A DNA stretch of 64,000 nt, taken from Oligoflexales bacterium (GTDB taxonomy: Bacteria > Bdellovibrionota_B > Oligoflexia > Oligoflexales > RGVZ01). Below, piece by piece: positions 1 to 64,000 of this stretch. The position numbers and the translations under genes were made by a program. Under the pieces are notes generated by a model that was not told the origin of the DNA, made no database searches, and was given only the letters and a program-made list of their open reading frames with translations. The stretch lies in the NCBI GenBank assembly GCA_947445775.1, contig CANFEB010000004.1, positions 42,802-106,801 on the forward strand, read 5' to 3'. Numbering within the stretch: the first letter of the stretch is position 1; each line of letters opens with the position of its first letter.

Positions 1-249
1 ACTGCTCGGCATCGCAGCCATTGCTTTGAACGCTGCCGTTTTCAGTAGTTCCGTCTTCTCGGACGTCAAGATGTCGCGAAGCATGGTGTGGGCTTCCGAC
101 TGACGGGCCGCGTAGGTGTAGCGCTGGTAGGCTGGGATGCCAATAGTAGCCATGATCCCAATGATGACCAAAACAACCATCACTTCGATCAAACTGAAAC
201 CAGCGGCATGTTTTCTGAGGGCCTTCATCGTCATTAATGACCTGTTCAT
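1..249 (-). CDS. type IV pilin / prepilin, 3' end beyond the window
   Basis: Reverse complement reads MNRSLMTMKALRKHAAGFSLIEVMVVLVIIGIMATIGIPAYQRYTYAARQSEAHTML..., a classical G/FSLIEVM prepilin cleavage and N-methylation motif; runs off the left edge. Confidence 0.85.
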   Translation of the reverse strand, partial: MNRSLMTMKALRKHAAGFSLIEVMVVLVIIGIMATIGIPAYQRYTYAARQSEAHTMLRDILTSEKTELLKTAAFKAMAAMPSS

Positions 250-386
250 TTGAATCTAACCTCGTGATGTGTGGATTGGGGAATAAACCAGAGCTCAATA
301 AATAATACCCGAGTTGGCCGAATTTTAGAAATTCTGGTGTAAAATCGAATGCCTCCCCAATCGATCAGTGAAGGACGACGGCTGAG

Positions 387-1085
387 ATGATCCGTAAACC
401 AAAAATGGCTGGCTGCCTTTTTCGGGGCAACTCCGGCTTTACATTGATCGAGGCTGTGTTCAGCGGCAGCATCTTAATGCTTGTTGCGGCTGGGGTTTAT
501 ACGGCAACTTTGAATTTTCTCAAGCAGAAAAGCCTGATCACCTCCGTTGATCAAATGATGGAATTTAACAAAGGCTTTCCCCTCTATTTGAGTGCGCAGC
601 TTGCTGATAACTTTTCAGCTTCAACTTGCACCAATAGTCTCGAGAATTTTTGGGAAGATTGGGCAGGGATCAGTCCGCCACCGCCACTTTATCGAAATAT
701 GAAGGTAAGGCCGCTGACAAGCCCGGATTTCGATCATGTCCGGACAAAGTTTTTGATGGGTGAACTTTTGAGCGATTGCTCGAGCCCTCCTGCAAGTTCA
801 TTGGCAAGTTCAAAGTCAGTATATTGGTGTTTCGCCCTTGAGCCTGATTCTGCTACCACCTCAGCAGGATCATTTGCGGCGCGCAATTACGTTGTGGTTC
901 AAGTTTTATTGGAATTTGTTGATCGATCATCAAACTCCACCAAAACGTGTCAGGCCTTTGCCGCACTCCATCCCGAGCTGCGAGAAATCCGAGGAATCAT
1001 CGATGTGTTCCACACGAACGCAAGCCTTGGCAATAAACACATCATGCGGGACCGACTCATCTTTGACCGGATTTTAGGGGGCTAG
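387..1085 (+). CDS. prepilin-type N-terminal domain protein (pseudopilin / minor pilin)
   Basis: N-terminus GNSGFTLIEAVFSGSILMLVAAGVYTATLNF: prepilin motif with Glu5. Confidence 0.8.
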   Translation: MIRKPKMAGCLFRGNSGFTLIEAVFSGSILMLVAAGVYTATLNFLKQKSLITSVDQMMEFNKGFPLYLSAQLADNFSASTCTNSLENFWEDWAGISPPPPLYRNMKVRPLTSPDFDHVRTKFLMGELLSDCSSPPASSLASSKSVYWCFALEPDSATTSAGSFAARNYVVVQVLLEFVDRSSNSTKTCQAFAALHPELREIRGIIDVFHTNASLGNKHIMRDRLIFDRILGG

Positions 1086-1090
1086 GAAAA

Positions 1091-2170
1091 GTGTCTTCTG
1101 CTTTAAAATCCGGTTTTTTATCGCAAAAACCATCAGATCAATCTGGGTTGTCTTTGCCCTTGGTCTTGGTGATCCTCATGGTGTCTTTGATCCCTGCCGG
1201 CATCTTCATGGAGCGGCTTAATCGAGACGTCTCCAAGCAGATTGAAGCCCGTGGCCAGCGTGATGCTGAAATGTATTTGCGGAGCCGTCTGGCCTGGATA
1301 ACCAAACTCATTGAAGAAGGCACTGTTGCGGTGAATTGTTCGAAGCAGTTTTGGTTTCCGACCACCAGCACCCATTCGGTATACGATAAAGCACGGCTAG
1401 AAATCGAATCTGGCAAAACATTCAGCCAGTATGAAAGCAGCCTGAGTCTGCGGCTGTGCATCTATCCAGCGACCAAGTCCCTACCGCAACTGGAGTCCCT
1501 TTTGAGCGGGGGTGATTCGCTGTCGCCATTGGCAAGTGAGTGCACAGCCATCGGAGGCCAGGCGGTGGAGGTAACCATCACCCCCATGGTCAGCGGGGCC
1601 ACTTGTAGCTCCGGAGAAAAATCATTCTCACTGAAGGCCGAGGCCACGGTACCGGTCGGCTTCAATAATCAAACAGGAACTTGGAAACAAAAGGCGGTCA
1701 CGCTGCAGCAGGCATTGCCCCAGGTGTGCATGCCGGCAAAGGGCACTTTGACGGTCAATTCGGGGAAGTGCCCGCCGTCCACGAGGCCGTTAGGCTGGGG
1801 GGTGAAGGATTTGACTCTGGATGGCTTCCTGGCCGGCTTCGCATCAGGAACCTGTGCCAATGGAATCTTTTCTGCCGAGTCTATAGATATAATTGGTAAT
1901 AATGGCAAAGCTTCTAGTGGGTCTGGTGGGACATGCACTTGGCCCTATTCAGTGTCAGCCAACGTCCAAGGTGACGTCGGAACCAGCAATCCGAATATTA
2001 TAGCGAGCTATTTTAGCGGCACTACTCCACTGGCCATCACAGCGCCAAATCTTACCCAGGTGTGGGGACCAGGAAATTATTCAGCGAGTGGCAACGCAAC
2101 GGCAGCGCCATTGGGCACAGAAACAATGAATATCAATGCGACTTACTCTGCTGCGTGCAAATGCCAATGA
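1091..2170 (+). CDS. PilX/GspK-like minor pilin-like protein
   Basis: N-terminus SGLSLPLVLVILMVSLIPAGIFMERLNRDVSKQ: hydrophobic pilin-like helix lacking Glu5; 5 bp downstream of the prepilin gene. Confidence 0.55.
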   Translation: MSSALKSGFLSQKPSDQSGLSLPLVLVILMVSLIPAGIFMERLNRDVSKQIEARGQRDAEMYLRSRLAWITKLIEEGTVAVNCSKQFWFPTTSTHSVYDKARLEIESGKTFSQYESSLSLRLCIYPATKSLPQLESLLSGGDSLSPLASECTAIGGQAVEVTITPMVSGATCSSGEKSFSLKAEATVPVGFNNQTGTWKQKAVTLQQALPQVCMPAKGTLTVNSGKCPPSTRPLGWGVKDLTLDGFLAGFASGTCANGIFSAESIDIIGNNGKASSGSGGTCTWPYSVSANVQGDVGTSNPNIIASYFSGTTPLAITAPNLTQVWGPGNYSASGNATAAPLGTETMNINATYSAACKCQ

Positions 2171-2388
2171 CGTAACGGTTGATGAAGGTTGCCCCATGGA
2201 CTGGGCCCCGATTGGCAAACCAAAGGTTGCGAAAACCAGTGAATTAGGCCGTTTTCTTTGCGCAAAACTCCTCTCTTCGCCAAAAATCGTGCTCGGAAAA
2301 TCCTTTAATCATCCTGCGACGTCCAATTGGGTTTACGGGTCATTTCAAAATTGTCCTGATGATCACGGGGCACCGAGTTAAAAGCCAA

Positions 2389-4134
2389 TCAAGAGGCGCA
2401 GTTTACATCAAGAGAATCCATGGCCTTGGCCAACAGTGGATGCTCGCCAACCACCTGGACCACTTCCATCAAAGCGCGAGCAGCAATGGGCTTCTCGGGG
2501 CATTCCAAAAGCGTCTGGGAAAACCTCGTCAAGGCTGATTCGTCCTCGGGCATCGAAATGGCAGATTTCGCCAACCAGTGAAGGGACTGTTCATAGAGGC
2601 GTAGGCGCCGGTAGACATTGCCAATCCCCATACATGTCAACGAGTCCTGAGGGTCCAATGCGAGTGCCCGCCGGTAAAGATCCAGCGCCTCTTGATGCGA
2701 CAAGACTGCGGCCGCCACATTTCCCAGCCCACGGTAGCAATTTGAGATGAGCCCTCGCGGCTCTTGGGAAGTTTCAGAGTTGGGCACGCTATGCATGCAA
2801 AGTAGGGCTGCGCGGTAGGCCTCGGTGGCTTCCTCATATTTTCCAGCAGTATAAAGCACCGCCCCCTTGCACAAATTGACGCGCGTTGCGAGTGCGCCCG
2901 GAGGTGCACGCAAAAGGAGGTCCTCCACCGATTGCAGCGTGTCCTCAAGCGTGGCGTCCTTGCCCCTTGTTTCAAGCGCAATGACTTGTTCCTCAAGTGC
3001 GCCGGCAGAGTCGGCGGCACCACAACGCTCGCCCGATTTTGTTATTGCCATCCCAACGGCATCGCGAAAATTCTGCTGGTCCAAAGACGAATGACCGCCA
3101 ATGGATGCGACGAAATTGTCGCGAATTTCATTTCGTGATTTATTGTCCGAGATCGCCTGCCGAAGCGCTTTCGCCATGGCAAGTCCTGCATATTCCGAAG
3201 CATTGGCGCAGGGAATCGGACTCCACCCACCAGACACCTGGGCTGTGGACAGCAAGGGCAAAGCGCCTGTCAGGCTTGCCATCGCCGCCAGCAAATACGG
3301 CTCGCTGGAACCTGAGACAGAAGAGCCAATTGCAATGTCACTGGCGTTCAAAAGATCTAAGAAAAATTCGGACGTATTTTGATGCAAAAATCTGACATGG
3401 CTGGCCAGCCGCCAATCGGAAATCATGTATTTCAATGGGTCCGTGCCCTCACGATTCCCGGAAAACAAAACTACGATGCGCTCAAATCCAGCGATCCCGG
3501 TTGTGCGCAAGGCATGCAAGGCTTTTACCAATTCTCCGGCGATACCTTTGTGGTCAAGTTCGTCTTGGAACAATATGACAAAGGCATCTTGAGTGATTCC
3601 GACATGATTGCGGAATTTGTCGCCTCGCCGTCCATCAACGCAAAAAATGGTGGGGTCCAATTGCATTGGCAAAATCTCGATCCGGTCACGCTCAAAGCCT
3701 TCAAATAACAAGGCCTCAACGGACCGATCTCCCGTTGCCCAGATGACCTGGCTACGGCTTAAAACATCGTGGCGTATTGCTCGGATATTTGAATAGTCAT
3801 CAAATGGTTGAGGAACAAGATCGAAAGAAATGCAGTGGCAGGGAATGTTATGTTTGAGCGCCGAGCGCAAAGCCTGAAAAGAGGAGAGGTTCTCTGCGCC
3901 CGCAACAATAATCAGATCCACACCGACAAGTTGTTCTTCAAGGCCAGCCATGTATCCGGCACGCTGAGGATCAGCCTCATACAAATTGAGCGCGAAACCA
4001 GCCATGCGCATTGAATCAGGTACACTCCCCTGAAAGGCGTGAAGCCGAACTTCATGCTGACCTGCAAACTGTGAAAACACATGCATCACGGTCAATTGCC
4101 CTGCGTTTCCTGCCACCAATGCTATTTTTCCCAT
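2389..4134 (-). CDS. glycosyltransferase-like protein with C-terminal TPR repeats
   Basis: N-terminus MGKIALVAGNAGQ, GT-B-like middle region, TPR-like C-terminus (AVLSHQEALDLYRRALALDPQDSLTCMGIGNVYRRL). ATG at 4134 preferred over the longer ORF start at 4194. Confidence 0.5.
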   Translation of the reverse strand: MGKIALVAGNAGQLTVMHVFSQFAGQHEVRLHAFQGSVPDSMRMAGFALNLYEADPQRAGYMAGLEEQLVGVDLIIVAGAENLSSFQALRSALKHNIPCHCISFDLVPQPFDDYSNIRAIRHDVLSRSQVIWATGDRSVEALLFEGFERDRIEILPMQLDPTIFCVDGRRGDKFRNHVGITQDAFVILFQDELDHKGIAGELVKALHALRTTGIAGFERIVVLFSGNREGTDPLKYMISDWRLASHVRFLHQNTSEFFLDLLNASDIAIGSSVSGSSEPYLLAAMASLTGALPLLSTAQVSGGWSPIPCANASEYAGLAMAKALRQAISDNKSRNEIRDNFVASIGGHSSLDQQNFRDAVGMAITKSGERCGAADSAGALEEQVIALETRGKDATLEDTLQSVEDLLLRAPPGALATRVNLCKGAVLYTAGKYEEATEAYRAALLCMHSVPNSETSQEPRGLISNCYRGLGNVAAAVLSHQEALDLYRRALALDPQDSLTCMGIGNVYRRLRLYEQSLHWLAKSAISMPEDESALTRFSQTLLECPEKPIAARALMEVVQVVGEHPLLAKAMDSLDVNCAS

Positions 4135-4162
4135 GTCCGCCTCCCTGGCCGCTGTCACTGCT

Positions 4163-6805
4163 TTATTTTTGTAAATCTGAGATCGCCCCACCAATCCGAC
4201 CGGCGATCACTGAAACCGGCAAAGTAATCTGACGAGATACCGGATTTTCCATCTCCTTTGATTCCACTGATATTCCTATATCGACTTCCTCTGATGCTTG
4301 ATTGCCGTGAAAAACCACAGGAACATCCACCGTGGCCGTGGCACCAGCCATTAGATCTTGTTTGATGACTTCGCCTTCACCAATTGAAACCCGCGCCCCA
4401 CTCAGGTTGACCAAATGAACCGAGAGACCGGCAAGTCCAGTTTGCCCATCGTTGGTGACAACCAAACGCAGGCTGGCCTGCTCTCCGGGGTCCAGCACGC
4501 CATTGGCGACGCCACCCTTTTCGGCTGTGATGGTGCTTGCCAAACTGACGGAGGTAACCCCGCGCTTTTTGACATCCACATAAAAATGCCTCGTCAGCGG
4601 ATGAATGGGCCAGGCGTCAACAGCCAGCCCGACGTCAACTTCCCAGGCTTCATCTGGCTGCAGAAATGGACTCACAGCATTGATTGCACCTGACCGGGAC
4701 TCGCCTGGTCTAATGGATCCCACGAGAACTTCGTGGGTATCGCCAGTCATTCCTGAGCTACCAGAACTGCGAAGGTATACTGAAATTCTATGCAACGGGA
4801 GCGACCCCTTATTGGTTGCCGTCCACAGAAATCGCGCTTGTTCGCCGGATACCGCCGCATCTCCGCCCATAGTTTGAACGGCAAAATCGACTGAGCCAGA
4901 TGAGCTCGTGGTGTCAGTTGCCAGCGCCAGAAACTGGCCTTTCTCATTGGCCAAATTCCAGACAATGCCAAAGCGAGACTTCACCCATGCGTTGGCCTCA
5001 CCGGCTAGTTCATCGATCTTGCCTCGGAAGGCCTCGTTACCGATTAGACTGCGGGCCTTTTCGGGATTCCAGGCGTGATCCAACTGTTGATCTGAATTAG
5101 CTTTATGAGCAGCAGCGATGATGGCCTTAGCTGCATCCATATCGTCGTCATCCCCCTCGTCACCAGACTGTGTGGGTGGAACAGTCAAGACGTAGGCCTT
5201 CGAGCAACAGGCTTCGGCCATGCGTTGGTCAAGAGACACGAGGTGTTGGCGGGCCTGAGATTTTCCATCCAAACTGTGCAACAGGAAACCTTCGTTTCGG
5301 TAGCGCGATGGTCCCAACAGATTCATGTTTTCCGTTTTCGAAATCATTGGCTGCAGCCAAATATCCGGCAGGATTCCGACATTCTGGATGGACCGATTGG
5401 CCGGAGTAAAATAGCGAGCTATGGTCAGCTTGAGTGCTGCCTCAAATGGCAACTCAAAGACGGTCTGGACGGATCCCTTGCCAAAACTTGGCTGACCCAC
5501 AACAATTGCCCTGCCGTGATCCTGCAAAGCGCCAGCAACAATTTCACTGGCCGATGCCGATTCATCATTGATCAGCACCACCATCGGGAACTCAACCTCG
5601 TCGTACCCCTTGCCGGCGACTTCGACCTCTTCCCGACGCCCCCTGGTTGAAACAATGATGCCCTCCTCCAAAAACAAGTCGGTGACCTGAACCGCCTGGT
5701 CAAGCAGCCCTCCTGGATTGGAGCGCAGGTCCATGATCATTCCGTCGATCGCGCCATGATTTTTTTTAAAGGACTTCATGGCCGAAAGAATTTCTCGGGA
5801 GGTCCGCGCTGAAAACGTTTCTATGACGACATGCAAGATCTTCAATGGTCCAGCGGAAACCGGACGCACCGTCACGGAATCCACCTGGATGACTTCCCGT
5901 TTGAGAACAATATCCATGGGCGCCTGAGCACCTTCACGCAAAATGCGCATGGTGACATGGGTTCCAGGACTGCCACGCATGAATTCCATGAGGTCTTCCA
6001 GGGCCATCCCAAAAGTCGGTTGGTTGTTGATCCGCACAATGCGGTCGCCCGCGAGGATGCCGGAGCGAATCGCGGGACTATTGGGCAGTGGTTTAATGAC
6101 CGTCAAGACGCGGCCCCTGATTCCAACAATGACCCCAAGTCCACCAAAACTTCCTTCCGTGCCTTGGCGCAGTTCATTGTACGCGGCCGGAGAAAGCACT
6201 GAGGAATGCGGATCAAGTTCCGCAACCAGAAGGTTTAATATTTCGCGACACCTCTGTATGGATGATCCCTCCGTTTCGTCAGAAAGAATCACGCTAGCAT
6301 TCGTCACAAGCTCAACCAGCCCCGAAGAAGTCAGAGAAAACGATGCGTTTTTTTGGCTGCTGGCCATTGAAATCGAATTTTCGGTCATGACTAATTCAAT
6401 GGCAGAGGATTTTTTTCGGATCACCTTGGCGATGATCTCACCCAATTGGCGCTCGGTGACGCGCTCCGCATCCACATAAAAGTTGCGCACCGTGGCCATG
6501 ACAGCCTGAGCCAACTGCCGCGCCCCCTCTTCGTCCGCGTCCGTTCCACGCCACGCCAGTTTGCGTGCCTGGCGATCGCGGAACCGGTTTTGAACTGGAA
6601 GATTGTCTTTACCATCCAAAGGACTGCGCGCCGGAGCCAGCCAAGGTGGCATGAAATCACGCGCCCGCAGCCCGGCAACACCGGGAAAATATAGATAGGC
6701 TGAAATGCCAACAGCGAGCCCCACCATTGCGGCAACACCAGTGGCGGCAATGAACCGGCGATGGGCCTTGGCACGTTGATAGATTGATTTAAAAAAGGGC
6801 TTCAT
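4163..6805 (-). CDS. S41 family C-terminal processing protease with PDZ domain
   Basis: PDZ region GLGVIVGIRGRVLTVIKPLPNSPAIRSGILAGDRIVRINNQPTFGM and S41 core DLRSNPGGLLDQAVQVTDLFL ... LINDESASASEIVAGALQDHGRAIVVGQPSFGKGSVQ. Start placed at MKPFFKS (6805), not ORF start 6931. Confidence 0.9.
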   Translation of the reverse strand: MKPFFKSIYQRAKAHRRFIAATGVAAMVGLAVGISAYLYFPGVAGLRARDFMPPWLAPARSPLDGKDNLPVQNRFRDRQARKLAWRGTDADEEGARQLAQAVMATVRNFYVDAERVTERQLGEIIAKVIRKKSSAIELVMTENSISMASSQKNASFSLTSSGLVELVTNASVILSDETEGSSIQRCREILNLLVAELDPHSSVLSPAAYNELRQGTEGSFGGLGVIVGIRGRVLTVIKPLPNSPAIRSGILAGDRIVRINNQPTFGMALEDLMEFMRGSPGTHVTMRILREGAQAPMDIVLKREVIQVDSVTVRPVSAGPLKILHVVIETFSARTSREILSAMKSFKKNHGAIDGMIMDLRSNPGGLLDQAVQVTDLFLEEGIIVSTRGRREEVEVAGKGYDEVEFPMVVLINDESASASEIVAGALQDHGRAIVVGQPSFGKGSVQTVFELPFEAALKLTIARYFTPANRSIQNVGILPDIWLQPMISKTENMNLLGPSRYRNEGFLLHSLDGKSQARQHLVSLDQRMAEACCSKAYVLTVPPTQSGDEGDDDDMDAAKAIIAAAHKANSDQQLDHAWNPEKARSLIGNEAFRGKIDELAGEANAWVKSRFGIVWNLANEKGQFLALATDTTSSSGSVDFAVQTMGGDAAVSGEQARFLWTATNKGSLPLHRISVYLRSSGSSGMTGDTHEVLVGSIRPGESRSGAINAVSPFLQPDEAWEVDVGLAVDAWPIHPLTRHFYVDVKKRGVTSVSLASTITAEKGGVANGVLDPGEQASLRLVVTNDGQTGLAGLSVHLVNLSGARVSIGEGEVIKQDLMAGATATVDVPVVFHGNQASEEVDIGISVESKEMENPVSRQITLPVSVIAGRIGGAISDLQK

Positions 6806-7052
6806 CCGACCTCTTTCCAGACCTCTTTCCAGACCTCTTGATTCTTCGGAAAGTATCGTCAGGAATTTCAATCCTTTGAGGCGAGGGGATTCATTGCCCT
6901 CCAGCCGGTCGAAAAACGCCTTTTTGCCCAATTTTTAAGCTGATGATTTTATTAGAATTTTATAAAAAAAGGTCGAGACTATTAAAATAACTCTAATGGT
7001 TATTTAAAAAGCCCCGATCATATTAAAAGACTGTTATAGGAAGTGATTTATT

Positions 7053-8573
7053 TTGTTCAGCATTTCAAAAATTTCGGCGTTGGCTCTGGCTGGCATTTGG
7101 TCCGGTATTTGTACCGCTCAACCTGCCCTCAAACCAGTGTCAGCGGGATCCAAGGCGGCGTCTCTACCAGAGTCTATGGAAGAGAGGATATGGACAGCCG
7201 ATGATGAATCGTTGCGGTCTCTGGAAAAGGAGGCGACGCGGCTCATTCAAACCACACCTGAATCTGCCTACAACCATTTCCTTCTTTCACACACTTATTT
7301 GCGAATTTTTGCGGTCGATCAGCAAGACGTTGAATCACTGCGAGCAGCGAGCGAACTAGCCACACAATCACTGGAACTGGCTCCGGACCAAGAATATGGC
7401 TACGTTGCCATGGCTGAGGTCCTTGAGGTCCTGGGGCAAACTGCGAAAGCGCTCGCAGTGCTCAACGAAGGTATGGAGAGAGCAAGTGGATGGCGCCTGC
7501 AATTCAGCAAGGCCCGTTTATCGGCCGACCAGAGCAAAGCAGATGACACCATTGCCGGATTGACCAGCGCCATTGAAAAACCAGGGAGCCTGCGCCGGAT
7601 TATTGCTCCTTATCTCGTCATCGTTGCTCAGGCGAAATCATCCTCGGCAAATACCACCTTGCGCCAGTTGGAGCGCTGGTCAGTTCAATTTCCTGGCGCG
7701 GGCTTTGAAGAGTCCATCGCGACGTTACAGGCAGAGCGCGGAAATTTTACGGAGGCCCACCAAATTTACCAGGGACTGCACAAGGGCGATGCTGCATACC
7801 AAAAGTTGATGTTTAGCGATGCAGTGATTTGTTACCGGAGACTGGGCAAAACCAAACTGGCCATCAGCGAACTTTTGGCACTCAAAAAGAATCTTCCCGC
7901 AGATTCCTCAAACCAATCGGCCTCCAACAAAAAATTTCCTTCCATGGTCAATGCCCACTTGGGAGCCGCCTACTTGCGAATGAAAAATTTTGCTGCTGCC
8001 CATGATGCGTTTAAATCTGCCGTCGAGGCCTCCGTGGACCGGGCAACCATGATTGAATTTGTTTTCAACGAGTACAAGACCCAGAAAGCCGATCGCCAAC
8101 TGGTCACGCTGCTCGACAAAATCATCGAAACAAGCCCAGGCCAGGGAATCATTCATGCGCATTTGGCAGAGGCCTTGTCAGACAAGCTAGGCAGACACAG
8201 GGCAGCCGCCGAGTCCTATCGCCGCGCCATTGTCCTTGAGCCAACACGCAGCGAATACTACAACGGACTGGGTTTAACACTGTATCGTCAGGCCGACATG
8301 ATGGCTGCATTGACGGAGTTCACGAAGGCAACGGAAATTGATCCGGGTGATGCTTCCGCGCGGTATAACGAGGCATGTGCGCTGGCTCTATTGGGACGCC
8401 AGGATGAAGCTCTTTATTCGTTGCGCGAGGCAATACAGCTGGAGCCGCGATTGTCAGAACAGGCCCGAAGCGACAAGGACTTCGCATCCATCAAAAGAAT
8501 GACTGGATTCCAGGAAATTATCGCTGCCGAATTTAGCGAAGAGACTGCCGGTGCCACTGCGAGTTCAGATTAG
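7053..8573 (+). CDS. TPR repeat protein with signal peptide
   Basis: Several TPR units (AAESYRRAIVLEPTRSEYYNGLGLTLYRQADMMAALTEFTKATEIDPGDASARYNEACALALLGR). Confidence 0.75.
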   Translation: MFSISKISALALAGIWSGICTAQPALKPVSAGSKAASLPESMEERIWTADDESLRSLEKEATRLIQTTPESAYNHFLLSHTYLRIFAVDQQDVESLRAASELATQSLELAPDQEYGYVAMAEVLEVLGQTAKALAVLNEGMERASGWRLQFSKARLSADQSKADDTIAGLTSAIEKPGSLRRIIAPYLVIVAQAKSSSANTTLRQLERWSVQFPGAGFEESIATLQAERGNFTEAHQIYQGLHKGDAAYQKLMFSDAVICYRRLGKTKLAISELLALKKNLPADSSNQSASNKKFPSMVNAHLGAAYLRMKNFAAAHDAFKSAVEASVDRATMIEFVFNEYKTQKADRQLVTLLDKIIETSPGQGIIHAHLAEALSDKLGRHRAAAESYRRAIVLEPTRSEYYNGLGLTLYRQADMMAALTEFTKATEIDPGDASARYNEACALALLGRQDEALYSLREAIQLEPRLSEQARSDKDFASIKRMTGFQEIIAAEFSEETAGATASSD

Positions 8574-8609
8574 GAGTGCGAGCAGGCCTGCGGCTCGGGA
8601 TCACGAGTC

Positions 8610-9821
8610 TTAGGAAAGCAAGCCCGTGGCACGCCGGTACAAAAGGATTTCCTGCGCCTTCGTGGCAAAGGATTCTAACCCTTCATTCCAGAAGGGATCT
8701 TGAACCGAAAAATCGTCAGCCAGAAATTTCTTATCTGCGTTTTGCGACCCGATGATTAACTTCATCGGTAAAGTCACCAAATCATATTCGTACGGTGCAT
8801 CCTTCCACGCGAAATCGCCGTCAGAAAGCTCGATGCAGGCCCTCACCAAGGCCACGGCGAAATCGAAGCTCCGGATTTTTTTGGGGTCTACAACATGGAC
8901 TTGAATGCCAGCACAAACCCTCTTCATCCACTTGCCAGAGGTCGGCTCAAAGCTGGCATGACGCAGAAACAAACCGGGAGGATGGTTGCCAGCTGGCAAT
9001 CCCAACAGGCTGCACACCCGTGCCACAAGGTCGCCAGAACGCTTGATATAAGGCGCCCCAATGAACTGAAAGGGTAAACCAGTGCCCCGCCCCTCTGAAA
9101 TATTGGTCCCCTCAAGGATGACCAATCCCGGGTAAACATGAACGGAATCCATCGTCGGCAAATTGGGCGAGGTTAATACCCAAGGCCGCTGCAAGGTCTC
9201 CCAGCAAGACTCTGGGGACCAACCCTCGAGGGCGACGACCTCAAGTTGGGCGCCTATCGTCTGGTTAAAAAACCTTGCCGCCTCGCCCGCCGTAAGACCG
9301 TGCCGCATCGGTATGGGAAATTCGCCGACAAATGACGTCGCGTCCATATCAAGGACACGCCCCTCCAAGACCGTGCCGCCGACTGGATTTGGACGATCCA
9401 AAACGACCACACGTTTGCCATCGCGGACCGCGGCGCGCAGGCAAGCAGCGATGGTGGATTTCCAGGTGTAAATACGGCAGCCCACAATCTGAAGATCAAT
9501 GATGAGCGTATCGACTTTCCCAAGCATCTCTGGCGTTGGCTGGCGCGTCTCGGAGTAAAGGCTGTAAATTGGAACCTTAAATTCTGCAGTACTGACATGG
9601 CCAGTCTCAATCATGTTGTCTTGGGCGGTGCCGTAAAACCCGTGTTGCGGCCCAAAAAGAGCGTGCAACCTGGAACCAAGAAGCCTCTGTGCAACATTCC
9701 AGGCCGGCTCAAAATTACGGGTAACAGAAGCCTGATTGCACAGCAAAGCGCAGCGTCCCCATGAATCAGAGATCCGAGGATTGGCGATCCAGACTTCTAG
9801 GCCGCACTGAAAATTCGGCAT
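8610..9821 (-). CDS. DUF1343 domain protein (NamZ-type exo-beta-N-acetylmuramidase family)
   Basis: LLCNQASVTRNFEP...LFGPQHGFYGTAQDNMIETGH...TLIIDLQIVGCRIYTW...VVLDRPNPVGGTVLEG matches the family signature as I recall it. Confidence 0.8.
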   Translation of the reverse strand: MPNFQCGLEVWIANPRISDSWGRCALLCNQASVTRNFEPAWNVAQRLLGSRLHALFGPQHGFYGTAQDNMIETGHVSTAEFKVPIYSLYSETRQPTPEMLGKVDTLIIDLQIVGCRIYTWKSTIAACLRAAVRDGKRVVVLDRPNPVGGTVLEGRVLDMDATSFVGEFPIPMRHGLTAGEAARFFNQTIGAQLEVVALEGWSPESCWETLQRPWVLTSPNLPTMDSVHVYPGLVILEGTNISEGRGTGLPFQFIGAPYIKRSGDLVARVCSLLGLPAGNHPPGLFLRHASFEPTSGKWMKRVCAGIQVHVVDPKKIRSFDFAVALVRACIELSDGDFAWKDAPYEYDLVTLPMKLIIGSQNADKKFLADDFSVQDPFWNEGLESFATKAQEILLYRRATGLLS

Positions 9822-9844
9822 TATTGTTGCCTATGCTGATGGGA

Positions 9845-10084
9845 TCAAGATGGGCGAGTCTGAATGCGCTCGATCAAGGACGTCAGACAATCCTCAATTG
9901 AACGACCACTGACCGATTCGATAAAGCTGTTGCGATCGGTGGAGTGTTCGCCATGCCCTGAAAACGTGCCATCTGAAAACTCATCAACCTCAAGATGCCA
10001 AGAATGTCCCTTGCTCATGAAGGTGAAATTATGAGCCTTGAAAAGTTTTGAGCCCACCGGCAATTTGATGTTTTTCCATTCCAC
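9845..10084 (-). CDS. small hypothetical protein
   Basis: 79-aa ORF between DUF1343 and PilZ genes in the same orientation. Confidence 0.45.
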   Translation of the reverse strand: MEWKNIKLPVGSKLFKAHNFTFMSKGHSWHLEVDEFSDGTFSGHGEHSTDRNSFIESVSGRSIEDCLTSLIERIQTRPS

Positions 10085-10153
10085 AACAAAATCTCCAAAC
10101 CTGAAATGTCATGTCGATCAGATATGAATCCATCTTAACACGGCAGGCGAAGT

Positions 10154-10573
10154 CTAGGCAGCCCCCTCGGAAGTTCCGGGGTCGGGCTGATTGCGGCGCT
10201 GCTGTTCGGAAAAAATGCGGTCCAGAAATGCACGAAGGACGTTTTCTGCCTTGGCGTCGATTTGGACAATCTTAATTCCGATCCCGGAACCTGTGTCCTT
10301 AGCGCCTGGATCACCTGCATTCACCACCCTGGCAACCTTGCCGTTAAAAAAAATCGTCGTCCCCTCAGGAAACTGAATCCGCACTTCAAGGATGCTGGCA
10401 TGATTGAACGGAAAGCGCGACGGGCGGTCAAATTCCAGAAAAAAACCAGTCTGGGATAAGTTTTTGGTCGATGTCTCATAGGCAACGCTATCCCCCATGG
10501 AATTGATGACGACTGGCATCGGATCGATTAGGCGCATTCTGGCGGTTCTGCGATTTTCTTTTGGTGCTGACAT
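10154..10573 (-). CDS. PilZ-like domain protein
   Basis: ENRRTARMRLIDPMPVVI...TKNLSQTGFFLEF...VRIQFPEGTTIFFNGKVARVV. Confidence 0.6.
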   Translation of the reverse strand: MSAPKENRRTARMRLIDPMPVVINSMGDSVAYETSTKNLSQTGFFLEFDRPSRFPFNHASILEVRIQFPEGTTIFFNGKVARVVNAGDPGAKDTGSGIGIKIVQIDAKAENVLRAFLDRIFSEQQRRNQPDPGTSEGAA

Positions 10574-10669
10574 GAAAACTCCCCGTCACGTTCGCCTTTT
10601 TATTCGGCATCCGTAGCGAGGAGTTTAGTTGCAAAAAAACCAAATCCCTTAAATATCAGGGAATTAGGT

Positions 10670-11761
10670 CTATTTTTTAGCTTTCAATTCTTCTTCGATC
10701 ACACGGCGGAAGTCCGCATAGGGAACCGCACCGGGGAGTTTCCTGCCATTTACAAAGAAAGCAGGAGTCCCATTCACACCCAAACTCATGGCCGACTTCA
10801 CATTGCTGTCGATTTGCGCCTCAATTTCCTTGGGCTCCTTGACACATGCTTTCCAAGCCTTCAAATCCACGCCCGATTGCTTGGCATGTTGCTCAAGATC
10901 TGAATCAGACAACTTCTGCTGGTTGTCGAAAATGGTCTTGTACATCTGCCAGTACTTGTTTTGTTGTCCAGCGCAAGTGGCTGCAACAGCGGCCGGTTTT
11001 GCACGATCATGAAAGCTCAACGGGAAATCACGGACGACCCAACGAACCTTACCCTTGTATTCGGTCATGACCTGCTCGGCGGCTTCCAGAGTCCGCTTGC
11101 AATACGGGCACTGGAATTCCGAATATTCTACGATGGTGACCGGACAATCGTTGCCCGTACAACCAGCGGGAGCGGTGGGGTCGGTGCCATCTTTGATCGC
11201 CGCGTAACGGACCTTGTCCGTGCTGTTCACGGAAATATTGAACACAGGCTCCTTAGGTGCCGTAGCAAGAATGACAAGGTCTTTGGACTTGCGGGCAGCA
11301 TCAAGAAGTTTTTCGGTTGCCTCCTCTTCCTTGCGACCCTTCAAGTAATCCTTGATTTGCTTTTCCTGATCGGCCTTTGGCATTTTTGAAAGTTGCGGAT
11401 GATCTTTAAACTGCGCCAAAGTTGATTTGACGTCATCTGCACTGACTTTTGCGGACTTTTCCAAATATTCCGACTTGGCCGCTGCCACGGACTTGCCGGA
11501 GTCCTTGGCCAGCTTTTGCCAGTAGTACTCAAGGTATTTCTCCCGAGCTGCTTGTTCAATCAGTCCGTAACGGCGCTTGTCGAGTTCGAAGAACTCGCCT
11601 TCGTTCGCCTTCCTGATCTCTTTCATCGTCACAACTTTGCCTGCGACCTTGAAAGCGCCATCTGAATCAGACGCCATGGCGTGTGCGCCGCTGCCAGCAA
11701 AGAAAATTCCCACCGAAACGGCGGAAACAAAAATGGAATTTACGATTCGCTTTATCGTCAT
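10670..11761 (-). CDS. DsbA-family thioredoxin-fold protein with SurA-like N-terminal region
   Basis: VEYSEFQCPYCKRTLEAAEQVMTEYKGKVRWVVRDFPLSFHDRA...GVNGTPAFFVNGRKLPGAVPYADF; N-terminal signal peptide from MTIKRIVNSIFVSAVSVGIFFAGSGAHA. Confidence 0.85.
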   Translation of the reverse strand: MTIKRIVNSIFVSAVSVGIFFAGSGAHAMASDSDGAFKVAGKVVTMKEIRKANEGEFFELDKRRYGLIEQAAREKYLEYYWQKLAKDSGKSVAAAKSEYLEKSAKVSADDVKSTLAQFKDHPQLSKMPKADQEKQIKDYLKGRKEEEATEKLLDAARKSKDLVILATAPKEPVFNISVNSTDKVRYAAIKDGTDPTAPAGCTGNDCPVTIVEYSEFQCPYCKRTLEAAEQVMTEYKGKVRWVVRDFPLSFHDRAKPAAVAATCAGQQNKYWQMYKTIFDNQQKLSDSDLEQHAKQSGVDLKAWKACVKEPKEIEAQIDSNVKSAMSLGVNGTPAFFVNGRKLPGAVPYADFRRVIEEELKAKK

Positions 11762-11963
11762 CACCAGTGAGTGCTCCTGTAGAAATGGAATCAAATTAGA
11801 GAGACAAGATAGCATCTTATCAGGAGTTCTTGGCGAATCTACTCAAAAAAACCAATGGCTTCGATAATTGGGATTTTTACCAAACCGTTAATCCGACAGC
11901 TAAAAGCCCAGTTTTTTCGTGATTTGCCAATTATTTTTTTCTAAATAACAAAAACCAAACCCC

Positions 11964-12005
11964 GATGCCTTCTCTAGGGACCGCGCTGTCGTCCCTGGAG
12001 GCATC
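11964..12005 (+). promoter_or_regulatory. strong 5'-UTR hairpin enclosing the putative Shine-Dalgarno of the 12012 gene
   Basis: GATGCCT(tct)CTAGGGAC-cgcgctgtc-GTCCCTGGAGGCATC: 7 bp plus 8 bp stem; GGAGG at 11997-12001 lies in the 3' arm, 10 nt upstream of ATG 12012. Confidence 0.5.
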
Positions 12006-12011
12006 AACTCA

Positions 12012-12809
12012 ATGGTTTCAAAAAAGCTGAAAGTCTTACTGAACACCACCCTTGCCGCAGCACTGCTGCTGGGCATTGCAAGCTTGGCGTCAGCAAATCC
12101 AATACCAGCAAATCCAACCCCGGAAAATCCAACCCCACCAGGCTTAATGTCCTGCAAAGGCGTGCCGGCCGATGACCCCGCGCCAGCCGTAGAAGTCTGT
12201 GAAGACGAAAATGAATATATGTTCCGGATTGAGGAGACCACCACCCGATATCCAAAGACAGCCTACCGGAACAAAATCCGGCAGCTGGTTAATGACTACG
12301 CGAAATCGATCAAGCTTCCTGATTTTGCCCTTAAAGGATCCACGGTGACCTTCTGGCTTTCGGTTCCCGAGGCCTCCCCTAGGGATGCCTGGGCGCGCGC
12401 CGTTATTTCCGGCTCGGAGTATCACTTTCTGGTAAATCTTCCGATTGACCTCGGCGCCAACACCGTCAATTCATCCATGGTGGCAAATCTTGGCAATAGC
12501 CAGTATCCCGAATACCTTGGACACCGGGTTGGCAGCATTCTGGTCAAAAAAGCTGCTGAATCCAGTGATGAGGAATTTCGCAGCGCCGTCATCAAATCCG
12601 GTGGCCTCGGAGCCGGTGACAGTGCTGGGGGGTGGACTAAATTCTTCACCCATGAATTTTCTGAAGGTTCAGTGATTCAAAAAATCCTTCAAGATTCTGC
12701 GGCAAAAGTTCACGTCGCAGGCACACAATTGAATGAGGTTTTCGAATGGATTGCGTGGCGAGAAGCGGTGTTTAAATTTAATTTTGACGCACTAATGGAA
12801 GAACTATGA
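12012..12809 (+). CDS. secreted hypothetical protein
   Basis: N-terminal signal peptide; NPIPANPTPENPTPP repeat after the signal peptide. Confidence 0.55.
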   Translation: MVSKKLKVLLNTTLAAALLLGIASLASANPIPANPTPENPTPPGLMSCKGVPADDPAPAVEVCEDENEYMFRIEETTTRYPKTAYRNKIRQLVNDYAKSIKLPDFALKGSTVTFWLSVPEASPRDAWARAVISGSEYHFLVNLPIDLGANTVNSSMVANLGNSQYPEYLGHRVGSILVKKAAESSDEEFRSAVIKSGGLGAGDSAGGWTKFFTHEFSEGSVIQKILQDSAAKVHVAGTQLNEVFEWIAWREAVFKFNFDALMEEL

Positions 12810-13378
12810 GCAACAACAAACAACCAACAGCAGAAACCCACGCTCCATTGATCTGGATCGACATGGAAATGAGCGGCCTGGATCCAGAAATAAACGTCAT
12901 CCTGGAGGTTGCCACCATCATCACCACGGGATCCCTTGAGATTATCGCCGAGGGGCCTGAACTTGTTATCCATCACGAGAAGGAACTCTTGGAAGGAATG
13001 GACAACTGGAATCGCGAGCATCACCGGAAATCAGGATTATGGAACTCCGTCCTTGATTCCACGGTGACCCTTGAAGACGCCGCCCAACAAACGTTGCAAT
13101 TCATCACCGCACACACCCAACCTCGCAAAAGTCCCCTTTGCGGAAATTCAATATGGCAGGACCGGCGCTTTATCGGGCGTTACATGAAATCCGTCGACAA
13201 CCACCTGCACTACCGGATGATTGACGTCAGCACGGTAAAGGAACTGGCCCGCCGATGGCATCCGGCCATCCTTGATAAAAAGGACAAAAAAAAGGGTAAT
13301 CACCGCGCTCTTGACGACATTCGGGAAAGCATCGAGGAGCTGAAGTTTTACAAAGCCAACTTATTTGCTAAAATGTGA
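12806..13378 (+). CDS. orn: oligoribonuclease
   Basis: LIWIDMEMSGLDPEINVILEVATIITTG...LCGNSIWQDRRFIGRYM...NHRALDDIRESIEELKFYKANLF: DEDDh exonuclease, Orn signature. Confidence 0.95.
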   Translation: MSNNKQPTAETHAPLIWIDMEMSGLDPEINVILEVATIITTGSLEIIAEGPELVIHHEKELLEGMDNWNREHHRKSGLWNSVLDSTVTLEDAAQQTLQFITAHTQPRKSPLCGNSIWQDRRFIGRYMKSVDNHLHYRMIDVSTVKELARRWHPAILDKKDKKKGNHRALDDIRESIEELKFYKANLFAKM

Positions 13379-13380
13379 GG

Positions 13381-13550
13381 TGGGGGTCTATGACCCCCAT
13401 GGACCAAGGTCCAGGAGAGGAGGTGGTGCTGCTCATGGTTCACAGTTGTTGTTCCTGTGGCACGGAGGTGACGGTCTTTTAGGGCCGCTACCGCCAAGGC
13501 TGCACGACCGGCCCCTCTCCTCTGCAATGCCGATTGCGGGGGGCCGGTCT
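13381..13550. ncRNA. candidate structured non-coding RNA region, function unknown
   Basis: Intergenic, GC-rich, dense with hairpins: TGGGGGTC-TAT-GACCCCCA; TGGACC-AA-GGTCCA; CACAG...CTGTG; imperfect GGTGACGGTC-tttta-GGGCCGCTACC; GACCGGCCCC...GCAAT-GCCG-ATTGC...GGGGCCGGTC. Confidence 0.3.
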
Positions 13551-13662
13551 CCCCCACACCGCCCCGCCCCGCCTCGAACCTTGTCACGACCTTCTCGCTC
13601 CCGGCTCTTCCTTTGACTTGCCATATCCGGAAAAAACGGCAAAAACAGCAGGATCAATATAG

Positions 13663-15006
13663 GTGGATCCAGTGACCAATAACGCCCCCAGCAAATCGTC
13701 CGAACTGTCCCCCATCAACTACCGCGCCCGGATGGAACGTTGCCTGGAGCTCGTTCAAGGTGGCGCCATGCTGGTGCTGTCGCAACCCGCGGCAGTCCGC
13801 AACAGCAACGTCGAGCATTCCTACCGCCAAGACAGCGTCATGCATTATTTGACTGGATTCGAAGAATCAGAATCCGCACTGCTCTTGTTGTCCCATGCGC
13901 CTGCAGGCCAACAAATGGTGTTATTCGTCCGCGAAAAAGATCCTGTGGCAGAACTCTGGGAAGGGCTACGCACGGGGACGGCTGCCGCGCCATCACGGAT
14001 TGGGTGCGACAAGGCTTACCGGATTGACCAGCTGTGGGAAATGTTGCCGCAGCTGTTGGGCGAATCGGAAAAACTTTATTACCACTTCGGTATGAATCCC
14101 CATGACGACGCCCAAGTGATCAGTGCCATCACCCGCCACAAACGTCAGATTGGCCGGACCCGCGGTTGGCAATTGCCGGTGTTTGATGCCTGGGGCGTTG
14201 CCGGACAAATGCGCCTTTGCAAATCCAGCATTGAAGTTGAACGCATGCGCGCCGCCGCCGCCGTCACGCGAACCACGTTTAAGAAGATCTACGAAACCGT
14301 TCGCCCTGGGCAGTCCGAGCGCGACGTGCACGGACTCATCCTCGGCGAATTCTTGCGCAACGGCAGCGAAATGGAAGCCTACGGTTCCATCGTTGCCGGC
14401 GGGGCCAATGCCTGCGTCCTGCATTACCGCAGCAACAACATGCCTTTGCGAGACGGGGATTTGCTCCTCGTTGATGCCGGCGCACAGCTTGAATACTACG
14501 CCTCCGACGTCACCCGGACATTTCCAGTCGGACGCCGATTCACGCCGGAACAAAAGGCCTTGTATGAAATCGTTTTGGCCGCCCAAGACGCCGCCATTGC
14601 AGCCGCGCAGCCCGGCAGCAGTCTGCCGGCGATTCACGAAGCCGGACTTGATGTCTTGGTCGATGGCCTGCGCGACATCAAGCTGCTCAGCGGATCTCGT
14701 GACGAGATCAAACAGAAACAGACCTATAAAAGATTCTTCCCGCACAACACGAGCCACTGGATTGGCATGGACGTGCATGATGTCGGTGACTACACCGCCA
14801 ACGGAAAGCCCCTGCCATTGGCCGAAGGCATGTACTTCAGCGTGGAACCAGGGCTTTACATTGACCCCACGGATGAGACAGCTCCGCCGGCATTCCGCGG
14901 TATTGGCATCCGCATTGAAGATGACGTCCTGATCACCGCTTCGGGGAACGAAGTCATTACGGCCGGGATTGCGAAATCGGTGGCGGAACTCGAGGACCGC
15001 TTTTGA
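13663..15006 (+). CDS. pepP: M24 family Xaa-Pro aminopeptidase
   Basis: Aminopeptidase P N-domain plus LLLVDAGAQLEYYASDVTRTFPVG...HNTSHWIGMDVHDVG...YFSVEPGLYI...GIGIRIEDDVLIT. Confidence 0.92.
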   Translation: MDPVTNNAPSKSSELSPINYRARMERCLELVQGGAMLVLSQPAAVRNSNVEHSYRQDSVMHYLTGFEESESALLLLSHAPAGQQMVLFVREKDPVAELWEGLRTGTAAAPSRIGCDKAYRIDQLWEMLPQLLGESEKLYYHFGMNPHDDAQVISAITRHKRQIGRTRGWQLPVFDAWGVAGQMRLCKSSIEVERMRAAAAVTRTTFKKIYETVRPGQSERDVHGLILGEFLRNGSEMEAYGSIVAGGANACVLHYRSNNMPLRDGDLLLVDAGAQLEYYASDVTRTFPVGRRFTPEQKALYEIVLAAQDAAIAAAQPGSSLPAIHEAGLDVLVDGLRDIKLLSGSRDEIKQKQTYKRFFPHNTSHWIGMDVHDVGDYTANGKPLPLAEGMYFSVEPGLYIDPTDETAPPAFRGIGIRIEDDVLITASGNEVITAGIAKSVAELEDRF

Positions 15007-16355
15007 GGTGGCCGCACCGCCCTCTCGTCTATCCTATCTTCTGCCTTTGCCTGATCAAACCCGAGACCCACAAAATGCCGGCCATCCCCGCACACGGTCT
15101 GCGCGCTTTTGTGCGATATGAAAAAAAATGGAGCGAGATCCCGGTCCAAATTGACGAGCGTGACCGCAACGGCGACTACGTCCTTGAGCACGGCTTGCCT
15201 TTTACAGCGAACGGCGGCGACGATCGTTTCAACGGCAGCGACGAAATGGTTATTGAATTGCCCGCAAATTTCAGCGGCTCCCGCGAGTTCTCCGACGCCG
15301 CCGCACGGGATTGGTTGGCCCACCTGACAAAGCGGTCGCCCACGGATAAAGCAGAATCCACTCCGGCCAATTCAGACGCTATTCCACAGATGTCGCGGGT
15401 AGAAATCACGGCCGGCCCCCACAAGGCCTCCGTTCTGCTGATCAGTGGCTTGATCAGTAGCTTGATCAGTGGCTTGATCAGCAAGGACCTTCGGCCGGCA
15501 TCAGGCATTGATTTTAACCCAGATAAAAGCCGCGTCACCACGGCTTCTTACCGCTACCAGTTCAATAAATTTAATCCGGCAGCCTTGGGCCAATTGGATA
15601 TTCCAAGCGAGGCCGCCAAGGGTTCTGGATTGACAACCATCAATCGCGACGGCGGCTTTGCCATCTGGCTCAAACCACCATGGCTGTTTCCCACCGTCAC
15701 CAAATCCTACAAGGATATTCCGGGCGCCATTGAAAGCTGGCGCAGCGGCCCCCTACGAACCATCGTAGCCGTTGGCAGCAAATACTCTGCCTTCTGGAGC
15801 CTTGTCAGGGCCCACCTGTTCAGTGAACTTGTTTTTTATCGCGACCGCTTTCAGATCCCTTCTGTAATCGAGATCCCCTTTTCACCTGAGAGCCTCCTCG
15901 GTAGCGGCAGCGGATTCGCCTACGGATTGCAGATGACGGGCAAGGTCACCTCTAATATGGACCGCCCTGACCATGGCCCAGCGAGGGTGTCAGTGCAGCA
16001 TCCATCGGGCCTTATCTTGACGGCAACGGTGGATCCCGTTTTGGCCCGGGCAGGAGCCATGCCCAAAGTTTGGATGGGCGACGAGGCCCCCAGCGAATCC
16101 CAAGCCATCCCCCCACCCGTGATCCGATGGTTTAAGGAAAATGACGTAACCACTGGTTTTTTCGTCGATATCAGCAAAATGAGGCGTGGCCGCTATGATT
16201 TCTCCCTTGACTTGCAAAGTCCGAGTAAGGCAAATCAGGACCACACTGATTTCCTGATCTGTAAATCAGTCTGGACGCAGGTAAAACCGAATCGAATGGC
16301 ACCCAGTCGAACGGTTCCCGTCCAGCCACGAAGCCAATTTAGTCATGAAAATTGA
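15003..16355 (+). CDS. hypothetical protein
   Basis: 450-aa ORF overlapping the pepP stop; contains a 12-nt in-frame tandem repeat (SGLI SSLI SGLI). Confidence 0.6.
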   Translation: MRWPHRPLVYPIFCLCLIKPETHKMPAIPAHGLRAFVRYEKKWSEIPVQIDERDRNGDYVLEHGLPFTANGGDDRFNGSDEMVIELPANFSGSREFSDAAARDWLAHLTKRSPTDKAESTPANSDAIPQMSRVEITAGPHKASVLLISGLISSLISGLISKDLRPASGIDFNPDKSRVTTASYRYQFNKFNPAALGQLDIPSEAAKGSGLTTINRDGGFAIWLKPPWLFPTVTKSYKDIPGAIESWRSGPLRTIVAVGSKYSAFWSLVRAHLFSELVFYRDRFQIPSVIEIPFSPESLLGSGSGFAYGLQMTGKVTSNMDRPDHGPARVSVQHPSGLILTATVDPVLARAGAMPKVWMGDEAPSESQAIPPPVIRWFKENDVTTGFFVDISKMRRGRYDFSLDLQSPSKANQDHTDFLICKSVWTQVKPNRMAPSRTVPVQPRSQFSHEN

Positions 16356-17041
16356 GGATTTTAATGCCCAGCAAGCCCAAGTCGGATGGCAATCGCGCCA
16401 GCCACGATTCTCACAAAGATCAAAACGATTCCCATCCTACGGAAGAGGGTTCGATGTCCAACCAAGAAGATTTTGCTTCTCCCAACGAAATCCGCAATGA
16501 AATCCGCAATGAAATCCATAATGAAATCCACAACGAGGCGGATTTTGCTCCCGGAAATTCCGGAGAACCCGCCGAGACTGAATCAGGCACGTCGAGCCTG
16601 AGCCTAAAGGTTTCCAAGGCACTCAAAAAGCGTCTTGAAATGAGCGCCCGCGACGAAGGCGTAACGGTCCAGGACCTGGCGTCTGAACTCTTGGCTGAAG
16701 GCCTGGTTCTTCGTGCATGGGAAATTGTTGAGCGTAAAAGCGCCATGCGCGGTGGCGCCGGACCTGCCGCTGGAAGCACACAGCAACACCAGCAGCACCA
16801 ACGCCAAGGCAACGTCCGTCAAGGCCACTCAGGCGGTGGCGGCAATAGCGGCGGCTCCCCCAACCGGCACGGTGGAGGCGGCAGCAATAGCGGCGCCCCT
16901 AACCGCCACGGCGGCGGCGGCGGCGGCGGGCGCATGAACAAGCGCCACGCCAACCACGCGGCGTCGCTGAATGTGATGGAAGACAAGGCTGCCTTCCTTG
17001 AATACGTTCGCAATCAGGAACGCAAGAATCATAATCGCTAA
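16352..17041 (+). CDS. hypothetical protein with low-complexity Gly/Asn/His-rich C-terminus
   Basis: NEIRNEIRNEIHNEIHNE repeat, central RHH-like helical region (SLSLKVSKALKKRLEMSARDEGVTVQDLASELLAEGL), GGGGNSGGSPNRHGGGG tail. Confidence 0.55.
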   Translation: MRILMPSKPKSDGNRASHDSHKDQNDSHPTEEGSMSNQEDFASPNEIRNEIRNEIHNEIHNEADFAPGNSGEPAETESGTSSLSLKVSKALKKRLEMSARDEGVTVQDLASELLAEGLVLRAWEIVERKSAMRGGAGPAAGSTQQHQQHQRQGNVRQGHSGGGGNSGGSPNRHGGGGSNSGAPNRHGGGGGGGRMNKRHANHAASLNVMEDKAAFLEYVRNQERKNHNR

Positions 17042-17060
17042 GGATGACGTAGACGCAAAA

Positions 17061-17091
17061 AAACCAGGCATCGCTGCCTGGCTTTTTTTTT
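17061..17091. terminator. bidirectional intrinsic terminator between convergent genes
   Basis: aaaCCAGGCAtcgcTGCCTGGcttttttttt with A-tract on the left and T-tract on the right. Confidence 0.9.
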
Positions 17092-17136
17092 ACCAATTCA
17101 AATCTGTTGGAAATTGGCAAACGACCAGTCGTGAGA

Positions 17137-17550
17137 CTAGTGGTTTGCTTTTTCCTTCAGGCTCTTCAACGGGCGAATTTTAACAACGTTACGAGCCGGC
17201 TTGGCTTTGAACGTGGTTTCTTCGCCAGTGAACGGGTTGATGCCTTTGCGAGACTTAGTGGCTGGCTTGTGCACCCGGGTAACTTTCATGAGGCCTGGGA
17301 TCACAAATGCGCCTGGGCCTTTCTTGCCAATGTCCATGCCCATGATTTCACCAAGGGTCGTGAACATGCCGCCAACATCTTTACGCGTCAAACCAGTTTG
17401 AGCGGAAATGATGGTCAAAATGTCGCTCTTGGTGCGTGGACGTGAAGCATTCGGAATCGGACCAACCTTAACCGGCTTTGCTGCCGTCTTGGTGGTTTTT
17501 GCCTTCACTACCAGCTTCGTGACTTTCTTCGTCTTTTTCTTTGCCGCCAT
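17137..17550 (-). CDS. HU-family DNA-binding protein with Lys/Thr-rich N-terminal tail
   Basis: SRPRTKSDILTIISAQTGLTRKDVGGMFTTLGEIM...GAFVIPGLMKVTRVHKPATKSRKGINPFTGEETTFKAKPARNVVKIRPLKSLKE; basic extension MAAKKKTKKVTKLVVKAKTTKTAAKP. Confidence 0.85.
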   Translation of the reverse strand: MAAKKKTKKVTKLVVKAKTTKTAAKPVKVGPIPNASRPRTKSDILTIISAQTGLTRKDVGGMFTTLGEIMGMDIGKKGPGAFVIPGLMKVTRVHKPATKSRKGINPFTGEETTFKAKPARNVVKIRPLKSLKEKANH

Positions 17551-17635
17551 CTTTGTAGCTCCTCCATGGATGTCAGATGAAACGTGATCTGAAAACGATA
17601 AGGTGCATCCATCGAAAAATCAAGACTCAAACTGA

Positions 17636-18853
17636 TCAATGCGGATGTTTTTCTGATCCGGCGCTCTGCCACGCAGATGGATGTTCGCACATATAGCGCA
17701 CCAAACCGTGACGCAAATGCTCTTCTAGGACCTCTGGGGCAAGCGTTTGCTCGAGACAGCGAATAATCTGAAGACCATGAGAATCGAGTGAATCAAAGTA
17801 TCTTTGCTTTAGTTTTAAATACTGTCCGGAGGTGCCGGAACGGATTTTTTTCAATTCTTCGGCCGCAACAAGCCGCATTTTGGCGAGCATGCCGTCATAA
17901 ACAGCCTCCACTTGCGGTTCCCGACGCTTCACCTCTGCCTGCGCTTGCGGCACCAAAACCTGCGCCTGCAATGGTTTTGGCAGGTTCTGCTGCGACAGCA
18001 CGGCTCGCGATGCATGCAAAACCCACATCAACCGCAGGGCGCTCGCACCGTCATGGGACTCAAACAACACCGGGGCATCGTCCAACGCTGGAGCCAGCCA
18101 GCCATGGTCGACGAGCTTCCTCCCCAGCAGCGCAAGTGGTTTCAGCGAATCAGCTAGGGACTCCTCCGGCGGCAGCGCGACCTCAACCTCAACGCAGCCA
18201 TCTTCACGAACCCAGGAAAATTTCCAGCGCGCAGCCGCCTCGACCACAATCAACCAACCGCGTTCCGTCACCGAAAGATCGTCCCAAAGTCTGCGCGGGA
18301 CGATAATCGCTGGCAATGCCTGCGTGCCAAAACCTAGCAAAGGCACGAGCATTCCGCGACGCACAGACAGCGACGCCACGTAGCCGCCAGCCCCGAAATT
18401 CTCGATGATTTCATTTTCAAAAAAAGGCCCCGTAACACCGGCCCCGCCATGCACCAGACGCAAGCCAAACAATCGCGTGCAAAAGGCATCGACCCGCTCT
18501 GCACTCACGCCCGGCAGGCGCTGGCGCAAAGCCGTAGAATCAATATGGAGGTTTACCGAATCAGGTTTGGCCTCGACTTGAGAAAGCCATTCAGCAAGAA
18601 CATGCGGCATCAGCTCAAGGTCATCGGGCAACAAGCCCACGGGCATTGCGCCTTGTGTGAGATGATCCGAAGCTCCGCCGGACAGCAATTTGCCGAAATT
18701 CATCGCTGGACCCGCGCCACATGATTTCACGAGGGCGGCGGCCAGCCAAACAGGCAGGACAACGCAGCCCGGGCGAGCCACGAGGTTCTCAGCCAAATCT
18801 TTTGAGAGGTCGATCATGGGGCATAAGGAAACACACCGGAGCGGGCGGGTCAA
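17636..18853 (-). CDS. hypothetical protein
   Basis: 405-aa ORF; overlaps the 18850 gene by 4 nt, consistent with translational coupling. Confidence 0.6.
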   Translation of the reverse strand: MTRPLRCVSLCPMIDLSKDLAENLVARPGCVVLPVWLAAALVKSCGAGPAMNFGKLLSGGASDHLTQGAMPVGLLPDDLELMPHVLAEWLSQVEAKPDSVNLHIDSTALRQRLPGVSAERVDAFCTRLFGLRLVHGGAGVTGPFFENEIIENFGAGGYVASLSVRRGMLVPLLGFGTQALPAIIVPRRLWDDLSVTERGWLIVVEAAARWKFSWVREDGCVEVEVALPPEESLADSLKPLALLGRKLVDHGWLAPALDDAPVLFESHDGASALRLMWVLHASRAVLSQQNLPKPLQAQVLVPQAQAEVKRREPQVEAVYDGMLAKMRLVAAEELKKIRSGTSGQYLKLKQRYFDSLDSHGLQIIRCLEQTLAPEVLEEHLRHGLVRYMCEHPSAWQSAGSEKHPH

Positions 18854-19527
18854 CGGCTTGCAGGCTGCTTCAAATTGGCTGCCAGATCATCGCCGCAACG
18901 TCTCGATTCTACTCCTGATTCACGCCTCATCGTTTTGGCGGCATCCGCCAGGGCAGCCTCAAATTGCTCCCGGGGGAAGGTTACAAGGACGTGAATGTTG
19001 TAAACATACCCCGCCCGAACGATCTTTTCCTCGCCCGATTCCGGGGATTCGACCTTTTCGTAGTAAATATCGGCCAGGCGAACCGCCGCGCCAAACTGCT
19101 TTTTAACCGCACTGGCGACAGCGGCCTCGATGCGCTCCGCTGGACTACCCTTGCCGGAATCTGGTTTCAATTTGCAAACGCCGCGAACTTTGATGCGGGC
19201 AGCGTCAATGATCGCAATCTCACTGAGCTGCGTCGCGCCGAGCTGGGCTTTTTTCACACCTAATGGCAAATCCATTTCATCCAATTGAACCGCATGAAAC
19301 TGGAATCCAGATTCTTGCCAAAGCAATTGGGATGGCTTGACGGAAACCCAGGGCGGCGTTTGTTCCTTGCTCTTTTCCAAGACTTTCGGCCCAAAAAGCG
19401 CGCCGACAAAAACACATCCTCCGATCAACAGAACCGTCTCAGTGATGGCGGCAACGGCCAAAACACGGGCAAAAACTCTAAATCCAGACATCGCAATTGC
19501 CACCATAGCCACCGGCCCCTTCATCAT
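18850..19527 (-). CDS. hypothetical membrane-anchored protein
   Basis: N-terminal hydrophobic segment; 4-nt overlap with neighbours. Confidence 0.55.
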   Translation of the reverse strand: MMKGPVAMVAIAMSGFRVFARVLAVAAITETVLLIGGCVFVGALFGPKVLEKSKEQTPPWVSVKPSQLLWQESGFQFHAVQLDEMDLPLGVKKAQLGATQLSEIAIIDAARIKVRGVCKLKPDSGKGSPAERIEAAVASAVKKQFGAAVRLADIYYEKVESPESGEEKIVRAGYVYNIHVLVTFPREQFEAALADAAKTMRRESGVESRRCGDDLAANLKQPASR

Positions 19528-19724
19528 ATTTTGTTCAACTTTCGGATCGACTTGATTTTGTCCAAAACACGCTGACGTAGCGCTGGATTTTCATCAAGGA
19601 TCAACGTCATCACCTCGATATCATCTTGGGTTCCCCGGACTTTTTCCGTTAGAAAACTCTTGCCCTTAGACTTGGCAATAGATTTTTTTGCTTTGTCATC
19701 CGAATTGCTTTGATCATTAGCCAT
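19524..19724 (-). CDS. small hypothetical protein
   Basis: 66-aa ORF with 4-nt overlap to the downstream gene. Confidence 0.5.
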   Translation of the reverse strand: MANDQSNSDDKAKKSIAKSKGKSFLTEKVRGTQDDIEVMTLILDENPALRQRVLDKIKSIRKLNKI

Positions 19725-19739
19725 GACGCAAAACCTCCC

Positions 19740-20444
19740 TTAAAGCATGTGGTAAACCAAGCCTGCCCCGTACCACCGGTCTAACCTCTCAAGATCGGCA
19801 TTGACCGCTTTGTCCTCCGCGTTGCGCGGCTTGCGGTAAAGCTGAAATCGCTCGTGGCCCTCGATGCGGATCGCCAGGTTGATCGCCGCAAAAATATCGA
19901 TGGCGGCCATCCCATCGTAGGATTCCATTGTGATCGAAATGGTCGAAGCCTCGCCGGCCTCTGGCTGTTCTGGCATTGCCTTTAAATCATCGAAACGCTC
20001 AAGGTTGATGCTGCCAGCCCCGAGCAGCCTGATCCTTGGGGATATGTTGTAAACAAGTCCGGCGACAACTCCAGGGAAAATAAATGAAGTCGGTGGCTTG
20101 AGAAGCGCCGAGTCCGAAGTGCGCGTGTAGGTTGCGCCGAGGCTGCTTCCCACCAAATAACCAAGCCCCTGGTAAATTTGCAGGTGATAGCTGTACTCCC
20201 AACGTGTCCAGAATCCGACATCGCCAATATGGGTACTTTTCAGGGGTCCAAAGCGTCCAACCTGCCAACTCCCAGAAAGGTAGCCCGTGGTCGCGGCGAA
20301 ATTGTGTTCTCCTCGAAAGCCCCGGACCATGCGGTCCCAGAGGCTGAATTCCCGGACAGGCGCTGCATCTGCCCCCCAGGCGGACGTAGATCCAAGGAGG
20401 GCGGAAACCACCATGGCTTTGACAATTTTTCTGCTAAAGAGCAT
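19740..20444 (-). CDS. hypothetical secreted / outer-membrane protein
   Basis: Signal peptide ending STSAWGADA; aromatic-rich beta-like pattern; terminal aromatic pattern GAGLVYHML. Confidence 0.5.
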   Translation of the reverse strand: MLFSRKIVKAMVVSALLGSTSAWGADAAPVREFSLWDRMVRGFRGEHNFAATTGYLSGSWQVGRFGPLKSTHIGDVGFWTRWEYSYHLQIYQGLGYLVGSSLGATYTRTSDSALLKPPTSFIFPGVVAGLVYNISPRIRLLGAGSINLERFDDLKAMPEQPEAGEASTISITMESYDGMAAIDIFAAINLAIRIEGHERFQLYRKPRNAEDKAVNADLERLDRWYGAGLVYHML

Positions 20445-20468
20445 TCACTAGACCCGTAAGAAGTTTCT

Positions 20469-21695
20469 ATGAACCAGTATAGCCGGAAAATCACGACCAT
20501 GCAGGCAAACGACCCATTTTCGACCTTGATCCAGGGTGACCCCTTTATCGCCATCATGTTGGCGGTATTTTTCTTGCTATGCGCTGTTTTTGTCGGGGGG
20601 CTGATCTTACGCCAGATCAAGCTGCGCCGGGACAGGGCGGGGCTGTCGGAGGGGCTAGCAGAATCTCTTTTAGAATCCAGTCCAGAAGCCCCTTCCGAAT
20701 TCGTTGCAGAATCCTGGTCCGACCGTTTGCAAAGCGGCCTGTCCCGCACCCGTGCCGCCTTTGCCAACAGCTTTGGCAGCATTTTTGGATTGGGCACTCG
20801 ATTCAGCGAGGAACTCCTCGAACAAATCCACGAAGCCCTTTACCGCGCCGATTTTGGGGTTCAAACCACCGACCTTTTGGTGGACCGCCTGCGCCAAAAA
20901 TTTCAAGGTCACGCCAAAAATCACGACACTGCCCACAACAATGAAACAGCGGTTTTGACCTGGGAACAAATTCGCCCATTACTCGTCACGGAAATTCAGT
21001 CGCTGTTTACCCCACAAGGCCCGGCCCTGAAGTCCACCTTGGCGTCCCCATCAACCTCCACCTCGCCGCAAACTCCGCCCCCAGCAGGGCCCCATGTCAT
21101 TTTAATTGTCGGCGTCAACGGCGTTGGCAAAACCACAACGATTGGCAAACTTGCCGCCTGGTATCAGTCCCAAGGGAAAAAAGTCTTACTGGGCGCCGGC
21201 GACACGTTTCGCGCTGCGGCCATTGACCAGCTTCAGACCTGGGCTGATCGCGTGGGGGTGGACCTTGTCAAACAACAGCCGGGTTCAGACCCCGCCGCCG
21301 TTGCCTTTGACACGGTAAAATCCGGCAAAGCCCGCAATGTCGACGTCATCATCATCGACACGGCCGGCCGTCTGCACAACAAAGAAGGCTTGATGGCGGA
21401 ACTCGCCAAGATCAACCGCAGCATCGCCAAGGAACTACCGGGAGCTCCCCACGAGACCCTTTTAGTCATCGACGCCACCACCGGTCAAAACGCCGTTCAG
21501 CAGGTCCGGGCGTTCAACGAAGTGGTCAAGTTAACTGGCCTGGTCGCCACCAAATTGGATGGCACGGCCAAGGGCGGGGTCTTGGTCGGGATCGCCCACC
21601 AATTTCAGGTGCCGATTGCGTTCATTGGGGTCGGCGAAAAAGTCAATGATCTCAGGCCCTTTGACGCTTCCGAATTCGTTTCGGCGATTTTTTAG
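20469..21695 (+). CDS. ftsY: signal recognition particle receptor FtsY
   Basis: ILIVGVNGVGKTTTIGKLAAWYQSQGKKVLLGAGDTFRAAAIDQLQTWADRVGVDLV...IIDTAGRLHNKEGLMAELAKI...TKLDGTAKGGVLVGIAHQFQVPIAFIGVGEKVNDLRPFD. Confidence 0.97.
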   Translation: MNQYSRKITTMQANDPFSTLIQGDPFIAIMLAVFFLLCAVFVGGLILRQIKLRRDRAGLSEGLAESLLESSPEAPSEFVAESWSDRLQSGLSRTRAAFANSFGSIFGLGTRFSEELLEQIHEALYRADFGVQTTDLLVDRLRQKFQGHAKNHDTAHNNETAVLTWEQIRPLLVTEIQSLFTPQGPALKSTLASPSTSTSPQTPPPAGPHVILIVGVNGVGKTTTIGKLAAWYQSQGKKVLLGAGDTFRAAAIDQLQTWADRVGVDLVKQQPGSDPAAVAFDTVKSGKARNVDVIIIDTAGRLHNKEGLMAELAKINRSIAKELPGAPHETLLVIDATTGQNAVQQVRAFNEVVKLTGLVATKLDGTAKGGVLVGIAHQFQVPIAFIGVGEKVNDLRPFDASEFVSAIF

Positions 21696-21769
21696 TCATG
21701 GCCAAAATCTCGTCACGAAATAATCTTTAAAAACTCCTAAAGCCCGGCTGCATCACGCCGATCCTCTTT

Positions 21770-23722
21770 ATGAAAGAGGAATTTTGGATGATGCTCAGAT
21801 TTCATCGCTATGGGCGCCTCGGCGTTGCCCTCACGGCAGCAACGCTGGCTTCTTCTTGTTTAAAAGGCCCCGGATTTTTGCAGCAGGGCGAGACCGAAGC
21901 CGCGACCTCGTTCATGGAAACCACTGAAGATGCCGGAGACGTCACGGGTATATTCACTGCTGCCGCGAATCGCTATCAGGTGATCCTGGCGGCAGCCAAC
22001 TCCGCGGTATCGGGCGCTTCGGTGACTTTTCCACCAGGGTCGCTATCCATCGATGCTTCGATCATCCTTGGCGAGGGGGCCGACGCTGCCAGTTCTGACG
22101 TTCTGGCGCAGCTTGGGCTTAGTTCATCATCTGCAACTGGGGTTGGATCGTCGCTCTACGTCGCGACTTCAGCCAATACCGATCCCGTTGTCCCAATGTC
22201 GCTCAGCTTGCCACTTCCCACTTCCGGGGGTCTAACAGGACTTTTTTTAGACCAAGACACCACGAAGTATGCTGTGGCCTACGTCGGACTGAAAATGATG
22301 ACCAAAAAAACGTCCGTTGGTTTAATTCCTAACAAAGAAATTACTTTCAAAGACGGCAAGGCCACATTCGAGACGTCGACTTGGGGCAGTTACCGGTTGG
22401 TAGAAATCAAATTCAGCGAAGAAGTCGAGAAGCCCGTCGAACGCCTGGTCAAAACCACCGCCGAAGCACCACCGGAACGCAACAACGAGGTCAAAACCCT
22501 GCCCAAAATGTTGGTCACCGCTCGCACGCCCTTTGTTGTGTCGCCCGTCGGAACAGTCACCATTACGGGAGAAAACCTGACGGGTATGAGAGCCTTTATC
22601 AAAGATCGCAAACTGTCTCTCACAGAATCCAGCGACGGCAAGTCCTTTAGATTGGAGCTGCCGAAGAAGGAAGACTTGATCGCCGCCACCAAAACCGCCA
22701 CCACTCCCGGTCGCGGAGGCGGCATGTTCATCATCAGCCTTGGCCAGAAAGGATCATCTGGAACGGAAACCAATGTGATGATTTTGGACACCGGGACAAC
22801 AGCCAACGCCAACGCCTTTAGTCTAAATTCCGAAGCCATTTGCGCGCGTCAGGAATTCATCGCCGGCGATGGCACCCCTCGCCTTGGAACTGGAACCACG
22901 AACTGCACGGGCCGCCCGTCACAGGAGGTTGCATGCAATTCTGATCTCTACACAGGTTGCCGCATCGAGGGTACGTTTAAAGCCGCCCTCTCGGCTCGGG
23001 TGGTCGTAGGCAACATTAAAAAGGGAATAACAATCAGCAAAGTTACCGGGGATTTTCCGAGCGCTAACAATCCACTGCCCGACGCGGGCGCAGTAGGCAT
23101 TGCGAGTTATCCCGGTACGAGGTCAGACACAGCGCCGCTGCCCATGAAACTCTTTGATGCCGCCGGCCAGCCCTTCACCATCAATCTTTTGCGGGTGGCA
23201 GCAAACGACACGTTGACCCCCGGAAAGGACGACATCACGCGAGATGGAACAAACACCCTTTACATGCCATTCCAGATCACCGGTGTTGCCAATAATTTGA
23301 TACCGGCAAATATTTCCGCAGGCACAACATTATTCGGCGTTGCAGGGACCGCGTTGATGAGGTCCTACTGGACCGCCGCCACTGTTGATAGCACGACAAC
23401 CTGGACCGATTCCGCCACCGGTTACCAATGGAAAATTGGCACTGCTTCAGCAAATTCCTCTAATGTTTCTTGCTCAGCTGGACATGTAGCTTTAGGCATG
23501 GACCTAAAATGGGCCCTTCAAACCGGTATCACCAGCGGGCCAGGGCTGCTATCATCTCCCCCCTTCCAATTCAGCGTCTGGTATAAGGAAGACAGTGGCG
23601 GCACCTCCACCAATAAAACGGTGACGTTCAATTCAGCGTTAGGGGTGACCCTGGACTCGGGTGCCGCCTATGCCATGGTCCTTTGTGTCACGCCAACGGG
23701 CGGCGGAGGTAATCCGCTATGA
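21770..23722 (+). CDS. lipoprotein with IPT/TIG-like segment and N-I-x-x-G repeats
   Basis: Lipobox LAASSC-like (TLASSC); TARTPFVVSPVGTVTITGENLTG TIG-like; repeats GNIKKGITISKVTGDFPS and ANISAGTTLFGVAGTA. Confidence 0.55.
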   Translation: MKEEFWMMLRFHRYGRLGVALTAATLASSCLKGPGFLQQGETEAATSFMETTEDAGDVTGIFTAAANRYQVILAAANSAVSGASVTFPPGSLSIDASIILGEGADAASSDVLAQLGLSSSSATGVGSSLYVATSANTDPVVPMSLSLPLPTSGGLTGLFLDQDTTKYAVAYVGLKMMTKKTSVGLIPNKEITFKDGKATFETSTWGSYRLVEIKFSEEVEKPVERLVKTTAEAPPERNNEVKTLPKMLVTARTPFVVSPVGTVTITGENLTGMRAFIKDRKLSLTESSDGKSFRLELPKKEDLIAATKTATTPGRGGGMFIISLGQKGSSGTETNVMILDTGTTANANAFSLNSEAICARQEFIAGDGTPRLGTGTTNCTGRPSQEVACNSDLYTGCRIEGTFKAALSARVVVGNIKKGITISKVTGDFPSANNPLPDAGAVGIASYPGTRSDTAPLPMKLFDAAGQPFTINLLRVAANDTLTPGKDDITRDGTNTLYMPFQITGVANNLIPANISAGTTLFGVAGTALMRSYWTAATVDSTTTWTDSATGYQWKIGTASANSSNVSCSAGHVALGMDLKWALQTGITSGPGLLSSPPFQFSVWYKEDSGGTSTNKTVTFNSALGVTLDSGAAYAMVLCVTPTGGGGNPL

Positions 23723-25458
23723 AAAAACAGTTTTTAAAACTGGCCGTTTTATCATGGTTCATTGGGACTGGAACTTTGTTCGCTCAATCTGCCAGCGATT
23801 ATTTTGTGGCCATTGCTGACAAAACTTCGCCCGTGATCATCGCCACCGATGCGAATCAGATTTGCAACAACATCTCTTTCATCCATGCCGTAACTGGAAA
23901 AGCCACGACAGGCACGAGCCAAGACGGGAATTGCCTTGGCAAACAAACTTCCGTGCTAGGCAATTGTTCGGCTGACGGCAGCATCAATTGCGTCGTGCCA
24001 TCCGGCGGAAATTTGAAGGCCGTTGACGCATCTACAACCTCAGTTTTGAAGCCCGAAAACATCCGCAAGGGCGTCACCATTGGCGGAGTCACCGGCCAGT
24101 GGCCAGCAGCAAACTCAACAGACACAAAACTGAGCATTTTAGGGGGCACCGCTTTAACGCTGGATGGGCTCCCCAATTACAGCGGCATCACCTCAACGAG
24201 CAGCAAAAAAGAATACACCCTCTTTGGAGACGACGGCAAACCGTACAAGTTCTCGATCTCATCGATTGGCACGACAGTTGCGGCTTCCACCACAACGGCT
24301 AATTACACAACGCAATCCAACACCTTGTTCAAGCGATTCACCCTGACTGGCAATGAGTTCCTGATACCCGAAAACATCAAGGCGGGAGTCCAAATTTCTG
24401 GCGTGATCGGAAACGCGGTACCGCGATCGAGTTGGAACAAGCTCTCGAATGGCAGTGGCGATTATTTTTCTGTGACCGATAGAAATACGAACGCAACCGA
24501 TCCTATTGCCAAAGCAAAAGTATTTTTTGATCCTGCAACCGCAAACAAGTGGATGCTACTGCGCAATAACGACACCGGTGCGCTAGCCAAAATCCTGTCG
24601 TGGGCAGACGCGAATACGATGTGCAGGAACGCCAAAACCACCAGGGATGATGTGGACATGGGGACATGGGCTCTCGCGAATGAAAAAGAGCTATTTTGGG
24701 CCCAGGTCACGGGTGGCACTGGCAGCAATGGATTATTTGCAGCGGAAAGCCTGTTTGGCGGGTCAGAAAAAAATTTTTGGATTTCTACTGCCACGGCAGA
24801 TGAAAACAAAGTCGCGCATTTTCCCAACAGCTTCCAACCTCCGGATACTGACGATCCAATACCTACATCCGCGATGATCCTCTGTGTCCAAAGATTTACC
24901 GCCGCTGGCGACGGAGGCGTCAACGTCGGCGCTCAGCCCGACAGTCCATTTACGCTCGTCACGGCAACGCCTATTGCATTCACCGTCAATGTCAATAGCA
25001 ATAGCCTTAGCCTTGGGGCCCACATTTACCAAACGGCCGACGACCAGATGGCGTTGGCCTTCGTCTTTGGCTTTAATCCAGCGAATAGCGCCTCTAGTGA
25101 GTCTCCGTTTCCGAAAACCCCGGTTGCCACCATCACAGATGTGTGCGATACCGTTAAAAACTATTTAGCTGCTATAGCTCTGCCAGAGCCCCTCAAGGCC
25201 GGAACATGGGCTCCACTGACACGAGCTCAAATGGATTTCCACAAACTAGGCTTCACACAAGCTCCGTTCTTGAAGACAAGTAGCTCAGCCACCAACATGC
25301 TCTACGTGCTTGGCAGGTTTTTCATCGCCTCTGATACCTCAGCCAGCAGTTATAAAACCTTCAAATTCTCTGCGGCAGCCGCGGCGGCAATAGAAGATTC
25401 TGCTGTGACTCAAGGGAGCATCATCTGCACCGGGGTGCCCATTAATATTAGCGGTTGA
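23719..25458 (+). CDS. secreted protein related to upstream lipoprotein by a shared repeat motif
   Basis: Signal peptide; ENIRKGVTIGGVTGQWPA and ENIKAGVQISGVIGNA repeats; overlaps the upstream gene by 4 nt. Confidence 0.55.
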   Translation: MKKQFLKLAVLSWFIGTGTLFAQSASDYFVAIADKTSPVIIATDANQICNNISFIHAVTGKATTGTSQDGNCLGKQTSVLGNCSADGSINCVVPSGGNLKAVDASTTSVLKPENIRKGVTIGGVTGQWPAANSTDTKLSILGGTALTLDGLPNYSGITSTSSKKEYTLFGDDGKPYKFSISSIGTTVAASTTTANYTTQSNTLFKRFTLTGNEFLIPENIKAGVQISGVIGNAVPRSSWNKLSNGSGDYFSVTDRNTNATDPIAKAKVFFDPATANKWMLLRNNDTGALAKILSWADANTMCRNAKTTRDDVDMGTWALANEKELFWAQVTGGTGSNGLFAAESLFGGSEKNFWISTATADENKVAHFPNSFQPPDTDDPIPTSAMILCVQRFTAAGDGGVNVGAQPDSPFTLVTATPIAFTVNVNSNSLSLGAHIYQTADDQMALAFVFGFNPANSASSESPFPKTPVATITDVCDTVKNYLAAIALPEPLKAGTWAPLTRAQMDFHKLGFTQAPFLKTSSSATNMLYVLGRFFIASDTSASSYKTFKFSAAAAAAIEDSAVTQGSIICTGVPINISG

Positions 25459-25488
25459 TTCGCCGGCGGGGCTTCGTTTGATAATAAT

Positions 25489-25515
25489 GGGGCCGCGACT
25501 TTCCGCGGAAAGTGC
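25489..25515 (+). repeat. left arm of a 27-bp inverted repeat around HNH gene 1 (contains ACTTTCCGCGGAAAGT)
   Basis: ggggccgcgACTTTCCGCGGAAAGTgc; reverse complement occurs at 26974-27000. Confidence 0.85.
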
Positions 25516-25579
25516 ACTCCTCATCTTTCCGATTTTACTTGACAGAAAAACGGAACGTCTTTTGCGAAATGGCATCGCA

Positions 25580-25615
25580 GCCTTGCGGGGCAGCGTATTC
25601 CCTGCGCCGCAAGGC
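25580..25615. repeat. strong hairpin in the leader of HNH gene 1
   Basis: GCCTTGCGG-g-GCAG...CTGC-g-CCGCAAGGC. Confidence 0.5.
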
Positions 25616-25780
25616 CTAAAATAATCGCCAATCGATGCGCCGTGAATCAGGCGAGGGTCAAAGGAGATTTGGGCTTTGTCGCGATTCTAGGCCCATTTGC
25701 GCCATCCAAAAAAACCCGTGATAAGAAATTCACTGGGCGCAAAACCTGTGATGCATTGATCCAACAACGAGGGGCAGCAA

Positions 25781-27010
25781 ATGGAAATACCAATAAATTT
25801 AGCAATGGATTTTTTAGGCGCAAAAAAACTTTCCGACACCGACTTAACCGCAGCCTTGTATAAAGCTATCGCCTCGGAACGCAGCCAGATCGCCGCCTCG
25901 ATTGCCTGCCTCATTGAGATCACAGCCCGTGATCTGCATACGCGTCAGGGCGCGTCCTCGCTTTTTGTCTATTTGACGCGTGACCTGAAATTGTCGGAAT
26001 CGTCAGCCTCAAAACGCTGCGCCGCAGTCAGGGCGATCCGTCAGTTTCCAGAAATATTGGATCTCGTGCAATCGAGTCGGCTGCACCTGTCAAATATTTC
26101 CCTGATCTCGCGCCACCTAACCCGCGAAAATTCTGGGAGGCTGATCGCCTGGGCACAAAACGAAACACATCGTGGACTTGAAAAAAAGTTGGCTTTGGAA
26201 TTTCCGCTGCCAGCACGGCGCGACACCATAAGGCCGGTCGTTTATTTAGTTTCTGGCGCGAAAGCGCCAGAAACTATCCCGAGCGTAGCGAGGGATCTCG
26301 ATGCGCTACCCATAGCGTTGTTTGGCGGCGACCAGTCCGACATAGATTCGGATGGGCCAGATTTTGTTTTTGAGCGTGGGCCGTCGTCGGGATCTGGATC
26401 AGATCGTGAGTCTGCCGACGTCGGGGCAGCTTTGGGGATTCGCCTGCAGATCACGCTTAATCCCGACGCCGCAGCGGACTTTGAATACCTGATGGCGGCG
26501 ATGCCAGGAAAATCCGCGTCCGAAATTTTGTCCCTTGCCCTTTGCGAGCTGCGCAAGCGTCGCGCATTGGTGGCGGGTAAATCTCCATCAGCGCAGCCGT
26601 CTCCCTCTAGGCTGCCATCTAAGCTACCATCTAAGCTGCCATCTAAGCTTCCGCCAGCCAGCGGCCGTCCTCCGAAGATCGCCACCAGCAAAACACCTAG
26701 GCCGTCCCTTAGCAGCAAGTATATTCCCGCGACCCTGCGCCGGGACGTGGCCCAACGGGATGGCCACCGCTGCACCTATGTGGCCGCCGCTGATTCCGGC
26801 CCCGACGGCGCGAGGCGCTGCGAAGCCATTCACCAACTAGTTTCTGGCGCTTTCGCGCCAGAAACTATCCCGAGCGTAGCGAGGGATCTCGATGCGCTAC
26901 CCATAGCGTTGTTTTGTCGCGCGCACAATAATTTGGCGGCGAAAGATCTCATGGGAAAAGAATTTATCGAAGCGCACTTTCCGCGGAAAGTCGCGGCCCC
27001 GTCACCTTGA
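25781..27010 (+). CDS. HNH-endonuclease-like family protein (DUF222-like N-terminus) carrying two in-frame palindromic elements; nuclease core disrupted
   Basis: Paralogous to the 61064-62204 locus. RRDVAQRDGHRCTYVAAADSGPDGARRCEAIHQL then the element VSGAFAPETIPSVARDLDALPIALF then CRAHNNLAAKDLMGKEFIEAHFPRKV. Confidence 0.75.
   Translation: MEIPINLAMDFLGAKKLSDTDLTAALYKAIASERSQIAASIACLIEITARDLHTRQGASSLFVYLTRDLKLSESSASKRCAAVRAIRQFPEILDLVQSSRLHLSNISLISRHLTRENSGRLIAWAQNETHRGLEKKLALEFPLPARRDTIRPVVYLVSGAKAPETIPSVARDLDALPIALFGGDQSDIDSDGPDFVFERGPSSGSGSDRESADVGAALGIRLQITLNPDAAADFEYLMAAMPGKSASEILSLALCELRKRRALVAGKSPSAQPSPSRLPSKLPSKLPSKLPPASGRPPKIATSKTPRPSLSSKYIPATLRRDVAQRDGHRCTYVAAADSGPDGARRCEAIHQLVSGAFAPETIPSVARDLDALPIALFCRAHNNLAAKDLMGKEFIEAHFPRKVAAPSP
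26247..26323 (+). repeat. 77-bp palindromic element, copy 1, in frame inside HNH gene 1
   Basis: TAGTTTCTGGCGC-GAAA-GCGCCAGAAACTA followed by TCCCGAGCGTAGCGAGGGATCTCGATGCGCTACCCATAGCGTTGTTT; translated VSGAKAPETIPSVARDLDALPIALF. Confidence 0.9.
26612..26647 (+). repeat. 12-nt tandem repeat (LPSK x3)
   Basis: ctgccatctaag ctaccatctaag ctgccatctaag. Confidence 0.9.
26838..26914 (+). repeat. 77-bp palindromic element, copy 2, in frame and replacing the HNH motif core
   Basis: Same as copy 1 except hairpin loop TTTC instead of GAAA; translated VSGAFAPETIPSVARDLDALPIALF. Confidence 0.9.
26974..27000 (-). repeat. right arm of the 27-bp inverted repeat around HNH gene 1
   Basis: gcACTTTCCGCGGAAAGTcgcggcccc; encodes AHFPRKVAAP at the C-terminus. 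Confidence 0.85.
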
Positions 27011-27125
27011 TGCCGCAGGCGAGGGACCATTTCCTTCATAGCGAAGGATTCCGGCAAAATCATTGAGCCGTTGCAAATGACGATTTTAAGGAGTTCCGCT
27101 GAACCTACGCCAATGAAAACCTAAC

Positions 27126-27938
27126 TCAAGACTCAAACGACTCGGTTTTGAATTGATCGGGCACGACGCCTTTTGAGAGGGCGTGGGCACGGCCGAGGTC
27201 CATCATTTCTTGCGGGCCGCAGGACATGAAGGTGATGTTGCCATAGTCGCCGGAGGCGGCATCGGCAATGCTCTCGGCAATCATGTTTTCGTTGATGCGG
27301 CCGTAAAGGAAACCTTCCTTCTCGGCGTGTTCGCGAGACAGACTGACGATGACGCGGCAGCCCGGGATATTGCGCAGCGCGTTCAAGTCTTCCCAGCAAA
27401 TCAAGTCCTTGGTGGACCGGTAAGAGACAAGAAGGGTCATCTTGTCGGGCGAGCCCTTTTGACCGAGGCGCGACACATGATCGCGCATGATGCTGACAAA
27501 AGGCGTCACACCGCTGCCGGCGGCAATCATAAACAAGTGTTTTTTGTCGTTGGCCGGGTCGTAACAGAAGCGGCCGATGGGGCCGCGGGCACGCAGGATG
27601 GATCCAGTGCGGACGTTGTCGCAAAGCCAGTTGCTGATCAGGCCCTTTTCCACGCGTTTTACGGTGAAGGCCACCGTGTCGGGCTGGCAGGGCGAAGACG
27701 ACATGGTGTAACTGCGGACAATTGGTTTGTCGGCGACGTCGTCGAAACGGAACGTCAGGTATTGCCCGGCAATGTAATCAAACGCCCGGATGCCCTCTTC
27801 GGCATCGACCATCAAAAAAGTGTCGGTGTCGGGAGTCTCGTGGATGACGTGAGCCACGCGAAGGTTCATCCACCCGCGCTTGACGCGGCGATCGGGGGTC
27901 GGAGCAAAGATGTTTTCAGTCGTCGTCATAAGCATCAC
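27126..27938 (-). CDS. FAD/NAD(P)-binding ferredoxin reductase-type oxidoreductase
   Basis: GQYLTFRFDDVADKPIVRSYTMSSSP...FMIAAGSGVTPFVSIMR...NITFMSCGPQEMMD. Confidence 0.85.
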   Translation of the reverse strand: MMLMTTTENIFAPTPDRRVKRGWMNLRVAHVIHETPDTDTFLMVDAEEGIRAFDYIAGQYLTFRFDDVADKPIVRSYTMSSSPCQPDTVAFTVKRVEKGLISNWLCDNVRTGSILRARGPIGRFCYDPANDKKHLFMIAAGSGVTPFVSIMRDHVSRLGQKGSPDKMTLLVSYRSTKDLICWEDLNALRNIPGCRVIVSLSREHAEKEGFLYGRINENMIAESIADAASGDYGNITFMSCGPQEMMDLGRAHALSKGVVPDQFKTESFES

Positions 27939-27984
27939 AATTCCTGAACCGGAAGTTTAAGTCATAAGTTGCGGCAGTATCCGG

Positions 27985-29013
27985 TTAAAGCTTCGCCCGC
28001 AATTGAGCCACTGCTGCTGAATATTCTTTTTCAAGGCGGGCGACAAGCTCCGCACAACTGGGGATGTCGCGCACGGCCGAACAAATTTGCCCGATTTCAA
28101 GTTCGCCGTTGGCAAGGTCGCCGTCAAGCATGCCGGATTTGGCGCGGCCCTTACCCAAATGCGCCATGATTTCTTCGGCGGGGGCGCAGCGGGCCTCGAG
28201 GGCTTTGATCTCCTCGTAAAACTGGTTTTTAAGCAAACGCACGGGAACAATCTGCTTCATCATCAAAAACGTCGAGTCAGCCTTGGATTGGATCATGGCA
28301 TTTTTAAAATTGGCGTGGGCACTAGATTCCTGTGTCGCAGCAAAGCGCGTCCCGATCTGGACGCCGGCGGCCCCGAGGGCCATGGCAGCGGCGATGGCCC
28401 GGCCATCGGCAATGCCCCCGGCGGCGATGACCGGGATTTTGACGGCATCGACCACCTGGGGAATCAAAACCAAGGTCGTGATCTCGTCACGGCCGTTGTG
28501 ACCGCCGGCTTCGAACCCCTCGGCCACCAGGGCGTCGCAGCCGGCGTCTTCGCACTTTTTGGCCAAATCAGGCGACGACGTGACGTGGACCACCGTGCAG
28601 CCGTGGCCTTTCAAAAAGCCCGTCAGCTTTTTGGGGCTGCCGGCCGACGTAAAAAAAATACGCACGCCAAAATCCAAGGCGATTTTGACCTGTTCGTCGA
28701 TTCCTGAATAAAGCAGCGGCAAGTTGATTCCAAAGGGCATTGGGGCCCCAGATGGTGTCGAGGTCAAGGCCCTGGCCTTTTCCAAGTGATGCTTCAACAG
28801 GTCGGGTTTCATCGACCCACCGCCCACCAGCCCAAGGACACCAGCATTGCTGGCGGCAGCGGCGAGTTTTCCACCGGACACCCAGACCATGCCGGCTTGG
28901 ACTATGGGCAGACGCGTGCCAAGAAGTTTGGTGAGGGCATTGGGGGACGAAGCAGCGGCTGGGACTGAAGTCATCGGCGAAAGCCCTCGCATTAGAAACC
29001 CTAAAAATAGCAC
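27985..29013 (-). CDS. nitronate monooxygenase-like flavoprotein (NPD family)
   Basis: LPIVQAGMVWVSGGKLAAAASNAGVLGLVGGGSM...DALVAEGFEAGGHNGRDEITTLVLIPQVVDAVKIPVIAAGGIADGRAIAAAMALGAAGVQIGTRF. Confidence 0.92.
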   Translation of the reverse strand: MLFLGFLMRGLSPMTSVPAAASSPNALTKLLGTRLPIVQAGMVWVSGGKLAAAASNAGVLGLVGGGSMKPDLLKHHLEKARALTSTPSGAPMPFGINLPLLYSGIDEQVKIALDFGVRIFFTSAGSPKKLTGFLKGHGCTVVHVTSSPDLAKKCEDAGCDALVAEGFEAGGHNGRDEITTLVLIPQVVDAVKIPVIAAGGIADGRAIAAAMALGAAGVQIGTRFAATQESSAHANFKNAMIQSKADSTFLMMKQIVPVRLLKNQFYEEIKALEARCAPAEEIMAHLGKGRAKSGMLDGDLANGELEIGQICSAVRDIPSCAELVARLEKEYSAAVAQLRAKL

Positions 29014-29118
29014 AAATATGCCCTAGGCATAAAATAGTCGCCGACCGAGGCCCTATGCGATAATAGACAGGCCTCTTGCTTGAACCAATAAAAGCACCAA
29101 AAAAAAAGACCCGACAAC

Positions 29119-30071
29119 GTGGACAAGAAAACACCCTCCAAATCTGAAAATGGCTACCAATTGCTGGATTCCGGCAATTTCATGAAGCTGGAGCAAGTCG
29201 GCCCATGGCGCATTGCACGACCAGCGGCCCAGGCTGTTTGGCGACCAAGGCTTTCCGAAAACGAATGGAAACTGGTCGATGCCAGCTTTGAACGCTTCAA
29301 GGGCGGCGACGGCAAATGGACCGTCCACAACCGGAAATTGCCTGTACACTGGCCCCTGCCCTGCGGACCCGTGACCTTGAATGTCAAGCTGACTGATTTT
29401 GGGCACCTCGGCATCTTCGCCGAACAAGACCGCAATTGGCCGCGTTTGCTGGAGTTGGTGGAATCCGGGCAAAGTCGCGTCACGGCAAGCGGCGTCTCCG
29501 CCACGGCCAGCGCCTTTCAGGTCCTGAACCTGTTTGCCTATACGGGCGGCTCAAGTTTGGCCTGCGCCCGCGGCGGGGCTCATGTCGTTCATGTTGATTC
29601 CTCGAAAACCAGCGTGGCCTGGGCACGGGAAAACGCGGAAATTTCCCAATTGGCCGCTAAACCCATTCGTTGGATTGTGGAAGACGTCCGCAAATTTGTG
29701 CAGCGCGAAGTCCGGCGCGGATCAAAATACCATGGCATCATCCTAGACCCACCTACCTATGGTCGCGGCGGCAACGCCGAGATCTGGCAGATTGAAGATC
29801 ACCTGCCTCCGCTTTTGGACGACCTGGAAAAAATCCTGGCCGATGATTTTTCATTTGTGATGCTCTGCGCCCATTCGAATGGCTACACCCCGCTGGCCCT
29901 TAAAAACCTGGTCCATGACATGCTCCGCCCCAGGGCCAAACTGAAGTGCGATTATTTCGCCGAAGAAATGCTGGTTGAGGAAATGATGATTCTTGAAAAG
30001 GGCGATGGGACCGCCCCCGGCAACCGCCCCGGCGACAGCGCAAACCAACGCCTTCTTCCCAGTGGTGCCAT

Positions 30072-30093
<22 letters not shown>
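29119..30093 (+). CDS. class I SAM-dependent RNA methyltransferase (RlmI/RlmK-like)
   Basis: VLNLFAYTGGSSLACARGGAHVVHVDSSKTSVAWARENAEIS...IILDPPTYGRG. Confidence 0.85.
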
Positions 30094-31289
<1,196 letters not shown>

Positions 31290-31315
<26 letters not shown>

Positions 31316-31670
31316 TGGCGCCCCCTTTGGTTAATTCATGGGATTTGGAAGTGACCAGATGAAACTGCTTTAGTCCAAGCAAGTGCCACCGGATCCCTGC
31401 AATGCCGCCCAACATCAGACAAAAACAAAATGAATTAATTTGCCCCCCCGGCGCCAACCAGATTTTTGGCCAGGCAATCACTGCAAAAACGCCGATCATC
31501 ACGATGACCAGGGCATAATTCAAACCGCCGTAGGAATCCGTACAATCGGCCCCCTTGACAGGCATTCCCAGCACGATCAAGACCGTGCAAAGACCAAACC
31601 CCATCGTGAGAAGGTCGATCAGCTCGAAGGCAATCAAAAAATCCAATGCCGATTGAAAAACTCCAGGCAC
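31290..31670 (-). CDS. small membrane protein, hypothetical
   Basis: 126 aa with several hydrophobic segments. Confidence 0.5.
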
Positions 31671-31856
31671 TCGATACCTCCAACGCCTCTGTTAACAATC
31701 CATTCGGCAGAATCGTGGCGGTCCTGAAGCAGGCAAAAATTGCCGACATATCAGCAAGTTCGACCCAATGGCCGAGATTCCCCTTCCGACCACGCCGCCG
31801 GTCGGTATAAGATGTTAGAATTCTTGGCAATTCGAAACGCACCTTCGAGGAAAACC

Positions 31857-33011
31857 ATGCGCAACAAAGTCGTCTTAGTCGTCACTTTGGGAATTGGCTT
31901 TTCAGCCTTTTTGGCCGTTCCTGCCTTTTCAGCCGTACCAGCCACGGGATCAGACGAGGATTCTTCCGAGGACTCCCAAACTGATTCCTCAACCGACTCC
32001 ATGACCGGCACACCGCCCGAGGCCAACCCCGAAGCCGAAACAAACTCGATGCTGCGGGCTGCGCGCCAGGTCCACCTGGGTCAAATCCGCTTTGACGAAA
32101 ACGCATTCGACTTTGGGCGCGTCAAACGCGGCGAAAAACTGAACCACCGCTTTACCTTTAAAAACGTCGGCAAGGGCCCACTTAAAGTCTATGGCGTCCA
32201 CGCTGCATGTGGTTGCACCGCAGCCGAAGTCGCCACCGACAAGGAATACCCGCCACAGGAAGTCGGTGCCATCGACGTCACCTTTGATACGACCGACTTC
32301 AATGGCAGCATCGTGAAAACCGTCACCGTGATGACCAATGAGCGCCACGTGCCGGACCGCACCCTGTCCATCAAGGCAACCGTCGTCAGTGAATTTGAAA
32401 TTAACCCGCCCCTGGCCGACTTTGGCGAAGTTTTGTCCCAGACAGGCGGCACGCAACAGATATTCATCAAGCCACAACCGGGCCAAAAATTTTCCATCGA
32501 AAAAATCCGCTTCAACGCGGAGTCTCTCGCGGTTTCTTCCCTTACCAAGGATGGTGGTTATTTACTGAGCGTGGAACTCAAGAAAAACATTTCACCAGGG
32601 TTCCTCAAAGAAACGATCTACATTAAGAATGATTCAAAATCGTTGCCGGAACTGCGAATTCCAGTCCGGGCCACCGTGCGCGGCAACATTGAAATCGAAC
32701 CCCGCTATTTGGAATTTGGCGCAATTTCCCCGACCGCCAAAAGCAGCCGTTCGGTTACCGTGACCGGGATGCAAGATTTTGAAATCAAAAACATCCGGAT
32801 GGACCTGAACTTGAATGGCACGAGGGTGAAAGACACTTCGTCACTGCTCAAAATGAATCCAGTGAGCACTGATAAGCTAAAAAAGTTGATCGCCATTGAC
32901 CTGATGAACAAAACGGAAAAGGCCGGCAGCGTGCATGGCAAGCTCTTCATTGAGACCACGGATCCCCAACAAAAAGAGATCGCCGTCGACTTCTACGCGT
33001 TTTTCAGGTGA
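31857..33011 (+). CDS. DUF1573 domain secreted protein
   Basis: FDENAFDFGRVKRGEKLNHRFTFKNVGKGPLKVYGVHAACGCTAAEVA...EVGAIDVTFDTTDFNGSIVKTVTVMTN; start at MRNKVVLVVTLGIGFSAFL. Confidence 0.85.
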   Translation: MRNKVVLVVTLGIGFSAFLAVPAFSAVPATGSDEDSSEDSQTDSSTDSMTGTPPEANPEAETNSMLRAARQVHLGQIRFDENAFDFGRVKRGEKLNHRFTFKNVGKGPLKVYGVHAACGCTAAEVATDKEYPPQEVGAIDVTFDTTDFNGSIVKTVTVMTNERHVPDRTLSIKATVVSEFEINPPLADFGEVLSQTGGTQQIFIKPQPGQKFSIEKIRFNAESLAVSSLTKDGGYLLSVELKKNISPGFLKETIYIKNDSKSLPELRIPVRATVRGNIEIEPRYLEFGAISPTAKSSRSVTVTGMQDFEIKNIRMDLNLNGTRVKDTSSLLKMNPVSTDKLKKLIAIDLMNKTEKAGSVHGKLFIETTDPQQKEIAVDFYAFFR

Positions 33012-33202
33012 ATGCCATGAATCAAAAATTAATGCTGGCTATGTATGTCGTCGAAGGATTGCTTTTCATCGTTGGGTCAGTGATGTTTTGGATCACTGAC
33101 TCAACACCTGCATTGGCGCTCAGCGCCTCAGTGGATCACACCCTCAAGGGCAGTCTTGTTGCCCCCGGTGATCCTGATGGCGAGACACTCGCCAACCAAT
33201 GA
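33008..33202 (+). CDS. possible small membrane protein
   Basis: 64 aa with one TM; overlaps the convergent miaB 3' end and a strong hairpin, so uncertain. Confidence 0.3.
   Translation: MNAMNQKLMLAMYVVEGLLFIVGSVMFWITDSTPALALSASVDHTLKGSLVAPGDPDGETLANQ
33071..33105. terminator. 14-bp hairpin between convergent genes
   Basis: GTTGGGTCAGTGAT-gttttgg-ATCACTGACTCAAC; one G-T wobble; no clear T-tract. Confidence 0.4.
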
Positions 33203-34549
33203 CTTGCCAAATGACTTGCCAAATGATTGACCTTCTGATGTCTCTGGCTTGACTCTGACCGGCCGGTAGTGCTCCGTGCGGCCGTAGAACACGCCCGGAG
33301 ATTTCTTGCTCTCGTAGAGAAATAAAACTTCGCGCATCTGACCGATTTCCGCCGCCACCTGCCGTTTAATGATGCCATCTTGCAGGGCATTGAGCCGCGC
33401 CAGGCGTTCTTCCATGACAGCCTCTGGAATCTGCCCCGGCATGCGGGCTGCTGCCGTGCCTTTGCGCGAAGAATATTTGAAGGCATAAATGAAGCTGTAC
33501 TGAACTTCCTCAACCAACTTCAAGGTGTCTTCAAACTCTTCGTTGGTCTCGCCGGGAAAGCCGACAATCAAATCGGTTGAAATCGCAATATCTGAAACGG
33601 CCTCACGCAACCACCGGATGCGCTCGCGGTATTCTGCCACCGTCACCTTGCGGCGCATCACTTCCAGAACGCGATCACTGCCGCTTTGAACGGGAAGGTG
33701 CATGTACTTGCCCATACGCGGATCATCGGCAAACAACTGGGCCAATGGCACCGTAAAATCGTGGGGATTGCTCGTGGTGAAGCGCAAGCGTTGCAAGCCG
33801 GGCAAATTTGCCACTTGCCGCAACAACTCCACAAACGGGCCGGCGTCGGTCGCCGTAAGACTGCCTCCCGCAACCAGATCAAGGCCATAAGAATTAACAT
33901 TTTGTCCGAGCAACATAATTTCTTTAGAGCCGCTGGCGATCAACAGGCGGCACTCCGCCAGAATCTCCTCCGCCCGGCGCGAAACTTCCCGCCCACGGGT
34001 AAAGGGAACAATGCAAAAGGTGCAGAAGTTGTCGCACCCTTGGATGATGTTGACGAAACGTGTGACTTCATTTTTGCCGGTCAACGTCGGCGGAGCCACC
34101 TGTGGGCTGCTATGAACGTCGGCATTGTCATCATGATCATGATGCTGGCGGGCCTTTTCTGCGCCCGGCTTATTAAATCCAATGGATATCGCTGGACCGG
34201 ATTCTTGTTTCAGCAGCGCCGGAAGGTCAGTAATTTTTCCCGGCCCAACAATGACGTCAATCTGGGGGGCCGCCTTAAAAAGCTTGGCGCCTTCGGCTTG
34301 GGCCACACATCCAGCCACGACAATTTGCACGCCGGGCCGCTGTTCTTTTAATTCACGCAAAACCCCCAGCCGGCTGAGGACCTTGTGCTTGGCCTTTTCC
34401 CGGATGTGGCAGGTATTTAACAAAAACAAGTCTGCTTCTGTTTCATTTTCCGTCAAAACATAGTCCATACCATGCAGCATGCTCAGCATTTGTTCGCTGT
34501 CCGCCACATTCATCTGGCATCCCCAGGTCTCGACGTGAACCTTTTTCAT
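33128..34549 (-). CDS. miaB: tRNA-2-methylthio-N6-dimethylallyladenosine synthase MiaB
   Basis: VETWGCQMNVADSEQM...NIIQGCDNFCTFCIVPFTRGREVSR...LGQNVNSYG...STDLIVGFPGETNEEFEDTL; TRAM-like C-terminus. Confidence 0.96.
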   Translation of the reverse strand: MKKVHVETWGCQMNVADSEQMLSMLHGMDYVLTENETEADLFLLNTCHIREKAKHKVLSRLGVLRELKEQRPGVQIVVAGCVAQAEGAKLFKAAPQIDVIVGPGKITDLPALLKQESGPAISIGFNKPGAEKARQHHDHDDNADVHSSPQVAPPTLTGKNEVTRFVNIIQGCDNFCTFCIVPFTRGREVSRRAEEILAECRLLIASGSKEIMLLGQNVNSYGLDLVAGGSLTATDAGPFVELLRQVANLPGLQRLRFTTSNPHDFTVPLAQLFADDPRMGKYMHLPVQSGSDRVLEVMRRKVTVAEYRERIRWLREAVSDIAISTDLIVGFPGETNEEFEDTLKLVEEVQYSFIYAFKYSSRKGTAAARMPGQIPEAVMEERLARLNALQDGIIKRQVAAEIGQMREVLFLYESKKSPGVFYGRTEHYRPVRVKPETSEGQSFGKSFGKSLVGECLAIRITGGNKTALEGVIH

Positions 34550-36108
34550 TTGCGATTTTTCTTTCTCGCGGTTTTGGCAGCCTTGCGCATCTTGCGAAGT
34601 TTATCTCGGTCTACCGGACGTGCGACCTTGGTGTCGGCGCCGGCACCACCGCCAAAAAGTCCGCCCATGGCGCCCAGATCAGGCATACCGCCCGGCATGC
34701 CTCCTCCAAGGCCTCCGAGCCCGCCACCCATGGCCGCCTTGCGCAGTTGGTTGAGCTGGCCCAAAGCCTTGCCCCCCGGAATTTTTCCGAGAAGTCCCAT
34801 CCCCTGTCCAAGCATCCCCATCATCTGGCGCATTTGCTTAAAGCGCTTAATCAGGTCCGACACCTCGCGCGCCTGCCGACCAGAGCCTCGCGCCACGCGC
34901 TTGATCCGGCTGTCATTGAAACTGTTCGGGTCCAAGCGTTCACGTTCTGTCATCGAATCGATCATGGCCTTGACCTTGACCAGTTCGCGGTCGTCAAGGT
35001 TGACGTTCTTTGGAATCATTCCCTGCATGGGCAGCTTGGCCATGACTTCCTTGAGAGATCCCATTTTCTGAATACTTGAAAGCTGCTCGTAGAAATCCCG
35101 AAAGTTGAATTGCCCCTTGAGCATCTTCATGGCTTCGACTTCGCGGTCGCCCTCCGACACGCGGTCGAAGTCTTGCATCAAACCGACAATATCGCCCATT
35201 CCAAGAATGCGACTGGCCAAACCTTCAGGACGGAATTCTTCGAGGCGTTCGAGATCCTCTCCCATACCCAGAAACTTGATGGGCTTGCCGGTGGCTTCCT
35301 TGATGCTCAGGGCCGCGCCGCCGCGTGCATCACCGTCAAGTTTGGTGATGACCACGCCGTCAATACCAAGGCGAGAATCAAAGGCCTTGGCGGTTGTCAC
35401 CGAGTCCTGACCCATCATCGCGTCACAAACGAGCAAAATATTATCAGGCTTGGTCAAGCGCTTGATATTTTCCAACTCGGCCATCAAGGTATCGTCGATC
35501 GTCAATCGTCCGGCCGTATCGAAAATAACAACGTCTGCACCCTGCGCCGGTGCGGCGATCAGAGCCTGACGGCAAATCTCAACCGGGTCTGCGTTTGGCA
35601 GTGAGAAAACAGGAGTCCCGAGGCGCTGCCCCAAGACCTTCAATTGTTCAATTGCAGCGGGGCGATAGATGTCGGCCGCGACCAGCATCGGTTTACGCCC
35701 GGATTTTTGCAGGTGGCGCGCAATCTTAGCAGTTGTCGTAGTTTTACCGCTGCCCTGGAGGCCCACCATCATCACGGTTGCCGGACGGAAGGAAGGCAGA
35801 TTAAGGCTGGTATCCACCGGCCCCATGAGGCTCTCAAGTTCTTGGCGACAGATTTCCACAAAGTGGTCGCCTGGGCGGACCTTCAGCCGCGCATCGCCAC
35901 TGCCAGCGCGAACTTGGACCGAACGCCCGAGGGCGCCGTCGTGGATGCGTTTTAAAAACGTTTTCGCAACACCGTACTCAACGTCGGCGTCCAACAAACT
36001 TTGACGGACAGAGTTGAGCGCCTCTTTGAGGTTTTCTTCGCTGAGGGTCGAGACGCCCTTCAACTGGTCGCGCGCCTGTTTAAAACCATTGGAAAGGATA
36101 TCGAGCAT
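34546..36108 (-). CDS. ffh: signal recognition particle protein Ffh (SRP54)
   Basis: MMVGLQGSGKTTTTAKIARHLQKSGRKPMLVAADIYRPAAIEQLKVLGQRLGTPVF...Met-rich M domain MRQMMGMLGQGMGLLG. Confidence 0.97.
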   Translation of the reverse strand: MLDILSNGFKQARDQLKGVSTLSEENLKEALNSVRQSLLDADVEYGVAKTFLKRIHDGALGRSVQVRAGSGDARLKVRPGDHFVEICRQELESLMGPVDTSLNLPSFRPATVMMVGLQGSGKTTTTAKIARHLQKSGRKPMLVAADIYRPAAIEQLKVLGQRLGTPVFSLPNADPVEICRQALIAAPAQGADVVIFDTAGRLTIDDTLMAELENIKRLTKPDNILLVCDAMMGQDSVTTAKAFDSRLGIDGVVITKLDGDARGGAALSIKEATGKPIKFLGMGEDLERLEEFRPEGLASRILGMGDIVGLMQDFDRVSEGDREVEAMKMLKGQFNFRDFYEQLSSIQKMGSLKEVMAKLPMQGMIPKNVNLDDRELVKVKAMIDSMTERERLDPNSFNDSRIKRVARGSGRQAREVSDLIKRFKQMRQMMGMLGQGMGLLGKIPGGKALGQLNQLRKAAMGGGLGGLGGGMPGGMPDLGAMGGLFGGGAGADTKVARPVDRDKLRKMRKAAKTARKKNRK

Positions 36109-36115
36109 CGTAAAG

Positions 36116-36139
36116 GAACCCCATTCTGATATGGGGTTC
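36116..36139. promoter_or_regulatory. 9-bp hairpin immediately upstream of ffh
   Basis: GAACCCCAT-tctgat-ATGGGGTTC, 7 nt from the ffh start codon. Confidence 0.45.
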
Positions 36140-36203
36140 TATAGACCAAAATTGGGGGCTTGTCCCGGATTTGCTGGCACAAATACGCTGCTGCGCGGGT
36201 GTT

Positions 36204-37850
36204 TCAGCTTCCTGGCGATTCTTTGATAACAGGCCGTGGCTTCGCCGACAGCCATTCAATCTTACCCTCGGCGATGGGGGCTGCGGGCATGGCTGAATCT
36301 TCAATGGCGGAGGCAGCCTGCTGCAGAACTTGGACGATGTACGAATACGTTCCAGTCGGTAGGCGCAGGACCTTGGTTTCGCCGTTGGCGACCAGAAACT
36401 CGGTGTCACTGGTGATGCTTTCTGCGACGTAACGCTGGGGCGTCCAGGTCACATCATCGATGCCGCCACTTCCAGGCCCTTCCCGCCCGACACAAGCCGG
36501 CTGGTTCGGAGAGGTGACCAATCCGAGCTCCTGGGCAATCAAAAGGCGCTGGTGGTTGCCGTCAAAAAGGGGATGCCAGCATGCATAACCAAGGATTGAC
36601 CCGGCGTCGTGGACAGCATCCGTGGCCATATTTGATGATGGTGTCTCGACGGCCGCCCGGCGACGTCCGCCCCCGGTGCGACGATCCCCAGTTCCAGCCC
36701 CACGCCAAGCATTTTGGCGCTCAATCAGCATCGCTTGAGTGAATTTTGCCAGACCCAATACGACATCTTCTTCTGGCTTAAGGGTCACCAGAAAGGTCGA
36801 ATTGGCCTGGTCAGCCGCAGGCAAGCTGACGGTCAAGGCCCCGATTTTACTTGTATTTTCAAAAATCTGACGCAACGAGCTGACTTCGCCGGCTATTTTT
36901 GCCGCCACTGAAGCAGCCATGGCTCTGGCCTCATCTGGCTTGGCCAATTCACCGCAAAACGTGTCAATAACTCGTTGATCATCGAGGACCAGTGGCAATT
37001 CCGGGCGCAGTGAACGGCGAATGATCGCGCAGGTGTTTTTCAGAGCCGGCCTTGGATCTACTTCCACCAAAGAATTCTGCAATGCCGTGGTGATGTTGAG
37101 ACCGATCGCGACGCGGCGCGCCAACAAATAGGGCTGACGAGTCCAACCGGAAATCATTGCCTGCCTGGTTTTTTCAAGGGCCACATGAATCCCTGGGACG
37201 TCGGGCGTGGCAGGCTGGCAGATCCAACCGGCAGTGCCACTGGCTGCTGGCTGCAAACCAGCATTGCAGTCGGGGGCAAAGCCTGCCAACCAACCGCCAA
37301 TGGCCGCGACAACTTCGGGGGTTGCAGCGATGGGAACATCCGCGGGGGCCTCGACATCGGCGCAGGCAGCCTGCATCCATTCGTCGGGCACCGCAGAGGT
37401 TGATATGAACTCAGTTGATTCATCACCGAGGTAGCCTCGGACCAGAACTTTGACTCCATAACGACTCACCGTAAAGCGAACCGGGCGCATGCCAAACGGC
37501 GTCGCAAGGTCGACTTCCCAGCGCGAGTGAAATGGTGCGGCGCCGCCCGCCGGGTTGCGGCAACTGGAGACCAAGAGTCGCGCCACCTCTTTTTTGGCAA
37601 AATCTAATCCAACCACAGCGACAACGGGCTCAGGCTTGAACCATTGAGCCGCTGCCTCACGGGAAGCAATGGCTGCCGGCAGCGCTGAGGGGTTGCCACC
37701 CGAGCTGGAGGCCGGGAGTGCGTCATATTGTTTTTTTGGAGTTAAACGGCATCCTGTCGCGGACAAGGAAGATGCGGCTAGCGATGCAAGAAGAAGAAAA
37801 TGCGGCCTAGTCAACCTCGACTCCCTGAACGGCGAGCTCGATCCGTTCAT
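36204..37850 (-). CDS. hypothetical lipoprotein
   Basis: N-terminal lipobox SLSATGC; 548-aa ORF. Confidence 0.55.
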   Translation of the reverse strand: MNGSSSPFRESRLTRPHFLLLASLAASSLSATGCRLTPKKQYDALPASSSGGNPSALPAAIASREAAAQWFKPEPVVAVVGLDFAKKEVARLLVSSCRNPAGGAAPFHSRWEVDLATPFGMRPVRFTVSRYGVKVLVRGYLGDESTEFISTSAVPDEWMQAACADVEAPADVPIAATPEVVAAIGGWLAGFAPDCNAGLQPAASGTAGWICQPATPDVPGIHVALEKTRQAMISGWTRQPYLLARRVAIGLNITTALQNSLVEVDPRPALKNTCAIIRRSLRPELPLVLDDQRVIDTFCGELAKPDEARAMAASVAAKIAGEVSSLRQIFENTSKIGALTVSLPAADQANSTFLVTLKPEEDVVLGLAKFTQAMLIERQNAWRGAGTGDRRTGGGRRRAAVETPSSNMATDAVHDAGSILGYACWHPLFDGNHQRLLIAQELGLVTSPNQPACVGREGPGSGGIDDVTWTPQRYVAESITSDTEFLVANGETKVLRLPTGTYSYIVQVLQQAASAIEDSAMPAAPIAEGKIEWLSAKPRPVIKESPGS

Positions 37851-38439
37851 GGAAACCGCCGGAGGAGAGGGCGGCAGCCTCTACCGACCAAGATACTGGT
37901 TGGCAGGATTTCAAGACATAACGGGCGATCTCATCGCCATCGCGATTTTCCATCACTAGATGGATGTCCTTAAGACCCGAACGCTCTTTCATTGTATTTT
38001 TGGCCCACAAGTACAAGGAGGGGTCCGTAACAAAATCGCGCTGCAAAACGACGCGCCGAACTTGGCCTGAATTGAGGGAAGAGCCGGATTCGTCGTCCAC
38101 GCCGACAACTCCGTCAAACCCGCCAAAATCGACACCTTCAATTTCCACGTGGGTGCGAAATGCCTGACGCGAAAATCCTGCAGGAAGTTCCGGAGATGCC
38201 GCCAAATAAATAAGCAAAGCCGGAAGAATCAGCAGCGTGGCTGTCCGGAATTTTTGTGCCAGTGGGGCCAGTTTGCCCGCTAATCTGGCGATAGTTTTTG
38301 CGCCAAAACCCATTTTCAGGTCCCTGGTGGCCAGACAAAATCTATTGACTTTCTCCAAGGTTAGCATGGTCCCCATGACGACGCCAACCCCCAATTTAGG
38401 ATTCGGCTCATTAGGCCGGAAGGTTAACGATGGCATCAA
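37807..38439 (-). CDS. hypothetical membrane-anchored protein
   Basis: 210-aa ORF with a hydrophobic segment; overlaps the downstream lipoprotein gene start. Confidence 0.45.
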   Translation of the reverse strand: MMPSLTFRPNEPNPKLGVGVVMGTMLTLEKVNRFCLATRDLKMGFGAKTIARLAGKLAPLAQKFRTATLLILPALLIYLAASPELPAGFSRQAFRTHVEIEGVDFGGFDGVVGVDDESGSSLNSGQVRRVVLQRDFVTDPSLYLWAKNTMKERSGLKDIHLVMENRDGDEIARYVLKSCQPVSWSVEAAALSSGGFHERIELAVQGVEVD

Positions 38440-38854
38440 TCTCGACCAAGACGTCCTTGGGCAGGCGACTCACCTCGACCGTCGCTCGGGCCGGAAACGG
38501 TGCTTCAAAAAAAGTGCCATAAACTTCATTAACCTTGGCGAAATCCCCCATGCTTTTCAGGAAGATTGTCGTTTTCACAACATGACCCATGGTGCCGCCG
38601 GCAGCCTCGATGATGGCGCGAAGATTTTTTAAAACCCTGACCGCTTGCTCCTCCACATTGTTGCCAACCAGCTCTCCACTAGCTGGATCCAACGGGATTT
38701 GACCCGAGACAAACAGCAGGCCTCCGCCATGAACTGCATGAATGGCTTGTGAATAGGGACCGATGGCGGCCGGAGCCGCGCTCGTTTGAATGGCTTTTTT
38801 AGTGATGCTCATTTTTTGCTCCAGTGGAAATGACGTTGGACTCATTAATTCCAT
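38411..38854 (-). CDS. RidA / YjgF-family protein
   Basis: TSAAPAAIGPYSQAIHAVHGGGLLFVSGQIPLDPASGELVGNNVEEQAVRVLKNLRAIIEAAGGTMGHVVKTTIFLKSMGDFAKVNEVYGTFFEAPFPARATVEVSRLPKDVLVEIDAI. Confidence 0.95.
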   Translation of the reverse strand: MELMSPTSFPLEQKMSITKKAIQTSAAPAAIGPYSQAIHAVHGGGLLFVSGQIPLDPASGELVGNNVEEQAVRVLKNLRAIIEAAGGTMGHVVKTTIFLKSMGDFAKVNEVYGTFFEAPFPARATVEVSRLPKDVLVEIDAIVNLPA

Positions 38855-39839
38855 TAATCTCGGCCATCAGTGCTGGGATCACCGTATCAATAACGCTTGC
38901 CGGCAGGGTTTTCATCCCCTGAAGGGCCTCGAGGCTCGCCCGGGCTTCCGACATTTGCTCCATCGCGATTTGCGCCTGGGCCAGATGAAGCTGGAGTTTC
39001 CATGACAAAGGCTTGCCTGCGCGGGCTGATTTCACACGCCAGATCACCGCTGGGATCCGGTCATAAAGACCGCATTGACCCAGGACTGCCGTGTATTCAA
39101 CCAGAAATTCCTCGGATGCGGCGCCGTCGCTGTACGACGCATAGAAAGCTTCCAAGGCATTTAATTTGCGCTCTGGTTCAGCTGGTGCCACGAGCTCGGC
39201 GACCATCGACAAACCAGCCCAGGAGTTGTTCTCGCCCGCCAGCTTTTCCAACAACTTCGTGTGGTCTGGAATCTCCATCTGTTCAAAGACCCAGGCCAGC
39301 AATTCCCACAGGCCGCAGTGGTTGGCATCGGCATTCAAACCGGCCTCAATCCAGGCCCGTGCCTCATCGAAACGCCGATCATGGATTAGAATTTGCGCCA
39401 TATTCATGTAGGGGGCGGTCTCGCCTGGAACCAATTTCTGAGCTTCTATAAAAGCCTGTTCGGCTTGCACCAGACTGCCAGCGAGCATGGCGGCGTTCCC
39501 AAGATGAAACTGGGCACGAAAATCGGCGACAGGAAACAGGTCACGGTGCGCAGCATACATCTGCAGGGCTGCTGCCGGCATGTCCATGGTGACCAACTCT
39601 TCAAGAATATTCACCAAGACTGCGCTGCCAACGTTTGCGGCGCCAACATTGTCAGCGCGCCCGTCGAGCTGATGATCCTGCGCATAAGCGAGCAGGGCCT
39701 GACCAAAGGCCGCCGCCGCCTCATCGCTCACCTTGGCCGACAAGTCGCCACGATAATCTGACGTGATGCCCAGGTAACGCCGCAGCGCCGGACCCATGGG
39801 AAACGAATTGAAATTAAAACCGGCGTGATCATTATTCAA
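38799..39839 (-). CDS. TPR-like hypothetical protein
   Basis: 346-aa helical-repeat-like ORF between ridA-like and aspS genes. Confidence 0.6.
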   Translation of the reverse strand: MNNDHAGFNFNSFPMGPALRRYLGITSDYRGDLSAKVSDEAAAAFGQALLAYAQDHQLDGRADNVGAANVGSAVLVNILEELVTMDMPAAALQMYAAHRDLFPVADFRAQFHLGNAAMLAGSLVQAEQAFIEAQKLVPGETAPYMNMAQILIHDRRFDEARAWIEAGLNADANHCGLWELLAWVFEQMEIPDHTKLLEKLAGENNSWAGLSMVAELVAPAEPERKLNALEAFYASYSDGAASEEFLVEYTAVLGQCGLYDRIPAVIWRVKSARAGKPLSWKLQLHLAQAQIAMEQMSEARASLEALQGMKTLPASVIDTVIPALMAEINGINESNVISTGAKNEHH

Positions 39840-41655
39840 GACGTTGAACCCTTATGTGCAAATCGCGCAATTGATCGCTGGAAACCTCGCCCGGCGCACC
39901 CGTCATCAGGCAAGTGCCCTTTTGGGTCTTCGGGAATACGATGACATCGCGGATTGCATCGCATCCTGTCAAGATCATCGTCAACCGGTCCAGACCAAAG
40001 GCAATCCCGCCGTGGGGCGGAGCGCCGAATTTCAGTGCTTCCAGAAGAAATCCGAACTTGGCTTGGGCGTCTTCGTCCGACAGGCCAAGAGTTGCAAAAA
40101 CCTTTTTCTGAACTTCGGGATCATGAATCCGGATGGAACCGCCCGCCACTTCATTGCCATTAAGCACGAGGTCGTAAGCCGAAGCCTTGATGGCAGCAGG
40201 GTCACTGTCCAAAAGCCCGATATCTTGCGGACGCGGCGACGTAAACGGATGGTGCTTGGCGATCCAACGGTTGGCACCCGCGTCTCTTTCCAGCAACGGA
40301 AATCCTTGGATCCATAAAAAGTTGAGCTGCGAGGGCTCATAAAGTTTGAGTCGCGCTCCCAATTGATTGCGCAATGCCCCAAGCGAAGCCTTGGTCACGT
40401 CATAACCACCCGCTCCAAACAAAACCAGATCGCCCGCCTGTAAATTGAGCTTTTTGTCGATCGCATCCACCGTCTCGTCCGAGAAGAACTTGGCAACCGG
40501 AGACTGCCACCCGGCGAGCCCCGATCCTGCGCCCTTTTTGGCCCAAGCCAGGCCCTTAGCCCCATATTGACGAACGAAATCAGTCAATTCGTCGATGTCC
40601 TTGCGGCTGAACGCCTCAGCTTGCCCTTTCACCACCAGTGCATTCACGATGCCGCCCGTGCTGATTGCCTCGGCAAAAACTTTGAAGCCACTGGCGGCAA
40701 CCAAATCGGACACGTCTTGGAGCTTCAATTCAAAACGCGTGTCGGGTTTATCGACGCCGTAATGCTCCATGGCATCGTCGTAGGACATGCGTGGAAACGC
40801 TGGAATTTCCCGACCATCAAAAAATTCGCTCACCGCCTGACGGGTGATCGCCTCGAAGGTCGCAAGGACTGCCTCCTCATCAACAAAAGACATTTCACAG
40901 TCGACTTGGGTAAATTCCGGCTGCCGGTCCGCACGCAAGTCTTCATCGCGGAAACATTTGACCACCTGATAATAGCGGTCAAAACCCGACACCATCAGCA
41001 CCTGTTTAAATAGCTGCGGACTCTGTGGGAGCGCATAAAAATGCGAAGGATGAATCCGCGAAGGAACTAGAAATTCCCGCGCCCCTTCTGGAGTTGATTT
41101 ATAAAGAAACGGCGTCTCGATATCGAGAAAACCCTGGCCCTCAAGAGCCCTGCGCATTGACTTCACGAACTTTATGCGCTTGAGGATGTTGTCCTTGAGG
41201 CGCGGACGCCGCAAATCTAGGTAGCGGTATTTGAGGCGCAGCGCTTCACTGGTTTCGGCGTCTTCGCTGACGGGAAAGGGCAGCACGTCGCAGGCATTGA
41301 GGATACGCAATTCTTTCACTGCAATTTCGATGGCGCCCGTGGCTATGGCCTTGTTGATCATGCCGTCGGGGCGCTTTTGCACGATGCCCTTTAATGCGAT
41401 GACGAACTCATTGCGAATGGCCGACGCCGCATCCAGAAGTTGCGGAACAATTCCTGGGTCAACGACAACCTGGGTAAAACCGAAACGGTCACGCACATCC
41501 ATGAAAATCAATTGGCCGTGGTCGCGTCGCCGGTGAACCCACCCCATTAGAATGACTTCCTTGCCGGCATGGTCCGCGTTAAGCTCGCCAAGATTGTGGG
41601 AACGCTGCCAGCGTTGTACGCCAGTTCCAAGGCCCGATCCAAATACAGAAGTCAT
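39832..41655 (-). CDS. aspS: aspartyl-tRNA synthetase
   Basis: LMGWVHRRRDHGQLIFMDVRDRFGFTQVV...SRIHPSHFYALPQSPQLFKQVLMVSGFDRYYQVVKCFRDEDLRADRQPEFTQVDCEMSF...GIAFGLDRLTMILTG. Confidence 0.97.
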   Translation of the reverse strand: MTSVFGSGLGTGVQRWQRSHNLGELNADHAGKEVILMGWVHRRRDHGQLIFMDVRDRFGFTQVVVDPGIVPQLLDAASAIRNEFVIALKGIVQKRPDGMINKAIATGAIEIAVKELRILNACDVLPFPVSEDAETSEALRLKYRYLDLRRPRLKDNILKRIKFVKSMRRALEGQGFLDIETPFLYKSTPEGAREFLVPSRIHPSHFYALPQSPQLFKQVLMVSGFDRYYQVVKCFRDEDLRADRQPEFTQVDCEMSFVDEEAVLATFEAITRQAVSEFFDGREIPAFPRMSYDDAMEHYGVDKPDTRFELKLQDVSDLVAASGFKVFAEAISTGGIVNALVVKGQAEAFSRKDIDELTDFVRQYGAKGLAWAKKGAGSGLAGWQSPVAKFFSDETVDAIDKKLNLQAGDLVLFGAGGYDVTKASLGALRNQLGARLKLYEPSQLNFLWIQGFPLLERDAGANRWIAKHHPFTSPRPQDIGLLDSDPAAIKASAYDLVLNGNEVAGGSIRIHDPEVQKKVFATLGLSDEDAQAKFGFLLEALKFGAPPHGGIAFGLDRLTMILTGCDAIRDVIVFPKTQKGTCLMTGAPGEVSSDQLRDLHIRVQRLE

Positions 41656-41781
41656 GTGCTGCCTCCGGAAGCCGCTCGAAGATTAACGACTGCCCGTTTT
41701 TTTTGGTAATATCATCAACGGTCAACGCCGCCCTGAACGGCAGGGATTAAAACAAAATAAAGTCATGAAGTCGAACCCCCA

Positions 41782-43701
41782 TTGTCAAACCTTCTTTCAT
41801 TAAAAAACAGGACTCCGGGCCTGATCGTGGTTTTGACCACCGGCCTAGCCGGCCTGTTGACTCTGCCGCGCACCATCACCGACATGGACGGGGCTGAATT
41901 TGCCTTGATCGCCGCCCGCGGGGGCATCGCCCACCCGCCTGGCTATCCGCTTTATAGCGCCATGCTGCGCGGGTGGCATGAGGCCTTCGCCCGCTGGTTC
42001 GCCTCCGGAGATGTCACCGCCCCCGGTGTTCTCGCCGTCATGTCGGTCGCCATGTCGATGGCCACCGCCTGGCTGATTTGGGTTGGGATCACCACTGTGC
42101 AAAATCGTCCCAGATTGGCCGCTGCCGCAACCCTGATCGTCATGCTGGCAAGCCCCGTTTGGCGGGCCAGCACCGGACTTGAACCCTTTGCCCTCAATGA
42201 CCTGATGGGGGCAGGGCTGATGTTTCTTGCGGCATCTTCTCTGGCCGGGCGCAAAGGCCTTGCCTTCCCAACCGGAATGGTTTTCGGCCTGGCTTTTTGC
42301 AATCATCATTCACTAGCCTTCGCCTTCCCGTTGGCCCTGCCGGCATTGGCCTTGGCCGCCCCTTCCGCCATGACAATATCGGCCCGGACAAATTTACGGA
42401 CCAATCTGACAACGGCTGCCGGCGGGTTTATCTTGGGCCTCCTACCGTTGGTCTGGTTTGCCACCCAACGCAACAACACCGCAGGCTTTGTTTGGGGCGA
42501 TTGGAGCGACTTTCTTTCGCGCCTGGACAATCATCTTTTTCGGCGTGATTACGGGACTTTAAGTTTGAAAGCAGGCGCCGATGGGGGATGGCTCAGCGGC
42601 CCCCTCTTCATGCTGAAAGTCTACGGCCAGAGCCTGTCGTGGATCTGGTTGGCCGTGGCGATTTGGGGCGGTTTCAGCGGCATCAACGCTTTCAGAAAGT
42701 TTGAATGGGCATGCCTCGCCGCCTTTCTCAGCACCGGCATCGTCATGCCGATGCTTTTCCGGATGGAAGCCGCCTCGGACACAGCTGAAATCATGCGGCG
42801 TTTTGGCGCCTTGCCGCTGATTTTTTTGGCGCCCGCCATTGCCATCGGCCTGGCGCGATTGCAAGCGAGGCTACCCGCCAATTTGCCGGTGCGTTGGCAC
42901 CATGCGCCCGCAGCAACCTTGATTATTGTGATCGGGCTTCATGGATTGCTGCAATTCAAAACCAGCAATCGCCGCTTGGAAACTTTGGCCGACACCCACT
43001 TGAGCGCGTCCTTGGCAGCACTTCAACAGGTGTTGATTTCACCAAGAAGCGCTTCGCCGCAGAAGTCTCAAGCGAAATCCCAAGCGAAGTCCCCCTGGAT
43101 CGTGACCAACACGGACCTAGATTTCTTCGGTTTTACTTACAAAACAGCCACCATGACGCCAAAGCCCGTCGTTATCCAGACCGGTCTATGGCCCAGCCTC
43201 TGGTACCGCAGGCAATCCCTGAAATTCCTTGCAGAATCGGGCGTTCAAATTTCTCCAGAAGCCGCGGCCTTGCTGATGACTCCTTTGGCCCCGAACGAAG
43301 ACTTCAAGATTTTGCAGAAAATCCTGTTCGCGGCCCTTCGGGACCACCGCCTTTTTTTAAGCGCTGGAGTTTTCCCAGGAATGAACGCTTTGATCGACAC
43401 CAGCTATCCTGTGGCGAGCTTCATCCTACCGGTCGCCACCGGAAACGAAGCTGAAATGCCCCCCCATTCGGCGATGATCAGGATCAACGAGCATTTTTCC
43501 CAGCCCGTCTTGGCGGCCCTCGAAGCAAACACGTGGCAGACCTATTGGGAGCATTACTCATTGGATGGCTGGCGCAGGACCTGGACGGCCCTCGCTGCTG
43601 CGTCCGAAAGCACGGCAGACTCTGCTGAGCTTAAAATTTGCACAGATACAATAAAAAAACTTGGCCCAGCGTCTGGCCCTGACACCCAGCAAATTCCCTA
43701 G
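41782..43701 (+). CDS. DUF2723-like polytopic membrane protein
   Basis: ITDMDGAEFALIAARGGIAHPPGYPLYSAMLRGW with many TM segments. Confidence 0.75.
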   Translation: MSNLLSLKNRTPGLIVVLTTGLAGLLTLPRTITDMDGAEFALIAARGGIAHPPGYPLYSAMLRGWHEAFARWFASGDVTAPGVLAVMSVAMSMATAWLIWVGITTVQNRPRLAAAATLIVMLASPVWRASTGLEPFALNDLMGAGLMFLAASSLAGRKGLAFPTGMVFGLAFCNHHSLAFAFPLALPALALAAPSAMTISARTNLRTNLTTAAGGFILGLLPLVWFATQRNNTAGFVWGDWSDFLSRLDNHLFRRDYGTLSLKAGADGGWLSGPLFMLKVYGQSLSWIWLAVAIWGGFSGINAFRKFEWACLAAFLSTGIVMPMLFRMEAASDTAEIMRRFGALPLIFLAPAIAIGLARLQARLPANLPVRWHHAPAATLIIVIGLHGLLQFKTSNRRLETLADTHLSASLAALQQVLISPRSASPQKSQAKSQAKSPWIVTNTDLDFFGFTYKTATMTPKPVVIQTGLWPSLWYRRQSLKFLAESGVQISPEAAALLMTPLAPNEDFKILQKILFAALRDHRLFLSAGVFPGMNALIDTSYPVASFILPVATGNEAEMPPHSAMIRINEHFSQPVLAALEANTWQTYWEHYSLDGWRRTWTALAAASESTADSAELKICTDTIKKLGPASGPDTQQIP

Positions 43702-43771
43702 TTATCAGGCACTTGGCATGCTAACGTTTTGACCCTAACAGGCCAAGCTGCCACCGGGGAGAATAGAATCC

Positions 43772-45493
43772 ATGCCGGCTACGCATGATGCAAACAACCG
43801 CACTTTCTTTGACACCCTCGCACGCGATATAGGCGCGCGAGTTCCTGCATCCAAAATCCAGCACACTGTGCACCCCGTTCACGACGATGAAGACGTTTTT
43901 ATCGTTGATGCCGGCAGCGTGACAGAAGTCACCCGCGAGTTGAAACCACACTTTCCGTATCTTATGGATGTTGCTGGTGTGGACTATCCCGAACGCGACC
44001 GGCGTTTTGATGTCGTCTATCACTACATGAATCCCGAGACGAGCAGGCGCCTGCGCGTCAAGGCGCCGGTTGCGGAAGGGCAGGCGATTGCCTCCGTCAC
44101 CAAAATCTACCGCGCCGCCAATTGGTTTGAACGCGAGGCGTTTGACCTCTTCGGAATCAAGTTCACCGGACATCCGAACCTGCGGCGAATTCTGTGCCAC
44201 GAGGATTTCGTCGGCCACGCCCTGCGTAAAGACTATCCGGTGGATGGCAATCAGGAGTTGCGGACGCCCCTGAGCCATTCGTTTGAAAAAGACCGGGCTC
44301 GAATGATGGCCGAGGAAGAAGATCATCTTTCCGACCGCGTCTGGATCAACATCGGCCCGGCCCACCCGGCAACCCACGGAACGCTTCGGTTCATGGCAGT
44401 GATGTCTGGGGAAACTATCGAGAAGCTGGACGTCGAGATTGGCTACCTGCACCGCTGCTTTGAAAAGATGTGCGAAACCCACAACTACAATCAAATCATC
44501 CCTTATACAGACCGGCTGAATTACTGTTCGTCACCGATGAACAACCACGCATGGTGTCGCACGATTGAAAAGATGCTGGGCATTGAAGTCCCAGCTAAAG
44601 CGCAGGCGATGCGCATCATCCTCGATGAATTCTCGCGTATCATCGACCACTTTGTTTGCATCACCACGAATGCGGTTGACTTGGGCGCATTGACAAACTT
44701 TTGGCTGGGTTTCCAGGCCCGCGAAAAAGTTTACGACCTCTTCGAAAAACTTTGCGGCGCGCGCTTGACGGTGTCGCTGGCCCGCGTTGGCGGCATGGGC
44801 TTTGACCTTCCCGATGGTTGGATCGCTCAGGCAATAGGCACCCTGAAAGTGATTGAACAAGCCCACGCTGAAGTGGATACGCTGCTCACCAAGAACAGAA
44901 TTTTTGTCAAACGGATGGTCGGCGCCGGAGCCATCAGCAAAGAAGTTGCCATTGATTGGGGATTCACGGGTCCGTGCCTGAGGGCTGCAGGCGAGCCGCT
45001 CGACATGCGTCAATACAATCCGTACTACGGCTATGACCAGCTTGAGTTTGACATTCCGATCGGCGAACGCGGCGACTCCTATGATCGCTACATGGTGCGG
45101 ATGGAAGAAATCCGTCAGTCGGTCCGGATCATTCGCCAGGTGCTCAATAATGTTCCCTCGGGCCCAATCGCAGTCGACGACCCGCGCATCACGTTGCCGT
45201 CAAAGGAAAATGTCTACGGCAACATCGAAGGTCTGATGAACCAATTCATGCTGGTCATCAACGGCGTACAACCCCCAGCCGGGGAAATCTACAGCGGTTA
45301 CGAAGCAGCCAATGGCGAATTGGGTTTTTATGTCGTGAGCGACGGCAGCGGCAAACCATATCGCGTCAAATGTCGGCCGCCGTGCTTTGCGATCTTTCAG
45401 GCATTTCCGGAAATGATGGAAGGCCAGATGCTGGCAGACGCCATCGCAGCCCTTGGCAGCGTCAACATCATCGCCGGCGAGTTGGACCGCTAA
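43772..45493 (+). CDS. nuoCD: NADH-quinone oxidoreductase subunit C/D fusion
   Basis: C part NWFEREAFDLFGIKFTGHPNLRRILCHEDFVGHALRKDYP; D part NIGPAHPATHGTLRFMAVMSGETIEKLDVEIGYLHRCFEKMCETHNYNQIIPYTDRLNYCS. Confidence 0.96.
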   Translation: MPATHDANNRTFFDTLARDIGARVPASKIQHTVHPVHDDEDVFIVDAGSVTEVTRELKPHFPYLMDVAGVDYPERDRRFDVVYHYMNPETSRRLRVKAPVAEGQAIASVTKIYRAANWFEREAFDLFGIKFTGHPNLRRILCHEDFVGHALRKDYPVDGNQELRTPLSHSFEKDRARMMAEEEDHLSDRVWINIGPAHPATHGTLRFMAVMSGETIEKLDVEIGYLHRCFEKMCETHNYNQIIPYTDRLNYCSSPMNNHAWCRTIEKMLGIEVPAKAQAMRIILDEFSRIIDHFVCITTNAVDLGALTNFWLGFQAREKVYDLFEKLCGARLTVSLARVGGMGFDLPDGWIAQAIGTLKVIEQAHAEVDTLLTKNRIFVKRMVGAGAISKEVAIDWGFTGPCLRAAGEPLDMRQYNPYYGYDQLEFDIPIGERGDSYDRYMVRMEEIRQSVRIIRQVLNNVPSGPIAVDDPRITLPSKENVYGNIEGLMNQFMLVINGVQPPAGEIYSGYEAANGELGFYVVSDGSGKPYRVKCRPPCFAIFQAFPEMMEGQMLADAIAALGSVNIIAGELDR

Positions 45494-45511
45494 AAGCAAC
45501 ACGGTTACACG

Positions 45512-46090
45512 TTGGAACAAGATTTTCGGAGTAGGAACGTAATGAGCCACGCCCACGACAAGACACCAAATAATTCTGCGGCTGAATCCGCGCGGGAAAC
45601 TGTGGAACCAGCGCCGGCGTTCACACCAGCGTTGCGCAAACAGATTGAAGGTTTCCTGACGCGCTATGAAACCAAGCGCTCGGCAATCTTGCCGGCGTTG
45701 CACGCGATTCAAGATGAATTGGGTTGGATCGCGAACGAGCATATCGAGATCCTTGACAAGGAATTTGGCTTGCACCGCGTTCAGGTGCGCGAGGCGCTGA
45801 CATTCTATTCGGCCTACCGCCAAAAAAAGCCCCGCAAGCACACCATTCAATTCTGCAACAACATCGTTTGTTGCATGGTGGGTGCCAACGAGGTCATCGA
45901 CCAAATCAAGGGGCACATCAAGAAATACGAAAATCAAGGCGTTGAACCACCGTTCAGTGTGGAAGGAGTGCCTTGTTTGTGTGTTTGTGACGGGGCCCCG
46001 GCCATGCTCGTCAACAAAGACCGGCATCTCAAGGTTACCAAAGAAAATATCGATTCGATTTTGGAAAAATATGCCTCGCTGCCGGGCTGA
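45512..46090 (+). CDS. nuoE: NADH-quinone oxidoreductase subunit E
   Basis: ILPALHAIQDELGWIANEHIEILDKEFGLHRVQVREALTFYSAY...CNNIVCCMVGANEVID...CLCVCDGAPAMLVN. The first Cys motif deviates from canonical CxxxxC spacing by eye. Confidence 0.9.
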   Translation: MEQDFRSRNVMSHAHDKTPNNSAAESARETVEPAPAFTPALRKQIEGFLTRYETKRSAILPALHAIQDELGWIANEHIEILDKEFGLHRVQVREALTFYSAYRQKKPRKHTIQFCNNIVCCMVGANEVIDQIKGHIKKYENQGVEPPFSVEGVPCLCVCDGAPAMLVNKDRHLKVTKENIDSILEKYASLPG

Positions 46091-46152
46091 AGCTTCGGCT
46101 GAGGTTCTGGCTAAGGCTCTGTTGAATTCACTGAAAAATAAGAGAGGGCGTC

Positions 46153-47430
46153 TTGATGGGCGACACACTCACAAAAGTTAAAATTACCACCGCGTTCGAA
46201 GGCCAACCCAATGCCCGCGCGTTGAAAACCTATGTCGATCAGGGTGGTTACAGCGCCTTGAAAAAAGCCTTTGGTATGCAGCCAGGGCAGATAATCGATG
46301 AAGTCAAGGCCTCCGGACTGCGGGGCCGGGGCGGCGCTGGTTTTCCGACGGGCATGAAATGGAGTTTCGTCCCGAAAGACGACAAGGGCGCGAAGTACAT
46401 CATCTGCAACAACGACGAGAGCGAGCCCGGCACTTTCAAAGACCGCTACATCACCGAGTGCAATCCTCACATGATCGTCGAAGGAATGATCATCGCGGGC
46501 TTCGCAATCGGAGCCAACAAAGGCTATATCTACACCCGCTACGATTTCTTTGAGGAGATCAAGTGGCTGGAAATCGCGATCCGTGAAGCCTACGATGCCG
46601 GTTTTCTCGGCGACAATATTCTGGGCAGCGGCTTCAAGTTTCATTTGGACCATTACGCGGGCGCGGGCGCTTATATTTGTGGTGAAGAAACTGGTCTGCT
46701 GTCGTCACTCGAAGGGAAAAAAGGGCAACCGAAACTCAAGCCGCCATTTCCGGCGATTTCGGGATACCTGCACCGCCCAACCATCGTTAACAACACTGAG
46801 ACACTGGCCTCGGTTCCTTGGATCATCACCAATGGTGCCGCTGCATACAAAACCATGGGAACGGAAAAATCCCCGGGGACAAAACTTTTTTGTCTGTCGG
46901 GACGCGTAAAAAGACCGGGAGTTTTCGAACTGCCCCTCGGCTATCCAATTGAAAAACTGATCAACGAAGATGCTGGTGGGATGTTGCCTGGCTACAGCAT
47001 CAAGGCGTGCATTCCCGGCGGATCGTCCGCTCCTATTTTAACTGCGGACGAATTAAAGGGCTTGACGTTGGACTATGAGGCGATTGCCGACAAAGGTTCT
47101 ATGCTTGGCTCTGGCGCCATCATGCTGATTGATAATTCCATGAGCATGGTCGAGCTTCTCAAAGTGACCGTGGATTTTTACCACCATGAAAGCTGCGGTC
47201 AATGCACGCCGTGCCGCGAGGGCACCGGTTGGCTCGCCAACATCATGACGGGCATCGCGGCAGGCCAGGGCAAAAAAGATGATTTGCAGCGAATGTTCGA
47301 GATCTCCCGCAACATGGAAGGCCGGACCATCTGCGCCCTCAGTGACGCGGCGGCGATGCCGACGAAATCAATTGTGACCAAGTTCGGCGCTGAGATCGCC
47401 GATTTTATTGAGAGAGGAACCAGGGCGTGA
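46153..47430 (+). CDS. nuoF: NADH-quinone oxidoreductase subunit F
   Basis: GLRGRGGAGFPTGMKWSFVPK...YIICNNDESEPGTFKDR...GAGAYICGEETGLLSSLEGKKGQPKLKPPFPA...ESCGQCTPCREGTGW. Translation may begin at 46156. Confidence 0.96.
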   Translation: MMGDTLTKVKITTAFEGQPNARALKTYVDQGGYSALKKAFGMQPGQIIDEVKASGLRGRGGAGFPTGMKWSFVPKDDKGAKYIICNNDESEPGTFKDRYITECNPHMIVEGMIIAGFAIGANKGYIYTRYDFFEEIKWLEIAIREAYDAGFLGDNILGSGFKFHLDHYAGAGAYICGEETGLLSSLEGKKGQPKLKPPFPAISGYLHRPTIVNNTETLASVPWIITNGAAAYKTMGTEKSPGTKLFCLSGRVKRPGVFELPLGYPIEKLINEDAGGMLPGYSIKACIPGGSSAPILTADELKGLTLDYEAIADKGSMLGSGAIMLIDNSMSMVELLKVTVDFYHHESCGQCTPCREGTGWLANIMTGIAAGQGKKDDLQRMFEISRNMEGRTICALSDAAAMPTKSIVTKFGAEIADFIERGTRA

Positions 47431-48929
47431 GCGAGACGGTAACTTTCAAGCTTAACGGCAAAGACGTCTCGGTTCCCAAGGGAACCACGGTGATGGAGGC
47501 TGCGCGCCGCGAAAACGTTGCGATCCCCCACTTTTGCTGGCATCCGGGGCTTTCCGTGGCTGGCGTCTGCCGGTTTTGCATGGTCAAGGTCGAGGGTCGT
47601 CCAAAACTGGAAATCTCCTGTAACCTGCAAGCCACCAACGGCATGGATGTAAAAACCGACACCGATGAAGCCAAGACCGCGCACAAGTGGGCCCTTGAGT
47701 TCCATCTGGTCAATCATCCGCTGGATTGCCCGATCTGCGATCAGGCTGGCGAATGCGGCCTGCAAGACTATTACATGTCGGTGGGCAAGTATCCGAGCCA
47801 GATGACCCGCCCCAAAGTTCTCAAACCAAAAATCCTCGATGTTGGCCGCGATCTGGTGCTCGATACCGAGCGCTGCATCCTGTGCACGCGCTGCGTGCGT
47901 TTTGAAGAAGAGGTCACAAAGACGGGCGCCTTGGGAATTTTCGATCGCGGTGACCGCGCCATTATCGGCACCTACCCGGAAACGAAAATCGATCACAACT
48001 ATCAGACCAATCTGGTGGACATTTGCCCAGTAGGCGCGTTCACTTCCCGCGATTTCCGGTTCAAGCAACGTGTCTGGTTCCTCAAAGACAAGCCGGCTAT
48101 TTGCCCTGGTTGTTCCACGGGATGCAGCGTCAACGTTTACGGCAAGCCCGAGACCCGGACGTACTTCCGCCTTAAACCCCGCCAGGGCGAAGCCAACGGC
48201 CATTGGATGTGCGACAAGGGCCGCGAAACCTATCGCCACCTGAACCAGGATGTTCGCCTGCGCGGCGCGTTCACGACTGACGCCAAGGGGCATCGTCAGG
48301 ACACCAACTTTGCAGGAGCTATTGAGAGTTTGGGAAAACGCCTTGCGGGGGTAAACCCAGCCAGTGATGTTGCCCTGCTGGTTTCTGCGCAGCACACCAA
48401 CGAAGAATACAAGTCACTGTTTGATTATTTTGTTGGCGATCTCGGCATCAAGAATGTTTATCAATGGCGCGAGCCAACCGAAAAAATCGACGATTTTGAC
48501 GGGCTACTCTACCGCGGCGACCACAACGCCAACACCCGTGGCTTGCAGGATGCACTCAAGCAAAACGGCATTGGGAGCGGAGTGAAAAATGAATTCGATT
48601 TCGTGGCAAAATCGGGCGCCAAAATCGTCATCGCCATCACCCCGGAAGTGCCCTCTACCTTTCCGAGTCTGAATCGCCAGCTGGAGAGCCTGACAGAGCT
48701 TGATTTCGTGTCTTTCTGGACTTTGGCCGGGACGGTTGGTGATAATAAGAAAGCGAAGCATGCAATCCCGATGAAGGGTTTTGCCGAGAAAAAAGGCACG
48801 TTCACCAATCACGACGGAAAATCCGGTGAATTGGCAGCACCGTTCCCCTGTCCAGTTGTGGATGGCAGGGACATCAGTGAAATTGTTGCTGCGCTCAAAG
48901 GTTGGAGGCCAACTCATGGCAATAAGTAA
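47427..48929 (+). CDS. nuoG: NADH-quinone oxidoreductase subunit G
   Basis: 2Fe-2S domain and CDQAGECGLQDYYM...LDTERCILCTRCVRFEEEV...CPVGAFTSRDFRFKQRVWFLKDKPAICPGCSTGCSV. Confidence 0.93.
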   Translation: MSETVTFKLNGKDVSVPKGTTVMEAARRENVAIPHFCWHPGLSVAGVCRFCMVKVEGRPKLEISCNLQATNGMDVKTDTDEAKTAHKWALEFHLVNHPLDCPICDQAGECGLQDYYMSVGKYPSQMTRPKVLKPKILDVGRDLVLDTERCILCTRCVRFEEEVTKTGALGIFDRGDRAIIGTYPETKIDHNYQTNLVDICPVGAFTSRDFRFKQRVWFLKDKPAICPGCSTGCSVNVYGKPETRTYFRLKPRQGEANGHWMCDKGRETYRHLNQDVRLRGAFTTDAKGHRQDTNFAGAIESLGKRLAGVNPASDVALLVSAQHTNEEYKSLFDYFVGDLGIKNVYQWREPTEKIDDFDGLLYRGDHNANTRGLQDALKQNGIGSGVKNEFDFVAKSGAKIVIAITPEVPSTFPSLNRQLESLTELDFVSFWTLAGTVGDNKKAKHAIPMKGFAEKKGTFTNHDGKSGELAAPFPCPVVDGRDISEIVAALKGWRPTHGNK

Positions 48930-49539
48930 AGTGACAGTCATCAAGGTTGCGCCGCCACCGCTAGACGCAAATATCTTTATCGCTGGATGGGGTTACATCA
49001 CCACCATCGCGTCGGGGATGTGGATGACCTTGGCCATTTTTATCAAGCAATTGATCAAGATCGAAAAGACCAACACCCTTGAATGGCCCGAACAACCCTC
49101 AACTTATAGCGACCGCTTCAAAGGAAAACATTTTTTAACGTTGCGCGATGACGGCGAAGTCCGTTGCACGGCCTGTTTTCTGTGTGCGACCAATTGCCCG
49201 GCCGATTGCATCCATATCGAGGCCGGCAATCATCCAGACAATGAATTGGAAAAATACCCAGTCCGCTTTGAAATTGACATTCTGCGCTGTGTTTTCTGCG
49301 GATATTGCGAAGAGGCCTGCCCCGTGGACGCGATTCGCCTCGGGCCAGAATATGCCATGGTTGGAACCAACGGTGGCAAATGGGTCTACACCAAGGAATA
49401 TCTGGCCGAGCGCAAAGAGTTGTCGGGCGGCATCACCAGTGTCAAGGATGAAACCGACAAGCATCCGATCGTTGTGGTGCCGGCATTGAGCCGTAAAACC
49501 AAGGATATTAAGAGCTACGTTCGCCACGGGATTCATTGA
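48916..49539 (+). CDS. nuoI: NADH-quinone oxidoreductase subunit I
   Basis: Two 4Fe-4S motifs CTACFLCATNCPADCIHIEAG and CVFCGYCEEACPVDAIRLGPEYAM; N-terminal TM; ATG 48916 preferred over ORF start 48781. Confidence 0.92.
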   Translation: MAISKVTVIKVAPPPLDANIFIAGWGYITTIASGMWMTLAIFIKQLIKIEKTNTLEWPEQPSTYSDRFKGKHFLTLRDDGEVRCTACFLCATNCPADCIHIEAGNHPDNELEKYPVRFEIDILRCVFCGYCEEACPVDAIRLGPEYAMVGTNGGKWVYTKEYLAERKELSGGITSVKDETDKHPIVVVPALSRKTKDIKSYVRHGIH

Positions 49540-49631
49540 CCGGACGCATCTTGGCCATTTTCGCTGTTGGGCATGAATGTCCGGGCGGCGGTATCTCTGA
49601 CAGGCTGGACCACCGGGGATAGGAACCTCGC

Positions 49632-50789
49632 ATGAAATTTGACGTTTTTCATTCCATCGGCCGGATTGACTCCTTACCCAGGAGGCTCTCGGACCGCGAG
49701 GTTTTTGAGGGATTTTTCGACCAAGTTCGCTTGGCAGATGAACTCGACTTTGGAACCATTTGGACCGCTGAGTCCCACTTTTCAACACAGGTTCAAAAAC
49801 GCCACAAAGTTCCCGTTGTTCCGAATTACCAAGGTGAAATTGGACTGAATTGTGACTCGCCGCAACTGGCTCAGCTCATCTTGTCGCAAACCAAGCGCAT
49901 TGGATTCGGGACTGCCATCTATAATATCGTCGGGGGTAATGGCGGCCCGATTGCTGCAGCGGACAGAATCGTATCCCTGGCTTTTCTCAATCAATTTGCA
50001 AGCCAGCCTCGCAAACTAGATATTGGCATAGCCTCGGGCCGCTTTCCGTTCATCAATCGTCCCTTCGGCATTGCCCCCAGAAATGATTTTGAGGCCCAAA
50101 ATTGGCAGGCATACTCGCGTTTAATCCTATGCGAGGCCTCTGAAATATTTTTGCGCCTTTTCCATGGTGAGACCATCAGCTCGACAGACCTGACTCCATG
50201 GACGGTTGGCGATGAAAAAACACCCTATAATCCTCGCTGGTGTTTTGACGAAATGAAATTGGTTCCGGAGCTTTTACCGGCAAATAAACAACTTGTTACC
50301 TTTGTGCTTGGTTCTCACGATCCGATGGTGCAAGAGGCCGCCCTGAAATGGTCTGACTGTGACATTTTCAATTTAAGTTTCACAGCCCCAGAAAAAATTG
50401 AAGCCCTCCACGCAGGGATGCATCGCCGCTATGAAAATTCTGACCGAATCTGGCACCGCAACCGTATGCCAAGGACCGTCTTGGTTTTCATTGATGAATC
50501 CAGCAGGCGGGCTCACGCGCGCGCCAACGAGTGTTTTGACATCTATATCGAAGCCATGCGCGGCACGGCGGCCATGCCCGATAAAAACACCCTCATGTCC
50601 CGGGCTTTGATTGGTGATCCTAGAGAAATCGGCTTGCAACTGTCTCCGGATGATCCAAGAAAGTTTCATCATGACGACCGCCTGATGCTGTGGTTTGAAT
50701 TCAATCAGTCTGACTCCCCAGCGATCTGTCAGCAGATGCGCCTGTTTGCCGAAACTGTTGCGCCTGATTTTTCCGGCAGCATTCAATGA
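49632..50789 (+). CDS. LLM-class flavin-dependent (luciferase-like) oxidoreductase
   Basis: LADELDFGTIWTAESHFS...RIGFGTAIYNIVGGNGGPIAAADRIVSLAFLNQFASQPRKLDIGIASGR. Confidence 0.75.
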   Translation: MKFDVFHSIGRIDSLPRRLSDREVFEGFFDQVRLADELDFGTIWTAESHFSTQVQKRHKVPVVPNYQGEIGLNCDSPQLAQLILSQTKRIGFGTAIYNIVGGNGGPIAAADRIVSLAFLNQFASQPRKLDIGIASGRFPFINRPFGIAPRNDFEAQNWQAYSRLILCEASEIFLRLFHGETISSTDLTPWTVGDEKTPYNPRWCFDEMKLVPELLPANKQLVTFVLGSHDPMVQEAALKWSDCDIFNLSFTAPEKIEALHAGMHRRYENSDRIWHRNRMPRTVLVFIDESSRRAHARANECFDIYIEAMRGTAAMPDKNTLMSRALIGDPREIGLQLSPDDPRKFHHDDRLMLWFEFNQSDSPAICQQMRLFAETVAPDFSGSIQ

Positions 50790-50802
50790 GAGAAAATCTT
50801 TA

Positions 50803-51810
50803 ATGCTTCATCGACTTCCCACGTTGTTCATGTTCGGGCGCAATGCCGTCCCGGAAGTAGCCGTTCAAGGAATGGTCGCCCTGCGCGAGGCGGGCGGCGG
50901 GACATTTTCAAATGCCGCGACGAGCATGCAATTCGTGACCAGGTCGCTACTGAAACCGTGGCAGTATATTGCTTCTGACATCGGCTCGCGCGAATCGTTC
51001 TGGGCCGTTGGATTTGCCAGCCATTCCGCCCAACCCGCGCACCTTGATGCCCTTAAAGCCTTGAGCGAAAAGGCTGGTGCCGGCGAGGCCGACCTGATTT
51101 GCCCCCGGTCCTGGCCTCTAGATCCGTTGACGTCGACTGCCATGCGCATGCGCGGCGATACCCAGACACGAATGTTCCATCCCTGTTCTGGCAAGCATTT
51201 GATGATGCTTGCTGCTTGCAGGCAGCATGACTACCCGCTCAGCAATTATTTCAGCCCAGATCACCCGTTGCAAAAGCGCGTCTATAATCTAGTCGGACGC
51301 GAGGCCAGTGAACGCCTTGAATGGTTTACCGACAGTTGCGGTCTTCCCGTGGCGGCGATGTCGGTTGATGGCTATTTGGGATTGTGGGAAAAGCTTGCAC
51401 GTTCGAGCGACCCGCGCGTGATCGACCTCAAGGAGCTTTGGTTGGCGAATCCTCGCTTGGTCGGTGGGGTAAAACGCCTCGACTCGGATTTGATGGAGGC
51501 CTTTCCCAATCGCCTTTTGGCTAAGGAGGGGGCCGACGGCCTGCTGGTGCTGCAAACTCTGCCCGGCAGCTCCGGAGGCTCGGCGGGAGTTTCAGGCAAA
51601 GGAAATGAGCCTTCGGTTACTTGCTTTGTGAAAGTTTCGGCGGGTTACAATCCGGCTCATTTGGGTTTGGCTCTGACAAGTTTGCTTCATCAAAAGGCCA
51701 GAACGGGGCCATTGACCCAGACGCTCAGTGACCTTACGGATTACTTGCAATCCCGGCAGGAAGAATGGGTCCCACGTGACCAGAACCTGATGCTGCCGCC
51801 ATTCACCTGA
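50803..51810 (+). CDS. L-asparaginase II family protein
   Basis: FMFGRNAVPEVAVQGMVALREAGGG...SLLKPWQYIAS...FHPCSGKHLMMLAACRQHDYPLSNYFSPDHPLQKRV. Confidence 0.75.
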   Translation: MLHRLPTLFMFGRNAVPEVAVQGMVALREAGGGTFSNAATSMQFVTRSLLKPWQYIASDIGSRESFWAVGFASHSAQPAHLDALKALSEKAGAGEADLICPRSWPLDPLTSTAMRMRGDTQTRMFHPCSGKHLMMLAACRQHDYPLSNYFSPDHPLQKRVYNLVGREASERLEWFTDSCGLPVAAMSVDGYLGLWEKLARSSDPRVIDLKELWLANPRLVGGVKRLDSDLMEAFPNRLLAKEGADGLLVLQTLPGSSGGSAGVSGKGNEPSVTCFVKVSAGYNPAHLGLALTSLLHQKARTGPLTQTLSDLTDYLQSRQEEWVPRDQNLMLPPFT

Positions 51811-51844
51811 AAATATATGACAACCTATAAGTGAATTCCTGCAA

Positions 51845-52804
51845 ATGAAATCCTATCGCCTCAAAGTTAAAGAAGATTTTGCCGGGATGCGCCTTGACCA
51901 TTTTATCTCCCTGCAGGGGGTTGAATTGTCCAAGCGCAAGGTCAAGGAAATCATTGATGCCGGCGGGGTTTATATCAACCGTAAGCGGGCTCGCATTGCA
52001 TCGCGGCCGGTCAATCCGGGCGACGTCATTGAAATGCAATACAACTTAGAAAACCTGAAGCGAATCAAACAGCGGGACTACGAAATTCTGCCGGCTGATC
52101 TGCTGTTTAATCAGCATCACGTCATCGCCGTGAACAAACCGCCGGGGCTGCCGTCCCAGGCAACTCGGGACCAGTCTGTTGTTCATCTGGAGGCTGCGGT
52201 CAAAAAATATCTGGCCGTTCTAGGGAATCCCAATGCCAAGGTTTTTCTAGTCCACAGGTTGGACAAGGAAACCAGCGGCGTTGTCCTATTGGCGACCAGT
52301 GCGGAGGCGGTGACATTTCTCACGGGTCAATTTCGGGAACGGACGGTAACCAAGGAGTACTTAGCTTTGTGTGCCGGCATTCCAACAGAGAAAAAATTTA
52401 CCGTTGAATGTTTTCTTTCCGATATCGACAAGCGATCTGGCAATGTCAGCGTCGTTCGGTCGGGTGGAAAATCATCAAAAACAACATTTGAAGTCCTTGA
52501 GTCCAACAAGGCTCTCGGCATTTCCTTGATCCGCTGCCTTCCGGAGACGGGGCGCAGCCATCAAATCCGCGTCCACCTAGCCCACAAAAATTTTCCGATC
52601 ATTGGCGACAAGCGCTATCAACCCGAGCGCAAGTCCATGGCGGCAGAGCTAGACTCCCTTGCTGCGGTGCACCATTTTCTTCACGCCTACCGGCTGACCT
52701 TTATACCAGTTCTTGGCGAAAAGCCTGCGACAGTCCAGGCTGCGTTGCCGCCAAACTTCTTAGAATTCCTGAAGGCTGGATCCTTCGGCTTCGCCTCAGG
52801 ATGA
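51845..52804 (+). CDS. RluA/RluD-family 23S rRNA pseudouridine synthase
   Basis: S4-like N-terminus; KVFLVHRLDKETSGVVLLATSAEAVTFLTGQFRERTVTKEYLALC...IRCLPETGRSHQIRVHLAHKNFPIIGDKRY. Confidence 0.93.
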   Translation: MKSYRLKVKEDFAGMRLDHFISLQGVELSKRKVKEIIDAGGVYINRKRARIASRPVNPGDVIEMQYNLENLKRIKQRDYEILPADLLFNQHHVIAVNKPPGLPSQATRDQSVVHLEAAVKKYLAVLGNPNAKVFLVHRLDKETSGVVLLATSAEAVTFLTGQFRERTVTKEYLALCAGIPTEKKFTVECFLSDIDKRSGNVSVVRSGGKSSKTTFEVLESNKALGISLIRCLPETGRSHQIRVHLAHKNFPIIGDKRYQPERKSMAAELDSLAAVHHFLHAYRLTFIPVLGEKPATVQAALPPNFLEFLKAGSFGFASG

Positions 52805-52810
52805 CGGCGC
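52782..52810 (+). repeat. dispersed repeat copy A forming the C-terminus and stop of the pseudouridine synthase gene
   Basis: ccttcggcttcgcctcaggatgacggcgc; 27/29 identical to 62524-62552. Confidence 0.75.
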
Positions 52811-53290
52811 CCCGCACTTCAACCATTCGCGGAATAATGTCCGCTCGTCTTTCTGGACAGCCACGCCCGGCGGCATACTAGCCTCATCACCAGATGCATA
52901 GCGGATCATGTCGATTCTAAAAGTCAGCCCATCGGCTGCCGTATCCAGATTGATATCCTCCGGAGCCCCGTGCCGGTCTGACCCCGAAAGATTTACGGAA
53001 TGACATCCACTGCAATACCGGCGCAAAAATTGTCCGCCAAAATTTTGAAAAGTTAGATTTGTGCCAGATGGACAATCAATGGATGTCGGTATGGGCAATG
53101 GCTGATTAGGCCCTAACGGGACTGTCTCGACATCGCCGCTGTCACTTCCTCCAGTGCCACAAGATCCTATCGCCAAAAAAATAAAACCAGCCGCCACGAT
53201 CTTTAAAAAATGAAGGCTGCGCAGCATAATCATCGTCATCAGCATCACCGGGCCTCCAACAATCCGGACACAGGCAGCGCAGCGGTCCAC
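52796..53290 (-). CDS. cytochrome c-like lipoprotein with one CxxCH
   Basis: IGSCGTGG lipobox; FQNFGGQFLRRYCSGCHSVNLSG; MPPG axial-Met candidate. Confidence 0.6.
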   Translation of the reverse strand: MDRCAACVRIVGGPVMLMTMIMLRSLHFLKIVAAGFIFLAIGSCGTGGSDSGDVETVPLGPNQPLPIPTSIDCPSGTNLTFQNFGGQFLRRYCSGCHSVNLSGSDRHGAPEDINLDTAADGLTFRIDMIRYASGDEASMPPGVAVQKDERTLFREWLKCGAPSS

Positions 53291-54546
53291 TTGCGATAGT
53301 TTGTTCCTGCCAAAAACAACATAGATGCGTAGGCATTTTGAAAATCAAGAGAGATAACATCCCCCGTTGTTGTCCCGAATCGTGGATCGATTTTTATCCC
53401 ACGCCCAACATCGTCCGTAGCGCCCGTCACCTTACTGCGAACACCATTGCCCCAAAACATCATGCTTGAAACCGGCCAAGGATCCTTGCCCCCCGCCGCA
53501 TTGAACCAAGGCGTGCGGCCGTACTGCCCAGAGACAACCAGCACCAACTGATTTTGCAAACCGAGGGTGTAGGCATGATCAAGGATCGCGTCGAGTCCTG
53601 AAAATAAACTTTCCAAATTTATACTCTGCCCCGAAAAATGCCCCACATTCGATGCCCACGCCGATGACGCGCCAACCCTGACGAATGCCGCTAAGCTTTT
53701 TTGGGAAGAAAACATTTCCAGCGCCAGTTTAGACTGATTCACGAAATCTGGTTGTGCACCATTGTAAACAGCCGTCCACATCCCTGGCACACTCGCGTCA
53801 AACACCTGCTGCATCCGGAACTGTTTGTCATAACCTCGACCCTTGATCGCGTCGCCGCTGCCAGCACGCAGTTGCGCACCATAGGCAGAAAAATCAACCC
53901 GCAAATCCCGAAATAGACGTTCGCGTACCGCCGCTGGAAAAATTGCCGCCGCCGGAGTAGTCGTCATTAAATTCGCCGGCACTCGTCCCACAAGCGCCAT
54001 TTCAGCGACAGTTCCCTCAAGCTTGATTCCCGGAAAAATCACCACCGGAACCGCCCGCCCCTTGCCGGCATCTTCAACATAGGCGGACAACCACAGCCGC
54101 CTACGCCCCGAAATCTCCACTTCCAGTGCGGGGCCATGCCTTGCGCCAGCACCTAAGTCCGGTGCGCCGACGCCATTGAGCACAGCAAGTCTGCTGCCCC
54201 ACTGATCATAAAAACTATCTACAGATGGTCGCGCCCCGTGGGACACATGCTGAAGTCCCGACAAAGAAGTCCTCTGCGCAGCGCCAGCCTCAATAGCATA
54301 GGAATTCGCTGCGCCACCCTTCCAATCAAAAACCATGCTTGAATCCAGTCCACCGTCACAGATCAAATGGAGAAAAACTTTTGGCGCAGCCATACGTGAT
54401 GTGCCAGACATCGCTTTGCTGGCATTTACCGTGATCAGACCAAGGAAACAGGGCAATACCCGAAATAAAATTCCCTGAAAAAATTTATTTAAAAAGTTTT
54501 GCACCAGGCTCCTCATCCTCATCTTCATCCTCATCTTCATCCTCAA
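53245..54546 (-). CDS. DUF1501-like secreted protein
   Basis: VFLHLICDGGLDSSMVFD...DQWGSRLAVLNGVGAPDLGAGARHG...LVLVVSGQYGRTPWFNAAGGKDPWPVSSMMFWGNGV. Confidence 0.6.
   Translation of the reverse strand: MRMKMRMKMRMRSLVQNFLNKFFQGILFRVLPCFLGLITVNASKAMSGTSRMAAPKVFLHLICDGGLDSSMVFDWKGGAANSYAIEAGAAQRTSLSGLQHVSHGARPSVDSFYDQWGSRLAVLNGVGAPDLGAGARHGPALEVEISGRRRLWLSAYVEDAGKGRAVPVVIFPGIKLEGTVAEMALVGRVPANLMTTTPAAAIFPAAVRERLFRDLRVDFSAYGAQLRAGSGDAIKGRGYDKQFRMQQVFDASVPGMWTAVYNGAQPDFVNQSKLALEMFSSQKSLAAFVRVGASSAWASNVGHFSGQSINLESLFSGLDAILDHAYTLGLQNQLVLVVSGQYGRTPWFNAAGGKDPWPVSSMMFWGNGVRSKVTGATDDVGRGIKIDPRFGTTTGDVISLDFQNAYASMLFLAGTNYRKWTAALPVSGLLEAR
54511..54546 (-). repeat. 12-nt tandem repeat at the translation start of the DUF1501-like gene
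   Basis: atgaggatgaag units giving five in-frame ATG codons (MRMKMRMKMRMRS). Confidence 0.9.
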
Positions 54547-56252
54547 TACGCTAAAAAATAGGGACTGATCAGGATCGACATCAGCATCGCCGCCAATCCA
54601 TCTTGCGCGCGTCCTGCCGCCGTTCCCGCCGTTGATGCCGCCACCGCGACGTCATAGGCATCACCAAGCGCTCCCTTGCGTGTCGCCGATGCTTCGGCCC
54701 CCGTTAGCGCCGCCCAAATGCGCGCCGCCTCGGTCTCGGCAAATTCGGGCGTCAAAGCTGCAGAATCTGCCACACCGCTGAACATGCTTCTCTGACTTTG
54801 AGCCACGCCTCCAGCAAATTCCCGCGCGACGATCGCGACCGCAGCAGAACCAGATAGGCCGACAATTTGTTCCGCATATCCAAGGGGCAAAACCAACCTA
54901 CCGGAGTTTTTTGCTCCAGGAAATTCAGCTGGATCCAAACCCAACCCCATGCCCGTCAAATCCGCCGCCGCCAGAGGTGCATACTCCGCCAAGGCCGACA
55001 GCATCTTGCGAGGCTCCATCCAGCGGGATTTTGCGACCAGTCCCTCAAGCCCCGAAACCTTGCTCGTCGTCAGTGTCGGGCCAGATGTTACGGCCGGTGA
55101 CTGAAAAATTGATTTCAACCAATCACTAAGTTTAAATCCTGATGCTGACAGTGTGGCGGCAATCTGCGCCATTCGCGGAATGTCCCTGCCGTAGGTCGCT
55201 GGCCGCTGGGATGTGGCTTCAAAAATTCGTTGGGTCAGGCACGATTGTACGCCTTCGTCTGCCGCGAGCGCTGATGACAGCGAACTCCACCCCACCACGC
55301 TGCTGCCGAACCAATGCTCGGGCCAGGCAGCACCGTCCGATGTATCAAATGTTTTGTAATTACTGATGCCACCAGGATTGCCAAGCCCTAGCAGGGCATT
55401 ACCAGCAGCCTTCATGCCGGCATGGCAACTGGCACAAGTGTTGGAGCTGTCAATCAATCCGGCTAGAGCAGCGGCCGACACCGATCCACCATCAAGGCTG
55501 CTGAAGTCATGGGCCCCTCTACGATTCAACGACACGCAACGCAGGCGTTCAAGAACATGCGCACCTAAACGCATCCCTGGATGATCGATGCCCCCGCCTA
55601 ATATTGAGGCCGACGCTAAAAATGCCTGGCTCGTCAAAATCCCAAGCGCGGGACGTCCATCGTTATAGGTGAGCGGAGCCCCCGCTAGCCCCCAGAATGT
55701 GGCCGCGTCCGCGGCCATCACCGTCGTGTTACCCCGAAAAAGATCACTGAACGCCGACGAAGAATCACCGACCAAGTTCGCCAACTTCAAGGCTGGCTCG
55801 GCGGCTATTTCGTAACGCAATTGATTGGTCAATGATGCCGCAACCGCTGGATCTGTCGCGGCGATAACATCAAGGTCATCGAGGGCGCCGGATTCCACCC
55901 CAAAAGCACGGCCGACAAAAGCAGAAACGGCAGGCACATAGCGGTTTGATGCCACCGCCACGTCGATCCCGGCATGGCTGCCGCCGGAGACAATCGCTGC
56001 CTCGATCGCAGCAAAATTCAACGAGTCATTAAGTTCCATGGCCAAGCGACGCGCCAGGTTGCGCTCACTCATCACATCAAGGGTGGCATAGGCCGGCAAA
56101 ACAGCCGGTTGAAGTTTTGGATCTTCAGGCCCAGGCGGCACAACCGGGGCTTTACCGCCGCTGCCGCATGATCCCAAAGAAAATCCAAGCAGCGTCAGGC
56201 CGCCGAGAGTCCGGACATGGGCACGGCAAAATTTTATTTTGCCTTCGGCCAC
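54543..56252 (-). CDS. lipoprotein with CxxCH heme-binding motif
   Basis: Lipobox FSLGSC; IDSSNTCASCHAGMKAAGNALLGLGNPGGI. Confidence 0.6.
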   Translation of the reverse strand: MAEGKIKFCRAHVRTLGGLTLLGFSLGSCGSGGKAPVVPPGPEDPKLQPAVLPAYATLDVMSERNLARRLAMELNDSLNFAAIEAAIVSGGSHAGIDVAVASNRYVPAVSAFVGRAFGVESGALDDLDVIAATDPAVAASLTNQLRYEIAAEPALKLANLVGDSSSAFSDLFRGNTTVMAADAATFWGLAGAPLTYNDGRPALGILTSQAFLASASILGGGIDHPGMRLGAHVLERLRCVSLNRRGAHDFSSLDGGSVSAAALAGLIDSSNTCASCHAGMKAAGNALLGLGNPGGISNYKTFDTSDGAAWPEHWFGSSVVGWSSLSSALAADEGVQSCLTQRIFEATSQRPATYGRDIPRMAQIAATLSASGFKLSDWLKSIFQSPAVTSGPTLTTSKVSGLEGLVAKSRWMEPRKMLSALAEYAPLAAADLTGMGLGLDPAEFPGAKNSGRLVLPLGYAEQIVGLSGSAAVAIVAREFAGGVAQSQRSMFSGVADSAALTPEFAETEAARIWAALTGAEASATRKGALGDAYDVAVAASTAGTAAGRAQDGLAAMLMSILISPYFLAY

Positions 56253-57611
56253 TCATCCGCCTCTCTTGGATGTGGCTGATTTTTCACCTGATTTTTCCCA
56301 TGATTTTTCTGCGAGTTTTGGCGCACCAGAAACTGTTGAGCCTCGTGGTTTTGCAAATTTGATTTCTATTTTTTTCGGCGAAGTTTTCACCAAACCATCC
56401 GGTGTGCACAGCAAATAGCTAAAACCTTTTTCAAGGCCGGGGCGACCACCGGGAAGCAAAGGTTTGCCGACGACGACTTGGGTTTGATCCCTCAAATCCG
56501 GCGCCATCTTCGGCAAACGCAGGGCCAACTCCGGTGAAGCCAGTGCGAACATCGCCGAATTGAGTTTGTTGTGGCCGATCCCCGCATCCTCTTCGAGTTG
56601 CATGTACTCATCAGGCTTGCGCCAACCGCCTTCGCTGAAACACCAATCGCGAACACCGCCCTTTGCATTGAGCATGGGACAGGCACGCGCCCCCGTTGGG
56701 CACGGATAAATTGCCACCCAGCCCGCGGCGCACAACTCGTCACGCAGGGCCATGGCTCCCAAAGCAAATTCATCGGTGGCTGGTTCGGCCAAAAGCAGCA
56801 AAGCGTCACGCTTCAATGTGACGCACGATTCCAGCCGCGCCATCACGTGCGCCTGTGCCGCGCGGTCGTTGATCAATTCATTCCAAACATAGCCCATGAT
56901 GTACACGTCGAGTGACTGACCAGGGGCGTCATACTGTGCAAAGTTAAATGCAGCAATCGCCTTGGGAATAGTTTCGACGTAAATCGAAGCGCTACTCCCT
57001 GCAGCCAACTTAACGGCAGCAATTCCTTTAGCGGCCATTTCAAGCAATGCCCTGCTGGCGTCGATCAAGTACACGGCGTTTCGGTTCAAGCGAACTTCTG
57101 AAAGCCAAACTTGAGACCACGCGCCAGAGCCGCAGCCGAGATCAAAGATCCGTTGTTGGGTAAAAGACTTGCCGAGCCAGTCGCCTAGCCGCATCCCTGA
57201 GCCGACACCGGGCTTTGATCCTGCGGTGATACCAACCCGCTGCGCGATGCGGCGGCACAGCAATGCGGCGCGGGCGGCGTTGGGCAAATGAAAACCCAGT
57301 ACATAGGCTTCGGCCGTATCCTGACTTTGTAATAATTCCCGGGAAATCTGTTCCCGCCCTTTGTTGAATATTTTCCAGAGTTCCCGGAATTTTTGCGCAT
57401 TCTGTTTGGCTTTTACGGGGTCCGAGACGACCGCAAGCTCCTTCCAGGAACGCAAAACAGCCGACGGAACTTCGACACTCCCGCCACCCACCATGCGGCG
57501 GTCAATTTTGAGGGGCCGTTTTGCGTCTTTTGCGGGGTGTTTTACGGTTTTTGCGGGGCGTCTTACGGGCTTAACAGTCCGTTTACTATGAGTTTTTTTG
57601 GATTGCGTCAT
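56253..57611 (-). CDS. Rsm22-like (mitoribosomal small-subunit) methyltransferase family protein
   Basis: SAM motif RIFDLGCGSGAWSQVWLSE and Cys motif IYPCPTGARACPML...RDWCFSEGG. Confidence 0.7.
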   Translation of the reverse strand: MTQSKKTHSKRTVKPVRRPAKTVKHPAKDAKRPLKIDRRMVGGGSVEVPSAVLRSWKELAVVSDPVKAKQNAQKFRELWKIFNKGREQISRELLQSQDTAEAYVLGFHLPNAARAALLCRRIAQRVGITAGSKPGVGSGMRLGDWLGKSFTQQRIFDLGCGSGAWSQVWLSEVRLNRNAVYLIDASRALLEMAAKGIAAVKLAAGSSASIYVETIPKAIAAFNFAQYDAPGQSLDVYIMGYVWNELINDRAAQAHVMARLESCVTLKRDALLLLAEPATDEFALGAMALRDELCAAGWVAIYPCPTGARACPMLNAKGGVRDWCFSEGGWRKPDEYMQLEEDAGIGHNKLNSAMFALASPELALRLPKMAPDLRDQTQVVVGKPLLPGGRPGLEKGFSYLLCTPDGLVKTSPKKIEIKFAKPRGSTVSGAPKLAEKSWEKSGEKSATSKRGG

Positions 57612-57687
57612 GACTGGACCTGCCCCGAAGTTGGTGCTAACACGTTACGTTGACTCTTAGTTTAGCAAAGTTTCTGCGAGGTTCGCC

Positions 57688-58587
57688 GTGTCTGATCAGG
57701 AACCACTGCATATTGGCAAGCCAGCTTGGCTGAAAACCCCGATTCCAAGCGGGGCGACTTACTTCAACGTCAAACGGGACCTGCGGGACCGAAAACTGTT
57801 CACCGTTTGCGAAGAAGCCAAGTGCCCCAACATTGCACAGTGTTGGAACACGAACACAGCCACGTTTATGGTGCTCGGCGACACCTGTACCAGAGGGTGC
57901 CGTTTTTGCAACGTCAAGACTGGCAATCCAAACGGTTGGCTTGATTTGGCGGAACCAGCCCAAGTCGCGGAAAGTGCCCGCGTGATGAAACTCAAATACG
58001 TCGTCATCACGATGGTCGATCGCGACGACCTCGATGATGGTGGCGCTGCCCACGTCAAGACGGTCGTTCAAGCCGTTCACGAAGGCAATCCAGGGATTAA
58101 AATCGAATTGCTCGCCGGCGATTTCCGGGGCAGCGACGCCGCCTTGATGACGATCCTCAGCTCCACGCCGGAAGTCTACGCCCACAATATCGAAACCATT
58201 GAGCGCCTCACGCCGCGCGTGCGCGATGCCCGGGCTGGATACCGTCAATCCCTGGCGGTTTTACGCCGTGTCAAGGAACTTGCCCCGTATCCAGTTCTGA
58301 CCAAGAGCGCGATGATGCTTGGCCTGGGCGAGGAAATCGTCGAGGTCGAAGCCGCCCTCAGAGACATGCGCGACCACGATATCGACCTGGTAACGATCGG
58401 CCAATACATGCGTCCATCAAAAAAACACCTTTCCATTAAACGCTGGGTGACCCCCGAGGAATTTGACCATCTTGGCGCCTACGCCAAATCGATTGGCTTC
58501 AAGGCTGCCGTTTCGGGGCCGCTGGTGCGTAGTTCATTTCGTGCCCGCGAGTTTTACGAAGAAGCCACTGGGATCAAAATTTTGTGA
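57688..58587 (+). CDS. lipA: lipoyl synthase
   Basis: EEAKCPNIAQCWNTNTATFMVLGDTCTRGCRFCNVKTGNP...YAHNIETIERLTPRVRDARAGYRQSL...TKSAMMLGLGE...IGQYMRPSKKHL. Confidence 0.97.
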   Translation: MSDQEPLHIGKPAWLKTPIPSGATYFNVKRDLRDRKLFTVCEEAKCPNIAQCWNTNTATFMVLGDTCTRGCRFCNVKTGNPNGWLDLAEPAQVAESARVMKLKYVVITMVDRDDLDDGGAAHVKTVVQAVHEGNPGIKIELLAGDFRGSDAALMTILSSTPEVYAHNIETIERLTPRVRDARAGYRQSLAVLRRVKELAPYPVLTKSAMMLGLGEEIVEVEAALRDMRDHDIDLVTIGQYMRPSKKHLSIKRWVTPEEFDHLGAYAKSIGFKAAVSGPLVRSSFRAREFYEEATGIKIL

Positions 58588-59447
58588 TTAGTTTTGTTTT
58601 GCGCATTCTGGTGCATGTTCTGGCAATTTTGCCGGACTATGCCACCGAATTTCTGGCAGGCTTTATCGCCAGAATATCTGCAACCCTGCACTCCAAACGC
58701 CTGGGCCTGATGCGCATCAATGTCGACAAGATCCTTGGACTGCCGCCACACACCTCGTTTGCCAGGACGTTTTACCGCCAGGTTTTTGCTTCTCAAGTCC
58801 GTTGCTTCATCGACACTTGTCGCGAGGTTGTCTTTCCGCGGTCCGTCGTTCTTGATGGCTTTCACGATTGGCAAACCCTCGTCGAAAAGTTTGAATCTCA
58901 GGGTCGACCAATTATCTTTGCAGCTGCCCACATTGGTTCATGGGAAATCACTGGCAATGTAATAGCGCGCGCCTGCCGCCGCCACGTCCATGCCTTGGCA
59001 AAGTCACCAAAAATCCCGGGCGCGTCGTCTGCTTTGGAATGGCTCCGCCGCCGCATGGGGATGTCGGTCTTGTGGAGCCACAAAAAATCACTGCTTCGCG
59101 ACATGCTGACAACTTTGCGCAAGGGCGAGCATCTGGCGATGGTGATTGACCAGAAGCCAGAGGCCCGGGCTGGGGACACGGTGACCTTCATGGGGCATCC
59201 AATTGCTTTTGTCGCGGGTCCGGCGGCGATGAGTTTGCGCTGCAATGCGCCAATTATTTCGGTGGCAACCGTCAGGACGGGGCCACGGCGCTACCGGGTT
59301 CTTGGGCGATTGATTTTTGATCCTGGCGCGGCGGCTGGCCAATCAGAAAAAGAGATTTCGCAAATGTGCGCAGCCGAGATCGAGCGGTGGATCCGCTTGT
59401 ATCCAGAACAGTGGACGTGGGAATATAAACGCTGGGTTTTCAATTAA
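58584..59447 (+). CDS. lysophospholipid / lipid A lauroyl acyltransferase (LpxL/HtrB-like)
   Basis: PIIFAAAHIGSWEITGNVIARACRRHVHALAKSPKIPGASSALEWLRRRMGMSVL...LAMVIDQKPEARAGDTVTFMGHPIAFVAGPAAMSLRCNAPIISV...PEQWTWEYKRW. Confidence 0.85.
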   Translation: MISFVLRILVHVLAILPDYATEFLAGFIARISATLHSKRLGLMRINVDKILGLPPHTSFARTFYRQVFASQVRCFIDTCREVVFPRSVVLDGFHDWQTLVEKFESQGRPIIFAAAHIGSWEITGNVIARACRRHVHALAKSPKIPGASSALEWLRRRMGMSVLWSHKKSLLRDMLTTLRKGEHLAMVIDQKPEARAGDTVTFMGHPIAFVAGPAAMSLRCNAPIISVATVRTGPRRYRVLGRLIFDPGAAAGQSEKEISQMCAAEIERWIRLYPEQWTWEYKRWVFN

Positions 59448-59466
59448 TCTGGCGGAACCAACCTCC

Positions 59467-60099
59467 ATGACGCTCGCAAAAAAAATTCAAAATCTCCCGG
59501 GCAATTTATTGCGCTCCGGGCTGATTCCCAAACCTTTCCCCGGCCTGACCCCAGAGCGCCTGGCCATCCTGATCGCCGCGATTGCCACCTTGATTGCGGG
59601 CTTAAACCGCCCGGCTGATTCGCTGCCTTGGTTTGGCGTAATGGTTATGGTAACTGCATTTTTTCTTTATGCGCTTTTGGATTGTTTGCCAATCACTCTG
59701 CCAACCGCCTCGCCGACAAATTCGCCGACAAGCTCTCCGCAAAATCAAGCCGCCCACGCAGCCCTGGACTGCCGTCGCCCCCACGCCGCTTTTGGGTTTT
59801 TGTTTGCCACCGGGGCGTTGATCGCCAGCGGCAGGCCGGGGTTCGCATCCTTGTCTTTTTTTATTTTGCTTTTTTATTTCCAGATTTGGCGCCTAACTCA
59901 ACTCACCGCCGGCCAACAAAAATCGATGTATCTGCCCGATCCCCAAGGCTTTTTGCTCTTCATTGGCAGGCAATTACACGCCGGAGTTCGCGGAAAATTG
60001 CGCTTGCCGCCCATTGGCCAGCAGGTCAGAAATTTATTGCTTCCCTTCCTTTGCATCGTCTTCCTTCTCGTTAAAAAAATGTGCGATAATTGCAGTTGA
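59467..60099 (+). CDS. hypothetical membrane protein
   Basis: Hydrophobic segments; start at MTLAKKIQNL rather than ORF start 59317, which lies inside the acyltransferase gene. Confidence 0.5.
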   Translation: MTLAKKIQNLPGNLLRSGLIPKPFPGLTPERLAILIAAIATLIAGLNRPADSLPWFGVMVMVTAFFLYALLDCLPITLPTASPTNSPTSSPQNQAAHAALDCRRPHAAFGFLFATGALIASGRPGFASLSFFILLFYFQIWRLTQLTAGQQKSMYLPDPQGFLLFIGRQLHAGVRGKLRLPPIGQQVRNLLLPFLCIVFLLVKKMCDNCS

Positions 60100-60136
60100 A
60101 GCCCAGTGCCAACATTTGCAAGACGAGGAGTCAACC

Positions 60137-60649
60137 ATGCGCACTATTTTTTCAGCACTCGTATTAGCCGCCAGTTTTCTGGCATCGACAGCATTTGCAA
60201 GTCAGATCGCTCCGACATCATTTCCGTGGATGAATGCCAAGCAGGCCGACTCCACCTACAATATGGCGGAACACCCGAATGCAGTTTTTGTGTTTGAGGC
60301 TTTCAGCATCAATTGCAGCTGGTGCAACAAAAACGCACCAAACGTTGATGCCTTAGCCACTAAGTTCAAGGATAATGCCCGCGTCCAGGTGATTGACCTT
60401 GGCCTCGACAGTTCCACCAGTGCCTTCACGCAGTGGATCCAGAGCCACAATCCTAATCACCCGGTGGTGAAGGACGTTGGACGCAAGGTGTACAATGCAC
60501 TCCAAGTCGAAAACGGCATTCCCCAGGTGTTCATTGTGAACTGCCGCGGCGAGCGCGAAGATGTCGTGGTTGGATATTGGGAAGCCGCTGAAAAAGCCCA
60601 GATCGAGCGCGCCATCAACAAGGCTCTGGAAACGACCTGCACGCTTTAA
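60137..60649 (+). CDS. secreted thioredoxin-fold protein
   Basis: Signal peptide MRTIFSALVLAASFLASTAFA; AFSINCSWCNKNAPNVDALATKFKDNARVQVIDLGLD (CxxC). Confidence 0.7.
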   Translation: MRTIFSALVLAASFLASTAFASQIAPTSFPWMNAKQADSTYNMAEHPNAVFVFEAFSINCSWCNKNAPNVDALATKFKDNARVQVIDLGLDSSTSAFTQWIQSHNPNHPVVKDVGRKVYNALQVENGIPQVFIVNCRGEREDVVVGYWEAAEKAQIERAINKALETTCTL

Positions 60650-60704
60650 GTCCTGCTAAAAACCCTTTTGTGTCCGCTTCTCACTTGGAGCGCACCCGAA
60701 TTTT

Positions 60705-60752
60705 CCGCACTACAGATGTAGAATTTCGTGAAATTCAGCATTTGTAGTGCGG
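60705..60752 (+). terminator. long hairpin downstream of the thioredoxin-like gene
   Basis: CCGCACTACAgATG...GAATTTCgtGAAATTC...CATtTGTAGTGCGG followed by cttttat. Confidence 0.7.
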
Positions 60753-60845
60753 CTTTTATCCATATATGGATGCCGGAAATCCCATCACCCTCATTGACCT
60801 TTTGCATGTGCAAACAAAAAACCGGCTCTTGGACGCCCCCCATTG

Positions 60846-60900
60846 CCATGATTCCATGATTCCATGATTCCATGATTCCATGATTCCATGATTCCATAAT
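60846..60900. repeat. 8-bp microsatellite, six perfect CCATGATT units plus a partial
   Basis: ccatgatt x6 then ccataat. Confidence 0.95.
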
Positions 60901-61063
60901 TGCCCCCGGCACGGTGAATGGCAATTGATGGCGATTTGTCACAATTTAGGGAAATTGCACCAGGCTAATGCCTGATCGGTGTGTTCTGTCGCCTACTGCT
61001 CTCCGATTTCTGCCATAAAAAATATAGCGGTCGCGTTTTTTTTAAACAATTTGAAGAAAGTGT

Positions 61064-62204
61064 CTATTCTCCGAAAGGCTGGAGCGCAGCGAAGGGTCCC
61101 GTCTTCCCCCGCAGGACGGGCTTCTTCGGCTCCCCCTCAGAACGACGGGCCCGGACTTTCCGCGGAAAGTGCGCTTCGATAAATTCTTTTCCCATAAAAT
61201 CCTTCGCCGCCAAATTATTGTGCGCTCGACAAAGCAGTCGCAAATTTTCCAATGAATTTTGACCGCCAAACGCCCGCGGAGTTACATGGTCAAACTCAAG
61301 TTGGTGGATGGCGCCGCAGCGCCTGGTGCCGTCGGGCCCGGAATCAGCGGGGGCAACATAGGTACAGCGGTGGCCATCACGCTGAGCCACCTCCCGGCGC
61401 AGCGCAGCGGAAATATACCTTTTGGCCAAAAGTGACCCTGCGCTGTCGTCCTTCTCCGTAGGCTCAACGTCTTTATGGCCGACTCGGGCCACAGCCAAAA
61501 TTCTGGAGCCTGACTTCGTGGGCTTCGTGGGCTTCGAATTGACTGCTTTTCCGGCAGCCGTCTCACGACGTTTGCGAAGCTCGCAGATCGCAAGGGACAA
61601 AATATCTGAAGCAGATTTTCCTGGCATCGCCTGGCCCAAAAAATCAAGGGCCGCCGAGGCCTCGGGATTGAGCGTGACATGCACACGGACGGCCGATGGT
61701 ACCTGGGCCGTTGGTGGCTGGGCCGTTGGTGGCTGAGTAGAGCCAGTCTCCGATTCGAAAAAAAAGCCTGGCCTTGCCTCCCCCGCGCAGTCTTCACCGA
61801 CTTTTTCTTCTGCCTTGTCACGGGTGCCATCGTTTTTCTGAACATTTCCACAAAGTGTTCTTTGAGCGTCCCTCGACAAATAAACGGCCGGACGTATGAT
61901 GTCGCGCTTTGCAGACTGCGGAAATTCCATTGCCAATACTTTTTCTAGTCCGCGCTGGGTTTCTTTTTGTGCCAAGGCAATCAGCCGCGCAGCGCTTTGA
62001 TGCCGACGATTCTGACAGTTTCATAAAGCGCGTCAAATAGACAAAAAGTGACGAAGCGCCACGGCGAATATGCAGATCGCGGGCCGTTATCTCAATAAGG
62101 CAAGCGATAGAGGCAGCAACGTTGTTTCGTTCCGAAATTATCGCCAATTCAAGAGCTGCGGTTAAATCATTGTCGGAAAGTTGTTTTGCGGCTGAAATTT
62201 TCAT
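61064..62204 (-). pseudogene. second HNH-endonuclease-like paralog, frameshifted by an internal deletion relative to copy 1
   Basis: N-terminal half in ORF 61818-62204 (MKISAAKQLSDNDLTAALELAI...KRCAA) and C-terminal half in ORF 61064-61975 with intact EFDHVTPRAFGGQNSLENLRLLCRAHN. Junction cgctgcgc/ggctgattgcc lacks the equivalent of 26023-26138 (116 nt). Confidence 0.8.
61155..61170. repeat. ACTTTCCGCGGAAAGT palindrome, 3' end of HNH paralog 2
   Basis: Exact 16-bp palindrome encoding HFPRKV on the minus strand. Confidence 0.9.
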
Positions 62205-62505
62205 TGGCTGCCCCTCGTTGTTGAATCACTCGTTGTTGAATCACTCGTTGTCACATCAGTGATCCATGTTTTTTGCGCCCAAGTAATTTCTTACCACGGC
62301 ATTTTTTGGATGACGCAAAGGCACCTAGAAAGACCGAAAAGCCTCCGGCCATTTTCCCCGTCGCCTGATTGTTAACGCGACGCCCTGCGCTGCTTTTAGG
62401 CGGTGCATAAGCGATAAAACGCTACTCAGCCAGGCTGCGGCGAACATGCGTGATTAACTTGGATTTTTTCTGTCAAGGGATATTGATCACATTGATGCCC
62501 CGGTG

Positions 62506-62520
62506 ACTTTCCGCGGAAAG
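62506..62520. repeat. ACTTTCCGCGGAAAG palindrome upstream of HNH paralog 2
   Basis: 15 of the 16 bp of the other copies. Confidence 0.85.
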
Positions 62521-62523
62521 GGC

Positions 62524-62552
62524 CCTTCGGCTTCGCCTCAGGGTGAGGGCGC
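62524..62552 (+). repeat. dispersed repeat copy B
   Basis: ccttcggcttcgcctcagggtgagggcgc, 27/29 identical to 52782-52810. Confidence 0.75.
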
Positions 62553-62715
62553 AGCGTCGCGCCGCCATGCGCGCAAAACGCTGGCCTTGCCGCTGCTTGA
62601 ATTCGCGGTATTCGAATTCAGGTTTGCCGGGGGCCCCGCACGAAATCTGATTTTCTTTCGATAATATTGGATAGTTGAATGAGTCTTTGGTACACAACCG
62701 CCCCCTCCGACGTGG

Positions 62716-63844
62716 CTAAGCGTCGAGCTTGGCTAACCAGGCTGCCGCATTTTTGAGGTCCCATGTTTTATGGGAAAGCTCTCGCCCATCGTTTCGCGTG
62801 AGCAGCACCGGCCGATTTCTGGGATTGACGCTTGAGAACGCACCAAAATTGGGGTCGTCAGAGGCCGAAAGTTTGCACTCGACCATCAAGGTTGGAATGT
62901 TTTTTTCCACCACCAAAAAATCAACCTCCTTGCCCTGCTTATTTCGAAGGTAATGCACCGAGCCTTTGATGCCCCGCGTGTCTTCGAGAAACTGCTGATG
63001 CTTGAGAAGGCTGCATGCCACCAAATTCTCAAAACGCGCAGATTCCAAACTCTCAGGAATTCGCGCCGTGTCAAAAAAATATACCTTGGGCTGTTTTAGT
63101 AGTGATCCCTTAATTCTTCGTGTCCAAGGTTGGACCGTGAATATAACGAAAATAGACTCAAGAGTCGTTATCCAGCGCTTGATGGTTGGAGCAGAGACTC
63201 CCACATCCTCGGCGAGTGACTGATAGGAAATGGGACTGCCCACCTGGGCCGCAAGCCGGTCCACTAAATACTCAAGGCTCTTGATGTCCTGAATGACGAC
63301 CATGTCACGCAAGTCCCCCCGCAACATGCTGTCAAGGTGTGACAGCCTCCAGCGATCGGCATCCAATTCGGTCGGCGCAAAAAAACGGTTCCGGAAATCC
63401 CCCGCGCTGCATTAACTTGGTTAATGCTGATCCAAAATCACAGTGCCCTGAAAGTTCCTTAACACTGAGTGGATGAAGGCGGTAAAGGTGATGCCTCCCC
63501 GCTAAACTCTCACTGCCGCCCCGGTGTGTTATGTCAAGGCGTGCAGAGCCAGTTAGCAGAAGCCTCGGTCGCACTCCCTCTGTGTCATAAATACCCTTGA
63601 TCCACGTCTTCCAATTCCGCATCTTATGAATCTCATCAAGAATGATCAGGTCGGCATCACGGTTCCAGGTCTCTGCTTTAATGACAGAACGATCTGTTCC
63701 ACGGTCGAAATTCAAGTACATGCACTGGTCTGCGGGATATAAATTTTTTGACAACTAGGTTTTCCCAACTTGCCTTGGGCCAGCAAGCAGGACCAGCTTT
63801 TTTTCCAGATCTTTTTTAATGAATTTGGATAGATAGCGATCCAT
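62716..63844 (-). pseudogene. AAA_14/DUF4143-type ATPase, disrupted by a stop in the Walker A region and a homopolymer frameshift
   Basis: MDRYLSKFIKKDLEKKLVLLAGPRQVGKT*LSKNLYPADQCMYLNFD...LIILDEIHKMRNWKTWIKGIYD...LLLTGSARLD...GGFPEPFF(frameshift in an A7 run)APTELDADRWRLSHLDSMLRGDLRDM...KQGKEVDFLVVEKN. Confidence 0.85.
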
Positions 63845-63880
63845 AAACCATTCCAACCTACACGATACTTTAGTTATAAC

Positions 63881-63935
63881 TAGTTTCTGGCGCAAAAGCG
63901 CCAGAAACTATCCCGAGCGTAGCGAGGGATCTCGA
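63881..63935 (+). repeat. palindromic element copy 3, truncated (55 nt)
   Basis: TAGTTTCTGGCGC-AAAA-GCGCCAGAAACTATCCCGAGCGTAGCGAGGGATCTCGA, then diverges. Confidence 0.9.
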
Positions 63936-63938
63936 CGA

Positions 63939-64000
63939 TTAAAGCTCCGTTGATCTTGTTGGCAGCAGCTCGTCAAACAGATCTCGACGCTCAGGGTTCA
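63939..64000 (-). CDS. 3' end of a CDS running off the right edge
   Basis: Reverse complement reads NPERRDLFDELLPTRSTEL*; short, so low confidence. Confidence 0.3.
   Translation of the reverse strand, partial: NPERRDLFDELLPTRSTEL

Follow-up and report, generated by a model that had tools for sequence, protein, structure and literature searches.

The window analysed here is the whole stretch of 64,000 nucleotides, in which gene 1 is an HNH-family reading frame with two copies of a palindromic element inside it. The features of the window are given one per line, with the strand where one applies.

25498..25513, no strand: palindrome P2, ACTTTCCGCGGAAAGT, which bounds the HNH unit on the left
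25781..27010, + strand: gene 1, HNH-family ORF of 409 aa with two element copies inside and its Pfam HNH match gone
26247..26323, + strand: element copy 1, loop GAAA, from which similarity to fragments of an insertion sequence (IS) runs on to about 26349 with a 1-nt deletion
26838..26914, + strand: element copy 2, 77 bp, in place of 68 nt of the HNH core (EFDHV..LRLL); it is the outermost part of the A end, on the transposase side of the IS
26838..26867, no strand: terminal hairpin H1, a 30-bp palindrome with a 13-bp stem and loop TTTC
26868..26886, + strand: second inverted repeat H2, TCCCGAGCGTAGCGAGGGA, REP-like, on the inner side of the terminal inverted repeat (TIR)
26915..26978, + strand: restart of the native 3' part of gene 1 (CRAHNNLAAKD..), DNA identity to paralogs 90-97%
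26976..26991, no strand: palindrome P2 again, bounding the HNH unit on the right
61064..61975, - strand: paralogous HNH ORF, core intact, 5' end apparently frame-broken
61155..61170, no strand: P2 at the 3' end of the paralog unit, the other end being at 62506-62520 with its last base diverged
63881..63935 (C4:106682-106736), + strand: third TIR copy (H1-H2), which passes into reversed GIY-YIG C-terminal code (B-end) up to the contig end

The 5' anchor CACCAAC (searched as CACCAMC) and the 3' anchor TGTCGCGCGCAC enclose 77 nt in gene 1 and 68 nt in the four intact paralogs C58, C12, C30 and C2, with which the replaced stretch was compared by alignment and in which the native 68 nt reads TAGAGTTTGACCATGTGAACCC.... 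Because the same anchors hold stretches of these different lengths, the change in gene 1 is a substitution and not an insertion, with 68 nt out and 77 nt in, a net gain of 9 nt, and the frame kept. This confirmed the original prediction that a 77-bp element had taken the place of the HNH core with the reading frame continuing past it. Its estimate of about 66 missing nucleotides was close to the measured length, and element-free alleles, proposed as a check, are present with an intact core in the same four paralogs. The comparator it had chosen, the paralog at 61064-61975, does retain the core, but homology does not stop at its start (61975) and extends into ORF 61818-62204, which overlaps it, so that it appears frame-broken at the 5' end; C58 serves better.

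A Pfam search matched the HNH domain in the window paralog at 3e-6 and nothing in the gene 1 protein, in which, among the residues that mark an HNH domain (DH, N and H), DH and N are replaced and CRAHN is retained. The element can be read openly in the frame used by gene 1 and is closed in one of the two other same-strand frames. We infer that nuclease activity has been lost, an outcome that had been predicted and is probable; the product, if gene 1 is expressed as is presumed, should be a dead nuclease of normal length. The gene 1 stretch named as a target for RT-PCR or proteomics is VSGAFAPETIPSVAR. The HNH linker also holds a 12-nt tandem repeat (PSKLPSKL.., window 26603-26650), with a copy number unlike that of paralog C58.

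Copies 1 and 2 lie within the one 409-codon ORF and differ solely in the 30-bp hairpin, which is exactly reverse-complemented between them (GAAA versus TTTC loop); for the 55-bp part common to both, the chance expectation was 0 in 100 shuffles. H1 is maintained as a hairpin: across copies, 96.7% of cells were paired with 16 double-sided changes, a value reached in 0 of 500 shuffles, and the DNA fold gave a z of -6.9. An Rfam search of 26100-27100 returned no match up to E 1, and a reading as an integron attC-like site was dropped, no R-site consensus being discernible by eye.

The genome, a Bdellovibrionota-type MAG, is a draft of 2.48 Mb in 60 contigs, 90% complete, in which about 21 copies with a length of 39-77 bp or more were counted besides solo hairpins; the same hairpin is present in records named 'Bdellovibrio sp. 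ZAP7' MAG and 'Oligoflexales bacterium'. Beyond H1 and H2 the copies split into two types of continuation. Those of the B-type pass into reversed code for the C-terminal part of a GIY-YIG protein, which has 57% identity to the one in the relative G001. Those of the A-type, which include both gene 1 copies, continue through ..GATGCGCTACCCATAGCGTTGTTTGGTCGGCGACC..; on contig C37 this sequence follows a transposase gene, the order there being transposase C-terminus, tail, H2, H1. Transposase fragments were found close to H1-H2 copies in this genome and in G005. Copies within 150 bp of contig ends were enriched (5/21 versus 0.15 expected, P 4e-7), as is expected of longer repeats that the assembler did not resolve; this fits full-length IS copies left unassembled. 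No complete IS was found in the binned contigs of this 90% complete genome, only IS fragments, many at contig ends. Of the ~30 copies of this genome that were examined, the two in gene 1 are the only ones to sit well inside a long ORF with coding sequence on both sides, while one lies in the broken HNH gene C11, one at the N-terminus of an ORF, and the rest are mostly intergenic. The element shows no general preference for in-frame entry into genes.

The 77-bp element comes from the end of an IS in which each TIR consists of two stacked hairpins, H1 and H2; it was identified as a TIR tip because the same H1-H2 forms inverted repeats at both ends of transposase-bearing units, located as follows.

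L186 (reverse complement 1912-4003) and L198 1353-2536: IS that are complete or almost so, each encoding a DUF772 transposase and a GIY-YIG protein and having hairpin-tipped TIRs of 75-88 bp

The original prediction had taken the element for an undescribed, stand-alone palindrome of the Rickettsia type. The evidence does not support this, as the two hairpins together make up the TIR of an IS that encodes a GIY-YIG protein and a DUF772 transposase, and the copy is a fragment of the transposase-side end. The complete IS of G001 is 2.09 kb long and has 75-bp TIRs (90.7%, E 1e-24) with H1-H2-GGATCTGGTGGAATGACATCGG at each end, enclosing a GIY-YIG ORF of 115 aa (PF01541 match) and a DUF772 transposase of 465 aa. 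In G021, a member of another family, the TIRs are 88 bp long (97.7%) and agree with these in H2 type but not in H1 sequence; between them lie a transposase gene and a GIY-YIG ORF. Bdellovibrio-like bacteria yielded at least two copies of this IS type that are complete or almost so, along with several fragments. The flanks of the L186 and L198 units have shared outer bases and no clear target site duplication (TSD); the order of the GIY-YIG and DUF772 genes differs between the two units. For the transposase, PF05598 (Pfam DUF772) matched at 1e-12 and was the sole model above its cut-off. A near full-length match to NF033578 IS5_1 was obtained at 5e-51, and NF033593 ISNCY_1 also matched, with all scores under the curated cut-off (IS5_1 174 bits versus 275, ISNCY_1 143 versus 325, IS1182 66 versus 270). 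The transposase thus appears to be IS5/ISNCY/IS1182-related, at scores below the curated cut-off of any of these named IS families. A nuclease-gene cassette with a 3' hairpin, considered on account of HNH or GIY-YIG C-termini beside H1-H2, was dropped, the tails being the two ends of one IS: the A-end adjoins the transposase, the B-end adjoins GIY-YIG, and the C1 HNH gene simply lies next to a fragment of an A-end.

Copy 1 likewise displaced native sequence, in this case of the linker, and its similarity to IS fragments extends ~26 nt beyond the copy. It is one base shorter than the A-type copies, reading GGCGGCG where these read GGTCGGCG; direct reading of an A-type copy that lacks this one-base difference reaches a stop within about 20 codons. 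The one-base change in copy 1 together with the +9 at copy 2 hints at frame retention, but chance could also give two in-frame events. The ~26 nt in question (CGGCGACCAGTCCGACATAGATTC, window 26324-26349 and L017 near 1205) are common to the IS tail and two HNH genes at the same position, and are free of the divergence found in the adjoining gene sequence.

The HNH family of this genome comprises about 11 genes or fragments, gene 1 included. C58, the closest paralog, differs from gene 1 by a pS of 0.09 and a pN of 0.05 (143 codons outside the element); since its dS is about 0.10 and its core is intact, the core swap is recent. The dN/dS of gene 1 versus C58 was 0.53 on 26 differences, which are too few to tell whether selection persists. 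The palindrome ACTTTCCGCGGAAAGT, or a one-base variant, brackets an HNH gene at a distance of 1.35-1.76 kb in five copies of this genome and one of G008, a count that covers all six copies for which both ends were available, and at least 14/16 of the listed ACTTTCCGCGGAAAGT sites in this genome flank an HNH-family gene. The HNH unit is missing at the syntenic place in G008 and G010. With its palindromic ends the unit looks mobile, and ACTTTCCGCGGAAAGT could be the nuclease's own site; at gene 1 an IS fragment thus sits inside a second mobile-looking unit. At loci L145-L174 of G008 and G010, ACTTTCCGCGGAAAGT occurs as a solo palindrome between flanks that recur (..GATTCTCGA / TCCCATTGTCTGGC..), and these copies seem to belong to another repeat family. 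In the HNH gene C11, the same IS end is found in the opposite orientation at the same AACTAG as in gene 1, and gene sequence is replaced there too, apparently in an independent event at the same site.

L017 around 1440-1700: C11 reverse-orientation patch, both H1 arms changed together (TGG../..CCA)

The 5' junction of copy 2 falls within AACTAG, which is native in the gene and is also found at the outer edge of many IS copies, namely those flanked by AAC. At the 3' junction the IS reads TGTTTGGTCG and genes of the C12/C30 type read TGTTTTGTCG, with TGTTTxGTCG in common; the match is weaker in C58 (TATGTCG). As the closest paralog matches less well, the 3' microhomology depends on which allele was ancestral. 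The 3' end point inside the element is nearly identical in copies 1 and 2. These junctions are probably the result of entry of an IS end at AACTAG followed by a microhomology deletion, or of one template-switch patch. In the favoured and most likely route, either the whole IS or part of its transposase-side end would have entered the mobile HNH gene at the native AACTAG, and a deletion between the short matches (element TGTTTGGTCG and gene TGTTTTGTCG) would have removed the rest of the IS together with 68 nt of the HNH core. The alternative to this presumed order of events would be a one-step template-switch patch, possibly from copy 1. By either route gene 1 would then read through the IS tip with 9 nt gained and the frame kept. 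The favoured explanation is weakened by the lack of a complete IS in the binned contigs, by the poorer 3' match of C58, by the absence of a clear target duplication and by the nearly shared 3' end point of copies 1 and 2, which copying within the gene would also explain.

Several other origins were weighed. Copy 2 may have been templated on copy 1 within gene 1, by template switching at the hairpin with the loop thereby reversed, an origin regarded as unlikely. Both copies stop at about GCGTTGTTT, their hairpins are exact reverse complements, and the joint alteration of the H1 arms in C11 suggests arm-to-arm templating, but the source copy cannot be singled out, as many copies have the same 77 nt. 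Also improbable, and to a similar degree, is that the IS transposase made the exchange in a single structure-dependent step. Such a process has been proposed for IS1272 (IS1182 family); in it, a stem-loop end would oust an inverted repeat of the target with no target duplication and the rest of the IS would then be lost internally. The matches of the transposase to the IS5_1, ISNCY_1 and IS1182 models speak for it, as do the substitution of IS1272 for stem-loops without TSD (PMC5678879) and the replaced 68 nt of C58, which start TAGA and finish TCTA. However, every family model stayed under its cut-off, the TAGA/TCTA match spans only 4 bp and makes the target hardly a stem-loop, and a single IS end is present, with the 3' junction inside the IS and away from its tip.

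An assembly artefact joining two loci via the repeat would be in keeping with a 60-contig draft that has element copies at contig ends, yet is very improbable: the gene 1 locus lies mid-contig, both flanks match the same paralog type at exactly homologous positions, and the matches between the junctions and other loci are only about 4-10 nt long, presumably too short to cause a k-mer misjoin. A free-standing selfish palindrome, RPE/REP-like and specialised in in-frame insertion, for which two in-frame copies in one ORF and the resemblance of H2 to CGTC-tagged REPs could be adduced, is just as hard to sustain, given that in relatives these hairpins form the TIRs of a complete IS and that copies outside gene 1 are mostly intergenic. 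An origin from a GTAG REP/RAYT system, which likewise has dispersed hairpins from a mobile element, was rejected: PF01797 (IS200-like Y1 transposase) had 0 matches in this genome and the genus, and the hairpin was absent around the four found in G001/G003.

Compared with known systems, the source element resembles IS of the IS5, ISNCY and IS1182 type in its DUF772 transposase and two TIRs, and differs from them in the long 75-88-bp TIRs tipped by a self-complementary hairpin, the GIY-YIG ORF inside, the lack of a clear TSD and the sub-cut-off NCBIfam scores. The nearest described replacement process is the stem-loop-replacing transposition of IS1272 (PMC5678879), which resembles the present case in the IS-linked replacement of a target, here with no clear TSD, and in a palindrome-related IS end; in contrast to it, a single IS end is left, no clear stem-loop is seen in the target and the 3' boundary lies within the IS. 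In-frame palindromic insertions, two in one ORF included, have already been described (PMC3733652), and as in Rickettsia palindromic elements and intragenic REPs, short palindromic DNA is read in frame as 20-30 residues (PMC3733652). Unlike these, the element is the end of an IS and takes the place of the native core instead of interrupting it, and intragenic copies with coding sequence on both sides are confined to HNH genes; in-frame sites in several unrelated protein genes, as in the Rickettsia type, were not found among the ~30 copies of this genome. In the searched literature on GIY-YIG proteins with palindromes, IS or passenger genes there was no matching description.

In-frame palindromic inserts (PMC3733652) and IS-mediated replacement (PMC5678879) are known, and what is new, as far as the literature was searched, is the hairpin-tipped GIY-YIG/DUF772 IS and the in-frame replacement of a catalytic core by its tip. 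It is doubtful, though conceivable, that such an IS, with its own GIY-YIG nuclease, moves by repeatedly replacing a short target patch with its tip, so that protein segments are exchanged in frame; here this would have turned a nuclease into a full-length non-cutting protein, maybe a DNA-binding competitor of the active paralogs. The locus provides a concrete case of a dispersed palindromic repeat that can be traced to the IS that made it; for CGTC-type REPs, to which the H2 part is similar, Di Nocera et al. had identified no dedicated transposase. It is also a case in which an IS tip stands in for lost coding sequence, and since the gene family offers about ten copies, intact or decaying, for comparison, the route taken (insertion then deletion, template switch or stem-loop replacement) is testable.

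Follow-up and report, generated by a model that had tools for sequence, protein, structure and literature searches.

Several described systems resemble parts of the locus considered here. Insertion sequences (IS) of the IS5 and ISNCY types (NF033578 and NF033593) are alike in transposase sequence, terminal inverted repeats, and short target duplication, and bacterial MITEs are alike in that short symmetric derivatives share the ends and the duplications of their parent. IS200/IS605–IS607 elements with TnpB and Penelope elements, in which GIY-YIG has been noted (PMC1564403), pair an enzyme for mobility with a nuclease that is either separate or fused to it. Rickettsia palindromic elements (RPEs), which have been reviewed (PMC10969869), are palindromic repeats found in frame in unrelated genes.

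The window, a 64,000-nucleotide stretch of a draft genome of an Oligoflexales bacterium, contains copies of a palindromic repeat whose probable parent differs from each of these systems. In contrast to IS5- or ISNCY-type IS, its transposase scores below the family cut-offs, its ends are double hairpins, and it carries a GIY-YIG gene. Unlike IS200/IS605–IS607 and Penelope elements, it would be moved by a DDE-type transposase; unlike MITEs, the window copies appear to be truncated scars of one end; and unlike RPEs, the repeat lies mostly outside genes, is read in two frames, and is tied to an IS with recognisable ends. To our knowledge, the 6-bp TARYTA duplication matches none of the IS5 subgroups. 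In the open-licence literature searched, no report was found of a pairing between an IS5-like transposase and GIY-YIG, or of a link of GIY-YIG with palindromes, MITEs, IS5, or RPE.

Repeat Copies in the Window and Their Host Gene

The original prediction described a 77-bp, three-hairpin element inserted twice in one gene. The copies at 26247–26323 and 26838–26914 are indeed 73/77 identical, with differences confined to the tetraloop (GAAA/TTTC), and both read VSGA(K/F)APETIPSVARDLDALPIALF in one common frame of the 409-aa ORF at 25781–27010. All three hairpins are present in both copies, but the unit that recurs elsewhere is only hairpin A (TAG-stem-CTA) followed by hairpin B (ATCCC..GGGATC); downstream of hairpin B comes one of several tails, and the third hairpin is one such alternative. 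Copy 1 extends beyond the 77-mer to 26349, its tail having a 1-bp deletion relative to other copies, and a third copy, at 63881, runs to the end of the window, which is also the end of the contig. The features of the window are as follows.

25490..25515, + strand: left-hand 26-bp inverted repeat bounding the probable HNH cassette; includes the palindrome ACTTTCCGCGGAAAGT
25781..27010, + strand: host gene, HNH-family ORF of 409 aa, HNH core replaced by copy 2; ~10 further paralogues
26243..26248, + strand: target hexamer TATTTA to the left of copy 1 (consensus TARYTA)
26249..26349, + strand: copy 1, putative IS end on the transposase side (hairpins A and B plus tail 1)
26247..26276, + strand: hairpin A of copy 1, 13-bp stem with GAAA loop
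26276..26299, + strand: hairpin B of copy 1, ATCCC-GA-GC..GC-GA-GGGAT
26834..26839, + strand: target hexamer CAACTA to the left of copy 2, native sequence of the HNH paralogues
26840..26914, + strand: copy 2, putatively the same IS end with loop TTTC, cut off at a TTTG microhomology, in place of the HNH core
26974..26999, − strand: right-hand 26-bp inverted repeat bounding the probable HNH cassette, exactly inverse to its left-hand partner; overlaps the ORF at its 3' end
63877..63882, + strand: target hexamer TAACTA to the left of the third copy
63883..64000, + strand: third copy, putative IS end on the GIY-YIG side (hairpins A and B, followed by the 3' end of a minus-strand GIY-YIG gene)

Rather than being a simple insertion, copy 2 replaces the 23-residue HNH core LEFDHVNPRAFGGQNTLANLRLL, which, or a close variant of which, is carried by the paralogues that cover this position. 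About 10 further full or partial HNH paralogues exist in the genome (about 11 with the host), and the intact ones match Pfam HNH, whereas a Pfam and NCBIfam scan of the host ORF gave no match because the HNH core has been lost. Both junctions of copy 2 are native paralogue sequence (CAACTAG on the left and TTTGTCG on the right). The divergence from the closest paralogue (dS ~0.10 and dN ~0.05, based on small numbers) would make the copy 2 event recent; these values also suggest that the host gene is under weak constraint. In a paralogue on contig 11 (L013), an element lies at the same CTAG on the opposite strand, again with target sequence lost, and the right junction is common to this paralogue and copy 1.

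Instead of a cellular gene, the host is probably a repeated mobile cassette. The palindrome ACTTTCCGCGGAAAGT has 13 occurrences in the genome, almost all of them next to an HNH copy, and brackets those HNH copies for which both sides are readable, including a homologue in another species (G002). An empty site for the HNH cassette was not seen. Further window positions listed for ACTTTCCGCGGAAAGT repeats are 61147–61175 and 62498–62526.

Probable Parent Insertion Sequence and Its Derivatives

The explanation that accounts best for the locus, and that we hold with considerable confidence, is that the 77-mers are end fragments, that is, parts of the terminal inverted repeats, of an IS with a DDE/IS5-like transposase and a GIY-YIG nuclease; window copies 1 and 2 would correspond to the outer ~105 and 77 bp, respectively, of its transposase-side end. 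Two complete relatives were read. The one in G009 contig 18 (L241) has hairpins A and B at both ends, a 465-aa transposase ORF, a 115-aa GIY-YIG ORF, and TAGCTA on each side, and the one in G031 contig 1 (L242) has the same type of ends, a 230-aa transposase ORF that is apparently truncated, a GIY-YIG ORF without its N-terminus, and TAATTA on each side. In both, inverted repeats bound a transposase gene, as expected of an insertion sequence. Within the genome of the window, one copy (L005) continues past the hairpins and tail 1 into transposase sequence (the last 65 residues at the C-terminus), and two others (L015 and L018) retain the hairpins, a GIY-YIG remnant, and a transposase remnant in the order of L242; a complete copy with both genes was not found in this draft genome. 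Tail 1 had also been considered as the end of an HNH gene, since an ORF enters it at L006, and this candidate was rejected because L005 shows it to be IS sequence adjoining the transposase gene.

Against NCBIfam, the transposase shows IS5/ISNCY similarity (NF033578 and NF033593, E 5e-51 and 1e-41) and falls below every cut-off (174 vs 275 bits for IS5_1, NF033578). Of its domains, DUF772 is above the cut-off and DDE_Tnp_1 is weak, and the protein shares ~25% identity with plasmid-borne transposases annotated as IS5. Its GIY-YIG partner lies well above the Pfam GIY-YIG cut-off (52 vs 22.6 bits).

The target duplications sought for the element were found in the complete relatives, where they are 6 bp long and of the form TARYTA, a consensus taken from seventy termini. 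Flanking hexamers are identical in eight of ten distinct two-ended elements and differ by one base in the other two, a count that omits the L021 composite (887 bp) and the chance pairing of L011 and L013, whose flanks do not match. The hexamers TAACTA (L026, in the genome of the window) and TAGTTA (L243) are non-palindromic, and the duplications are therefore direct. G020, G031, and G038 contain short symmetric MITEs of ~140 bp that share these ends and duplications, and six elements (L243–L246, L071, and L026) have both ends of the parent IS and no transposase gene. The two window copies have one end only and are thus not MITEs.

Possible Route to the Window Copies

From these structures, a possible course of events can be proposed. 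The transposase would act on the hairpin ends and thereby move both the IS and its short MITE derivatives, with insertion at TARYTA and duplication of 6 bp. In the window, an IS copy would have landed at CAACTA within the HNH gene, and a later deletion, reaching from inside the IS to the TTTG microhomology, would have removed most of the IS together with the HNH core, so that only a scar in frame was left. An older scar of this kind could be copy 1, situated in the variable linker. Because the host is probably a repeated HNH cassette, loss of the catalytic core may have cost the cell little. The order of insertion at CAACTA and then deletion is reconstructed from the junctions of copy 2; as an alternative, template switching at these microhomologies could have replaced the core directly and would give an identical picture. 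As for the GIY-YIG nuclease, our guess is a role such as retention of the element by cutting of empty sites.

Location and Reading Frame of the Copies

It had been proposed that an element readable on both strands would be well suited to spreading through coding sequence. Neither part of this proposal was borne out: the copies are better regarded as IS ends, most readable ones lie outside genes, and openness is at background, with 3/6 frames open as against a mean of 3.05 for window 77-mers. In an approximate census of ~27 copies with readable surroundings, most are between genes or at gene ends. The common reading frame holds within the host gene, but fusions with homology support use two frames overall. 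The frame VSGA.. is used twice in the HNH gene and at the C-terminus of a histidine kinase, and the frame SFWR../YPERSEGS.. is used in a lipoprotein (SFWR..) and at the C-termini of a glycosyltransferase (YPERSEGS..) and an MFS transporter (SRWRES..). In-frame presence in unrelated genes thus amounts to one internal case outside the HNH family and three C-terminal fusions. The internal case (L008, G000 contig 28) contributes ~33 residues to the N-terminal part of the lipoprotein before the lipobox (n-region), and the orthologues in three genomes of the same genus (G001, G002, and G003) are without the element.

These cases are also what an RPE-like palindromic element, selected for in-frame insertion into coding genes and supplying protein segments, would leave behind. 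Two in-frame copies in the HNH gene, the lipoprotein copy missing from the orthologues, the C-terminal fusions in three more genes, and the return of copy 1 to frame by its 1-bp deletion all fit such an element. This explanation is nevertheless unlikely, given the preponderance of intergenic and gene-end copies, the use of two different frames with a background number of open frames, and the fact that copy 2 removes a catalytic core from a gene that itself resembles a mobile cassette. Under the IS-end interpretation, the same frame is found twice in the HNH gene because TARYTA followed by G (codons xTA-Gxx) was hit twice in one phase, and fusions at gene ends are expected because TARYTA followed by G contains stop-codon triplets. 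In-frame reading of the copies would then be largely accidental.

Dispersal and Ends of the Copies

The repeat is dispersed, as a mobile origin would have it, with far more than three copies and with relatives in other genomes. The 77-mer gave 36 BLAST matches in its own 2.48-Mb draft genome, where a model of hairpins A and B gave 62 matches, several of them at contig ends, and hairpins A and B were found in 22 of 48 genomes of the order. Since most copies in the own genome have a precise left and a ragged right end, and since hairpin A also occurs alone (L024, L025, and L030), the short hairpin unit might itself be mobile in a REP-like or one-ended manner, being copied from a fixed TAG end with variable stops and simply captured by the IS. 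HUH/REP-type movement makes no target duplication. The duplications therefore speak against it, as do the complete two-ended elements with internal genes, and the ragged tails consist of internal IS sequence, as deletions predict; this reading is quite unlikely. The discovery of complete elements with 6-bp duplications also led us to drop one-ended copying from the hairpin as the principal mechanism.

An artefact of assembly, in which repeats joined unrelated HNH paralogues and so mimicked in-frame inserts, is very improbable: the draft is of the metagenome type and many copies lie at contig ends, but the ORF is open through both copies, the flanking sequence to either side is of one HNH family and in order, and the lipoprotein gene has an in-frame copy in an unrelated context.

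The transposase-side copies at L005, L014, L020, and L006 all stop close to GCATGC, only a few bases apart, and this vicinity may be a preferred breakpoint.

Covariation of the Hairpins

The expectation of conserved structure was upheld by strong base-pair covariation in hairpins A and B. In an alignment of 32 sequences, taken from the genome of the window and from relatives, pairing holds in 96.7% of cells, and both sides have changed in 11 of 18 pairs; double-change cells number 57 observed versus 13.8 shuffled, and the signal is lost when partners are slid. The sequences of hairpin A vary widely (TTTCTGGCGC, TCGCTGGCGC, and ATTTCGCTGAAAAAG), with the two arms changing together. One-sided changes are rare in hairpin A, and few one-sided G–U intermediates are present. 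The rarity of one-sided changes suggests that the palindrome of hairpin A is maintained at the DNA level. An RNA-level element (a terminator, riboregulator, or processed RNA) would likewise show covarying hairpins and is the most improbable explanation of all, given the scarcity of one-sided G–U intermediates in hairpin A, the use of both strands and both orientations, the absence of a T-run after the hairpin, and an Rfam scan of the window in which no family matched.

Two further observations concern hairpin A. It occurs by itself as 30-bp solo copies (L024, L025, L028, and L030), and the flanks of the copy at L024 are inverted (GGCTATC..GATAGCC), not direct. At L013/L011 (G000 contig 11), the base of hairpin A in one copy reads TGG..CCA instead of TAG..CTA. 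Its TGG agrees with the target sequence, as though the second arm had undergone correction to fit.

Solo GIY-YIG Genes and Related Palindromes

With the GIY-YIG protein as query, solo GIY-YIG genes were retrieved from many phyla (L128–L207). Downstream, within ≤200 bp, a palindrome of the form GATC-stem..stem-ATGAC is present in one orientation at 56 of 78 such genes (72%), and its inverted copy is present upstream, again within ≤200 bp, at 48 of 76 (63%), compared with a background of 5% of windows 0.9–2.4 kb away. The opposite orientations are also above background (29% and 42%), and the neighbourhoods of solo GIY-YIG genes are therefore repeat-rich in general. The stems of the palindromes vary between genomes, and the palindrome was found in 9 of 10 genomes tested, with up to 215 copies per genome. 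Hairpin B and the GATC..ATGAC palindromes have a common core, GATCCYTCG..CTCRGGAT. With the query used, no transposase was found near the pan-phylum GIY-YIG cassettes. In the window, a pan-bacterial GATCCTTCG..CTCAGGATGAC-type palindrome (CCTTCGGCTTCGCCTCAGGATGACGG) lies at 52780–52807, and this pattern has six exact matches genome-wide, each of them listed for the + strand.

A broader reading, to which we give rather less than even credence, is that small nuclease genes (GIY-YIG in many phyla, an HNH family here) between inverted GATC..ATGAC-type palindromes may form a widespread, undescribed class of mobile cassettes. The interspersed palindromes that abound in many bacterial genomes would then be the non-autonomous ends of this class. 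The present IS could then be a member of this class fused with an IS5-like transposon, with GIY-YIG aiding retention much as TnpB does.

Implications

The striking claim of a palindrome fit for translation on both strands gives way to an ordinary and testable cause, namely decayed transposon ends, and the probable parent represents a type of IS that ends in double hairpins, targets TARYTA, and has GIY-YIG as its partner. The link between GIY-YIG and palindromes is possibly the larger lead: this association, if confirmed, would point to a source for very common and unexplained interspersed repeats in bacterial genomes.
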